This document shows, in pieces, positions 1 to 64,000 of a DNA stretch of 64,000 nucleotides. A program made the translations under genes and the position numbers. Location of the stretch: positions 22,680,351-22,744,350 of the forward strand of contig NC_036451.1 of NCBI RefSeq assembly GCF_002775205.1. Direction: 5' to 3'. The notes beneath the pieces are model-generated. The model saw nothing but the letters and a program-made list of their open reading frames with translations, ran no database searches and was not told the origin of the DNA. How positions within the stretch are numbered: position 1 is the first letter of the stretch; each line of letters begins with the position of its first letter. Origin of the DNA: Xiphophorus maculatus. Its lineage: Eukaryota; Chordata; Actinopteri; Cyprinodontiformes; Poeciliidae.

Positions 1-232
1 GCTAATCGTATAGTAGGTATTTTACATGTGTAGTGTAGCCTAGAAATTATAACGTATCTGGGCTTCGATGTGTTGGTATTGGTGGCCCCAAATTAAAATC
101 TGCAAAGGGCCCAAAAAAGGCCTGTGCAGGCCCTGGTTATCACATTAAAACCTCTTAAGTAGATGACGCTAAAGATTCTTTGCTCTGACGCGACATGATT
201 TTTATTGACTTCCTCCCTGTCGTCTCCGTCAG

Positions 233-525
233 AGGCCATGTCCAGCGCTGCCCTCTACAACTGCCTGTATCTGGAGATCTCCGCCTCCCTGGACCACCGC
301 ACGCCGGAGCTCCTGGAGTCCGCCGTGCGGCTAGCCAGAGGTCAGCCGCCGTGGCCCCCGGGATCCAGCGCGGAGGACATGTGCGGGGGAGGTCAGCGAG
401 AGAGCATCACCTCGCGCGCTAAACGCTTCCTCACCGGCCTGATGCCGCGGTACCCGCGCGAGAGGGAAGTGGGCAAGTTCCTGAGACAGAAGTCCCGCTC
501 GTGCCACGACCTGGGGGCGCTGTGA
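233..525 (+). CDS. RGK-family small GTPase, REM2-like, last exon only
   Basis: This is the C-terminal exon of a Rad/Gem/Kir (RGK) GTPase; the G domain lies off the left edge. A splice acceptor (CCGTCAG) ends at 232 and the frame enters with two bases of a split codon. The first residues, LYLEISASLDHRTPELLESA, align with the end of the RGK G domain (CKFIETSA..H...ELFE in mammals). The tail then reads RESITSRAKRFL and ends KSRSCHDLGAL, the RGK-specific C-terminal signature (SCHDLSVL in mammals). Family members inhibit voltage-gated calcium channels and bind calmodulin/14-3-3 and the plasma membrane through this tail; there is no CAAX box. The RES-T--AKRFL spacing is closest to what I remember of REM2, but GEM, RRAD or REM1 cannot be excluded from one exon. 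The stop is TGA at 523-525. Confidence 0.8.
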
Positions 526-878
526 TGGCACGCGGCGAGGAGTTTTAATAGCTTAGCAGAAACAACTCAAATTGATGTAGTAAAGCAGCAGAATGGAGGA
601 GGGAGGGAGTGACGTGGCACTTAGTGGACAAAGATGTAGGATGTGAATGACAGATGGGGGGTGAGGGGCCCGTGTGCGAATTTACCGGAGAAACGACAGG
701 AAGGTATCGCAGTATGGTGTGAAGGATCATCCGGCGCACAGGAGAAGACGGGAAGAAAAGCTAGCTATCATGTCGAATGGCGAATTTTTGTACACAAGCT
801 TAAAGAAAAACAAGAAAAAAAATACTGTTGTAAATAAGCTGTAGATGTGATACCCAACTGCCACAGCTTTAAAAGCGA

Positions 879-884
879 AATAAA
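879..884 (+). terminator. Candidate polyadenylation signal of the RGK GTPase
   Basis: AATAAA lies about 354 bases after the stop and is followed by a T-rich stretch. It is the first canonical hexamer downstream of the stop on this strand. Confidence 0.5.
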
Positions 885-3136
885 TTGCTTTTTTTTTTGA
901 GTCTTCAGACGGCTGTTTCACGTTGGCCTCGAGTTTTTATTTATTTATTTTTTATTTTTTTGTTATCACCTTCAGCGGATGGGAAGTAATCAAAGTAGAG
1001 GAAAGAAACACACAGCATAAAGGCATCTCTGCAGATATCCATAACCTTTCACCGGGTAAGACCTCGTGTTGCGCTCATTTCTTTTAAGCTGTAATTGCAT
1101 CCGTGACGACGGCGGAGGAGCCACGAAGGGCAGCGAGGACAGACAGGAAATAAAGAGATCCACAGAGCAACAGCCAGGCAGGAGATGCAAAAGAAAAGCA
1201 GATTATTGTATATAGACCGACTGTTGCCATGTTACTGTTGTCTAGGAAACCTGGAGTCACAGAGACTTGGACATTATGTCCACTCTAGCTCTTTGGATTT
1301 GTCTCAGCTCTTTGGTTAGGGAACAAGGGGGTTGGTTGTTGGTGACTGCGTTGTATTTTCAGAGTTTAAATACTTAAATATATATATATATATTTAAATG
1401 AAGATCTTTCTTCTTCATTCTTCATGGACTCATCTGCACACTCTGCCCACAGTACTTCTGTCCTCCCACGGCCACCCACGCATGCAAAGATCCTGGATCA
1501 TTATACTTTTCTCTTCTTTTTTTTTTATCAAGAAGAAAAGGTGAGATATCATAGAAGAAGAAGAAAGAAACAGAAAATGGTGGCATAGTAGTCATGAGTC
1601 ATTCTCTTGGCTACAAACTACTGGAATGAAGTGAAAGGTTAAGATTTTGCACAGGAAAGGATGAGCCTCAGGCGCCCTCTGGCGGTTCATCTGGAGTCCT
1701 GCAAGCACAGGAGATGGCGATCTGGCGGGGTGTTTTTCTGATATATATTTTTTTAGCAGCAGCAGCAGTGATACTCAGAGCAAACCAGGTGTCATGCAGA
1801 TGGTGTTGTGGGAGTTTTACGAGCAGTGAGGTGGAAAAACATTTGTCAACCGTGTGTTGTTTTTTTTTAAAAGCAATTTATAGAAAGCACAGCAACAAAT
1901 TACACAGCAGATATGAGAAGCTGGGAGGTCAACTATCAAAAACGGGCATTTGTCTGAGTGAAGAGTGTATAAAATTAGTCTTAAGATTTATTTTTCTTAC
2001 TATGTGATTACAGTGCAGAATTGTGCTGTTGAAATGTAAGTGTGCTTTACGTGACAGCCCGACACGAGTTAGCGCGGAAAAGGACAGTTTTATAAAACAA
2101 ATACCTCAAACATAAACAGTGTTGCATGCATTTATATTCATATCCCTTTGCCTCTGAACTCTCCTAATGAAAACCACCTGATTAGTAAATAAATAGTAAT
2201 TTAATCTTATAGCATTTGGGCAGGTTAAACTCTAAAATAATATCCCAAGCTTTGGACATCTTATGGGTGTAGCTTATATTTCCACAATTGGAAATTGTAT
2301 AAATACAAAGATGGAGGGAACCTGGGCTGGGCTTCAGAAAGGGCTTACAGGGGCAGGAGCCCATGGCTGCAAGGTTTGGGGGTGGCCAAGGATTTAGAGT
2401 ATTTTTGCAATGAATGCATCTTTTACATTGTACATTATATAAAGCTCGTAGGCCCGTACGAATTGTGTTTTTACAACACTGAAACATTTGAAAGTTCTGA
2501 ACCTGTAATGCATCTTTTTGGAACCGACACTGAGCCATCTTACGCAGGACATCTTGAACCTGCTGATGTGTAGGCCTGAAGTGACTGAAATCGGATTTTT
2601 ATTTATTTTTTTGCCCTTATTCGACCAATATCTGATTTGTTTACGACAGTCTGAACAACACAGCTCAGACTTTTCCAAAGTGACCAGGCGACTTTAATAT
2701 ACATGAAAACCACGTGGAATTTATAAAATACGGTCGGTGAGCATCAGACAGGAATGACAGACGCCAGTAAAAAGAATTGAAAACCCAAAGTTTCCCCCAG
2801 AAAACCTGCTAAGCCCGGTGGTTGGGCGCTAGGGCAGTCATTCATCCAGCGGCCCCTCGTGTTTTTGAGTTAAAAAAATGTTTAAAGTCGATAGGAAATT
2901 TGAAAATATCACTTGATAATCATGTATTATTGAAAGATTGGACGATTAACACCTGAACACCAACTATAAAGTCTTAAGAGACGCAAATATTTTAAAAAGA
3001 CTTAAATAAGCAACACTTAGCCTGGTGGCCCACCAGGCTTATAATACACTGGGGGAAACCCTGAAAACTTTATAATGCTGCATTTTACTTTCTGCTGATG
3101 AAGATGATGGATTAAACAGACAAAATAAATGGGCAT
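885..3136. other. Intergenic region between the RGK gene and paics
   Basis: I see no supportable gene here. The sequence is AT-rich with short low-complexity runs, for example (TA)n near 1379-1394 and an AAGAAG-rich run near 1550. The open frames of 60-118 codons lack splice context and recognisable motifs. Confidence 0.5.
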
Positions 3137-3142
3137 TTTATT
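3137..3142 (-). terminator. Candidate polyadenylation signal of paics
   Basis: AATAAA on the minus strand (TTTATT on plus) lies about 92 bases after the paics stop codon. Confidence 0.6.
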
Positions 3143-3233
3143 CATTCTTGTTTTAATGGAATGATTCAGGAAGATCTACAGTTAAAGGACAAAGGCATGA
3201 TATGGGTTTAGGGCACAAGTCGGTCTAAGCTAC

Positions 3234-6200
3234 TTAGAGGCTACAAGCTTGTAGTTTTTGGTCAGCAAGCTTCAGAGACACCCATGTGTTGAGCATGGAG
3301 GCCCTGATCTTGCACCACACCAGGTGGTTGCTCAAGCCGATGATCTGCGCCGCAAACTGAGCCGCGGCATCAGGAGCGAGGATCGTGGAGCAGCCCAGGC
3401 CTGTGGAGGACACGGAAGACAAGAAAGCTTTAGCGGCTGTGACGGATCAACCCGCCTCCCATTAATGGAACAGCAAACAGGACGCCGAGCGCTCTGCTCA
3501 CCACTCGGCAAACGGAGGGATGACCAAACGTCTTGCGCTCCCCAGTCTGGAGTGAGAGGGGGGCAGTTGATGACGGGATAAGCGGTGTTTCCAGACATCA
3601 CCGGCCCCAGGCCGTTACTCCTGCCAGCTACAGCCACGAATATGGTAGGAACTCCGTCACCTAGGGGTGAAAAAAAAAACCCACACATAAGAGATGAGGG
3701 ATGGGGCAAAAACACCACTCAGTTAGCCCTCTCATCTTAAGAAATGCATACCTTCATATTCTGCTTTAATACGGAGGGTTTCATCTGGGCCTTTGTGAGC
3801 AGAGGTGACCCTCAAGATGCAGGGGAGTCCGTAGGAGGTGCAGGCCTTCTTGATTTTTTCACAGTGAGCCATGTCAGAGGTGGAGCCCATCAGAACAACC
3901 ACCCGGCCGCTGGCTTGGGGCTCCAGGAGGAGCTACCGATAACACAGGGATCAATACCCACAATGAGCACACTGCAGGAGTTAATGTTGAAGGAGAACAC
4001 CAACTAGTGGTGCAGAATACTGTAAAAATTGTCCAAGGGTGGATACAAGAACAGCAATCTGTATGCTCATCCTTCTGGTGGTATGTTTTCTCATATTTCC
4101 CCAATAACCTTTTGAATTTCAGAATGACAGACAGTTTTTGAAATGGCCACCATTTGACTCTTAAACCAATTATTGCCATAAACTGTTCCCTATTTTTATG
4201 ACTTGGATGTCAGTGGCTAGCTGTGCCCACCACTGACAATAACCATTGTCAGTTTTAGTGAAAATATACATGCTCCACTATAACCATTTTGAAAAATGTC
4301 CACCGGGAAAAGAAAAAAAAAGAAAAGAGTTCATTTGTATTGCTCAAAATATGTAGGCTATGATTTGACACTAAACACCTAGTTGGAAATTTTAGTGTAA
4401 ACATCATTTCCCATGATGACAATGGTGGCCATCTTGAAAAAAATCAAAACATTATCAGTAAATATGATTTGTGGGTCCAATTATGTACAATTTGCCACCA
4501 AAATTATTCATCTGCTCAGGGACCATCTTGGAAAATTGCCACCATCTTAAATTTTTTCAGTGGCTAGCATGTGAACATTTTTGCCGAAATATTCAACTAT
4601 CTGCTGCACTAAACCAAAGCATTCCTCAGGTACTGATATCAAGTAAATCCTACCTGGACCCTTTCAGAAACCCACTCAAAGTTCCTCTTCACCATCTGCA
4701 TCGCTTCTGGTGTAACTTCTTTCAGGTCTCGATACACCTAGGAGGAAAAACCCAAAAACATTTTAGCCTTTACAGTTCCCTGAAAGTACATCATCATACA
4801 ATAAAGATGATTATAATTTCTGACCTGCTTGTCTTTCTGCTGGCTCCGATCCCCAGCCGGCCAGAGCCTCCACGAGTCGTTGTCGATGACGTCAGCGAGA
4901 ACAACCTCCCGCGTTTTAACATTCACACCGAACTCAATCTACAAAGATTTAAATGGGAAAATAAAATAAGTTCTGTTGTTGGGCAGAGTAAATAACCAGC
5001 AGGGGCGACTACCTGCCTTCATGTCCACCAGCGTGCAGTTCTGAGTAGCCCAAGCCTTCTCTAGAATCTCAAAGATGGCCACTGTGCTGCGGTTCATGAT
5101 GTCCACCTCACACTGACCAACGGTGAGCCCAGCCAGGCTGAACTTGGCCGCCAGCACCTGCTCCTCGGACCACTGAGGATCGTTGTTGGCGTCGTCCTAA
5201 AGAGAACGACAGTCATTCAGCTCCCGCCCATTTACGGACGGCCGATTTCAATCATCGTGAGCCTTCGCGCTTACTTTGAAGAACATCTCCATCTTCAGTG
5301 GGGTGAAGCGGTAACCCTCTTTGACTCCCGGGTTTCTCTTCAAAAAGGACCCAGTCGCCACTCTGCGACACACCCACTCAATGGGAATCATCTCACAGTG
5401 GGCAGCGGTGAACGCCGTCTCTGAATGTTGCTGCACAAAGGCAGTCTTAATGCCTGCAAAACAAGACAAGGTGTTAAGACTCGAGCCTAATTCCAGCCTT
5501 GGACTTTAGAAATGCATTCCAGGTTTTTGAAGGGGTGCCAGACATTTTTTTAATGTCCAAATTCAACCCTTTTTCAAACTCGGAAACAGCCGTCCATTCT
5601 TGAGCGTATTTTTCAAATTTAGCACAAGTGTGACAGTACTAAACAGAAGAGAATATTCACGTTTGTATTGCCTTCAACGCACAAAACTTGGATACATCAG
5701 TAGCTATACGAGCAAACAAATGTGTAAAGTGATGGAAGGGCATGTCAAATGAACGGCTGTACAAATGGTTCGCTCCAAATGGCCATCCCAAATCTGTTAT
5801 TTAGATGGATGGAAGGATGGGCAAAAACAAAGGGATGAGTGGCTTGGTTAGGGCAGATCTAATTTGCCACTCATCCCTTATAAAATACACCAATAAACTC
5901 CCAGCCTTTCCAGAGTAGTTAACAAAAGACGATAAAATAAAATGGCTCAATCGTCATTTCAAGAACTGAATGGCTGATTGTTCAAACAGAGAGAACTTCA
6001 AAAAGCCGTCAGCAGTGTGAAGACAGGCCCCATCCCTCAATGTAATTCTGCTTAATTAGAACGTGACCGGCCAAGTTCTGGTGAATTATGAGAAGGAAGT
6101 CACAAGACGGACCCGGGCTGCCACTTGATTTACACACACCAGACTGAAGAGGCACATGGCAGAAAATCAGCCAGTTACTTCTGCATAAAGGCAGAGAAAA

Positions 6201-7229
6201 CGAGCGATTTGGAGATAAATTCATTCATAGGTGTACCTTGTCTTTACAGATAGCAAACACCTGACCTCAGGTGTAAGGTGTCCTTAGTGGTCACCTTACT
6301 GATCTCTGGCCTTTCCAATCAGGATCACACCAGCATTCATGTCAACCATTAGTACTCAGCTGCTAATAAGACTAAGGTTATCGCAATAAGCAATAAATCG
6401 CTTGAAAAATTGAAACAATATCAATAATTTTCCATTTGCATGACTTGTCGTTTCTTTAGTCCAGTGCATTGGTCTCAACCAGCCCTTTTTTTGAATAAGA
6501 CAGTTTAGTCTACAGAAACTTCATAATTCATTTTATTTATTTATTTTAGGTATATAAAATGTCTTCAAGTTCTATTGCTAAATGTTCATTATAGTTTTAT
6601 TGATTTTGGAGAATCTGCCTTTGCATTCTTATGCCATCACCATTATGTTACCTGAAAATGGTCTCTAAACAACAATATTATCGTGTATTGCAATAAATTA
6701 TGTGACAATTTCTCGTCAAGCTAAATTTGTTATGGCGACGGGTCCTAAATGAGTTAGTTTTCCATAATATTGTCAGAGAGCAGGTGGGAGGAATAATGGG
6801 CATAACCCTAAAATATCTTGAGGAATTTGTGTGAAACTTGCTTGAGGGCAAATGTGACACACCTGCACCAGCTCACGCTGCAACCTGCAGCACCAACACC
6901 TTTGGGTTCACAAACGTCACCAAGTCCTCACCAGATTCCTGGAGAAGTTTGAACACGCAGCAAGTCGTCTTATTGGCGATGGCAGCCTTGCCCTCCATCT
7001 GATCCTTCCTCGCTGCATTCCCAGCGGTGATCTGGTCTTTGGACTGCACCAGAACCAGTCCCGGCTGGTCCACCAGCTCGAAAATCTGCTTCGTCTTCCC
7101 CTCACTCAGTTTCTGGCCGATGTTCAACTCTGAAATCACGCACAACAGCGAGAAGAGAACTCAAGTAGGTTGCGTTTAATTACTTAAGCATGAGTTGATT
7201 TTTCGTGCAGTACCTGTGCTGGAAGCCAT
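3234..7229 (-). CDS. paics: Bifunctional SAICAR synthetase / AIR carboxylase (PAICS), nine exons
   Basis: PAICS catalyses steps 6 and 7 of de novo purine synthesis in the cytosol (purinosome): AIR carboxylation to CAIR, then ATP-dependent joining of aspartate to give SAICAR. Coding exons on the minus strand are 7214-7229, 6932-7129, 5275-5453, 5017-5196, 4825-4938, 4654-4737, 3752-3932, 3502-3660 and 3234-3400. Together they give 425 aa, the same length as human. The SAICAR synthetase part (about residues 1-260) shows [49 protein letters not shown] and [20 protein letters not shown]. The AIR carboxylase part (about 265-425) shows [35 protein letters not shown] and CPPLTPDWG. All introns are GT-AG except the one after 5017, which must use GC (AAG|GCAGGT) because the nearby GT gives a frame with an immediate stop. 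The start ATG (7227-7229) encodes MASST before the split Glu codon. Confidence 0.97.
4100..4600. repeat. Degenerate repeat with recurring GCCACCAT / CCATCTTG words
   Basis: In paics intron 6, words such as GCCACCAT, CCATCTTGGAAAA and their complements recur at irregular spacing (near 4145, 4415, 4493, 4522 and 4540). It looks like a decayed interspersed or satellite-like repeat. I cannot assign a family. Confidence 0.4.
5830..5879. repeat. Perfect 14-bp inverted repeat in paics intron 2
   Basis: AAGGGATGAGTGGC at 5830-5843 is the exact reverse complement of 5866-5879, with a 22-base loop. It would form a stable hairpin in the paics pre-mRNA. No function is known. Confidence 0.7.
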
Positions 7230-7856
7230 CGCGTTGGTCGGTCCCAAACTGTCCTAGAGTACAAACCAAAGAAAGTTGTCAGGGGCAGCAGCAGGGAGGC
7301 GTGGAGGCATGCAGCAGCAGCCTCGGCTTACGTTCACTGACAGCCAATCACAGCCTTCCACAGACTCCCTCAGCCAATCACAGCAGCGTTGTGCAATCAC
7401 ATGGGTTCAGGAAGCTCCAACACATAATTTTAAGGAGAAAAACTTTGGAGTGCCACAATTTTTAAGTTCGATAAGAGAATCGATCTGTCGAAAACCAGAT
7501 CAACACGAGACAGCAGGTCTAGTGACCAAGCGGGATAGTACAAACACCTGTGTTTGTGATCAAATTCCGCTTTATTCATTCATTAAGAGTTAGGACGTCT
7601 TGTTTCTTCAGTGAAAACCGTCTTAACCTTTTTTTTTCCCCTTACCCTTGATTGAATTAGTGTTTCGGGCTCGTGATGGCGAGTTAAAACGGCGTCATCT
7701 GACCTGTTTTTGTTCGCCACGTTGTGTCACACAAAGCACGTGTTCGCTCAACGGTGTACGTGCACGCGCACGCTGCTTCGTTCCGCGGCAATTGGGCACG
7801 AGACCGTCCGTTCGGGCTAACGGGGTAACCGTTGGACTCGCAGCGCCGCGGCCAGC
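7230..7856. promoter_or_regulatory. Shared divergent promoter of paics and ppat
   Basis: The two start codons face away from each other across about 630 bp, so both genes must be transcribed from this region. This head-to-head arrangement is the established one in vertebrates. The ppat-proximal half (about 7640-7856) is CpG-rich and has no obvious TATA box. A perfect CACGTG E-box lies at 7737-7742, the kind bound by MYC/MAX and USF factors. I cannot place either transcription start exactly. Confidence 0.85.
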
Positions 7857-10800
7857 ATGGAGTTTGAGGAGTCCGGTATCGGGGAGGAGTGCGGGGTTTT
7901 CGGCTGCGTGGCCGCCGGAGAGTGGCCCACCCAGCTAGAGGTGGCTCAGGTTCTCACTCTGGGACTGGTGGCGTTACAGCACAGGTAAGCGTCGTGAAGG
8001 TTTGCCTTGAGTAACGACGGATAACTTATAATTTTTTGGCTAATGGCTCTCTCTTGACTGGCTTCTCTCCAGTGTCAAGTTCAGGAGAAAATAATAATAA
8101 TAATAATGCAGGCACGGTTGCCTGAACTCTTTTGTCATGAGCTTGAGTTAACTCAAACCTGTAAACATTTCATACATTTAAAATTTACTATTACTTGCGT
8201 TGGAGTTTCTGTGTGACGTTTTGAGTCCGCTCAATATTTCTAAGTAGAAACTATGCGAAATTTGTGCTGTAAAACATTTAAAGTTACTGCTCGGACTTCT
8301 TTCTATAAAAGCCATTAAAGCCACTTTAGAATAGAATAGAATAGAATTCAACTTTATTGTCATTGCACTGTCACTAGTACAAGCAACGAGATGTAGTTTG
8401 CATCTATCCAGAAGTGCTCTACGAGATATAAATATTTATTTACAGATGTACAAGACTATGTATGTATGGACTATAAGGGGTTATAGCAAGAGATATAGAC
8501 ATTGTGTATAAATATAAATATGGGAGCTGTATGCACAGATTATACAGAATATACAGATTATACAAGAATGTTAGGGAATGGATTATATATGTATATAATA
8601 CAAGATAAATAATAACCTATATTTAGGTTTTCGCATACAGTACAACATATAAAGTTTTATTTTGCCGTGAATCGCTATTTAAGCAATGTGGAGTCTACCC
8701 TCCCAAAAACAAACTTCCAGGTGCACTTGCCTCTGGTGACATCACATAAGGCAACTGATCAGTGTTGAGCACATCTTTTCCATTTTTCTCATGTTTTTTT
8801 TTTACGGTAATCTTCACATTTATCAATTTGAAATTTATTCTACAAAAGAGTTTCCTAATTTCATGCAACAAGGTCAACATGTGTGATGTAATTCACACAA
8901 AGAAAGAAAACTGCAGGATTGGCAGGGTTTGTCTATGTTTGATAAATTAATTGATGAAATTCAGTTTTTTAAAAAAAAATGTCATAAGTTCATTTCTAAC
9001 AAGTTTCTAAGTACATCTTGGCCACTTGGTTTGGTTTAATTTCAAAAAGAAGAGAAAATAAAAATTAGCTCATGATTAACACATAAAATGTTAAAGAAAT
9101 TGTAATGACTTTTTTATTTATTTATTATACCTAAGTGACATATAACCCTTTTATGTGACAGAAACAGAAAGCCAAGGTGTGCTATGTATTGGATAAAAAA
9201 ACTCTGCTTCATAGTAAGTTTGACTTGCTGCCATTAAATTATCAGCCTGTAACGCTTGAGAAGTTGTTTTTTTTTGTGTTTTTTTACTGTAGGTGACACT
9301 GGTTTCTAACAATTACCTGTGTTTTCGGGGGTGGATTAGAGTGGGCCATGGAGCACACGGATTTGATCTTTATTATGGGAACATGCTCCTGCTCCTCTTT
9401 GCACTGTGCCTCCACCTGAGCACGGCCTGCATTCAGTAGTTTCGCTGGTTTCTGGTATGTGGAGTCTGAAAGTAAAAACATCGGCATGCTGTGATGTCAT
9501 TACTGTCCTTCAAACATAGTTTGCGTCACAGTCGACCTAATCTGGCATTGTGCGTGTCTTTTATTAGTTGTTGTTTTTTCTTTGTTGCTACAATTATATC
9601 CTCATCTTATCAGCCTCTAGCAAATCGCGGGACAGAGCCCTCGCTCATTTCGAGACATCATGGGACATGCTCAGTGATGAGAGAAAGGAGGGATTTTTAC
9701 AGACCTTGATCCACAGCTTTTCTCTTCGTTCCTCTGTTTGCTGGAAAGTTGACGTCTTTTCCCACCAGACTCTCAGAGGGGCCTGCAAACACCATGTAGC
9801 AAAAAACAGTGAGGAAGTAAACTCGACAGCTTAATCTTTTTTTTAACCTAGTTTGTTTTCATGCTTTTCAGGATATTGATACTGTGAATGTTTAAGTATG
9901 TTTGGACTACTACCTCATGCTAACATTAGCTTTATACTCAAAGTGAGCATTTTCGCTAACCTTACGATAATGAAGGTAGTAAGTTGTTAATATTAGTAAA
10001 TGGTGATGATAGAAGAGTTTAAGTTAATATTAGCATTTTTGCACATTTTAGCTTTTACACTACTGTTACTCAATTGAATATGTTACTGTAGGTTAATATG
10101 CTAGGAAAAGTCCTAATAACATTAACATTTTAGCTCATTTTGATATAAAAGCTAAACTATATGTAGTGAATGGAGTAAATCAGTGTCAGTCAGCATGCTA
10201 TTGATACCCCAAATGCTATTGACTACATTTCAGCTAAGCTTAGCATTGTAGCTTACTTTAGCATGTGCACTGTTGTCTGCATTGTACATGGATAACATCA
10301 CCGGTGGTCAACATGCTAGTTTAGGGAATACTTTAGTTAACCTTAGCATTTTAGCTAATTCTGTACATTTTCATGACATTTAACAAAGACAAACTGTTTG
10401 TTGTTTTAAACTTTTTAAGGCTTGAGTGATTAAACCCACTGAACCTAATTCTTCTTTACAATCTCAGATTCGGTTCACTTTGACAGGCCCCGTTTACATT
10501 TCTTCAGAAATTGTTTGGACTTTTACTTTGTAGACAAAAGTCCAAACCCTACGATCCTATTTTAAGGGTCAGTGTGTAGAACGCATTACTTTATTAAAGC
10601 AATGCAGTACTGACATTTTATTCTAAAACAGATAAAGATATTGAGGGTAAAGCGCTGCCTCGTGTTTATGGTTGGTTTAAGTTCCTTTTTCTTGTTTAGC
10701 TAAAGAACTAAAGGTCTGTTAATAGTATTTAGACAAATTATGACCAGCTCACTCTTTGGGTTGTGATGTTGATCCGACTGATGCTCCCTGATTTCTCGCA

Positions 10801-13800
10801 GCTTCAGATCATCAGTGTCTGTGAGTAGGCCAGAATCACTATGACAAGTTTTCTCCTCCACTGCTGCTCCTCTGCTTGACTTTGCTAAGCAAACGTCAAC
10901 CCGATAGTTTTCCTCACAGATTTGCAAGACTGGGAGTGGGCCCGAATGCGAGGCGTCAGCAGCCCCCCTGCCGCATAGCGAGCCGTTTGGGGCGTGCGTC
11001 ATGATGGCGTCCACTTCATCATAAAACCTCATGAGACGCTTCCGCTCGGCTTCATCCGTCTTGCTCCTCTGAAGGGACCGGTAGAGGTACTTGAGGTTTT
11101 TGTACTTGGTGTGGCACTGCTTCCAGTCGCGCTCAATGCCTTGCTGCATGAGCCGGTTGGAGATCTGGACGAAGATGTCCCTCTTTCTGGTCGAGCTCTC
11201 CAGCTGCTTGCACACGCGCTCGTCGGACCACACCTGGATGAGAGCTTGCACCTCCTGGTCGCTCCAGTTCCGGCCAGTGTCCGACACCGTGACCACGTGG
11301 AACTGGTCTGAGCTCGGGGAGTCTGCTTGTGTCAAATGGGCCTCTGTGGTGCAGAAGAATAGAGGTAGTAAAAATCTCTTTGATCCAGAGTTCTTGCACA
11401 TTTCGCTATGTTAAAATTTCATCATTTTTGAGGACTATTGGTCGGTTTTACCCAACTTCATTGTATAAATCAAAAATTTATGGCAGATACAAAGGGATGC
11501 TGTGAATATGGAACTGGATAATGAATGAGGCTGGATGTAGCACTGCAGCTAACAATGATTTTAGTAATTGATTAATGTTTTTTTAATTACCACTTAAGCT
11601 TATTTTATACAATATTTTAAAAAATGAAAATAAGCACCCAAATTCCTTTTTTTTAAAAACAATAGAATATACATTTTATCGCCTAAATGCAATCACAGAT
11701 TTCCTTTAGTGAACGTTTGGTCATTTGTAGGAAAGGATGCATCTGAACCAAAAAAAATACTTTAACATCAACACAACAGGGCTGATCTGTTGATTAAACC
11801 AAAAGGTTCTTAAAAGGGGATTTTATTATTTTTTTACTCAATCTGAAGTTATATATGTTAATTATGTTTTACCTCCTTCCTCTTTAAAACATATTTAGAA
11901 ACGAAAGCATTTCATCTTAAATACAAATTGTATATATTTTACAGTTTTGGCTTAACATCAGCTTTGACTCCATTCGTAGCAGAGTCTGAATACTCCAGTT
12001 AATGATCATCAATTTACTAAATTAGATGACAATTACTTCAAGAATCGAGTCATCACAATTAATCTAATTTACTGTTTCAGTCTTAGATGGATGATGGAAT
12101 GTTGTTGGATGGATAAATTGACACTGGATGGATCCATTGCATGGATTAATTAACAGACGATGGAAATGGATGAACATTGATTGATAAATGTTCAATGGAC
12201 AAACAGACAATTGATAGGCATAGATGAATACATTATGGAGAAAAATGGATGAATGAATATACAAATGAGCAAACGGTTGGATTTAGCACACAAGTAGATG
12301 TTGGATTTTGAACAAAGATGGATGGCTGTTGGGTAAATGAATGGATAAAACCTTTAGGTAATGTGAAGAGGTCAGAAATAAACATTTTCCATATGTTACA
12401 CAGTGAATGAGATTGAAACATTATATCATACCTGTGCCTCTCCATTGTGCTTCTATGTCTCCATCAATATCATAATCATCACTGTTGTCGTCTGAAAATA
12501 TAATATAGAAAAATTAATTTTCCTGAATTCAAATGTATGGTGTGTAATCCATCAGAATCGCCCACCATCTTCAATCTCAATGATGATCTCGTTGTCTGAC
12601 GTCGTGATGGATCTTGTGTTGCATGGCACCGTCTGTAGCTGGCCCACCGTCGCGTCTACGTTGTATAGTCTCTTTTGCATCTCCTCTGTCCCATTCTCCA
12701 GTCCCTGGTTGAGCAAGATGGCTTCTACCTCTTCAAAAAACTTCATATACCTTCCAGGGCCCCCGGCTCCGCTGCCCGCGGCAGCGTGGGCACTTTTCGC
12801 CGTCTTGTAGTCGTACTTCAAGTTCTTGTATTTGGTCCGACACTGCTTCCAGTTGCGCACCACTCCGAACTTCCTCTGCATCTGGCGGGCCATCTCTTGG
12901 AAGATGCACTTGTTGCGCAGCGTGCTCTTCAGGCGCTCGCGGACGCTGCGGTCGGCCCAGACGCACAGCAGCGCCCGCACCTCGTCGTCCGTCCAGTGGC
13001 GGCCGCCTTCTTCGGTCACGTTTGGCGTGAGAGGAAGACTGGGATGCATTCTAGCCTTTATTCCTACAGACACACAGGCATTTCTATCTAGGGATGAACC
13101 GATCCACTTTTTTCATTGCCTCTATCTGAGGTTTGGTTTTGGCCTATGCCTACCACTACAGAAAATTTGTGCTGAACTGACTTAAAACGTTTCTTTTTTG
13201 TAAACATAAACATATACGTATGTACTGAGTTACAAATATATTTGATAACTCTGCACCAGTACAGCACATTTAAATACAGTAATAGCCTCCCAAGCTTGGT
13301 CAAACAAGTAAAAACGGCACAACTTTGAATTTGTTCAGTCAGTACAATTAGGAGTACAGCAGCCTAATGTAAAATAAATAAAAACAATAGGTTGACTACC
13401 TTGGTCAAACATGTAAAAATAAACTGCAACAAACTTTCTTTAAAGTGCAACTAGGAATTCTAAAAAACTATGAGCAAAAAGCATAGAATTAGACTGAATA
13501 GATCAGCCCTTATATATCGAGCACATTGTCACTGATACCCGATCTAGAATTTAATAAATCAGTGCATCTCTACTTTTACATTTGTTAAAACTTTTTTTTT
13601 GAATTGGGGAAATAAGTCAGCTTTTGGAGCAAGCAGGCAAAAAAAACAAACAAACAAAACTTGTATAACATGCTTGCTCTTTAAGCAAAGCTGAACGTTT
13701 TAAGCAGTGCTACGGTTTGTGGTAACCCCAGATTTACCTTCATTCATTGGCACTGAGACTGAGGAAATGTAGATGGCCTCCACCGGCCTTCCATCCAGTC

Positions 13801-16800
13801 CCGGGGCAAAGCCGGCTGACGTGCCCGCCGCCGCGTCACCCCTCCTGCTCTGAAGTCCCAGACTCCTGCTTTTAGCCTGACACTCCCTCCAGCCGCGCGC
13901 AACGCTGAGCCGCCTCAGCCGCTCTGAAATCAACTCGAACGTGCCTCTGCTCTCTGCGCCGGGCTTAGCTCCAACCTCATCCCACACTGACACGAGAGCC
14001 AGCACCTCTGCTTCCCCCCATGGCCTCTCCGGCGAGCCGTGCTCCTCCACCACCACCTCCCCGTCTGCCCCTCTTTGTCTCTCTGTTCCTCTCTCCATGT
14101 TTCGAGCTGACCTGGAAACGTTTTCGTTTCCTCGGCCCCCCCTTTCTATCTTTTTTTTTTTTTTTTTTTTGTCTCTGCTGCCCGGTTCCCTAGGCAACCA
14201 GGCGGTTAAGCCTGAGAGCAACGCCTACGTGCTGAAAAGCAGCCTCACCACTGGCTTAAGCTGTGTGCAGAGGGGGCGGGATCAAGTGTAATCTGAGAAG
14301 CAGCTTGGTAAAATGGACTGAAACTGCAGCAAGACGACTCTCCATGAATGGCAGCTCCACAAATGAGAAGCTCCTTTGTTCTGTTTCTTTGTGTGTGTGT
14401 GTCCCCTCCTCCAGCTCTGGTTCCTCTTTTCTTCTTCATTGCTTAAATCAAACCGGTTTGAACTGCCTCAAGGCGCATTATCAGAGCTGAGTTTGTTGGA
14501 CCATGGAATCTTTTATCAGGACTCCATCTTAGCAAAATTGACGATTTTGTTTTTGTTTCCTCAGAGGTCAGGAAAGTGCTGGGATTGTCACAAGCAATGG
14601 AGCCAGTCCGCCTACATACACGAGCCACAAGGTGAACGAGTTGTTTAATTCACACACGCATCAAACGTGCCCTCAGATCACACACCTCACACCTCAACAC
14701 TTCACCCTGAATCACCTTAATGGCCGCTCCGGCCTCTCCTGGTTTGTTTTGAGGCCATTTCTCACTCGAATCATCTGATTTCAAACAATGATCCCTCTCG
14801 GCATTTCTCAGGGCATGGGATTAGTGAGCACCGCTTTTGCACCAGAGGCTCTGCTCCAACTGCGCTACGGGAACCTTGGGATCTGCCACACGCGCTACTC
14901 AACGACCGGGTTCTCGGAGCTGCAGAACTGCCAGCCCTTCGTGGTCGACACGCTGCACGGCAGGATCGCCGTGGCGCACAATGGAGAGCTGGTCAACTCC
15001 CGTGCCTTAAGGAAAAAGGTGAGGACGAGCATTATATGTTATTTGTGATTAGTATTTATGCTTCAGGCATAAATACATTTTTCTCTCTCATTTTTTTATT
15101 TATTTACTGATTTTATTCCAGCTCGATAGTTGTTTGTAGCCACTGCATTCACAGAGACTCCAGTCTGATATGAAGTTTTTAGTTTGACAACAAGCAAATT
15201 CCTCTTTACTCATAAACAATAAAGTTTATGAATGTGAACCTGCACAACCAAGGGTCTTCAATCACTCTCACGGTTTTGTTTATATCAGTCATTAAACACT
15301 GAAATTTACACAGAAGTAGTGAGTACTATTTTTATTAGTGATTTTTTTTTTTTACTTCGAACTTAAATTATCTGTTAAATTCTAGTTATAAAACATGACA
15401 TTCTTTGTGTATTGCCGTCTATAGAATGAATAGAACGAAGACTCGGCTTTATTCTATTCTATAAAGCCGAGTCTTTATAGAATAGAAAACAGCAGGATCG
15501 CCGTGGCACACAATGGAGAGCTGGTCAACTCCAGTTGACATAATCAGCATTTGTTAAAACACTGATTATGTTTTATTAATAATCAGTGGGCAGTATAATG
15601 TAAAATGAATGTTTTTGAGCTTTATGTCATGTTATATTATACGTCATCAAAACCTAAAGTGTTGTTTTGATTTCTTCATGCATTTTTGAGAAGTCTTTCA
15701 ATCTCCCATGGCAACCATTCAGCTGTGCAAATCACCTGGGTGAACCTAGCACTGCCTTCACAGATGAAGCTCCTGGGCTTTTTTTTGTATTTTTGACTTT
15801 CTGTGTCAGAGCAGCTCCGCCCCACGGCTCCCCCACTCAGCTCCTTCAGACTAGTCAGCAGCAATTAGCAGACACTGGGTGAAACTGCACATCTACTGAG
15901 CTCATTATTCGAGCCACTTCTGAGTGAAACACTGGCAAAAACGTTGTTAAAGGGTTAATAGAGGAGCCATGTTGTGATGACATCTTGGAGGCGGAGTTTC
16001 ATAAGGAGCAGGAGTTTCTTAAGGAGACAGAGGCCCAATTTCACGGCATTAAATTACAAAGTAAAATTTCTTTTAAATCTTGTTTTATATATGTAGCATT
16101 TTTATAACAACTGAAGGTAACATACTTGATTGTGATTCTATGTACCTGAAAAATATATAATACTGCCCCTTTAACGCCTATCAGAACAGCAGCTTTGAGC
16201 ACGTTTTGCGTCTAATGCTCCTAGCCTTAACTTGTGGTGCAGGTAATGCGCCATGGAGTCGGTCTCTCCACCGGCTCAGACAGCGAGCTCATCACCCAGC
16301 TGCTGGCGCTGACTCCGCCCATGGAGGAGCTGGACACCCCTGACTGGGTTGCCAGGTGACTACCAACTCTGGACGCTGCGAAAATGCACCTCCTCGCATT
16401 ATTTCTTTACCTAATTTTTAGTTTCCTTCTACTGCAGAATTAAAAACCTCATGACAGAAACACCCACCTCTTATTCGCTGCTAATCATGTTCAAAGATGT
16501 CATCTACGCGGTGCGTGACCCGTACGGGAACCGGCCCCTATCCATAGGAAGGCTTGTTCCCATCTCTAGGCTCCACAGTCCAGGTATTTGCTGTTTAATT
16601 TTCACTTGTTTAGAATATTACTCTAATTGTGTTGTGAAACTAGGAGAAGTGAAAGTTTAGTCCAGGCTGATGGGAAACCAGATGAAGATCTCTAATAAAG
16701 ACATTGGATCCGCATTTCATTCCTGGTGTCCACGATTTTCCCCTCTGAACTCATTTTCTTACAAACAGGGAGCCTCACAAGAGGCTCAGCTCCCTGGGAT

Positions 16801-19754
16801 ATGATTTTGTCAGAGGTCAGATCGCTGCTAGTGGATGATTAACGTGACTCTTTGCTCCCTGGTTAGGTGCAGGAGAAGAGGACACTGAGGGATGGGTTGT
16901 GTCATCAGAGTCCTGCAGCTTCCAGTCCATCGGAGCAAAGTAATCTTTGTTGCTTTTAATGTTTCTCCACATGTCCATAACTCTAGTCTGTATTAGTTTC
17001 TAACATTGCCACGTCCATCTCAGGTATTACAGGGAGGTCTTACCAGGAGAAATAGTTCAGATATCCAGGTTTGGAGTGAAATCTCTAAGCGTCATTCCTC
17101 GCCCTGAAGGAGACCTGCCCGCCTTCTGCATCTTTGAATACGTTTATTTTGCCAGACCAGACTCCATTTTTGAAGGTATGAATATTTCTGTATTAATCAT
17201 TAAGCCGCATATAATTGCATAAATTGGAAGAAGACAGGAAGTGGTAGGAAGATGATGATGCGGTATGTTTTTTTTTTTTAATGACCTATTGCGTGAACAA
17301 ACTTATTCATGTGATTTTAATTGCGTTTTCAATGGAAACGTCGCAATTGCGAAATTGAGTTTTGTCAACATTAGCGGAATATCGAAAACCTTTTGCGCAC
17401 ATTTGTAATGAAAACGCAGCCGCTGTATAGTGACCGGACATTACCGCACCGCAGGGCAGATGGTGTATACCGTGAGGCAGCGCTGCGGCCGCCAGTTAGC
17501 CATCGAAGCTCCGACAGACGTAGACCTGGTCAGCACGGTGCCGGAGTCCGCCACCCCTGCTGCTCTGGGCTACGCTCAGCAGGTCAGTCCTCTACTCATC
17601 TGCTCAAAGATGGAAAAACGTCAACACTCACAATAACATTTCCCTGTCGTCCTTCTCCCAGTCTGGCCTCCCGTACACGGAGGTTCTGTGCAAGAACCGC
17701 TACGTGGGAAGAACGTTTATTCAGCCAAATACCCGCCTGAGGCAGTTGGGAGTGGCCAAGAAGTTTGGGGTGCTGACCGACAACTTCGCAGGGAAACGAG
17801 TGGTGCTTATTGATGACTCCATCGTCAGGGGCAACACCATCTCCCCCATCATCAAGCTGCTGCGGGAAGCTGGAGCGACAGAGGTTGGTTTCCTGTAGTT
17901 GGAGAAACTTTTAGGGTGTGATGCAGATTAGTGCAGGGGTCCCTAAAGTGGGTCCTCGAGGGCCGGCATCCTGCATGTTTTAGTTCTCTCTGGTTTAACG
18001 CACCTGGATCCAATGACGGTTCGTTAGAAGGCCTAAGAAGAGCACTGACCTGCTGAAAAGGTTGTTGGTACCACCAGGGAGAGAACTAAAACGTGCAGGT
18101 GCCGGCCCTCAAGGGCCGACTTTGGGCACCCCTGGGTTATAGTGTTTGTTTAGTTTTTATTCTATTTATTTTGGTCTGACATTTGCAGCTAATGCTAGCT
18201 CTGTGGAGATGTATGCAGTGAAGTGTTACCAGCTTGTCTCTATTATTGTAGTTTCTATTTGTTTTATTGACGCTCTCTTTTTAAGACCTTTTTAAAGTTG
18301 TGAAATAAATAAATAAAATATAATAAAATGACATAAGCAAGTTAAAGTGTGGATATTTTTATCCACATTTTTGTTTTTTAGCTCAGTATGATGTTAGTGC
18401 TTTTATACTTGTGTTGTAAACAATTTTAAGGTAAATAAACTTTGCTAAATACACACCTGACAAAGGCAGCTGATATCTTGATGATTGCAAAGAATAGTTT
18501 TCTTTAATTCCCTAAAGAAACTACAATAAGCCAATAATTGAAGACATTTTAAATGTCTAAATCTGAACTCACTGAATTTAAGTGTGAAGACCCTCTGTTT
18601 CTCTACTGCCATCGCTGGCTATGCTAACCAGCCTAGCATTCACAACAGGATCTGCTGATGGGAAAGGCTGTAGCAGTGCCACAGGAGAAGAAATTTGTTC
18701 AATTCCACTAAAATCACACAAATTGATCTCTGTTTTAAAAGAAGGCAATTTTTTTTTTTTTTACCCTTTCTGTGCAGTCAGTCTGAGACATGACGTCTCA
18801 TTCTATAGACGGCAATACACAAAGAATGTCATGTTTTATAACTAGAATTTAACAGATAATTTAAGTTCGAAGTAAAAAAAAAATCACTAATAAAAATAGT
18901 ACTCACTACTTTTGTGTAAACTTCAGTGTTTAATGCTTGATATAAACAAAACCGTGAGAGTGATTGAAGACCCTTGGTTGTGCAGGTTCACATCAGGGTG
19001 GCGTCTCCACCCATCAAGTTCCCCTGCTACATGGGCATCAACATCCCAACCAAAGAGGAGCTCATCGCCAACAAGCCAGAGTTTAAGGACATTGCTGGTT
19101 ATATTGGTAAGGCTTTATATACAGTACAGACCAAAAGTTTGGACACACCTTCTAATTCAATGGGTTTTCTTTATTTTCATGACTATTTATAAGGCAAGAA
19201 ATCCCACTTATTAACCTGACAGGGCAGGTTGACCTATGAAGTGAAAACCATTTCAGGTGACAACCTCTTGAAGCTCATCAAGAAAATGCAGAGTGTGTGC
19301 AAAGCAGTAATCACAGCAAAAGGTTGCTACTTTGAAGAAACTAGAATATAAGGGGTATTTTCAGTTGTTTTACACTTTTTTGTTTAGTGCATATTTCCAC
19401 ATGTGTTATTCATAGTTTTGATGCCTTCAGTGTGAATCTACAATGTCAATAGTCATGAAAATAAAGGAAACTCATTGAATTAAAAGGTGTGTCCAAACTT
19501 TTGGTCTGTACTATATATACGGTATATGTTTGTTTTTAAACAATACATGAACATGTTTAAATGTTTGTCTCTGCTTGTGCTCGTTCTGCTGCTCAGGCGC
19601 CGACAGCGTCGAGTATCTGACCGTGGAGGGACTCGTCTCTGCTGTCCAGGAGGGAATCTCCTCCTTCCAGAAGGAGAATGTCAGCTCCTACAAGGAAGTA
19701 GGCCACTGTACCGCCTGTCTAACTGGGAAATATCCAGTAGAACTCGAGTGGTAA
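7857..19754 (+). CDS. ppat: Amidophosphoribosyltransferase (PPAT), eleven exons
   Basis: PPAT catalyses the committed first step of purine synthesis in the cytosol: PRPP plus glutamine gives phosphoribosylamine. Exons are 7857-7984, 14565-14631, 14812-15018, 16243-16355, 16438-16583, 16867-16939, 17024-17175, 17455-17582, 17662-17883, 18986-19106 and 19597-19754. All frames join, giving 504 aa (human 517). After an 11-residue propeptide comes Cys12 of EECGVFGC, the glutaminase nucleophile once exposed. HTRYSTTG and AHNGELVN are glutaminase motifs. [13 protein letters not shown] (about residues 385-397) is the PRPP-binding loop. Cysteines in VRQRCG, FPCYMGI and the terminal CTACLTG correspond to the 4Fe-4S ligands. 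Intron 1 (about 6.6 kb) hosts an antisense gene. Introns 3 and 9 carry a long inverted repeat, and introns 9 and 10 carry MITEs. Confidence 0.97.
8326..8590. repeat. Dispersed retroposon-like repeat with AGAAT units
   Basis: Several AGAAT units (8330-8346) are followed by an AT-rich segment containing CTTTATTGTCATTGCACTG, which I know as common interspersed fish sequence. The class (LINE 3' end or SINE) is uncertain. It lies in ppat intron 1. Confidence 0.45.
9113..9126 (-). terminator. Polyadenylation signals of the nested Myb/SANT gene
   Basis: Overlapping AATAAA hexamers on the minus strand begin about 25 bases after the predicted stop at 9151. This supports 9151-9246 as the terminal exon. 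Confidence 0.55.
9151..14098 (-). CDS. Triple Myb/SANT-like domain protein, nested antisense in ppat intron 1
   Basis: I cannot name this gene; it is probably a nuclear DNA-binding protein. Exons on the minus strand are 13738-14098, 12566-13063, 12432-12491, 10753-11343, 9705-9782, 9317-9465 and 9151-9246. Every junction keeps frame, giving 610 aa. Three copies of a trihelix-type Myb/SANT-like domain (as in ZSCAN20/29 and MSANTD proteins) lie at about 25-88, 142-245 and 331-425. Copies 2 and 3 share W(T/S)(D)xEVxALxxVW, DWKQC or [13 protein letters not shown] and FYDEVDAI or FFEEVEAI. Copy 1 is weaker ([27 protein letters not shown]). No SCAN or zinc-finger domain is visible. Acidic [14 protein letters not shown] lies between copies 2 and 3. 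The ATG at 14098 has a good AACATGG context. If the donor at 10752 is skipped, exon 4 reads on to a stop at 10700, giving a 520-aa form. The last three exons rest on splice signals and frame alone and are less certain. Confidence 0.75.
9900..10375. repeat. Degenerate GCTAA/TTAGC repeat tract
   Basis: Words such as TTAGCATTTTAGCT, GCTAACATTAGC and their complements recur about every 40-60 bases (near 9918, 9947, 10031, 10053, 10130, 10233 and 10345). It resembles an old decayed tandem or inverted repeat cluster in ppat intron 1, upstream of exon 5 of the antisense gene. Class unknown. Confidence 0.45.
11530..12060. repeat. Decayed hAT-type MITE-like sequence
   Basis: CACTGCAGCTAACAATGATT followed by TTAGTAATTGATTAATG resembles the CTGCAACTAACGATTATTTT terminal sequence of the clearer element at 28398-28814, but the second end is poorly preserved. 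Short GATG/GGAT-rich simple sequence follows to about 12350. Confidence 0.35.
13089..13572. mobile_element. hAT-like MITE in an intron of the nested gene
   Basis: The segment begins TAGGGATGAACCGATCC and ends AGTGCATCTCTA, imperfect inverted ends of a type I recall from fish hAT-derived MITEs (GGATGCACCGAT). The interior is AT-rich without coding capacity. I see no clean 8-bp target duplication. Confidence 0.5.
15232..15429. repeat. Inverted copy of the ppat intron 9/exon 10 boundary, in intron 3
   Basis: These 198 bases are the reverse complement of 18798-18993, with four substitutions and a 2-base difference in a T run (about 98% identity by eye). The copied piece includes the exon 10 acceptor and the first 8 bases of exon 10. 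No target duplication or transposon end is visible, so a rearrangement is likelier than transposition. Confidence 0.93.
15438..15475. repeat. Perfect 14-bp hairpin between the rearranged segments
   Basis: AAGACTCGGCTTTA (15438-15451) and its exact complement (15462-15475) flank a 10-base loop. The hairpin lies between the inverted copy of the intron 9/exon 10 boundary and the stray copy of exon 3. Confidence 0.85.
15492..15532 (+). pseudogene. 41-bp stray copy of ppat exon 3 inside intron 3
   Basis: These bases match 14960-15000 of exon 3 (encoding [13 protein letters not shown]) with a single G-to-A change. No splice sites flank them. The right edge continues into AGTTGAC, which pairs back with GTCAACT inside the copy, and a further hairpin (CATAATCAG...CTGATTATG) follows. 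This is a fragment, not an alternative exon. Confidence 0.9.
15690..16170 (+). repeat. Dispersed repeat, related to 48430-48835
   Basis: AGCTCCTTCAGACTAG, CAGCAATTAGCA and CTGAGCTCATTA occur in the same order as in the reverse complement of 48430-48610, and both copies continue into AAAGGGTTAATAGAGG and CCATGTT. This marks a moderately diverged interspersed family. It ends near TACTGCCCCTTTAA. Confidence 0.65.
17934..18134. mobile_element. hAT-like MITE in ppat intron 9
   Basis: Long inverted ends of about 60 bp begin CAGGGGTCCCTAAAGT and end GACTTTGGGCACCCCTG, with GAGGGCCGGCA and TTTAGTTCTCTC in both arms. The flanking octamers GATTAGTG and GGTTATAG are only partly alike, so the target duplication is decayed. 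This family is common in teleosts. Confidence 0.75.
18798..18993. repeat. Partner arm of the ppat inverted repeat, overlapping the exon 10 acceptor
   Basis: This native segment (end of intron 9 plus 8 bases of exon 10) is complementary to 15232-15429. In the ppat transcript the two arms could pair and loop out exons 4-9. Confidence 0.93.
19123..19512. mobile_element. Tc1/mariner-like MITE in ppat intron 10
   Basis: Terminal inverted repeats start AGTACAGACCAAAAGTTTGG and end with the exact complement, in a TA-rich context (TATAC.../...TATA). The interior is non-coding. The sequence is familiar as a high-copy fish element; the superfamily is inferred from the TA context. Confidence 0.7.
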
Positions 19755-20281
19755 CTGGGACAGTAGCAGCAGCTGCATAGTGGAGGGACTCAGTCCTGCC
19801 ATCTGAAGTAAAGAAACTGTTCCACAACTATGGTGCAGGCATTTCTGCAGTCTCTGCTCGCAACTTTAAACTGTTTAAAAATCGTCACCTTCCTAAAATA
19901 ATGGTCTAAGTAATTTTTTGCGAAGTGATTTCTTTTTTTTTTTTTTCTAAATCATCTTTTGGTTAAAAAAAAAAAAGACTCACCACTATTTTAGGAAGGC
20001 GACAAAATGCTGCTTTTGGTTGAGCTTTACACTACTTTTTTTCCTAAATCAATGGATGTGTGATTAATTTTCTAAGCACACTAATAACTATGTATATTTG
20101 TTTCCTTTGTATGTTTAAACATCAAATGTGTTTAGAAAAAAACTTTGTATTCCAAGCATTTTCATATCAGAACATTAAAATGTGCAAGAAACACAACTGG
20201 AGACCAAAAATATTAAACTCTTACCCAATGTCTTTAAATTGAATTTATTCTTTTTGCCAAGTTGATATTTTATGAAACTTT

Positions 20282-20287
20282 AATAAA
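20282..20287 (+). terminator. Candidate polyadenylation signal of ppat
   Basis: AATAAAGGC lies about 530 bases after the ppat stop and is the first canonical hexamer on the plus strand there. Confidence 0.5.
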
Positions 20288-20691
20288 GGCAAAGATAAAA
20301 ACAAGTACAATGAGATTAACAATATATGCTTTATATGTAATAATCAATTAGCAATAAGGATTCAGAACGCTTTAGATTCAGCTATGATCCAACAAGAACA
20401 GACTGCTATAAAAGCCACACTACATCCACTCTAAAACGGCTCTTCTGCACAGGACCAACTGTAGTTACTTGTTCATCTCGATTTATCTCCAGTTTCTGTT
20501 GAAAAAGCAAAGCTGGTGATTAAAGATGTAAAGATGAAGGAAAAGCTGAACATCTGCAAAGGACTAAAGTCACCTGGGAGAGAAACCATCACATGCATCA
20601 TTCTCAAGTCGACCTGTTGAGAGGCAGAAAAAGTGATTTCAACACTTACAGGTGCATCACAGTTTAGAGAACCAAGTGAATCTGTTGGTTA

Positions 20692-21451
20692 CCGTATTTT
20701 CCGCATTATAAGGCGCACCTTCAATGAATGGCCTATTTTAAACTTTTTTCATATATAAGGCGCATAGAATAGATGCTACAGTAGAGGCTGGGGTTACGTT
20801 ATGCATCCATTAGATGGAACTGCGCTAAAGGGAATGTCAACAAAATAGTCAGATAGGTCAGTCAAACTTTATTAATAGATTACAAACCAGCGTTCTGACA
20901 ACTCTGTTCATTCCCAAAATGAATGAACAGCTGTTTTATTATTTTCCCTGAGGTAAAGTAAGTGACGTGGTATTTTTGTGACACAGTTTATCTTTTAACA
21001 ACAGCAAGGTGTAACATATAGTGGTGGGGAACTTTTCCTTGATTCAATAAACACGTAAAAAACAGTCTGATACTGTTACGGTAAATCAAACGTTAGTGCA
21101 ATCACAATATATATCCACTTCCGCACCATTGATTCGTTCATGTTAAATTCTCTGGCTGCTGCTCTATTCCCATGTTCTACTGCGTGACTGATCGCCTTGA
21201 GCTTAAACTCTGCGTCGTAAGCGTGTCTCTTAATTGGAGCCATTTTGGGGTCTTTACACAAAACCCAGCTTGCACCGCGCGCTGCTTCTTCTACGGGGGA
21301 AAATGAAGTCGGCGGCTGCTTACCGTAGTTGCGAGACCTGTTGTGGCTCAATATTGGTCCATATATAAGGCGCACCGGATTATAAGGCGCACTCTCGGCT
21401 TTTGAGAAAATTGAAGGTTTTTAGGTGCGCCTTATAGTGCGGAAAATACGG
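20692..21451 (-). mobile_element. Deleted pogo-like DNA transposon with transposase fragment
   Basis: The element is bounded by a TA target duplication (20690-20691 and 21452-21453) and inverted ends CCGTATTTTCCGC...GCGGAAAATACGG. The ends continue into (A/T)TATAAGGCGCACC, which recurs just inside each end. On the minus strand at 21076-21375 a frame encodes MAPIKRHAYDAEFKLKAISH followed by an AAAREFNMNESMVRKW helix-turn-helix. This resembles the N-terminal DNA-binding domain of pogo/Tigger-type transposases. The frame then runs into unrelated sequence, so the catalytic domain is deleted and the copy is non-autonomous. Confidence 0.8.
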
Positions 21452-21849
21452 TACTTCAGATTCATTGTTGACTGACTTGCTTCAAATGTCTGTTGATGTT
21501 TTGTTATGGCTCACAGCAACGGAAAACTGTCAGCAGCAGGAAATGCTCTAAAATCTCATTGAGATGGCTGCACTGACTTTGGACTTGAAACATAAAATTT
21601 AATTTGAATGGGGATTTCGAACCACTGAACAGATCAGCTCTTTACCTCCTTAGCCAGGTAAGCTTCCCTTTTTATATTTGAAGCCAGGTTCTTTAGCATG
21701 AATGATCTTTTGTGGCTTACTCTCCTTTTGGGGAGTATATGTGTTAAAATTTATTATTGAGTCTTATGCAAGTTTCAAGTTTCCATCAGCTGTAAGCCAC
21801 ATTCATAAAAAAAATGTTTAATGAATTAAGTTTCAGTCATTTAATGAGT

Positions 21850-22367
21850 TAAAGCTGGAGTACTTCACTTTTATATAAAAAAATTTTTTTTTACATATTT
21901 GCTAAAAATTTCACCATGTCGTGACAGTATGATATAAAACAGTTAATCTGTAAAAAAAAAAGATCCTAAGTCCCTTCTCACCGCTCATTGCAGAAAAGCA
22001 CATCTCCCAGTCAAAGCCAGGAAAACACTGTCAATCAACTTTGTGTACATGCTGCTCAATGTCCTTCTGGCAGAGAAACAACTCACCGTTACAGAAAACC
22101 TAATCTGTTGTCATCAGTTTCTATGCTAACCAGCTTTAGCATTCCTGGCTGACTCTGCTGATGGGGAGAAGCTGTAGTGTCAGATAACAAGGAGGTGGGG
22201 TGTGAGGAATGCGTACATGAGGGTGATTAACAGCACTAGGACCCTCCTCTCTGTTGTTTGGTTGTTTATGACAGAGCGATACATTTCTGCAAATAACACT
22301 GGGAAAAACCCGAGGAACTAAATTTTTAAGATCATCTGCCTCATACTGTCACAATATAGTGACAATT
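21850..22367. repeat. Dispersed non-coding repeat related to 30210-30780
   Basis: The segment has ACATATTTG, a CATGTCGTGACAGTATGATA(T/A) motif and a closing CATACTGTCACA motif in the same order as intron 9 of aasdh. It includes GCTAACCAG...CTGCTGATGGG, also seen near 18625-18660. It fills the space between the pogo relic and the HJURP-like stop codon. Confidence 0.5.
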
Positions 22368-25256
22368 TTATGCAAAAACAAAAGAACTGTTTTTAATAAA
22401 AGTTAAACACCAGCCAAAGCTTTCAGATTTACTGTGCCTGTATAACCTGTTGGTTCCCAACTGGGGCTTACCCGGAGAAGAGAAGAGAGGCTGGTGCCGG
22501 TCCATCCAGGCCTCCAGGTATGCTGTAGAATCCTGGGATCTGTGTTTACAGGGGCTGTAAGGGACGGCGCTGGGTTTGGGCGACTGGCAGCGTCTGAGCA
22601 TCTCATCGCTGTGACGCTTGGACCCCGGGGAGTAGGCGTAGTTCTCGTACCTGAGGCGTTTGGACTGCGGGTGGCCGTCACACCTCTGCTCCCTGTGGCG
22701 CTTCCTCAGGATGGCGCGGTGGGGCGACAAGGCGAGTGCTGCCAACGACGTGAAGGACGCGGTCCTCTCGGCCTCAAAGCTTCTGCCATACAGATGGCAA
22801 GGAAGGGCGTCGAAGGGAGCCGATTTTCTCTGGCACACAAACTTGTGGTAAACCCTCAGGTAGTCGTCCTCGACTTTCTTTGGCGATTGGTAGGCGCGGC
22901 CTGGCAGAGAAGAGTCGTAGGAGAGGTTCCGTCTGAACCTGCGGTGGCTAGTCTCTGCCCGGGCCGGCGGAGGCAAGACGGGCCGTTGCCGGGGTGACTG
23001 AGTGGAGTCTTGGGGATCAAAAATCTTCACCAGCACAACAGGCCTCTTGGAAGGAGAAGACATGGAAGGGGAAAGTGATCTAGGCTTCATCGGTTCTCTT
23101 GACCAATCCTCGTCGTATTTTCTTCTGGAAAATGCAAGAGGAGACCGACAGAGGGCACTAGCTGTTCTTTCCTTGGCAGGGGTTCTGTAGATATCGGGCC
23201 TCTCTGGCACAGAGAGAGTTTCTGCTGCTGAGACCTCTGGTCCGTCTGAAGAAACGGAAAGTCTCCTAAGTCTGAAGAACGAATCTGGGGATGATTTGGC
23301 ATTGATGGGGATCTGATCAGCAAGGTGGGTTTGTTTACGAGGGGAATACTCAGACACAGTGAAAGTCTTGTTCAACGACATCTCTTGTGGTTTAGCGGTG
23401 TCAGAGAAGTGTATTAGCCTGATGGAATGTGGGGTGTCCCCGATCAGCAATCCCCTGTCCCTGCCAGGAGACTGTCGTCCATTACGCAGGTTCCCCAGTG
23501 TCAAGGGGACAGGACAAGGTATCGTCTCGGTCCACATCCCCTCTGCAGGTCTGCCCGAGTCCTCTCCGAGAAGCCTCTTGCTGGCAGACGGTTTCAGGTG
23601 GGTGTCATTGGGTCTCGCTGTGATGTCAAAGGTGGTGTTGAGTCTCCTAGACTGCTGCCTGCACCGGCGGTAGCCTCCGAGAAGCCTCTTTCTGGCCGAC
23701 AGTTTCAGGTGGGTGTCATTGGGTCTCGCTGTGATGTTAAAGGTGGTGTTGAATCTCCTCGACTGCTGCCTCCACCGGCGGTACCGCCTCAGCACGGAGC
23801 TGGCCGTCGTGCAGATGGCCTGTCGATGCCAGGCTCTTTCTATCCGACTAACCATCGTTGGGTAGAGCTCGGCCAGGGTGTTGGACCGACTGCTCAGAGA
23901 CATCTGCAGCTCTTCGTCTTGGTCCTCTGGCAGGAGCTCGCTCTCCGACAGGCTCCTCCATGTCTCATCCAATGACTTGAGAGTTCCCTCTGCTGGAGGT
24001 TAGTACAGAAACCAAACATTACGTTAGAACAATAGAGCGTCCGTACTTTAGAAAACATTCATACTTTTTAAACTTCTGCATGGGTAATTAAATTCCAACC
24101 ACAAACTTCAAAGTATTTTGTTGGGATTTTATAAGATAGACCAAGAGAAAGCTGTGCATTATTGTAAAGTGGAAGAAAAATTATTCAACTAACCCTGAAA
24201 CTAATGATTGTTTTAGTAATCGATGATTATTATGAGTAATCTGGGGGGAAAAAGGCTAATTCTCCAGATATTAACACTTCAACAATGCACTGTATTTCTT
24301 AAACTGTGGTGACTTTTCGTCTCCTTACCGCTATCCTCATTAGCGTGTTCACTGCAGTCCTTCACTTCATCAGCTTTACATGACAAATTTAACTGTTAAG
24401 AAAAACATACTTTTTAAATTAAGCCATAGCAGATATTTTCAGCTTAAGTATCAACTATTTACCCCATTATGTTTACCTGAGAATGTGCTGTGACACTTGC
24501 TACAAAGAAAGAAAAAAAAGTTAATACAAACCACAGAAAATAAAAAAAATATATTTACTGGTTTCATATTGGGGTACGTATACTTACAGTTTAAGGAGCA
24601 ATCGCTTACATCTAGCTGGCTCTAAGGAGGGGATGCATGTAGAATTCAGATTTTATAATTAGCTTTAATAAACTCACCTCATGCATTTATTTAACGAGTG
24701 ACTAAATAACAAACCTGTGACGCTGACTTTTCGAAGTGGTCTCTGGACTCTGCGAAATACTTTGAAAGAGCTGCACAATGGCAAGAAAACAAAACAAAAA
24801 CAGAGTTAATAAAATTCTATTAGCAGTAAATCATTCTTACAGCGATTTGCCAATTTTTAACGTAGTCTGTGCAACGTCGTAAGCAATTTAAAAGTTTTAG
24901 CTGACGTGCAATACCAGTAAGTCACCAGTGGGTGGCTTCAAAATGAACATGTTTAAATGAAAATCCAGACGGTGGAAGGCAAAACATGAGAGTTCACTTA
25001 CTTCTTAGTCCAATTTTTTTTATATCGACCTCTTGCACGTCGTCTTTATCCTTGACTTTTGAATACTGTTTAAAGAAAGGTCAATATTAGCGAACATCAC
25101 CTCTGCTGCGATGTTTAGAAGTTAACTGATGGTAAAAAAAAAAAAAAAAAAAGAAATCAGCTTGTTCCGCCAACATACCTTTTCAGCGATTCGGTCCAGA
25201 GACCTCTTAAACCTGGCGGTGTTTGCTTCTAGCATATTTCGCAGAGATTGCGCCAT
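22368..25256 (-). CDS. hjurp: Probable HJURP (CENP-A chaperone, Scm3 family), seven exons
   Basis: HJURP deposits the centromeric histone CENP-A in the nucleus. Exons on the minus strand are 25179-25256, 25002-25065, 24715-24770, 24588-24621, 24477-24499, 24329-24392 and 22368-23992. All frames join, giving 647 aa. The N-terminus (ARFKRSLDRIAEKYSK, residues 14-29) resembles the first helix of the Scm3 domain (RRRFQRRMQRLIEKY in human). ELYPTM...VLRRYRRWRQQSRRFNTT (about 148-187) resembles the HJURP central domain, and DDYLRVYHKFVC (about 480) resembles the C-terminal repeat FDQLHREYC. The remainder is basic and Ser/Pro-rich, as expected. Residues 177-213 are duplicated in tandem as 214-250 (111-bp unit). 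I do not see the conserved TLTY box, so the name is tentative. The gene itself is well supported. It is head-to-head with aasdh. Confidence 0.62.
23568..23790 (-). repeat. 111-bp in-frame tandem duplication in the HJURP-like gene
   Basis: Two copies, offset by exactly 111 bases (GAGAAGCCTCTT at 23568 and again at 23679), encode 37 residues each. They differ at about nine positions, so the duplication is fairly recent. Each copy carries NTTF(N/D)ITARPNDTHLK. Confidence 0.9.
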
Positions 25257-26626
25257 ACTGCCTGTCAAAAGCGCGTCCTTCTGGAAGCTTAAAGAATAAA
25301 TGAAAATGTTGCAGGCAATAGCCGAGAAAAGGAGAAAGGCGCTATAAATTTGATTTTCTTCTTCTTCCTCCTCTCTCTGGGTGTTAGATGCGGTAGGCGG
25401 TATATTACTGCCACCTACTGGTATGGAGTGGAAAACCAGAATGAGGGCAGGGGGTCATCTTAAGCAAACAAGTCGGCTTTGTAATGTGTATAATCGTTTC
25501 CTTTAGTTTTTTCTTGTTTTTTTTTTGTTTGTTTGTTTGTTTTTTTTCACAAATAAAATACATTTAACCTAGATTTTACCGTAGGTATCTTGAATTAGTT
25601 GTATTATTTCCTTTTCGGATCTGACGCCTCTACAGTGAACACATTCTACAATAGAAGGGAACATTTATCAATACAGAGACTAACAATGGACTCTACATTC
25701 TCACTCCTAGGAGGGGAAACAAATCATATTCTTACGGAAGCAATATATTCAAGCAGTTGTGAATTTTGTGCATGCCTACTTGTACATGTTAAATGCCTTT
25801 CACAACCCAAAAAACCCCCAAAAAAACTTCATGTTCAGACAAGACAGAAATGTACTGTACTCCGTCGTACATTGAAATAAATGGCTTTATTTCAATTTAC
25901 TGCGACACTTACGTTTAAGGATCTAAAATGATCCTAAATAAATTATAAAGCTAAAATAAAAAATATGAGTTTATTTTATCATTAGAAATTGTATGATCTT
26001 TTGCTGCCGGGGCTGATAAATGTTAGTGATAACATTTCACTCATCTAATTTTACTTTACGTTTTAAAAGAAATGTGATTGGACAATTTACAAGCACTACC
26101 TTTGAAGACAATCGGTATCTGCTGTTAACAAGTTGCGTTTTGTAACAGTTACGACACATATGTAGATAAATGACTTCTATAATGTTTATGTTAAAATCTA
26201 CATATTTGGTTGCTTTCATTAAAACTTAATTTCAAATGGTTGGCATTAATTTTGAGCTTGATTAAAACATTTTATGGTAGTTGTTTTGGATAGTTAGATG
26301 CATCCTATTACACATGCTATTTAATCTTTTGCTAATTCTGACAACGAAACACATACAACCCTAAACTGACTTTGTCCGCTGTTATTAATTATCAGCCACC
26401 GAATAGAAGGTAAAAGTTCAAAATGTTAGAGTGTCCGAGCTTTCAAGTAGGGAATTGAATGCACCCGGACGTTACGACGTCACTCCATTTATGCGTCATC
26501 TTAACTCGCCGGTAGTGCTCCGCCCATGTGAAAATAAAAACATCGGCGATGAGAGTGCTCTCAGTCAGAGTCTCAGTACGTAAAGTGGACAGGAATGGTT
26601 AGGCGGTCAGTGAACGCCTCATCGGA
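25257..26626. promoter_or_regulatory. Divergent intergenic region between the HJURP-like gene and aasdh
   Basis: The two start codons face apart across about 1.37 kb. The middle (25500-26450) is AT-rich with no supportable gene. The aasdh-proximal 150 bases carry GACGTCA-type CRE-like sequence (ACGACGTCACT, about 26476). Start sites are not resolved. Confidence 0.55.
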
Positions 26627-29600
26627 ATGCCTGCTCGGACCCTCCAGGATCTGGTGTCCGCCGCGGCCTCTCTGCACCCGGACCGAGCGGCGGTCCTGTA
26701 TGACCCCGGCTCGGGAGAGACTCCTGGGTCTCTGCTCTACAGAGAGGTGGTCCAGCTCGCCGAGGATCTTTCTGCTGCTTTACTCCGGAACTGTTCTCCT
26801 GGCGGCGGCGCTGTCGGCCTGTACTGCAGCGACGATCTGCTGGTCCCCGCCTGGATTCTGGGGTACGTTTGGACCGCTTTTGTCTCCTGGCCGTCTGGGT
26901 CTCAGACTTTGTCTCCTCACTACGCTACATTATCCGTCAGGATCCTGCAGAGTTCTGCCGCCTACGTCCCCCTGGACCCAGAGGCCCCAGGACTTCTCAC
27001 TGCCAGAGTAATGAGTCGGTGTGGCCTCAAGTACTGCGCTGTGAATCGGGACCTTGTGCAGGTTGAATTATTAGTTTAATTTCAGTTTTGCAGACGCTTT
27101 CACACAACCTCGAACTTTTACTAATTTTGTCACATTAAGTGATGGCTCTACATATAATCAGGGAAGATTGGGAATCTCGGTGGTGGCCCAGAGCGACATT
27201 AGAAAAGTCGGAGCAGGAAATCAAAAAATAAATGTAACTTTTTTTTACCCTGAAAAATACAATATGGAGACGTGGTTTCTGCAGGACTGCATTTCCCCCC
27301 AGAATTCAACATGATGTTCTGCGTTGTAAACCAGACTTAGATTATAAAAGCCTTTAAAAAATACATTAAAATTGAAATTTGTAGAAAAGCTTTTTTTTTC
27401 TATAGACGCAAGACACTTATTGCAAATATTATTTTTATTAAAGTCTTTTTCTATTTGAATATAAACTCTTCTTCTCCTTTACTCTCCCGTTTAGCGATTT
27501 CGGGAGGCTGTAGCCGATCACGTCCCTGTGCAGGTTTGCGTGGAGCTGCCCCAGTTCAGGCTGACCTTGATGCACATCGAGCCCCGTCCGGTCGCCGAGG
27601 ACGGACCTCAGAGAGCGGGCGGCTGCCATCCCTCTGATGAAACTGGTCCCCTGAAGGACTCCGGGCGCCCGGACCTGGCGTACGTCCTGCACACATCCGG
27701 AACGACGGGTCCTCCCAAAACCGTGAGGGTTCCCCACAGGTGCATCGTCCCCAATATTCTGCATCTGAGGTCAGTTTGGCTGTTCTTCTTCTTACGTCAG
27801 AGGAGCAGGTGTGAAATAAGAAAGCGGCTTGTTTCTCTGCTCAGATCTCTGTTCCAGATGAGCGCAGACGATGTTGTTTTTCTCGCCTCCCCTCTGACCT
27901 TTGACCCGTCTGTAGTGGACATATTTCTGGCCCTGTCCTCGGGGGCTCTGCTCCTCCTGGTCCCCTCCGTGATGAAGAAGATGCCCGGTCGACTCGCCCA
28001 GATGTTGTTCAAACATCACCGAACTACAGTTCTTCAGGCAAGCAGCAGTGTGCTGACTGAGAGTTGAGCTGAGAGACTCTTCGTTGATGACGGGGTTGTT
28101 TTTTTTTTCAGGTCACTCCCACTCTGCTGGTGCGGTTCGGTCACGGTATTCTGAAACGGGACGTGCTGTCACCCGGATCCTCGCTGCGGGTGTTGGCTCT
28201 GGGCGGAGAAGCCTGTCCTTCTCCGGCTCAGCTGAGGAGCTGGAAACACGAGGAGAACAAAACCGCCGTCTACAACATCTACGGCGTCACAGAGGTCTCC
28301 TGCTGGGCCTCCTGCTGCAGGGTACCAGAACCTGAGCTGCAGTGCAGCAACATGTGAGTGTTTGGAAACGACCGGCATTGATTCGTCATCATTAAATCTG
28401 GGCTGCAACTAACGATTATTTTATTCTTAGGATTAATCGATTAATCAGATTTTTTTTTTTTTTACCGGCCCATTCTCCAGATTTTTCATGTAACCATTAA
28501 ACCATTTCTGTACAATAAAAAAAATACATCAAGAGATTACTTCTTTTTTTTTTTTTAAATAAGAAAATAAACATTTCGTAACATTTAGTCAATTTGAACC
28601 TGGAGAAACTAAAACGGTGCCACTTAAGACAAACGTGCAAAATGTTTCTGTATTTTGTAAAAGTTGGACGAATCGCTCTGAAGATGTTCTTTCAGAAACT
28701 GGCCCTTTTTTTTAAGCCTATGATGCTGTTCACGATTAATCGATTACTAAATTTGTTGACTACTATTTCAGTGATCGATTAGTCAGGATTATGCGATTAA
28801 TCGTTTCAGCCCTGCATTAAACACTGAGGGCCTTTGCAGCACGGTGTCCTCTGTGCCTCTTGGGACTCCGCTGATGGACACGGTGGTGGAAGTCCGGGAT
28901 GAAGATGGCTGCGTCATCACGGAGGGTGAAGGGCAAGTGTTCATAGGTGGGACAGGTTTTTATTTATTTGGTTTTTTTACGTTACATTCTCAAAAAAATT
29001 GTACTGGAGACAGCATGCTGTGTTCTTGTTTTTGAACAGGTGGAGAGGACAGGGTGTGTCTCCTGGATGGAGAGGACACCGTTGTCCCCGGAACGATGAG
29101 AGCAACGGGAGACTGGGTGAACGTTAAAGACGCTCGGCTGCACTATCTGGGACGGAGAGACAGAATGATCAAACGGAACGGGAAGCGAGTGAACTTGGAC
29201 AGCGTGCAGCAAGTGAGTTCACTTAGAAATGAAAATAACGCTGAATGTTCATTGCTCTGCGACTGTTTTAATGCTGGGATCCAGTTGTATTCAGAAATGG
29301 AAAGTTTTAACTTCCCAGTTGGAAAAATTAACTGCAGGGCCTTCTGAAGTCGGATTTTTCACTGGGAAACTGGGAGCAACTCTTGACTACCCCCAGGTGT
29401 CACTAGGGGACTTCACGTTTCAACATGGCCGCTCCTCGCATCGACAGAAATAAGATGTGGCTGGAAACATGTCTAACAAGACACACATGTAAAAGTTAAT
29501 CTAAAATCGATGTGGTGCCTGCAACTCTAAACTGAACAAACTAAAAGTGATGTTTGCTTATGGAAACTAAAGCTTAAAACCATGTTTGTAAGAAGTATTT

Positions 29601-32600
29601 CAAACAGTTGGTTATGGACGCCCCCATGTTCAAATTCAGAATGCTGTTGCCTCAGGTCTGACGTTTCAGGCAGCTCGAAAGCTGCGTAAGGCACGCTGAA
29701 CTGAAAGCGACAGCATATGAAGCAGCTCAGAGTATTTTTTTTAATTTTTATTCTTCCATCTCTTCCAGCTAATCCTGAGTCTGCCTCAGGTGGAAGCCTG
29801 TGCTGTGGGTCTCTATAAAGAATCTAGACTCCTCGCCTTCGTCGTTGCTTCAGCCAGCGAAGTCCGTCACCGCCAGGGGGAGCCAGAGGGCGCAGGTAGA
29901 GATCTGCAGAGGCTCATACTGAAGCGGCTGTCCGTGCTGGTGTCCGCTCACTGCGTTCCCGACGCACTGGTTCTCGTCCCGGCTTTATCCCTGACTCCTC
30001 ATGGTGAGCTTTAATCATCAAGTCCTGGAGGATTTTTTTTTTTTTTTATAATAATAAAAGAAAAAAGTTCTAATGTTTGCATTTTACCAGGCAAAGCAGA
30101 CATGAAGGCTCTGATGAGAATATATGAAAAACAGAGGGAGTGGTTAAGGTCGTCACGGCTCGAGATCGGAAAGCTAAAGCAAACTCTGGAGACTCTATGG
30201 CAGGTATTACTCTGTTTAAAGCTCCACTATGTAACTTTTATTAAAAAAAATAGATATTCATGTGTGTTTTTTTGCTGGTTTTCTTTACATATTTGTTTAA
30301 GCTGTCACTATGTCGTGGCAGCATAGTATGAGACAAATAATGTGGAAAAAACCGAGCTCCTCCATCAGAGTGCTATTCTTGTCTGCAGAAATGCACCAGT
30401 CAGGACCAACCAATCAGAGCCAGGGGAGGCTCTTAACACTGCCAATCAGGGTATAACTTACCTTTACAGGAAGTTGTGTATCTGTCGTCATCAGTGGGTA
30501 TGTTATCTGGCAACAGACTGTGTTGTGGTGAACTAGCTGCCGTGTAGTAGAGAGAAAGGCGGATGGTGTGAGCAGAGTACACAGGCATAATTGACAGCGC
30601 TAAAGCCCTCCTCCTGACTCTGATTGGTTGTTTATAAAAAAATAGTACTGAAAGAAGGCAGAGGAGCTGAATTATTTCCACAAATGATCTGTCTCATACT
30701 ATACAGCCACGGCATTGTTATAGCCTTAACAAATATGTTGAGAATATATTTTATAAAAGTTACATTCTGATGACACCTTCTGCCATCAGGATACATTAGG
30801 CCTCCCTGCAGATGCATCCATCGACGAGCGGTCCAACTTCCTGTTCAGTGGAGGAGATTCCCTGAAGGCACTGCGTCTCTGTGAGGACATCCTCGCCGCC
30901 GTGGGAGTGTCCTCTCCTCGTCTCCTGGAGGTCGTACTGGACAGGTCCTTCTCGGACGTTCTACACCACGTAACGCAGATGCTGCCGCCGGAACTGGACG
31001 GCTCATCGTTCTCTAAGAAACGGCCCGCTGAGGCTCCGTCTGCGGTTCCAGCAAAGAAAGGGCCTAGATCTGACAGGACACAGCGGGAGACACTCGGGTG
31101 TAAAGTCGTGAGACGAGGCGGCGAGGCGCAAGGAACGCACTTCAGCAGCGTAGATGCTGGTGAAGAAGAACCGCTGGACGGGAAGGATGTCGGTATTCGC
31201 CTCAGTCCGAGCTGGTCCTCTGACACCGGCAGGTGCGTGGACGCCTCCCCGGTGATTCTGGTCCGGGACGTCGCCGACGAACGATCCAGAGCAACGGTGT
31301 TCATCGGCTCCCACTCCCACAGGATCCAGGCGTTAGACCTGGCCGGCGGGAACCTCCTGTGGGAGCGAGTCCTCGGCGACAGGATCGAAGCATCGGCCGC
31401 CGTGTCTCGCTGCGGCTCCCTCGTTGTTGTCGGTCAGTGTCGGTTCTCCTGAGTGTCTCTCTGATGCGTTTGGTCTTCTGGATCACTCCAGCTTGCCGCT
31501 TTTCAGGTTCCTACGACGGCTGCGTTTACTTCTTATGCACCGACTCCGGAGCAACAAAGTGGGTGTTTAAGACGGAGGAAGCGGTGAAGAGTTGTCCTGC
31601 TGTGGACCCTGTCACCGGTCTGGTGGTGGTGGGCTCACATGATGGACACCTTTACGTCCTGGACCCTCTGGTTAGTGTCCGCTTGTGTTTTGTTTTTTTT
31701 CCTTCACACATTCTACAGCAGGGACAAAGTAAAGTAAAATATGACAAAATTATATGTTTTTAAATGTCTCTGACTGGTCCGAGAAAATTACCAAAAAATG
31801 TCCAAAAATTGTTCTTGCTAAGTTCTCTGGCATTTAACAAATAGAAATAATTTTGGTAATTCCACTTATAGTAAAACAAGAGGCGTTTGCTCTGATTTAA
31901 CTTCAAACAGTGAGGGAAAAAATGTGAATGCGTCTCTTTATTACCCTACTATATCTGGTTTCAATGGTACATTTTAGGCTTTTAATTGAACGCTATATTG
32001 CACTTTTTGTTACAAAACGGTGCCGTTTGAACATCAAGTACTTTTAAGGACTTTACACAGAAATCAAACACTTTCCAAACCTTGAAAACACTTACTTGGA
32101 GCGCCAGCATTTCAAAGATTTCAAGAACCTGTACGAATCCTGCAGGGTGGCGGGGCCTCCGAACCAGCAGGTGGCCCCGGTCGCAACAGAACAATCGGAA
32201 AATCGCAAAAAATAATATTTTCTTTGTATGAGCCAGAGATGCACAGAGAAGTCATTTTAGAGAGGAGTTTTAACCCTTTTTGATTGCTTGAACCCCTGTG
32301 TTAGTTTATATGTGGTCGTTGTCTTTCGCCATTTGCTTTTCACTGTACCAAAGCTTAATGGAAATGAATGAAGGTGTGTGTGTTGTTGCTGCTTAGCTTC
32401 GGCGGTGTGTGTGGAAGCGAGACTGCGGTGGCGGAGCTGTGTTTTCCTCGCCGCACCTCCAGCCGTCTCGTCGACGCCTGTATGCGGCGTCTCTGGGAGG
32501 ACGACTGCTGTGTCTCAACCTGGTGAGACTCTGACGTCTGTGGGAACCTGAACATCTGAAATGAGAATTTCTTTTATATTTTGAGATCATACCTGGAAAG

Positions 32601-33917
32601 CGTAAGAGAGCGTCACCTGGATCTGTGTTTGTGTCCCTGCTAGGACAGCGGGGACGTGCTGTGGTCCTACTCTAGAGACAAACCTTTCTTCTCCTCTCCA
32701 AACTCGTCCTGTGGACGCGTTGTGATCGGCTCGGTGGACGGAAACATCTGCTGCCTCAGCGACACCGGGGAACTGGTGAGGACACGAAACGTTGCCTCCT
32801 TTCTTAATCGCTTAGATGTATGTGCTTCAAGTTGTGGCTTACGATCTGTTGTTGCACTGCAAAAACCCCAAACCATACAAAGTATGTTTGGTCTAATTTC
32901 TAGTGCAAACATCTTGGTACACTTGAAATCAGACAAAACTAACTTACCAGTAGTTTTTCAGCGAGATATAGGGGCTTTGTTGCAAGTAAATAATTCCTTA
33001 ATATGGATGAAAAAGTTCTAGTTCCACTGGCAGATTGTTTCACATATAAAATGGGAAAAATGTCTCGTTTTCAGCAAGTAAGATTTGACTTATTTCAAAA
33101 GTCCTAACATATCTGCACAAGAAACTAGATCAGAAATACTTGGTAAGATTTTGTGTTTTTGCAGTGTGCTCTTCAGAGAAGCTTGTGCATTAGGTCAAGT
33201 TTTCCAGTGGTTTAATTAGTAACGTCTAGGATCTACTCTCATGTGAAACAACTAGGATATCCTGCAACAGCATGCGTTTGCTAACAAATTTGGTTTCATA
33301 TCAGTTTGATCAATAAATCATTTAAAAAGTGAAGAAAATCATTTCCGAATGAAGTGGCTAAACCTACGTCGACCTGTTTTGTGTCCGGTGTTGGGCCGCA
33401 ACCAGTGATTATTTTAGTGATTGATTATCCTATAAAAGCCCAAAACTAATTTTAGATTGATGCGTACATCTGTTGTTTTGAAAGTGTCTAACTGGTGCGC
33501 CTCTTTGTCTTTGTTTTCTTCCTGCAGCTGTGGCAGTTCCCAACAGAGGCCCCGGTTTTCTCCTCCCCGACCTTCGTACCGGGACAGCAGAGGCTTCTGT
33601 GCGGCTCCCACGACGGCCGCCTCTACTGTCTGAGCTGCGCCGACGGCTCTTTGGTTTGGGCTTTTCAGACGTCAGGCAAGGTGTACTCCACTCCCTGCGT
33701 GTTTCAGGGCTCCGCTGTCGGCCGCGGGGGGGCTCTGGTGGGCCTGGCCTCCACGGATGGCACCGTCTGGATCCTGGACGCGCGAGATGGCCGCGTTCTG
33801 GCGTCGGCCGCCCTGCCCGGGGAGCTGTTTTCTTCGCCGGTTGTGTGGGAACAGTCGCTTGTGATCGGGTGCCGTAATGACTACGTGTACTGTTTGAACC
33901 TGACTGGTCATGTGTAG
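26627..33917 (+). CDS. aasdh: AASDH (ACSF4): acyl-adenylating enzyme with carrier and PQQ-repeat domains, fourteen exons
   Basis: Exons are 26627-26862, 26941-27061, 27495-27769, 27845-28037, 28112-28353, 28840-28946, 29040-29212, 29769-30003, 30091-30203, 30790-31432, 31507-31670, 32397-32522, 32644-32775 and 33528-33917. Together they give 1049 aa (human about 1098). The adenylation domain shows LHTSGTTGPPK (about 184-194), ASPLTFDPSVVDIFLALSSG, LALGGEACPS, YNIYGVTEVS and RATGDWV. A carrier domain has the phosphopantetheine Ser in FSGGDSLKA (about Ser589). From about residue 690, PQQ-type beta-propeller repeats recur (TVFIGSHSHRIQALD, VVVGSHDGHLYVLD, LLCGSHDGRLYCLS, VIGCRNDYVYCLN). The physiological substrate is unsettled; mammals were first assigned aminoadipate, later beta-alanine. 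The intron after 28037 must be GC-AG (CAG|GCAAGC) to keep the conserved VLQ-TPTLL junction. Intron 5 holds a hAT-like MITE. Confidence 0.96.
28398..28814. mobile_element. hAT-like MITE with 8-bp target duplication, in aasdh intron 5
   Basis: The ends CTGGGCTGCAACTAACGATT and ATTAATCGTTTCAGCCCTG are inverted repeats. The flanks CATTAAAT (28390-28397) and CATTAAAC (28815-28822) agree at seven of eight bases, as expected for hAT insertion. The element stops 26 bases before the exon 6 acceptor and has no coding capacity. Confidence 0.8.
30210..30780. repeat. Dispersed repeat filling aasdh intron 9
   Basis: AGCTCCACTATGTAACTTTTAT at the left and ATAAAAGTTACATTCTGA at the right form short inverted ends. 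Internal motifs (CACTATGTCGTGGCAGCATAGTATGA) parallel 21850-22367. It is probably a non-autonomous DNA element; I cannot name the family. Confidence 0.5.
33395..33527. repeat. Short hAT-MITE remnant in aasdh intron 13
   Basis: TGGGCCGCAACCAGTGATTA followed by TTTTAGTGATTGATTA resembles the left end of the element at 28398-28814. No right end is seen. Confidence 0.35.
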
Positions 33918-34028
33918 GGGGTCGCGATATATGTCTGCACTGATTATACAGTTCGGTTAAAATAATCATGGCAATGTAGAGAATGAAGCAAAGAGAACAG
34001 GGAGTTGACGAACCTTCTGGCAGGTGTA

Positions 34029-34034
34029 AATAAA
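34029..34034 (+). terminator. Polyadenylation signal of aasdh
   Basis: AATAAA lies 112 bases after the aasdh stop codon on the plus strand. Confidence 0.65.
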
Positions 34035-36027
34035 GGATGGGGCTGGTTCCTGACCTGAAACTGAGAAGCTGCTCATTTATTGGTCTGTTTGAGGTTATTG
34101 TCATAATAAAAAGCTCATTTTGAGGGTATTTCTCTTTGGGCAAAAGCCAAGAAAATGTTATGAGAAACACGCTGTGGCTTGAATTTAGAGCTTGATCATT
34201 TGAGGTTCCTAAACCTTTAAAGTTTATTTTTAGGCCATTCCACATGCTCTTTTGTTTTTCAAAAATGGTGCTGTCTTCATACCATTGTTTTATTAATTTG
34301 ACTTTTTTCAGATTTTTGTTCATATGCTCTGCTAGGCTTCACCTGGGCTTCCTGTAATTGTTACAGTATGGATTACTCCGTATCTTATAACTGATTGAAT
34401 ATTGGCAGCATTTGTTTTACATGCATGGACACAATTTTATTTATTAGTTCAAAAAAAAAAAAAAGAGAGATTCTGTTGAACCACACTTCAAAAGCAATGT
34501 CATTTTAATTGGTTAATTTGAAGTAAAATTGTATTTATTACTTTAGTCAGTTTCCAGTTATTTCAGTGACCATTCACAGAGGGATACCAACAACTTTGTC
34601 TATGCCTACCTCTGTTGGTTTTCTATTACTCTGCGACACCTACAATTAAATTTGCCATATAAAAAATTAGCCTCGACGTTGCTTTCCTACGCAATTCCAC
34701 TCGATTCAAATCTGCCTGTATGGCTCCGTCCGGACTTTCTCCCATAGAAGTCGATTTCTGTTGCATTTCAACTGGGCCAATCAGCAAACAGGGAGAAGTT
34801 GTGATTTTTCTGTACTGTTGTAGGATTGGAGTCTGCCTGTAGTTGTAGCGGAGGAAGTGATCAGAGCCGTTCGGTCCGTGTTGGCTACATTTCCAAATGT
34901 TGACATTGCGTTGAGAGTCACCTGGTTGGGTTCAGCGCTTCTCTCTCGGCAGCGGACAGATGGCTGTTTACAGAACACCAGCAATTTCCGGTAAGCGTCA
35001 CCGCTCAAAACCGGTGCCTTACATACGTCACAGGCAAATATCAGCGATTGGGTAAAATGTAAAACCTCAACAGAGTCCAATGGTTTCTCAATAGCCGAGA
35101 GCCCAGACTCTCTGTTCGAAGCAATAATATATTTTCTACCAAAAACCGGCTGTTATTTTACAATAAACACAGCAGCCTGTTAGCTCGGTTCAGACATCAG
35201 TATTTAATTTACATTATTAATAACATTTTGGATCTGTTGAACTTTCTCGTGAATATCTCTAAGTGGGACAAAAAGTGCAAATAATACCAAACGCTTTTTT
35301 TTTTTGTTTGTTTTTTGTTTTTTTGTCGTCGTTACAGATAACACTGCGTACACTACACTATTGTGCACGACCAAAGTTAGAAACAAAGTGACTCAGGTTT
35401 CCTGGGTCTCTTTCGGAGCAAATACATACTTACAGATGATGAGAGGGAGCGGCGAGGACGAAGAGGTTTTGCTGCGTCATACGGGAAATTTCTCCCATGT
35501 TGTGAGATCGGCTCTCAATGAAAGAAGTAGTGACGGGTGTGAGTCTGCAGGAGGACATGCCAGAAGAATCGGAGCGGGTGTGAGGTTTGTCTCCAAAGTC
35601 CATTTTCACACAGGCGCAGCGCTTTAATGTCCTCCGTGCCGCGTTGCAAGTCCAGTTTGTTGTTCTGTCACAGTCGTCACGGACACAGTGAGATTTATTA
35701 TTTCCAGTATGACTTAGAAAAAAGAAAAAAAAAATTAAGAAAAAGCACAAGATTCCCTCCTTACACAACAAACAAGGCTCAGAGAAAAGCTACCATACAG
35801 TTTCAGTGTAGATAAATCTGCTGCTGTACATAAATAATACGGAAGAGGGCAGAGGAGATGCCTGTAACGAGCTTTTCCAGAGGAGCGGCCATGCTGGGTT
35901 GTTTTTCTTTCTCTCTCTCTCTCTCTTTTTTTTTCCTGGTAGCCCTTAAAACATGATTCAGACGGATACCCTCTGCTGATTAAGCGCTGCTGTTCCTCGG
36001 AGCACGGAGACGGTGTCGAGCACACAA
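34035..36027. other. Convergent intergenic region between aasdh and cracd
   Basis: The two genes converge here. I see no gene, only AT-rich sequence and A/T homopolymers (for example 34450-34465 and 35296-35325). Part of the right side is probably cracd 3' UTR. Confidence 0.5.
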
Positions 36028-36033
36028 TTTATT
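36028..36033 (-). terminator. Candidate polyadenylation signal of cracd
   Basis: AATAAA on the minus strand lies about 370 bases after the cracd stop. Another lies at 35694-35699, so the 3' end may be alternative. Confidence 0.45.
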
Positions 36034-36400
36034 ACAACCATGGTGACCCAGTTGGCTCCTAAGGTACAAAAAAAAAAAAAAGTTGGCTACTGCGGTGGTC
36101 AGCCATGGCTGTGATTGGCTGCTGAGGACTTTGTCTTTAGGGGTCGTACAATTGGTGTGATTGGATACATTATACGCATGCTCTCATCTGTTTTACATAC
36201 ATCTGCGCAGCCTTATTGGTCATTTTTGAATGTGAAGCGCACTTTAACGTGGTGGTTATAGCAGCCAGTGGTGTTTCAATGAGGAGTTTTCACGTGGACG
36301 GGAGAACGTGATCCTCAGGCTCCGTGGGTTCTGTGCTCCCTCCACCCCCCCTACACGCCCCCCATGCATGGCGCGTTAAACTGGCGTCGGGTGGTGGGGC

Positions 36401-39400
36401 TTATTTGATGATCTGTGGACAGTCGCTCCAGGCTTTGGCCTTTCGTTTCGCTAGTGCCAGCCAGGCCGGCTCTGTGGACACCTGGGGAGAGTCGCTGGAG
36501 GGGAATCGCTTTGACACGTCCTTGACAGCAGGTGGCGACGGCGTGGAGTCTGAGATTTCAACTGGAATTTTAAAAAAAGAACAATTAAAAAAGGTGAGTG
36601 CCACACCACATCCTTGAAATTCACCCACAAACTGTCAATCTATTTTACTTAGATTTAATGGAACAGGCCGAGGCGACAGTAGATGGTAAGTGTATGAGAT
36701 GGAAGAAAAACATCCTTCAACTGAAAGTCACCATCGCTCAGAAATGACAAGAAATTAGTAATAAACAGTTGTAGGTTGGGGTCCCTACCTGTGACTGAGC
36801 TCGGTAAAGTGCTGGCCTTTTTTAGCGGATCCCTGCGCTCGAATCGTCCCAGCAGGCTGTCGGGTCTTTTAGGCTCCTCAGGAGTCTGAGGCTTGGAGGA
36901 AGGACTGGTTCCTCCGCTCTCTCTCCCGTCTGTAGGACTCACCAGTGCAACCTGCAGAAAGAATTGAAAACTGTGTCAGGGAGAGTAAAGGACAGTGGGT
37001 AAATGGGGATCTGGGCCACCTACACTGTCTTTCTCTCTGGCGTGCTTCTCTGCTAGCTTGGCCTCTCTTTGGCTTCGACGATCCTCACGGGTCTGCTGTT
37101 GCTCCCTGAAGCCTTTCTGCTTCTGCAGGGCCAGGGTAATCCATAAGGGCCCGGTTTCCTTCTCCTGGACCCTTGCGCTGTCCAGTGAGTGCCTGGCCTG
37201 TAAGGAAGGTTTTTCTGCAAGAGAACACACATTTGATTTTTACTGACTACAGTAAACAGACTAAACTTTTTAGTCATAACTACAACTCTAAATACTTTTA
37301 GCATAGAGCCACATTTACAGTTTCATACACAACACAGATTGATGATTTCAGCTAATATACGGCTTGCACCAGGTCCTGGAGACACTGACCTCGCCTGATG
37401 AGCTCTGCCTTCCTGTCTGCCTTCTCTCTCCAAGGGATGTTGATGGAGGGGAAGAAAGACCTCTTCTCCTTCGGCTCCTCCTCTAAATGGACATTACTGT
37501 GGCTGCCCCTGTGCAACTGAGTCACTGCTGATGGGTCTTCGCTTCTACTAGCCTGGTCCTGGACGGATAGATCAGGGCTCCCCGTCCTCTGGATCGCTTC
37601 CTCACAGGGGAACCCGTGGGCTACTTTAGGGAGCGGAGAAGGAGGAGGCGTTGGGGTGGCTCCGGAGGGTTTGGGGGATGGTGTTGGTCTTCTGTAGAGC
37701 GGTGGTTTGGATAGGACTTTCTCTCCTTCATTGTGTGGGACGGGGCTAGTAGGTTTGCCTAGCTTACCCCGGGACATGGCAGGAGATGCAGATGCGTGAA
37801 GATGCTTGCTCACTACTCCCTCTTTCTGAGGCGATGTGGGACTTGATTTGTCCGAAAAGACGGAGGATGCGTCAGAGTCTGGCTCGATTGGAGTGAGAGG
37901 TGAAGGGACGCCGTCGAAGCTGTCTCCAGCGCTGTAGCGTTTCTTCCGTTTCTCTGTGGACTGTTCGCTGTGAAAACGCAGTGAGTAGTTTGTCCTTCTC
38001 AGCTTTATTCCAAAAGGTGAGGGGTTGTCCTCACCGTCCTGTCCCTGCGTCTCCCCCTCCTCCGTCTTGTTCTGAAGCCGGCTCTTTACTTCGGAGCCCT
38101 CGGGTCTGTCCCCGGGGCTGGGAACCAGGAAAGACGGGAGGTCTTTGGCAAACATGCACTCCTCTGAGCCTCTCTCTACAATCCGAACAGTTTTGCTTGT
38201 CCGAGTGTGAGGTTTAACGGTTGGAGATTGGGACCCAGCTGTAGGACTGTCAGATCGAGCAGCTTCCTCTCCTCCTCCATCCTTATGATCTGTGCTGAAA
38301 ACCTCAGAGTTTCTGTTTGAGTCGCCAAACTTCTTCTTTGCAGGGATGATGGAGAACTTGGCACTGGCGGACATTGTTTTTCTGAGGTTGGTGTGAGCAA
38401 ATGGAGGCTGCTCGTCGCCGCTGAGCTGAGGCTGATTCCTGCTCGGAGGATCCGGGTACTCATCGTATTTCCCATCCTCAACCCCCTTAAATATCTTTGA
38501 GCGGATACTCGCCCACTCCGCCAGCACGGCTGCACTCGACTCATCCGGGGAGACTGAAGACTCACTGAGAGACTTGGTTTTTCCAGATTTGCGGTCCGGT
38601 GAGCTCTTGCCCGTTGCGGAAGATGTTCCTTGGGCCTTTCTTTCCTCTCCCAAACCCAGTAGGGACTTGCATGCGGTGTCTTTGATCTGGTCTAAATTGA
38701 CAGCTGTCCCACAGAGCTGGGCCCCTGTCACCAGTATAGCTGTGTGGGGGACATATGGAGATGCCGGCAGGTTGGGGGAGTCTTTTCTTTCCTGGGAGGA
38801 AGCCGTAGCTCTTTCCCTTTGATCAGCGTCCGCAGTGCCCTGATGGCTGGCGGCTGGTGTAACAGGGGTCAGATTTACCTTCTGGAAGAGAATCTGTTTC
38901 TCTCCAGAGGAAACCTTGAAGGAAAAGGGTCTCTGTCGCTCTTCCATCTCCCTCCAGCGCTGCTCCTCGGCTCGCCGCTTCTTCTCTTGTTCATCAGTGA
39001 TCCCAGCGCCCTCTTCAGTCAGCATCTTGTTCTGCTCCTCCAGTTGCAGTTGTTTCTTTTGTTCCGTCTCCCTCAGCCTCAGTTTCTGCTCCTCTTTTTT
39101 CTTCCTTTCCGCTTCCTGCTTTTTGCGCTTCTCTGCCTCAAGTTCCCGTTGCCTCCTTGCCGCCTCCTCTTCTTGCTTCCTCTTTTCTTCCTCCTCGCGT
39201 CTCTTCCTTTCCTCTTCCTCCATTTGCTTTTGCTCTTCCAGTCGCCTCTTATCTTCTTCCTCTCGCCGTTGACGCTCTTCTTGCTTTCTCCTTTCCTCCT
39301 CCTGTTTCCTCCTTTCTTCCTCTGCCCTGATCCTTCTTTCCTCCTCCTCTCTCCTCAGCCTCTCTGCTTCCTCCCTCATCTTTCTTTCCTCCTCTCTTTT

Positions 39401-42400
39401 TCTTCTTTCAGCCTCCTCGCGCCTCCTCCGTTCTTCCTCTTCTTTCATTCTTCTATCTTCCTCCTCTCTTTGTCTCGCAGCCTCTTCTTGCTTACGTTTT
39501 TCCTCTTCTTCTCTGACTCTCTTTTGGTCCTCCTCTTCTTTCCTCCTCCTCTCTGCCTCCTCTCGCATCCTCTTCTCTTGTTCCTCCTGTTGCTTCTTGC
39601 GACTCCTCTCTTCCTGCAGTTCACGCATCCTCAGCTCCTCCGCCCTCTTCTTCCTCTCCTCCATTTCCTCTCTGAACTGTTGCTCCTCCATCTCCCTCGT
39701 TCTCCTGGCCTCCAGTATTTCCTCCTCGTAGAATCTCTGCTTCTTCAAGCTTTCCTTGGAGGACTCCAGAGATGCTCTGCGCTGGTCAGCTGCCTCCAGC
39801 TCCTCCTGCATGACTCCAGGAATGGACACCTCCTGGAGATCCTGGGGATGAAGGGACAGGATTGACTTAAAGTTCTAAGCCTCTGACTTTTGTGGATAAC
39901 GTCACAGATTAACGTCTTCCTTACCAGTGTGAACCGCCGGTGTTTGCGGGAAATCCTCTGGTTTTTTGGTTTGACGGAGAGCTTATGCTTGGCAGCGGTG
40001 TTGTCCAGGCGAGTGACAGACTGGGGGACAGCATCTAGATTGATGGACTCAATGGTACCGGTTGGTGGGAGGACCCGTTTGGACCTCGGGGACTTCACTG
40101 GCGTGCTGTGCTGCGCAGATGATTGAGCTCCTTGGACCTGCAACAGAAAATGTATTTGCAGCAACCTTGCAAAAGTCTCGACACCCCTATGGGTTATCAT
40201 TTCATCACTGAGGTCACACATTTCAATGTATGTAAGTGGGATTTTGTTGGAAGATCAACAAAGAGTTCTGCAGAACAGGAAAGTGTAAGGAAGCACGATT
40301 TATGGTTTTCAAAACTCAAAGATTTTAGGCGTAGCCTGCATTTGTGTTCACCCCCCTTCACTCTGATACTCCCAAAATAAAATCTGTAATAAATAATTGA
40401 CTTCAAATATGAAAATGCTCAAAATTAAGTTTTTGGACTGAAAACATTCTTTTGCAGAACACTAAACACTCATCAGAGTTAATAGGACGATGTATCTGAT
40501 GACAAAGGTGGTTCTACCAGGTTCTAACAAAGAGGTGCCTAGAGGGAAAGTCCTTCAGATTTATTTTTTTTGAAATTTTACATTATTTTTCTTCCACTTT
40601 ACAATTTCACACTACTTTGTGTCTGTAAAACACACAATAACAGTGAAAAAAGCTTAAAGTTAAAACTTCTGAAAGGTCCAAATAAACATGAGACGCTTCA
40701 TCAAAGAAAGTTAAAATCTACAGCCTACTTCCCCCAAAACTGTAATCTTCACAATGAAAATCACGTTCAGCCGTTACCTTCGGTTCCATTTTGGGCGGCT
40801 CAGCTTCTACCTGGGCCAAAACCTGCAGAGGGCTTCGGGGAACCTCTTCCTCATCTGAGCTTCCCTCATCCCCCTCACTTTTTCGAAGAGAAGGAGGCTT
40901 CTGGCCAAACTTTATACCTTGTGCGATCTGCCTCTGTGTGGTGAATAAGTCCGATGTTTTAATCCACTCATCCGGAGCAGTCATGTCGTGTATTTGAGAA
41001 TACTTATGGATAAATGTCTCTGAGCAGGGTGTGCCTTGACCACAAACCTTTATAGCCACCAACAAGCTATTGCATTATTGTGGATGGATGTGTCACCACT
41101 CTAATCAGTCATGGTTCATTTAATCTGCTTTGTTGGTGTCCTGGCATGAAATCTGGACACTGATGGGTGTTCAACAAGGATAACGACTCGAGACACACGT
41201 CAAAGCTCATTTTGGACTGCATTAAAGAAGATATTAAAGGTGACCTACTGTGCTTCCTCGACCAGGTTAGGATAGATCTAAGGGCTAAACATAACATGTT
41301 CACTACATTTTTTGCGCATTATAGTTTCCTAGATGATGAGATTTTAGTCTGGTCAACTCTGCCTGTTTCAAGCTCCTTTCAGAATGAGCCCTTTTAGAGT
41401 TTCTTGTCGCTTTAAATCAAATTATTATGCCGCAGGCCACGCCCCCCGCCTCAGTGTTTACATTCACATATAAAAACGGCTGGAAACAGATGCACGTATA
41501 TATACAACAGTACATATTTGAAAAGCGGTAGTGGGGCCTCCTGCACAACCAACAAGAATTCAGCGAGTGGTTTCTGAACGGTTGGCCAACAACAAAACAT
41601 CTGACTTTTCCAGCAGCCATTGTACAGCGCATGCAGCGGTAATACCAGTGCTTTTTCACTTGGGTTGCTAGGCAACAGTGAATTTTGGACCCAACAATCG
41701 GGAGGTTTTTGAAATTGCTCGTTTTACACACGCCAAAAGACATTAATTTATTTCCAAAAACGGCTCAAAGTTGTTGGGTTTTTTTTAAGTGCGTGGGCTG
41801 TTTTTAAATGGAAGTACAAAACATGCAAAAAAAAAAGTAACTTTTGCTTAATACGTTCCCCACTAAGCATTTGAAATTATTCCAACTTTATCTCGATTCA
41901 GAATTTATGCACTGTATTTAAAAGCTCCGCCTGCTCCGGGAAACCTACACATTTCAATGAACTACGGATAACATAGAAAACAGAGGTGAACCACAACCTC
42001 TTGATGTGGTCTGGTGCAACTTGCCAAGAGACATTTTATCAGACATTAATGGGCATGCAGGTGGAATTTTAAACATGCGTGAATCGGTGAAAATCTATGA
42101 AAGATTCACCCTTGTCCTCACTTCTCTGTCCACCCAGTTGTTATTTTTAAACAGATAACCGAAATTGTGTTTTTATTCATGCAAATTCAGTCTAACCTTG
42201 TCAAAGAACAGCTCGGATAAATCCTAAAAAAAAAAAGATCAACATTCATGGGAATTGTGAGCGCATGCAAACATCTGAACCTCACTGCATGCATGGCGCC
42301 ACTCTGCGGCGTGCATGTTGAGCTCAGAGAAGTGTAGGGTTTTGTGCGGGGACCACCTGAAGGTTCCTAACTTTATCTGAAACGTTTTCCTGGGACATGC

Positions 42401-45400
42401 TGCGATCCAGACCGACTTCCTCCGGCGGCTCCTCTGGGATAAAGATGCTGTCGTGGGAGAGAGCTCGAGATCCGATGGGATTCAAGTCCCTGCAGAGGAT
42501 GGAGAGCGTTCTCAGAGGTGCACCGCAGCTCGTTCTTACTCTCCAGCTTTTTACAGCTCCGGCAGTTTCATCACTTCACTTTACCGTTTACAGTGCAAAG
42601 TCTCACTCTAAACTTCACTTTCAAATGAGATAGATTGTCTACAGAGATGACACAGCAATTTGAATAGAGATTATGACTTGTTGAATCACTTCCTTGTTAT
42701 AAACCTTTCAATGCACCTACCTCAGATTTTTACTGGACTCCTCATTGTCAGACACAGCTCCACTGCACACTTCCCCGGTTGAAAAACTTGCTTTTAGCTC
42801 TGCTCCATCAAAGCTCCTTTTAGCTTCCCGTTTCTTCTTCTTCCCGAAGAGCCGTCTGAACGGCTGGAATTTGCCCTGTCGTCTTCTCTCTGCCGGGTGG
42901 GGGGGAAAGAAAGTAGACGATAATCACAGCTCCATGTAATCACATCAATCTTTTTTTCTTTTTAATCACGCTTTTAGTGAAGATAACGAGTGGGATGATG
43001 CCCGAGGGCTCGTTTTTTTTAAAACATGCGACTGAGCAGATAATGAAATGCGAGCGACACTGCTGAAATAAAACGAGTGAAAACAGCAGATAAGATGATA
43101 AGCGAGGTGACAAGCGAAGAAGAAAACCTTGGGCTCCAGTTGGAGGGGATGGGAAAAGACAAATCTCAAGCCCTAAAAGCAGGAAAAGAAATGCTGGGGG
43201 AGGGGGGGGATCTCTGGTTTAATGGAAATGAACAAAAACAAAAAACCAGAGGCAGAAAACAGCAACAAGTCAGAGACAAACGCCCAGTGATTCACAGAGC
43301 TCCAAGAGTCAGGGCCAAAAGTTTGACTCCTGTCGCATTTGACCTGCATTTAAGTGTTTTCACTTTTGTTTAACCACTCTGTTTGGAAGCAATCTCTTCA
43401 TGTGTCCGATTAGAAAAAGAGCATGCATCAACATGTGACATATCCGTTGAGAGAAAGCAGCTGTAAAACCTTTTTATTGGCGGCTCACGGGGAAGTCTTA
43501 AACCAAAGCAAGAAATTAACTTTGGACTCTCAGCTAAAGCCAGAACTTCACATCTGTCAAAGCAAAAAAGAGAAAATTCACTGGTGTCTCATTCAAGCTC
43601 GCATCAGTTTCAACGAATTTTGTGCTTTGCTTTTTCTCCGTGTCTGTGTACTTGTAAGGATGCACCCTGTGAAGTAAGTGGGTGAGGTTACAGAGCTGAG
43701 TCTCAGGCTCTGTGGGTATCCCTTTCAGAGCTAAAAGTAGCAACTGGTGTGGGATTTCACTGCACACCCCTCTCACTGAACCCGAGGCATGATGGGGAAG
43801 TGATGCAGTAAACTCATTTCTCCTCTTAGATCTTTTGACCCTAAACTTTGTCTTTTCTGTGGGAAGAAAAAAAAGACAGGCATCTGCACTGCATTATGGA
43901 TTTTAATACATGTATATTTATAGGAATATGGGAATCGGGAGTTAGATTTGCACTCGTTTCCAGTGATGAACATGCCTGAGGCACTGATTTGTGATTTTGT
44001 TTGCAAGTTTAAGTTTCCTCAGTGATTAAAACCAGTTTTGTGCCCAAATGCTTCACATAAAGCAGAAGTTGTAGTCGAATAGCTAAATTTAAGCAAGTCT
44101 CTGAAAAGGGCTAACACTGCCGACAAGCTAGCTTGGTTTGCTTAGTTAGCTAAAAAACATTTTGCTATGAAAATTTTTTTTTTTTTTAAATGAAAACCCT
44201 TTTCAGTTTACTAATCTGAAAAGGGTTATTAAATGTCCCTCTACACCTGAAACTGAAATAATGTTTGATTGTGAACTCCACTTAGCATTTTGTGATAGAA
44301 AATGCTAGTTTGTTAAGGAAAAACAAACACACCAATAAAAGTGTGTGCCATTTTCTTTAAAAAAAAAAACACCATAAACCATAATAATTTGTAGGGATGT
44401 CTTGATATCAAGATTCACTTTTTAATAGACAGGTTGAGTCAAACTGCAATGATGTGTTATGAACTGAATCATAAAAACAGTTGTACCAAAATAAAGAGCT
44501 AAGCTAGTGGCGCTAGCCTAGCATCTCAGTAAGTTTCCAGGTTGGAAATTCAAGTCTATTTAGGACCGCAGCTGTGTGCAGCCAGCAGCAAAAAGTAGTT
44601 TGCTGTTCAGAAAAACGGACACGCTGCTGTGTTCAGAAAGTTATTGGTGGGAAGTAATGCAGTGTTATTTTACCGCACTTTATGATCATACATTTCCAAA
44701 CAGACATGGCAGATATCGAACCAGCTAGTTCTCGCTGTCCGCAAACGTCTGATCTTAAATGGCACTTTATGATCAGGGATTAATAAAATTCCAATCTGGC
44801 CATTTTTAATAAGTAGCCAGTTTAAAGACAAGACCGTTTTCTTTTTGTTGCCGAACCTGCCAGTGTCCATGCTTTTAACATAAAGCAGCTTTAATGTTTT
44901 CAACTGAAAATCCACAAATGTCCTCCATTTAAAAAAACCCCAACAAAAAACAGTAATTCTTCCAACTCTTGGGTTATTTTCTTTCTCTTTGTGATTAAAT
45001 CTACGCGAGTTTATATGCTTAATTCATAGTTATAATATATATTATTTATTTTTTATAAAGTTATGTAATAATATATTTCTTCTGTCATGTTCCATAAAAA
45101 AAGACAAACTCAGTATTACAGTTTCAGAGGGGGACGGTACAGTTTGTGCGTGTTTACAGCAATAGCTGACTACATGACAGAAAACATGACTGGCTGTTTT
45201 TGGGTTATGACTAACATGAAGGGATTTTTTTTTTTTTCTCCCTCCAGGCGGCAGACCTATCTGCAGAGCTGGAGGGGTCACTGATGTTTTCATCTTGGAT
45301 CTTTGTTCTTATCTGCGTTAGTGAGAAAATGGATGCTGTGGCTTAGCGGTCCGTGGGACCAACTGATGCCGAGGTGCAGCGCTGATGTTCTGCCGCCCTG

Positions 45401-46966
45401 CAGCATGTTCTCCCATCATCTCTGCCCGTCCAGTGGCACAAAGCCCATAATGCACTGCCACGGGCACGCTCAAACGCTCATGCATGAAATAAGACAGGAC
45501 ACTTTTTTTTTCCCCTTTTCTGTAGAGTAGACAACGCGGGAGTCAGATCCCGCAGAACACCAGCCCAACCCAACTCGAAGACTCGCAGTGAAGTGCATTT
45601 TGTTTAGACGTCTTCACTTCAGACCCTTCCTGGGTTTTACAATTCAACCCACTGATGAAGGATCATCTACTATCCGGTTAGGGAGTTGTCATTTAATTCA
45701 ACTTTAATATAAAGACGTAGATTTTAGTTGATGTAAACTAAGATATCCACAGGCAGTATGCTACATTTTACTCACACATTTGAACTGGAACACTAACAAA
45801 TAATGTTAAATAAAATGTAAAGAAAGATTTGCTAACATATGTGCAATAGAATTGTTATGGACAGACAATTAGGTCAATTTTATTTGGGAAACCCAAGTTT
45901 TTTCATCAAAATACGCAGTATTAATCAAACATAAGCTTATTGGAATTTAAAAGTGATGATTAGGGAATGTAAAACCCAGCAGAAAATGTGTAAAATGTGT
46001 TTCTACAGTTATTATGTCCAAAACTGTTTATTTTTTATTTTTTATATGAGGTACTCCAAGTAAAACAATGTGATTAAAACTTCTCCACGTACTCAGAAGT
46101 ACTTTTACATTGAAGAGTTACCACAGTCCAGGCTGTAAACTGCCACAAACTGCATTCATTAAGTCAGAACAATGCTGACTTTTTGAATTGCTTAGGCGAA
46201 TTTTTAACTTCAAACTAGATCATAAAAACCAGACGCACACATCCTTGGACTGATAATGAGGTGTTATGAATTGATACAATCAGTATTAGTGTTGATTACA
46301 TTAATGTTTGCGTCACGCATTGCGAGGGTACTGATTAAACACGTCCTTCTTCTGTTCTATGTGGTCTTTTGCACTTGGACACAAAAGTAGCTTTCCGATT
46401 AAAAGCCAACTTTACTTCTAATCTTCCGTCATTTTTCCAACACGGCCCAAGCCTTCAAATCAACATACCAACCATCTTACAAGGATCGAGGAAAGGCAGG
46501 AAGAAACTTGGCAGAAATTTGAACACAGCACACAAGTCTCCTCTAAAAAGTCAAACCCATCACCACGCCATGCAGCTCTTAAAGAGACAGTGAGCCAAAC
46601 TGGAACTGTTTTACGTATGAAGCATTTTTATGTTGATCTGACCATGTGCTTTGAACCATTATCCCAGGATAAGGTCCAGTAGGAACACATTTCCATCACA
46701 GTCTTATTTAAAATCACCTGGTATTTCAAATAGTTCAATATTTCATGTACTCTAAAAATCTCACAGGGCCTTTAGAAAACTATGATTTTACATATTCGTC
46801 CTTTGGTTGATTTTGCATGTTTGTTCGATGTGATTTGTTTGTGTAACTCCACTGTCTCCTTAAGAAATGCCTTAGGAGCACTCTTCAGTTCCCATTTACC
46901 TGAGCCTCTGGGTTCGGTTACCTCTAAAAGCACCTCATGGTTGTTTTCTGTTGCATCCGTTGCCAT
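36401..46966 (-). CDS. cracd: CRACD (KIAA1211), capping-protein-inhibiting regulator of actin dynamics
   Basis: CRACD restrains actin capping protein in the cytoplasm and so promotes actin polymerisation. Minus-strand exons are 46922-46966 (candidate start), 42721-42887, 42357-42489, optional 42197-42223, 40778-40933, 39925-40137, 37390-39841, 37024-37214, 36789-36951 and 36401-36561. The frames join, giving 1226 aa (1235 with the microexon), close to the human length of about 1233. Motifs matching human are SHDSIFIP, VRNLQ...GIKFGQ, GTIESINLDAVP, RLDNTAAKHKLSVKPK, KHRRF, PLWITLALQKQKGFREQQ, and the terminal STEPAWLALAKRKAKAWSDC then PQIIK. Exon 7 begins with a long Glu/Arg/Lys coiled-coil-like tract (about 38950-39760), then a Ser/Pro-rich region. 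An N-terminal basic patch reads GKFQPFRRLFGKKKKRE. The first coding exon (MATDATENNHEVLLE) rests on splice signals and frame only. Confidence 0.9.
40155..40690. repeat. Tc1/mariner-derived relic in a cracd intron
   Basis: CTTGCAAAAGTCTCGACACCC, CATTTGTGTTCACCCCCCTT and CACTCTGATACTCC match fish Tc1-like repeats I recall. Near 40590 the reverse-oriented TTCCACTTTACAATTTCACA part appears. No coding capacity remains. Confidence 0.5.
42197..42223 (-). CDS. cracd: Candidate 27-nt microexon of cracd
   Basis: The minus strand has a polypyrimidine tract ending TTTTAG, then 27 bases encoding DLSELFFDK, then the donor AAG|GTTAGA. The microexon is phase 0 on both sides, as are its neighbours at 42357 and 40933, so it can be included or skipped without a frameshift. 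Human CRACD as I recall it aligns without these nine residues. Confidence 0.45.
42890..46921. other. cracd intron between candidate coding exons 1 and 2
   Basis: I see no gene in this stretch. It is AT-rich with homopolymers, and the 60-98 codon frames have no recognisable motif. Confidence 0.4.
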
Positions 46967-47512
46967 GGTAAACCGCACACTTTGACTGTAGTGGGAGAAA
47001 AAGAAGGTTGAACATAAAGGCGGGGTTGCTGTTATTTACTGCAGAGCGTGAGTACGAGGTTTTAACGGAGGGAAACGATGAGAGCAGAGGGACACGGGAA
47101 AGAGAAAACTGACTGCAGAGGAGCTGCAAACCTTCACCAGGTCCTGCTTTTCTTTTAATTCTCCGCCGCCTCCGGCATTGTCATCGGAAAAGGTTGGCTC
47201 TGTTAGCTTCTGCAGAGTAGCCCTTGGTGACTGCGGCCGGATAAAGCCTGAAGCTGTTTTGCAGTGCAACATGAGCGCCCCGAGGCCGCTCTGTTCGCTC
47301 GCTTCCTTTCCAAGTCCACTCCGGCTTCTTGTAAACATTTCATCCCGATCCAAAATGTTTGGGTTTTCTCTCAGCTTTCATGTAATTCTGCAAATCTGAA
47401 TACATTACAAACTGTTCTTTTTTACTTTTTTGGGTCGTGCTAACCGCTTGTTTCACGAATCAAGAGACCAAACAAATCTGGAGTTGACTTCTGATACAGT
47501 GGTAGAGGAATA

Positions 47513-47744
47513 CACTGCTCAAAAAAATAAAGGGAACACTCAAATAACACATCCTAGATCTGAATGAAAGAAATATTCTCATTGAATACTTTGTTCTGTA
47601 CAAAGTTCCATTTGCACAACAGCAGGTGAAATTGGTTGTCAATCAGTGTTGCTTCCTAAGTGGACAGTTTGATTTCACAGAAGTTTGATTTCCTTGGAGT
47701 TATATTGTGTTGTTTAAGTGTTCCCTTTATTTTTTTGAGCAGTG
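47513..47744. mobile_element. Tc1/mariner-like MITE, 232 bp, TA-flanked
   Basis: The ends CACTGCTCAAAAAAATAAAG and CTTTATTTTTTTGAGCAGTG are perfect inverted repeats, extended by GGAACACT/AGTGTTCC, and are flanked by TA at 47511-47512 and 47745-47746. It is non-coding and of a type abundant in fish. Confidence 0.8.
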
Positions 47745-48162
47745 TATTTCACTTCCCAACTATGACATTTAGCCCTCCCATAACTGAACGTATTTATCTA
47801 ACATTAGATTATTTGAGCTATTTATAATGATTGACACATAACATGAAGAAATATCAAAGATACATTGATTAAATAAAGAAAAAGATCAGGGTTAGAATAA
47901 GAAATTAATGTAAAAGAAAAAGAGCTGTCCAAGTAAAACTAGCCCTACATGGAACTATAACTGTCTTATATTTAAAATCATAAATTAACTGTGATTAACC
48001 ATATTCTTCAGATTAATGTCGCTACTAATGATGCCCAGTCAGATGACAACCAGAAAGCTAAAATCAAAACATTTCCCAAAAAGATCTGCTACTGGCCTTT
48101 ATTTAACCGCGGCTGGACAGGAAGACGGGTAGAGAGAGAATAGGACCATTCGATTCCCAAAT

Positions 48163-48242
48163 GGTCCTGGGAATCGAACCAGGGACACCTGGTTCAGGAC
48201 TGTAGCCTCTCTGTATAGTGTCCCTGCTCTACCATAAAGCCA
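48163..48242 (-). repeat. tRNA-like (Pol III promoter) sequence, probably a SINE or tRNA relic
   Basis: On the minus strand a good A box (TGGTAGAGCAGG, 48223-48234) and a perfect B box (GGTTCGATTCC, 48170-48180) are about 43 bases apart. A CCTGG/CCAGG T-stem and a GTAG/CTAT D-stem can be drawn. The acceptor and anticodon stems do not pair, so it is not a functional tRNA. Confidence 0.5.
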
Positions 48243-48429
48243 TTTGTAATTATTTGGGAATTCAGTGAACCACATTGATCAAAAAGCTAAACGATTAAAC
48301 GAAACTTTCATAGTGCAAATGCTTTTTGGTGGTAGTGAAAAGAGGCAAAACCAGTAATTAAGTTTAGGAGCAATTTCCTTTTCTTTTAACTTTGGTTATC
48401 TATGCCTGATATTAAAATATGTGCAGTCA

Positions 48430-48835
48430 CAAGTTTCCTTCAGGAAGTCATCAAAACATGGCACCTCTATTAACCCTTTGACAACGTTTTTAACCAGCGT
48501 TCCACTGAGCAGTAGCTCCTATAATGAGCTCAGCAGATGCACAGTTCCACCAGATGCTTGCTAATTGCTGTTGGCTAGTCTGAAGGAGCTGTGTGGTCAC
48601 AGGGAGGGCTGCTCTGAAGCCTGTAAACCGAGGAGGAGCTGTGTCCTCTAAGGCGGAGCCAGGTCCAACCAGGCGTTCTGCACAGCTGACTGGTTGATTC
48701 AAGGATTTCTCTAATATGCCTGAAAGAATCAAAGCAACACTCCAGATATGTTTTTGATGAGTGAATAACATAATATGTTGTAAAGCTGAAAAAACAAGTC
48801 AATTTTACATAACACTGGCCCTTTAAGAACAGAGG
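48430..48835 (-). repeat. Dispersed repeat, inverted relative to 15690-16170
   Basis: Read on the minus strand it shares long ordered matches with ppat intron 3 (AGCTCCTTCAGACTAG, CAGCAATTAGCA, CTGAGCTCATTA, AAAGGGTTAATAGAGG). It ends near CTGGCCCTTTAAG. Confidence 0.65.
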
Positions 48836-51800
48836 ACCAACCCCTAAACAGCCACTGCCAAAGTAGCATGACAACAGAGCCTCCCAATAACCTGCCTTTT
48901 CTGTCCCAACACCTGCCTGCACTGCATCACTCAAGCTAGAGGTTTTCTGCTGAACCGCGTGGCTCGTCTGCAAAGCAGCTGCATAAAAGCAGACAGTGGG
49001 ACAGCACTGAGAGAGCCAGAGAGACGTCTGCCGTCTCCAGTGGGACCAGAACGCAGCGTACTTCCTTCCTGAGGGGGACGGAGACAGACGGACACTCTCA
49101 GAAATGTCTCCGCAAAACAACAACAACAACAAAAAAAAAGGCTCTTTGTCCAGTCAGAGCAGAACAAGGAGCAAACAAGCATGTTTGGTAGTAGGAGTGT
49201 ATGAACACAGAGACAGTGTGCAACTGTGCCTACTGCTGCCCAGAAGGATACTGTTGATCCCCCCCTCATTTTATTATTTGTGTCTTTGGTTCGCCGGTTC
49301 TAAATTTGCCTTTACTGGTGAACTACAGCAGAGGATGACGATGGGATGAGATAAACATCTGCTCTTTGACAAATATACACCTGCATCACAGCATAGCAGC
49401 GGCGTAAAAAAAAAAAAAAAAAAAACAGTACAGCGTCCTACAAACAACCCAGCACCACAACATCCCTTAACCCACACAGCCACGGGAGTCCCGACGGCAG
49501 CAAAGTGTCACAACCTGACAACACGAGCAGCTTCCTGACGAAGCAGACAGTCGAACGCAGCGGCGCCTTAGAAACCGTTTCACCCATTTCGGCAGCACAG
49601 CTTGGGACGGCCGTGCACCGCCGCAGCAAAACCCGGGGGAATATCGATCTGCTCTTGATCACAAAGCTCGTTTTACCCAGATGAATGTCGCTGCCGTCTC
49701 CACCGAGGCCTCGGGGTGAGGGGGAAGAAAAACGAGGGAATAAAGAAAGAAACGGAGGCAGAACAGCAAGTTTGAGTTGTAGGAATGTGCAGTAGAGGTG
49801 AGGAACATGAAAACGGCATGAAAGGCGGGGGGAGGATGATGAAGGAGAAGAAGCTCTTCCAAACAGATGCCCACAATGTTCCCTGATAAAGACTATACTG
49901 CCAAAAGTAATCACTCATCTGGTTACAGAGTGTGTTTGTGGACGTTTTTGTACTATTCTTCCAGGGATTCATTTATTTTTGTCTGAATTCTGACTTCATT
50001 TCCCCTCAGATTTCTGATCAGACTGGTCTGAGAAAAAAGTCTGAATTCTGAGATTACAATCAGAATTATTTCTTTTTCAGTGGCCCTAGTCCTCCTTCCT
50101 ACATTTGTGAGATCAGACGCTGATGTTGGACAAGAAAGCCTGGTTCACACTCACCCTTGTAATAAAAAATAATTGTCTGTATATTCTTGCCAACAGGACA
50201 GTACTTGCCCTATTCAGAGAGAGGAAACATTTCTTCTGCATCCAGAGCTATGGGTTCTTCTCTTTTGCTCACCTCGTGGGACTTATAAAGGACTTATACT
50301 TCAGTCAACAAGTCTAAAGTCTTTGAAATTTTATACTTGTGTTTGGCTCATAATCTTTTGGAAAGACGCACTAATAACCTATTTTGAGTTTTCTGACAAA
50401 AGACTAAAATCGGGTCCCAATATTTGAAAAGGTTCACAATGCCATCCAATCTAACAAAGTTCTCAAGGCTTTTGGTAGAGAAACCGGGCCCTAGCAACAC
50501 ATGCTCTTCTCCATATTTGGTGGAGCCTTTCCATATATCCATCCAAATCACAAGGTGTGAGTTTCACATCTTAAATTACAAGTTTAGAATCGTGACAATA
50601 GGACAGAAAGGGTTACTTCCTAACATCCATCTGAAGCTAATGAATAGCATTTAGATAGCATCCAATAATCGTCATGGAGACCTGTTGACTAAAAGATACC
50701 AATCTTTGCTGCAGATCTCTAATGAGATTTTTGCTTTAACTTCCTCTAAGCTGCCATATCAGCTTTCTTACTGTGCATAGGCAGAAGATCCTCATCCAGC
50801 CTAGCAGAAGGAAACTAAAACACAGAATATATTTATACTAAAGGGAAACAAGGATTGATACATTTAATGGATACATCTTTAAAAAGTAATACATAAATTA
50901 TTAACTAGGAACAACTAAGGAACTATTTTGGATGAGCAGAACCAATAACTGTCCTACATTGGTGGTTACATGTTGAGGTGGTGGTTCCAATAAACTTAAT
51001 CTGCGAAAAGAAAAATATCTTAACGATCCCATTCAGGATCTAGAGTCACTTCAGGACCTCGTTCTATGTTTTTATCTCGCTCTTCGCTGTTCTCTGACGA
51101 GTGTCTTCACAGCAACTAGGCCCAGAGCGGACAGACGCAACGCTTAAACCGACGCACACAGCAAATGTTTGTCACCACAAACAGCTGGACCCAACCAGCA
51201 GCTGGGTTTGTGGCGACTCAACGCCGTGCATAAACCCAGCTCCGGGTGCTTACAATGCAGTTCAGTTGCCAGCGGCTGCACAGCGAAAACGAGGCTCCAT
51301 GTAAACGCACTTGACATTTAGCTAAGTGCTGGATAAGTCGAAATGTGGAAAATAAACCTCAGTGCTCTGCTGTGATTAATCGCCATCTGCTCGGTCCGTA
51401 ACAAAACAGAAACTGTGAGTTCCTTGCAATAATGGTTGCAGACAAGCTGCTACTGAAGATCCAAAATCCTAGGGCAGAAATTAAGTTCTTTGAATTCTCC
51501 CTTTTGTTGATGGTTGGGAAAAAAAATAGGCAGTTTTCTTATTTTTTTTTAACATCTTTGTTTTTGCATTTCAGTTTTCTGTTTGTTCCTTTAGGTCTGG
51601 TTGACATGTACAGACAGAAATGTGTCCCAGTATGGCACCTTCTGCACAGGTGAGTGTGCAAGGACAACAATTTTACTACAAAAAAAAAGAGAGAGAGAGA
51701 GAGAGAGCCAACAGTGATGGAACTAAAACTGGTGCTAGGACCAACTTTAAGAAGAACATTTCAAAGCAAGATGATTTACAGGCTGTAATCATCCCTGCAA

Positions 51801-52259
51801 TTGAAAATAAATTATAATAATTTTTGTTTTTGCAAATTCATTCATGTTTAGGGAATTCCACATCAATACATCCATTTCTTTTGTACATTAGCAATCCTCC
51901 TTGAATGCAAAAGTGTTAATCCATATTTAAAAGTCACATCTAATCGATACAAACTAACCAAGATTGCCTCTTTTTTTAATTTCTGATTTTATGTAAACCT
52001 CAACTCAGTGCAGTCCACCAACAAAATGAATAGTGAAGTCAAGAAAACGGATCTCTTCTCTCTTCGTCGTCTCCCTTCCTTTACTTATGTTTCATAAATA
52101 GATTTTAAGGCGTCATGTTTTGATTCGTCAGCAGTACGGTTTAATTCTTCAGGTCTTTGTCATTTCTTATGTGAACTATGTAAAGGTCTTTTCTGAGAGA
52201 AAACATCCCCCCCCCAAAAAAGCACACACTTGCTCTCTAAATCCCCCTAAATGTTCCCA

Positions 52260-52700
52260 CATTGCATTTGATCCCATTACAATCTCAAAACTTTGACGGA
52301 TTTACGTGAAAGACCAACACAAAGCGGTGCAGAAGTGAGATGTTTGGGAAATATTTTTCAGAATCCCAACCAGGCTTTAAACTTCTCCACAACCATCGTT
52401 CTGACCGGTTTGCTGTGCTCTCAGGTCACATGAAGTTGTTTATTCACATGTACATATGCGCTGAAATTAAATTACACACAGATTATTTGATTGTTATGGA
52501 ATTTTGGAATAGATGGCACAGGATTTTGTTTAGGGATTTAACAGCAAACGCAGAAAACAAATGTAAATGACACTTTCTTAGAATTTTATTTTTACGCAAG
52601 TATAATTTTCATGCCACCGTTTATGCACTACGTCTATTACATCAAATCCAAATAAAATACTCCTCGGTTTGTGGTATTAACAACAGACAGCATGAAAAAG
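52260..52700. repeat. Tc1-like relic
   Basis: GTGAAAGACCAACACAAAG(C/T)GG at the left and CATCAAATCCAAATAAAATAC at the right match the inverted halves of a fish Tc1-derived repeat. It is non-coding. Confidence 0.45.
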
Positions 52701-53688
52701 GTTAGAGTATGAATAATTTTGCATGGTCACTCTATCTGTGCACACAATATTAGTAACTCCAAAAGTGATTATGGGGCTGTTAGATTAATATCAATAGCAA
52801 TGAAATGATCACAGTCAGTAAGATCTATTTTTTTCTGGCCCGCCAGGTGAAAGTTAGCTGCCCTATCAGCCTCTCCAGCTACCAAACCAAGCAAAACATT
52901 CTGGACAAAAGACATTCAGATCCAACAAGCCGGACACAAAACTATAACCGAAGATGCAGTATTGATCATCTGTACAGACCCAATATGGTGAATTAAGAGA
53001 AAACAATGGATTTGGGTGTCAAATGCAACCTGTATCACATGACCATTGTTATATTTTCCACTGCAGCTGACAGCGAAGTGACAATATCTAAGCATGACGA
53101 CAAAAAAAACACAAAAAAAAAACATCCACGGGGCACAGAAAAAACTGACACTTTTGACATTCGCTCGGTGCAAACGGAACAAAAAAAGTAGTTCAGAATA
53201 ATTTAACTTAAATAAACAAACGTGTGGAAAAGTAGCTGCTAATATTAGTTTTCCTCTTTTTTTCTTGCTGCTTAATTTAACCCGCAATTTAGCTAAACTA
53301 ACAGAGTTCACTGAGATCTAAAGAGGAGCTCCTTCTTACCGATCTGCTGTGTTTGAGGGGATCTGTGAGAATGTGTGGCCGTTCCACCTGCCTGCTGTCA
53401 CTGTGGATCTAGGCCATTACCTGGAGTCAGGTGTCGGATGCAGCAGGAACTCGCTTGTCTGCGTGCTTCTCTCTCTGTGTGTGTGTGTGGGTGTGCATAT
53501 TTTAGAACAGCCCTGTAAATGCCTCTGAATATTTTCCTCTCTATATGGATTTGAGTGCACAGTTTGAGTTACATCGACTCACATGAGCGAAGGGTCTCAG
53601 GGGTGCACATGTGCATCAGAGAGAAGCACATGTGCAGTCTCAGGGGGAGGAGGTGTGTCTGCTGAGGACGGGGCAGAGCTGACTGAGG

Positions 53689-53711
53689 AGAGAGAGAGAG
53701 AGAGAGAGAGA
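53689..53711. repeat. (GA)n microsatellite
   Basis: A run of about eleven GA units interrupts otherwise unique sequence. Confidence 0.9.
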
Positions 53712-54428
53712 CGCGTCTTCCAGTGTTTGTTAGTGTCGCTGTGCTGAGGAGGCACAAAGTGACACTTTGTTTTCCTCCCTCCCCGTCAGAAGGCCTTTAC
53801 AGGAGAACAGAGTGGCATTCATCACGTCTACTGAATGATGAGCACAAAGCCTTGCATTGTGGCTCCACAGCAATATGCACGTGTGATTAGAATGGTTTTG
53901 AACACAAAAAGCCACAGCTGCTTGACGGGCATTATGGCCACAAATGTCTAGTATATTAAAAGTCTGCCATGCTCCGGCTTTCAGAGCCTGCCCTCTAGCT
54001 GCGGCCAACGAGCGCAGCCTGGCAGTAAAAGAAAAACGTTCCAAAAGCAAAACAACAACTTCATGCCTCAGCAGCGTACAGCTAAACGAAATCCTCAGGA
54101 CAAGTACAGAGCTACGTTTAATCAGAAGGGCTGTAAGGACGGCTACTCCCCTCGCTCGCCCCATTCTCCAGTTTTGGCAGGATCACACTGTAGCCTCACA
54201 GGGATATGGTAATGATGGAGCTTTACCGCCCTGACTGCTGCCTATATTAGAGCTGCACAGCACTTCAAAGACAGACGGTTCTCTGACTGACAATGGGCTG
54301 GAATAGAAACACCAAGCGGAGCAGCGCAAACATGCTCCCACACCAGTCAGTCGCAGGTTTTCACACACGCACAGCCGACGGAGGCTCTTAACGACCGGTG
54401 GTTAAGTGAATAAAAAGCCAGGGACGAA

Positions 54429-54448
54429 CACACACACACACACACACA

Positions 54449-54479
<31 letters not shown>

Positions 54480-54480
54480 T
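54429..54480. repeat. (CA)n microsatellite
   Basis: About 25 CA units with one CGCG interruption. A second CA/CG run lies at about 57760-57790. Confidence 0.95.
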
Positions 54481-54689
54481 CAGTTAAGCCAAGTGACGGT
54501 GTGGCAGCTAGACTTGACATGCGGTGAAGCAACCACTCAGAGTTTAACTAAGCATTTTATACGACAGACCATGCTAAGAAAATAAAACAATATTATGGGA
54601 ATGAAGTCATAAAATTACGAGGAGTCATAAAATTATAAGAATACAGTCGAAATAATATTACTTTAGTTTCATTGTTACAACTTTATTCT

Positions 54690-54953
54690 GGGGTTGCACC
54701 AATATAAAATTTTGGGCCAATATCAACGTCCGATATTAATACTGCTGTTCTGGCTGATAACCGGTATTTACCGATATTATATATATATCGCGCTACCGTT
54801 TCAACACTGTTGGGAAACAAAAAAACTAAACAACCGGAAACCGAAAGCAACAAGATGAAAATAAATATTGCTTGTTCATATCGGCCCGATATGCTAAGAA
54901 ATTACTAATATCCGCCAATACCGATTCTAGTGCCGATATATCGTAGATCCCCA
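54690..54953. mobile_element. hAT-like MITE (GGGTTGCACCAATAT type)
   Basis: The left end GGGGTTGCACCAATATAAAA and right end GATATATCGTAGATCCCC are imperfect inverted repeats. The interior repeats CCGATA words. No coding capacity and no clear target duplication. Confidence 0.6.
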
Positions 54954-55849
54954 AGTCATTCTCCAACTATTATGGTTTTATTCTCGCGCCACTTTATTCT
55001 CAAAATATGACTTAAAAAGAAATTAGGACTCTTATGACTTTATTCTCGTATTTTTTAAAACTTTTTTCTTGGACGACTACTCTCATAACATTACGACCTT
55101 AGACATATACAAGTTTATTCTTACACTTTAACAATTTCATTCTCCTATGTCAACTTTATTGTCATAATATTATGAATTCATTCTTGTAATTTCACGACTT
55201 TATTTTTGTGATTACATTTTTTTCTTGGCATGGCTCTAACAATCTGTCGTCATTTTAAATGAAATTTCTTCAGCCTGCATTTCTTAAAGGTAGGACTAGA
55301 ATTCTGTGGGAGGGTTTGATCTGAAATAGATCAAATACTAGGCCGTTCTTTAGTAGCTCCGGTCTTTCGCAGTGTCTAAAACGTTGCCTTCCAGAATGTT
55401 TCTGTGTTTGTCTACCTCCATCTTCCCCATCAACTCTGACCAGCGTAACTGTCCACCATGTTTCACGGCGGCGATGTGAAGTATTAGTTTTCCTCCTTTG
55501 TATGTGGAGAAAAAAAGTGCAACCATCTGACCAGAGCACCTTCGTCCACATAATTTACTATGTGGTTTACGACAAACAGCAAATGAAACTATTCGTATAT
55601 TTTTTTTTTTCCTTCTTGTCCATGGCTAATGTTCTCGCTTTACCTAAAAATAGGATTTTTTTATTACCGGTTTTGAACAGTTGTTGGCTGTGAATATTTG
55701 GAGATGAACTCAAAAATAAGGTGGAATCTATTAATCGCGCGACTTCTGATGGCAATCGCTCCTACGGGACTTTATTTAAGGGTATCAGCAGAACTGTGGA
55801 CAAACACAAATAAATGTGACGATGTTTAGATCCTTAGTAGTAAAAAATA

Positions 55850-56010
55850 AAAATAAAAAAACAAAAACTGACAAATCCCTTTTCCCAATACTTCACACTT
55901 ATGCTCCGAATTGTGTTTCGTCTATCAAATAAAAACCCAACAAAACACATTCAGAGTTGTGGATATAGCAGAAACGTAGAGTGTGAATAATCTGGCAAGG
56001 CATCCTACAC
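55850..56010. repeat. Tc1-like relic fragment
   Basis: Read on the minus strand it contains TGGGTTTTTATTTGATAGAC and GTGTGAAGTATTGGGAAAAG, one half of the Tc1-derived repeat also seen near 24105-24180, 40590 and 52290. Confidence 0.4.
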
Positions 56011-57757
56011 CAGGGACGATGCTTCTCAAGGTATTATTAGCTGCAGTAAACAAACTGAAAACATGAAGACGTCTTCAGAGAAACTGCCTGGTAGACACTA
56101 AGCAGCTTTGTTTGAGCGAAGGACGTCGGGGCAAATAATCTTTGACCGAATAGCCCAGTAGTGGCCTGCAAACCAAATATCTTTTTTGCGTATTAGATGA
56201 AGGAATGTTTCGGCATGCAGTCTGTTACCTGGACACATGCATGTTTGAAGGAGGACACAGGTGGAGGAGTGGAACCGCCAGGAGTGGACGTATTGAATGT
56301 GATGATTCCTTACATTGTGTCATGCAGTGCTGATGCAATTGCCATAAATTTGGGGGGTAAATTTTAAATTTTCACAATATTTTATTCAAAATAAAAGAAG
56401 AAAAAGTCAATAACAGGAAATCTTTGTCTCTCTGGTCTTTTTTTTATTTTTTAAAAATGCACTACAATAGCAACCTGACTATATTTTCACTTTTGTTTTA
56501 TTATTTTGTGTTGTCAAAATATCTAAACAAAGAAAAGTTTTATTGCTTTCTGTACTAGCTAAAAATGCTTGTCCTGCACTGACAATCTTCCAGTTTGCAT
56601 GAATGAGATGAGGATAAAATAATGGCATGATGGAGAGTGAAGTATCAGGGAGGACTTATGAGCAGGAGGACAGCTGTAAGATATTTTCGGAAATATCTTG
56701 GCATTTTTATATCAATATTAATCAAAAATATATGTGTATTGTTTAGCATTCACCGACAAGCTAAAACAATCGAGCGGTGAAGCGATTGGCTTACACTGCT
56801 TTGTCAGTCTCAAATGTGGGCGTTTGACTCAGTCCAGCAGACAGAAGGACGAGAGTTCAGACTCCATGTCTCTCCTAGGTATGGCAGATTCTCCAAACCA
56901 TCAGACTGGCTCAAACTGGTTGATGGTGTTCAATCACCTGGTGAAGTCCTTCCATTCACAGCCCACCCATAAACCACGCTGCATCTTAAAGAGCGCCCCT
57001 GTGGTGCTGTGGTGTACCTAGACTGCATGCGGTGCAGTCTGGGTCTACGTGTCAGAATCATGGAACAAATCAAAAATCCCTCAAGACAGGAAACGACACA
57101 GACCAGTTTGCTCACCGCCATCGCCCTGACGAGCACAACACCAGCAGCCCCGTGAATTCATCCCTGGCAAACTGCCATCCATTCTCCCTGCCTCTGTGTG
57201 TCTCAGCAACAAACTCTACTGACTGGGCCAGAAATACCAGCATTGATTTAAAATGCTTTAAATGACCCGTGGAAGAGCGAATCTATAATTTCTTTCTTTT
57301 TGTCCAAAACGTTTAGGCCCCGCACCATACGGCCTGTGTATGGCTTCGCGCTGACAACCTGACGTTTCAGATGCTGCTACGGAGCATCATACGTTCAAAG
57401 AAAAAAGAGAGACTGCCATTGCTTCTACAAAAGACTCCATCAACCCTGAAGGCACCAATCAATACGCAGCTGAACGGTTAATGGCAAATTAGCGGATGCT
57501 GCCGAACAGGGATGACGGTCTATAAATTGCCATCCAAAAAGGCGCAGGAAGAACAAAGAATCTGGCATCTGTTTTTCTTTTTCTTTTTTTTTTTAGTGCA
57601 TATTGTCACGAACGGGTTTCGAAAAGCCTCCACATGATCAGCGTCGCTTTGGTTTTAATAGGAGGTAACGTGAATGCAAATTTGGCCTGATGCAAAACGC
57701 GTTTGCGCATTTCAAATCACAACAAATTGCAAATGTCATCCCATTTACAGCACATGT

Positions 57758-57790
<33 letters not shown>

Positions 57791-57989
57791 TCTGTGGGAG
57801 GGATGAAGCAGAAGATCAGTGCGGGTCAGTTGTAAATGAGAAGTGGGCTGTGGTGACAAGGTCACCAGCGTCGTGCAAATGAGGGGGGTAAAAAAAACCC
57901 AGTCAGGACAAACACAAACAATATGGAAGAAGAGAGGAAAATCCCAGCACCTTTGTTTGAGAACGCGGTTCTTCCCCTCCGATCGGCGC

Positions 57990-58235
57990 TGAGGTAAACC
58001 CTGGGCCCCCCGACAGCTCCGAGCCCTTTTGTGTTGCTGATGCTGCGGGTGCACGACAGGCAAGACGCACGCACCGAGAGACGCTCCCCGCACAGCTGCC
58101 CGCGTGCCAGACGGAGATGGAGAAAGGGAGGGCGTGGCAGCGAGAGCGGAGCGCGGCGAGCGGTGGCGGCGGAGCGGAGCGCGGCGCGGCGCCGAGCGTC
58201 ACGATGCGAGCGCGGTATACGGCGAAGGCGCGTGA
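57990..58235 (-). promoter_or_regulatory. CpG-rich candidate promoter and first exon of cracd
   Basis: From 58090 to 58235 the sequence is very rich in CG (GCGGCGCGG-type runs), unlike the AT-rich surroundings. No long meaningful frame exists. On the minus strand it would read into cracd, about 11 kb upstream of the first coding exon, and GGGCCCAGG|GTTTAC near 58000 could be a donor. This is inference from composition and position. Confidence 0.4.
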
Positions 58236-59702
58236 TTCCTCGGAGTCATTAAAAAAAAAAAAAAAAAAAAAAACGAGTTGGCGAATGAAGCCACAATCCG
58301 ATAGAAAAAATATAATTAACTCTGAAAGCTTCTGTGTGGTTGAGAGGAGGACCTCATCTTGGAAATATGTCCAAAAATATTTCATGGTGCAAATGTTGTC
58401 TTTAGTGTTCAAATTATTTTGGATCTCAAAAAAAAAGAAGAAAAAAAAGAGCAGATTTATCCCAATTAAACATTTCACAATTTTGTGTCACGCTCCAAAA
58501 CATCAGCGTGCTTTAATACGCCGCAAAAAGCAGTGGAAGGAAATAATACAAGATTTTCAGTTTTCAGTAAAAAATCTGTCCGTTTTAGTTGTTCCAGAAA
58601 ACACATTTTCATGCTAAGTGAAAATGAGTTATTCACGTGTGTAGAAGTTGGCGTAAATGAAGCCGAGTGGCAATCAGGGGATTATTGGTTTCAGCTGGCT
58701 GGAGGCCGACATCCTGATTCTCAAGAATTTGACCCAGGATAAATGTGTCTGGCTGGAAAAAACAAAAACAAAAACAAAAACAAAAAAACACCCGAAGTCA
58801 TTAAGTTACAATGAAATTATTTTAGGCAATATGAATACTGAAAGAAAACTACTTAGATAGATTTATGTCGTTACCGTTAGAAAACCAGAGTAATTTTACA
58901 TAACTTTTTTTATCGCAGTGAAGCTGAATCTGGATTTGGATGTAAAGAGCAAGTTTGGCTCATTATGAACGAAACATCGGCAGCATTCCTCCGAAATGTT
59001 AACACACACAGGAGTTCAACAGAGGGCCGTGGTTAAAAATGAATGACTAAAATACAAATGACATGTTTCTTGCCTATACGTCCTATGGGGTTGCGACAGG
59101 AACCGAGTCGAAGGGTAAAACTTAAAACTACATTTCCCAGAACCCCAGCGGGACATTTCTGAGGAGGAGTCGTGCGGTGTTTACGGTGGTCTGCCGTTGA
59201 CTCGCCGCTCAAATAATAATAATAAAAACATTCCTGACAGTAAACACGTGTTTCATTCACACACTGACATGTTCTGCTTGTGCATTATTAATGTGGTTTG
59301 GCTTTAAGTTTAGCAATCATTTTGCGGGGTTTTATTTTGAAATTATTCAAACTACGTTAAACTACTTTTACGTAGTTTACGTTAAAAGTAAACTACGAGA
59401 GAAAACTGGCAGAGAGGACCGAGATGTGACGCACTCCCACCCAGTGAGGTGTATATTTTAGAGTGGGTTCTCCACCGTTGATGTGAAAACTGTTCCGGGA
59501 TTTTATTGTGATAGTCCGCACAGGATTTTGGGCGACGCGCGCTTGGAAACTTAACTTCGAGCCTTATTATGGGTACGTGGTAGATACCGAGTGGAAACTT
59601 CCACACAGAACCTCCAGCATTTAAAAGTAAAAAAAGACCAAAAAAAAAAAAAAAAAAAAAAAGCTGGCGGACACCGGAGAAGACGAGCAGGACGCGGTCA
59701 CG
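58236..59702. other. Intergenic region upstream of chst14
   Basis: No gene is visible. There are A-runs at 58249-58273 and 59638-59661 and an AAAAAC repeat at 58757-58786. The last 250 bases should contain the chst14 promoter and 5' UTR. Confidence 0.45.
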
Positions 59703-61900
59703 ATGCTTCCACGCAGGCAGGACCACGGGAAGAGAAGGAGCGACGGCGTGCGGAGCGGCTCCGTTGTGAACTTCAGGAGCGCGGGGAGCCCGGGCTCCGT
59801 CCGCCGCAGCTCCGCCGTGCTGCCCTCGGTGCTAACCTTCCTGGTGATCGTAGCCTCCGGAGGCCTGCTGCTCATGATAGAGAAGGGAATGCTGAACAGC
59901 GTGGAGACACCTTCTCCCCGGGGCAGCGCAAGGCGGCCGGAGCTCGTCGGCGAGACCCGAAAACGCGGTGCAGATGGCGCGGACGTGGACTCCCAGGTAC
60001 TGCAGCCGTTTTACCCCCACCCCCTCCCCAGTCTTGATTACAAACAGTTAAATTGTGCTTTAAACTGCTTTTTATGTCGCTAAGTAATTAAGTTCCCATA
60101 TACCCCTTAAACATGTCCACATATTTCAAATTCAGAAATGCCATCCAAAAAGGGAAATTAAATGTTGTACCTCAAATTTATAATACACTCTAAAAAGGGC
60201 ACTATTCATTTGTATCCAGTCGGTCCAGCTCTGTATTCATCTCCTCTCAGGAAACAGGTTAAAAAAACAGTCAACAGCAAAACTATTGATCGTGGACTTT
60301 AAACATCTATTTTTAATGCAAAGATGGCTTGCAAAAGTCACAGTTTAAACAATGTCATAAGTTTGCCACAAGCCGTGTAAAGGGAGCAGCAGAGATATGC
60401 TCTGATTGTTTTCTTTACGCCTGTATGCAAACCACTGACAGAAAACCCTTAAGACCCTCATCCCTTTAGTGAAACATGGTGGTGGGGAGGCTTTTCTCCA
60501 GCTAGGACATCAGCTTGAAGAAGATGGAAAGAGCTGAACACAAGGTAATCCTGAGAGAAAATCTTACCAGGCAGCAAATGATTTGAGACTGGGGTTAGAT
60601 GTTCATCTCAGACGTGCAACTAGAGCTACAGAGGAATGATTTATGTCCAAACATATTCATGTGTTGGCACGGCCCAGTCACAGTCTAGACATGAATCCAA
60701 CTGGGAATTTGTGGCAAGACTTGAAAACCAGTCTGACTGAGCTCAAGCTGTTTAGCAAAGAATGCACAAAAGTTTCTGTCTTTTGATCTTTGCAGATCAA
60801 AAGACAGATCTGCAGCTGTAACTTGAGCAAAGGGTGTGTTTTTTTTTAAATATACAAAGTTCTGACAGACTGGCTAAATATAGATGCATAGCACAGTTTT
60901 CAGATGTTAAATTTTTTTTTTTGAAAACAGTATATCCACTTGACTTTCACAATTACCCAAAAACCCAAATAGACGTACATTTGACGTTGCATGAATCAGA
61001 AAAAGTTCGACGGGAACGAGTAGTGGCTCGACATTTACATTTGTTTCACCGGGGTTATTCCTTCGCATTTAGATCCTCCAGGAGATCCGCAACCGCACCA
61101 TCAGGACCATGTGCAGCCAGAAGAACATGCCCCACAGCGTCTGGTCCCTGAGCCCCCTGCAGAGGAAGACGGTGCTGCAGCACATCCTGGTGAACGACGA
61201 GTACCGCTTCCTCTACTGCTACGTCCCCAAAGTGGCCTGCTCCAACTGGAAGAGAGTCCTGAAGGTCCTGAGCGGAGCCTTGGAGAGCGTGGACGTCAGC
61301 ATCAAGATGGATCACCGCAGCGACTTGCTGTTTCTATCCTCCCTGAAGCCGGAGGAAATCCGCTACCGCCTCAAGCACTACTTCAAGTTCATGTTCGTGC
61401 GGGAGCCCATGGAGCGGCTGCTCTCCGCCTACAGGAACAAGTTCGGAGAGATCGAATCCTACCAGAAAAAGTACGGAGCGGAGATCGTGCAGCGCTACAG
61501 GAAGGGCCGTGCCAAGGAGGCGTCCGTGACGGGAGACGACGTGACCTTCGGAGAGTTTGTCCGCTACTTGTTGGACGAGGACGTGGAGCGCATGAACGAG
61601 CACTGGATGCCCATTTACAACTTGTGCCAGCCCTGCGCCGTTTCTTATAACTTCATAGGCTCCTATGAGCACCTTGGAAGGGACTCGGCGTACGTGCTCC
61701 AGCGCATCGGCGCGCCGCCGTTTGTCAACTTCCCGGAGAGGCAAACGTGGTACAAGCCCGTCACCACACAAACGTTACACTATTACTTGTGCACTTTGCC
61801 GCAGAAGCTACTCAGGGAACTCCTGCCGAAGTACATTTTAGACTTCTCTCTGTTTGCTTACCCCCTGCCAAACACAACCTCTGAGCACTGCCGGCATTAA
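59703..61900 (+). CDS. chst14: Dermatan 4-O-sulfotransferase 1 (CHST14/D4ST1), two exons
   Basis: CHST14 transfers sulfate from PAPS to C4 of GalNAc in dermatan sulfate. It is a type II Golgi membrane enzyme (sulfotransferase family 2, HNK-1 class). Exons 59703-59996 and 61073-61900 join in phase 0, giving 373 aa (human 376). A short basic cytosolic tail is followed by one membrane segment (about residues 40-62, [20 protein letters not shown]). The PAPS 5'-phosphosulfate motif is [12 protein letters not shown] (148-159) and the 3'-phosphate motif is [17 protein letters not shown] (206-222). [17 protein letters not shown], the C-terminal [15 protein letters not shown] and possible N-glycosylation sites (NRT at 105, NTT near the end) match human. 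The human coding region is, as I recall, in a single exon, so the 1.08-kb intron here after codon 98 is notable. It holds a decayed Tc1 transposase relic. Confidence 0.96.
60474..60790 (+). pseudogene. Decayed Tc1-like transposase fragment in the chst14 intron
   Basis: GGTGGTGGGGAGGCTTTTCT, AGAGCTACAGAGGAATG, CATATTCATGTGTTGGCACG and CCCAGTCACAGTCTAGACAT follow the order of the Tc1 transposase catalytic region (the SPDLNPIENLW segment is recognisable). Frameshifts and substitutions abolish any reading frame. Confidence 0.65.
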
Positions 61901-62004
61901 TAGATGTTCCGTTTCCTGGTTTTTAAATGTTTATATATATATATATAGAAATTCATTTTGTATTATTTTTATTCCTAAGGGAAAAAAAGACTATTTTGAG
62001 AGAT

Positions 62005-62010
62005 ATTAAA
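62005..62010 (+). terminator. Candidate polyadenylation signal of chst14
   Basis: ATTAAA, a common variant hexamer, lies about 105 bases after the stop. No AATAAA occurs in the next several hundred bases. Confidence 0.35.
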
Positions 62011-62882
62011 CATGTACTTCTGATGTCACACCAACCACTATAGCTTCAAAAATGAACAGACGAGAAAAAGGTCACTGAAACTTGAACTGTTACAGTAAAT
62101 AGGTCACAATAGACTAAAACACAGTTTCAGCTAAAGTTCATTACAGGCATGAATCTTAGTAATTTAGTTATTTTAATGACCAGTAGTTTGAACTGTTATT
62201 ATTGTCAGGTTGGAATGATGAAGCAACATTCAACTTCAAAGAAAGATCAAACAAACGTAATATATAAAATCAACCAGCTGTGGTGAAATATCTGGCTGGA
62301 TATTTGACCATTCTTCTAACATGGAGTGTTAAAAGTGGTTTTCTGGCATCAATCTGACATTAACATTGTCTGAAAACTGTCAGTAGGTCTGAGGTTGGAT
62401 TATTGTACTGTGAGAAAATCCACTTATGTCTTAGTTTCAAACTATTTGTTGAATTGAGGTGAAGTTTGAAGGTAGTTCACCTTTCATCAGTAATCCATCT
62501 AATTTGTGCAATGTACCAGTACCCTTCAAAATCATTCTACCATTTCTGATAAGAGGACCAGCAGTATACCAGAACCAACTTGATGGCTGTATCTACCCTG
62601 TCGCCAAGGTGCAGCTTGCTAAGAGACATTTTACCAAATTTTATGGGATGCATTTTGTACAACTGTGAACATGCGTAGATTAGAAAAAACCCTAAAAGTT
62701 CAGATATTTTTTCTGCACCTAATTCTGTTCTAAAATTCATTTTGGTGCATGTTGTGTTACAAACCCTCTGCCAAAAACTAAATTACATAACTTTTACACT
62801 TTTAAGTCAATCTAATGTTCTAATCTTGGATGGCAATGTCCCTCCCCTCTTACTTTGCACGAAGCATTAAACTGTTTACCTA
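62011..62882. other. Intergenic region downstream of chst14
   Basis: AT-rich sequence without a recognisable gene. Words around 62330-62640 resemble Tc1-type relics (CTGAGGTTGGATTATTGTAC), but I cannot define ends. Confidence 0.4.
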
Positions 62883-63405
62883 CCATCCATCCATCCATCC
62901 ATCCATCCATCCATCCATCCATCCATCCATCCATCTTCTTCCGCTTATCCGGGGTCGGGTCGTGGGGGTAGCAGCTTCAGAAGGGAGGCCCAGACTTCCC
63001 TCTCCCCAGCCACTTCTTCTAGCTCCTCCGGGGGAATCCCGAGGCGTTCCCAGGCCAGCCAGAGACATAGTCCCTCCAGCGTGTCCTGGGTCTTCCCCGG
63101 GGCCTCCTCCCGGTGGGACGTGCCCGGTACACCTCACCAGGGAGGCGTCCAGGAGGCATCCTGACCAGATGCTCGAGCCTCAACTGGCTCCTCTCGATGT
63201 GAAGGAGCAGCGGCTCTACTCTGAGTCCCTCCCGGATGACTGAGCTTCTCACCCTATCTCTAAGGGAGAGCCCAGCCACCCTACGGAGGAAACCCATTTC
63301 GGCCGCTTGTATCCACGATCTCGTTCTTTCGGTCACGACCCAAAGCTCATGACCATAGATGAGGGTGGGAACGTAGATCGACCGGTAAATCGAGAGCTTT
63401 ACCAT
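62883..63405 (-). mobile_element. 5'-truncated LINE (non-LTR retrotransposon) 3' end with tetranucleotide tail
   Basis: On the minus strand 63019-63405 encodes the C-terminal part of a reverse transcriptase polyprotein: [57 protein letters not shown]. This is a very common fish LINE ending. It then shifts frame and terminates in a run of GGAT units (62883-62933). The truncated 5' end and simple-repeat tail are the usual marks of target-primed insertion. The clade (RTE or L2-like) is not certain. Confidence 0.8.
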
Positions 63406-64000
63406 CTAATGAAACTTGAGAAGCTTTTTTTTTTTATCATTCTGTCTTTTTTTGATTTATTTTTAATCCTTTTATTTTACAAATAATTTATAAAAATATA
63501 TATATATATATAAAACCAAAAATATTAAGTATAATCCACAAAACTCAACATTTCAATACTTAAGTGCTTGAGGTTAGGAATGCAATTCATTTTTAGACAT
63601 GTTTGATCTGCAAATGTACCTGATGCCAACTGCGTGTAAGTCGAGTAAGAATAAGAAAAAAAAGTTTCACAGCAGCTTTTTTTCCCCCATATCCTGAGAC
63701 ATTGTTTGATTAAGTAAACTTTAGCACCACGGAGGTATGCTGCAGGCTACTTCATGCCAAGGTCTGTGGAAGCCTTCATACTTCATGTCCAGACTTAAAC
63801 TTCAAGACTGGACATCTGACTCACTGCAACTTCACTTGTCATTAGCCGTTAATCCTTGAAGCCAACACTCCTAAACAGGAGAAAGGGGGGGGGAAAAAGC
63901 GTTTCAGCATTTAGGGTTTAAACATAATAAAAATGTGTCATCTGCAATTTGAAGCTATGGACTTTATGTTAACAAAAAACCCAAACATTTATGACCTTCA
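63406..64000. other. Right-edge region without a recognisable gene
   Basis: AT-rich sequence with a (TA)n run at 63498-63512. I see nothing coding. Confidence 0.45.

Follow-up and report, generated by a model that had tools for sequence, protein, structure and literature searches.

A near-identical inverted repeat joining introns 3 and 9 of Xiphophorus maculatus ppat, likely a templated insertion copied from within the gene

In a 64,000 nt window of the Xiphophorus maculatus genome (the whole stretch of DNA analysed), the third intron of ppat carries a patchwork of copied segments that we consider likely to be a templated insertion, with the intron 9/exon 10 border and exon 3 serving as templates in a series of template switches. 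Its largest part, arm 1 (15232..15429, minus strand), appears to be a derived, inverted copy of the end of intron 9 together with the first 8 nt of exon 10 (arm 2, 18798..18993, plus strand; the likely donor). All donors that were found, as well as the recipient, lie within ppat. The repeat is real and apparently unique, and templated insertion, a type of mechanism that is already known, explains it well. It would represent a young-looking example of an intronic inverted repeat that came from gene-internal template switching instead of mobile elements.

The ppat gene model comprises 11 exons encoding 504 aa, with GT-AG at all 10 introns; four exon combinations kept the frame open, and the model chosen is the only one of them with GT-AG throughout. 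Its product matches the PurF model at 427 bits and the PDB amidophosphoribosyltransferase 9q0n at 843 bits, and an 81-aa piece across the exon 9/10/11 joins aligns ungapped to PDB amidophosphoribosyltransferase over 79 residues. Intron 3 occupies 15019-16242, intron 9 occupies 17884-18985, and exon 10 (121 nt, plus strand) extends over 18986..19106 behind an acceptor AG at 18984-18985, as placed by gene model and protein alignment. A sequence-only reading had located the arms in introns 3 and 9, flanking exons 4-9, with the exon 10 acceptor inside the repeat, and the 11-exon model bears this out: the AG falls in arm 2, which enters exon 10 by 8 nt. The segment that the arms would loop out (16243..17883, plus strand) contains exons 4-9, 834 nt in total, in phase 0 at both ends and with no stop in frame 0. 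Elsewhere in the gene, intron 10 holds a 72-bp inverted pair (19116-19187 and 19448-19519, 94%) that, by its sequence, resembles the two termini of a small transposon, and the minus strand of intron 1 has three open frames (10700-11410, 12552-13112 and 13700-14224), the first two of which we take to resemble MADF/SANT-type DNA-binding proteins.

Local alignment of arm 1 with the reverse complement of arm 2 gives 192 identities in 198 columns, the differences being four substitutions and one 2-nt gap in a T-run; BLASTN confined to the window reports the same pair at 97.0% (E 9e-90). The near-identical repeat of about 196 bp, with four substitutions and a T-run difference, that had been claimed at the outset is thus confirmed, while the accompanying description of a long perfect duplex needs correction, as it consists of a perfect block of 86 nt and a block of 120 nt at 97%. 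The divergence of ~2% between arms suggests a recent event, with the proviso that gene conversion could keep them alike. All four substitutions fall within the 26 columns of 15288-15313 (chance 0.007), where a short palindrome (TCAGT...ACTGA, by eye) is formed by the arm 1 variant; this cluster, which would take a relative to polarise, may reflect an additional small template switch or patchy conversion. One assembly was examined, and chimeric reads can yield long inverted copies, but an artefact of fold-back or chimeric reads is highly improbable here: the arms stand 3.4 kb apart, they differ by four substitutions and an indel, and arm 1 runs on into hairpins and a copy of exon 3 that differs from its source at CpG sites.

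These hairpins and the exon 3 copy, which indicate the probable origin of arm 1, were overlooked in the sequence-only reading. Beginning 8 nt past arm 1 are two overlapping hairpins with perfect 15-bp arms, one at 15438..15475 with an 8-nt loop and the other at 15452..15487 with a 6-nt loop. The DNA fold of 15420-15600 has a z of -6.4, and 0 of 200 shuffles were as stable. A survey of 264 kb (the window plus 200 kb upstream, including 5,000 N) for hairpins with arms of at least 14 and loops of 3-30, low-complexity arms being dropped, returned 16, these two among them, of which at least three are AT microsatellites. Next comes a direct, plus-strand copy of part of exon 3 (15489..15535), 47 nt long and identical at 44 of 47 positions to its donor at 14957..15003 (plus strand). 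Each of its three differences lies at one of the five CpGs of the source, and two are changes of CpG to CpA, which would be as expected for an unconstrained copy. Its divergence (3/47) and that of the arms (4/196) are not significantly different (Fisher p 0.13), which allows for a single event. Besides the query itself, a genome search with 15415-15600 returned its source in exon 3 and the palindrome within the query, and nothing further; no donor for the short segment that separates arm 1 from the hairpin loops was found, either among exact matches of at least 12 nt in the window or in the genome search.

Beyond the exon 3 copy, further quasi-palindromes seen by eye at 15540..15587 (ATAATCAG, CTGATTAT and ATAATCAGT) reach the altered left end of a dispersed repeat, and could be part of the arm 1 event or older. 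This dispersed repeat (15585-16174, starting at ~15585-15588) has ends like TTAAAGGGGCAGT...ACTGCCCCTTTAA, and the neighbouring 264 kb contain other, diverged copies of it. Its left end here reads TTAATAATCAGTGGGCAGT, whereas most of the six other copies with printed left ends start like TTAAAGGGGCAGT; perhaps a small palindromic change altered it.

Arm 1 is best explained as the copy because arm 2 spans an intron/exon border and its 8 coding nt belong to a stretch that aligns ungapped to the PDB amidophosphoribosyltransferase; the intron 9/exon 10 region is taken as the donor because the real exon border is there. During break repair or at a stalled fork in intron 3, a growing strand would have copied ~196 nt of that border as an inverted segment; at least two fold-backs would then have given the overlapping hairpins, and a direct copy of 47 nt from exon 3 would have followed before the strand rejoined, for an insertion of roughly 300 bp. 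The by-product would be a near-perfect inverted repeat between two introns, able to pair in the pre-mRNA and to cover the exon 10 acceptor. Nearby donors account for both arm 1 (192/198) and the exon 3 piece (44/47), and two donors together with two overlapping hairpins are found within 15232-15535, consistent with serial template switching among several templates and fold-backs. We infer that they arose together, as we do the order and direction of events and the repair pathway; the hairpins and the exon 3 copy may instead have arisen separately. Microhomology at the left junction of arm 1 amounts to at most about 1 nt (by eye), which is not clear microhomology, and one short piece lacks a donor. 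The pathway may have been MMBIR-like or end joining with filler. Insertions made by polymerase theta end joining are usually short; 198 nt exceeds them.

The heptamer TGTGCAG stands at 18771-18777 and again at 18979-18985, 208 nt apart; the first copy belongs to a strong acceptor-like site, the second to the real acceptor of exon 10, and the pair is possibly an old duplication at the acceptor. It would also suit a history in which arm 2 is the younger element, the old intron having ended in a T-run and CTGTGCAG (18777), 208 bp having arrived with the TGTGCAG repeat, and arm 1 having been copied later; that the upstream heptamer has the stronger pyrimidine tract agrees with this. We nevertheless think such a history, or a flow of sequence from intron 3 to intron 9, unlikely: a 7-mer near acceptors recurs easily given their common consensus, no source of the 208 bp was found except arm 1, and flow from intron 3 to intron 9 requires that the first 8 nt of exon 10 were already present in intron 3.

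The templated-insertion reading is also preferred to an origin in mobile elements. Mobile elements often account for near-identical inverted pairs in introns, and dispersed repeats do lie nearby in introns 3 and 9 (15585-16174 and 18600-18692). That a single mobile element inserted twice, in opposite orientations, is nonetheless barely credible here, given that the arm query finds two places only, the shared block enters coding exon 10, and neither terminal repeats nor target duplications were seen by eye at the block ends. The search covered the 704-Mb genome and returned the arms themselves and no other place; it skips very common words, so that absence of more copies is not proof. In lieu of the multiple copies expected of a mobile element there were these two, and that origin was set aside. 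Neither the dispersed repeat (15585-16174) nor the 18600-18692 fragment overlaps the arms; among 40 scored of 158 candidates for the fragment, no other row continued past 18692.

Within the same 264 kb, no inverted pair but the arms reaches both 100 nt and 95% identity at a distance of at most 10 kb; two pairs qualify at 90% identity, and a longer inverted pair extends over 2,087 columns that are 86% alike. Inverted matches at E 0.001 or better in 7857-20300 comprise six listed pairs, among which only the arms join different ppat introns. A 25-nt, 76% inverted match that links intron 5 to sequence beyond the end of ppat is at chance level. A literature search for the ppat locus found no paper among the matches listed, as judged from titles and abstract openings.

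Folding of the ppat pre-mRNA, proposed in the sequence-only reading, pairs the arms as anticipated: in the MFE fold of 15019-19007, 192 of the 198 bases of arm 1 are paired with arm 2 and the exon 10 acceptor is covered. The arm-arm duplex is predicted at about -311 kcal/mol, and the fold energy of -1437 kcal/mol compares with -1214 kcal/mol when spans above 3,300 nt are forbidden, a cost of ~223 kcal/mol. Exons 4-9 therefore have complementary sequences in both flanking introns, as sought in a circular-RNA locus. For 18962-18990 the mean unpaired probability is 0.32 on its own, 0.0005 once a 500-nt piece of intron 3 carrying arm 1 is supplied, and 0.26 with a control piece. The real exon 10 AG is, however, mostly paired even without arm 1 (predicted unpaired 0.03 and 0.02), so that the further masking contributed by arm 1 may be smaller than it seems. 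All of these values describe equilibrium folds, in which co-transcriptional splicing and proteins are ignored.

Just upstream of arm 2, 20 nt outside the duplex, an acceptor-like site on the plus strand (18749..18777, T-run ... CTGTGCAG) shares TGTGCAG with the real acceptor and has the top score in intron 9. On a rough frequency matrix, not MaxEnt, it scores 10.3, above all ten ppat acceptors, versus 0.2 for that of exon 10, which ranks ninth of ten. With the arm piece, mean unpaired probability over 18745-18779 rises from 0.33 to 0.44, but the G of the 18777 AG is mostly paired, its unpaired probability dropping from 0.26 to 0.02, so that the fold model does not show the 18777 site left free. 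Use of 18777 would add 208 nt, starting Ser-Val-stop; as a prediction from sequence, this exon extension would compete with exon 10 skipping, and the site is absent from the sequence-only reading. Skipping of exon 10 (121 nt) would shift the frame, whereas the frame would be kept both when exon 3 is joined to exon 10 and in the 834-nt circle of exons 4-9.

Whether such outcomes are what has kept the repeat in place is a separate matter. A functional regulatory duplex, maintained for a circular RNA of exons 4-9 or for control of exon 10 through a poison extension from 18777, would find agreement in the singularity of the arms among inverted matches between ppat introns (six pairs listed), in the stop-free, phase-0 frame of exons 4-9, in the near-complete closure of 18962-18990 by arm 1 relative to the control, and in the ranking of the real acceptor below 18777. 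We regard it as quite improbable, however: both the real AG, even without arm 1, and the G at 18777 are predicted to be mostly paired, the open frame of exons 4-9 follows from exon phases, and the arms lie at some distance from the exons to be joined (arm 1 is 813 nt before exon 4, arm 2 is 914 nt after exon 9). Very unlikely, too, is the bolder proposal that a single copying error created an in-transcript antisense to an acceptor, so that the weak exon 10 acceptor is masked, splicing shifts to 18777 with its stop-bearing 208-nt extension, and exons 4-9 form a circle with an endless frame, amounting to a new RNA-level throttle on a purine-synthesis enzyme. Were the acceptor truly masked, an error of DNA copying would be tied directly to new splicing control.

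The ppat gene is presumably essential, and selection would act against any allele in which exon 10 splicing was severely impaired, which presumably disfavours a large effect of the arms on the RNA. The templated insertion most likely has a small consequence in the modelled transcript: partial pairing, A-to-I editing, and low-level back-splicing of exons 4-9 or mis-splicing of exon 10, the latter conceivably as use of the upstream acceptor at 18777, skipping of exon 10, or exon 3-to-10 joining. The corresponding RNA predictions are a back-splice of exon 9 to exon 4, a junction at 18777, and editing in both arms.

In its potential for pairing, the ppat repeat resembles the inverted Alu pairs that favour back-splicing, with complementary sequences in exon-flanking introns; PMC8391333 describes flanking complementary introns and effects of ADAR1 on circular RNA. 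It departs from the Alu pairs described there in that the ppat copy is apparently unique and not a transposon, one arm holds the downstream acceptor, and its circular RNA is a prediction. In its probable origin, the arm 1 patchwork is like templated insertions from a published study in its inverted copying from nearby DNA, its several templates and its complex junction. That study searched for inverted templates within 100 bp, whereas the ppat donor lies 3.4 kb off, the copy is ~200 nt long, and microhomology at the left junction is not clear. Short-range template switch mutations, as presented in PMC7954356 and PMC8794818, can likewise generate a hairpin or an inverted copy by a single event, and the overlapping 15-bp hairpins beside arm 1 would be their counterpart here; the switches in PMC7954356 are modelled within about 100 nt, and beside them the ppat arm would be a longer-range event.
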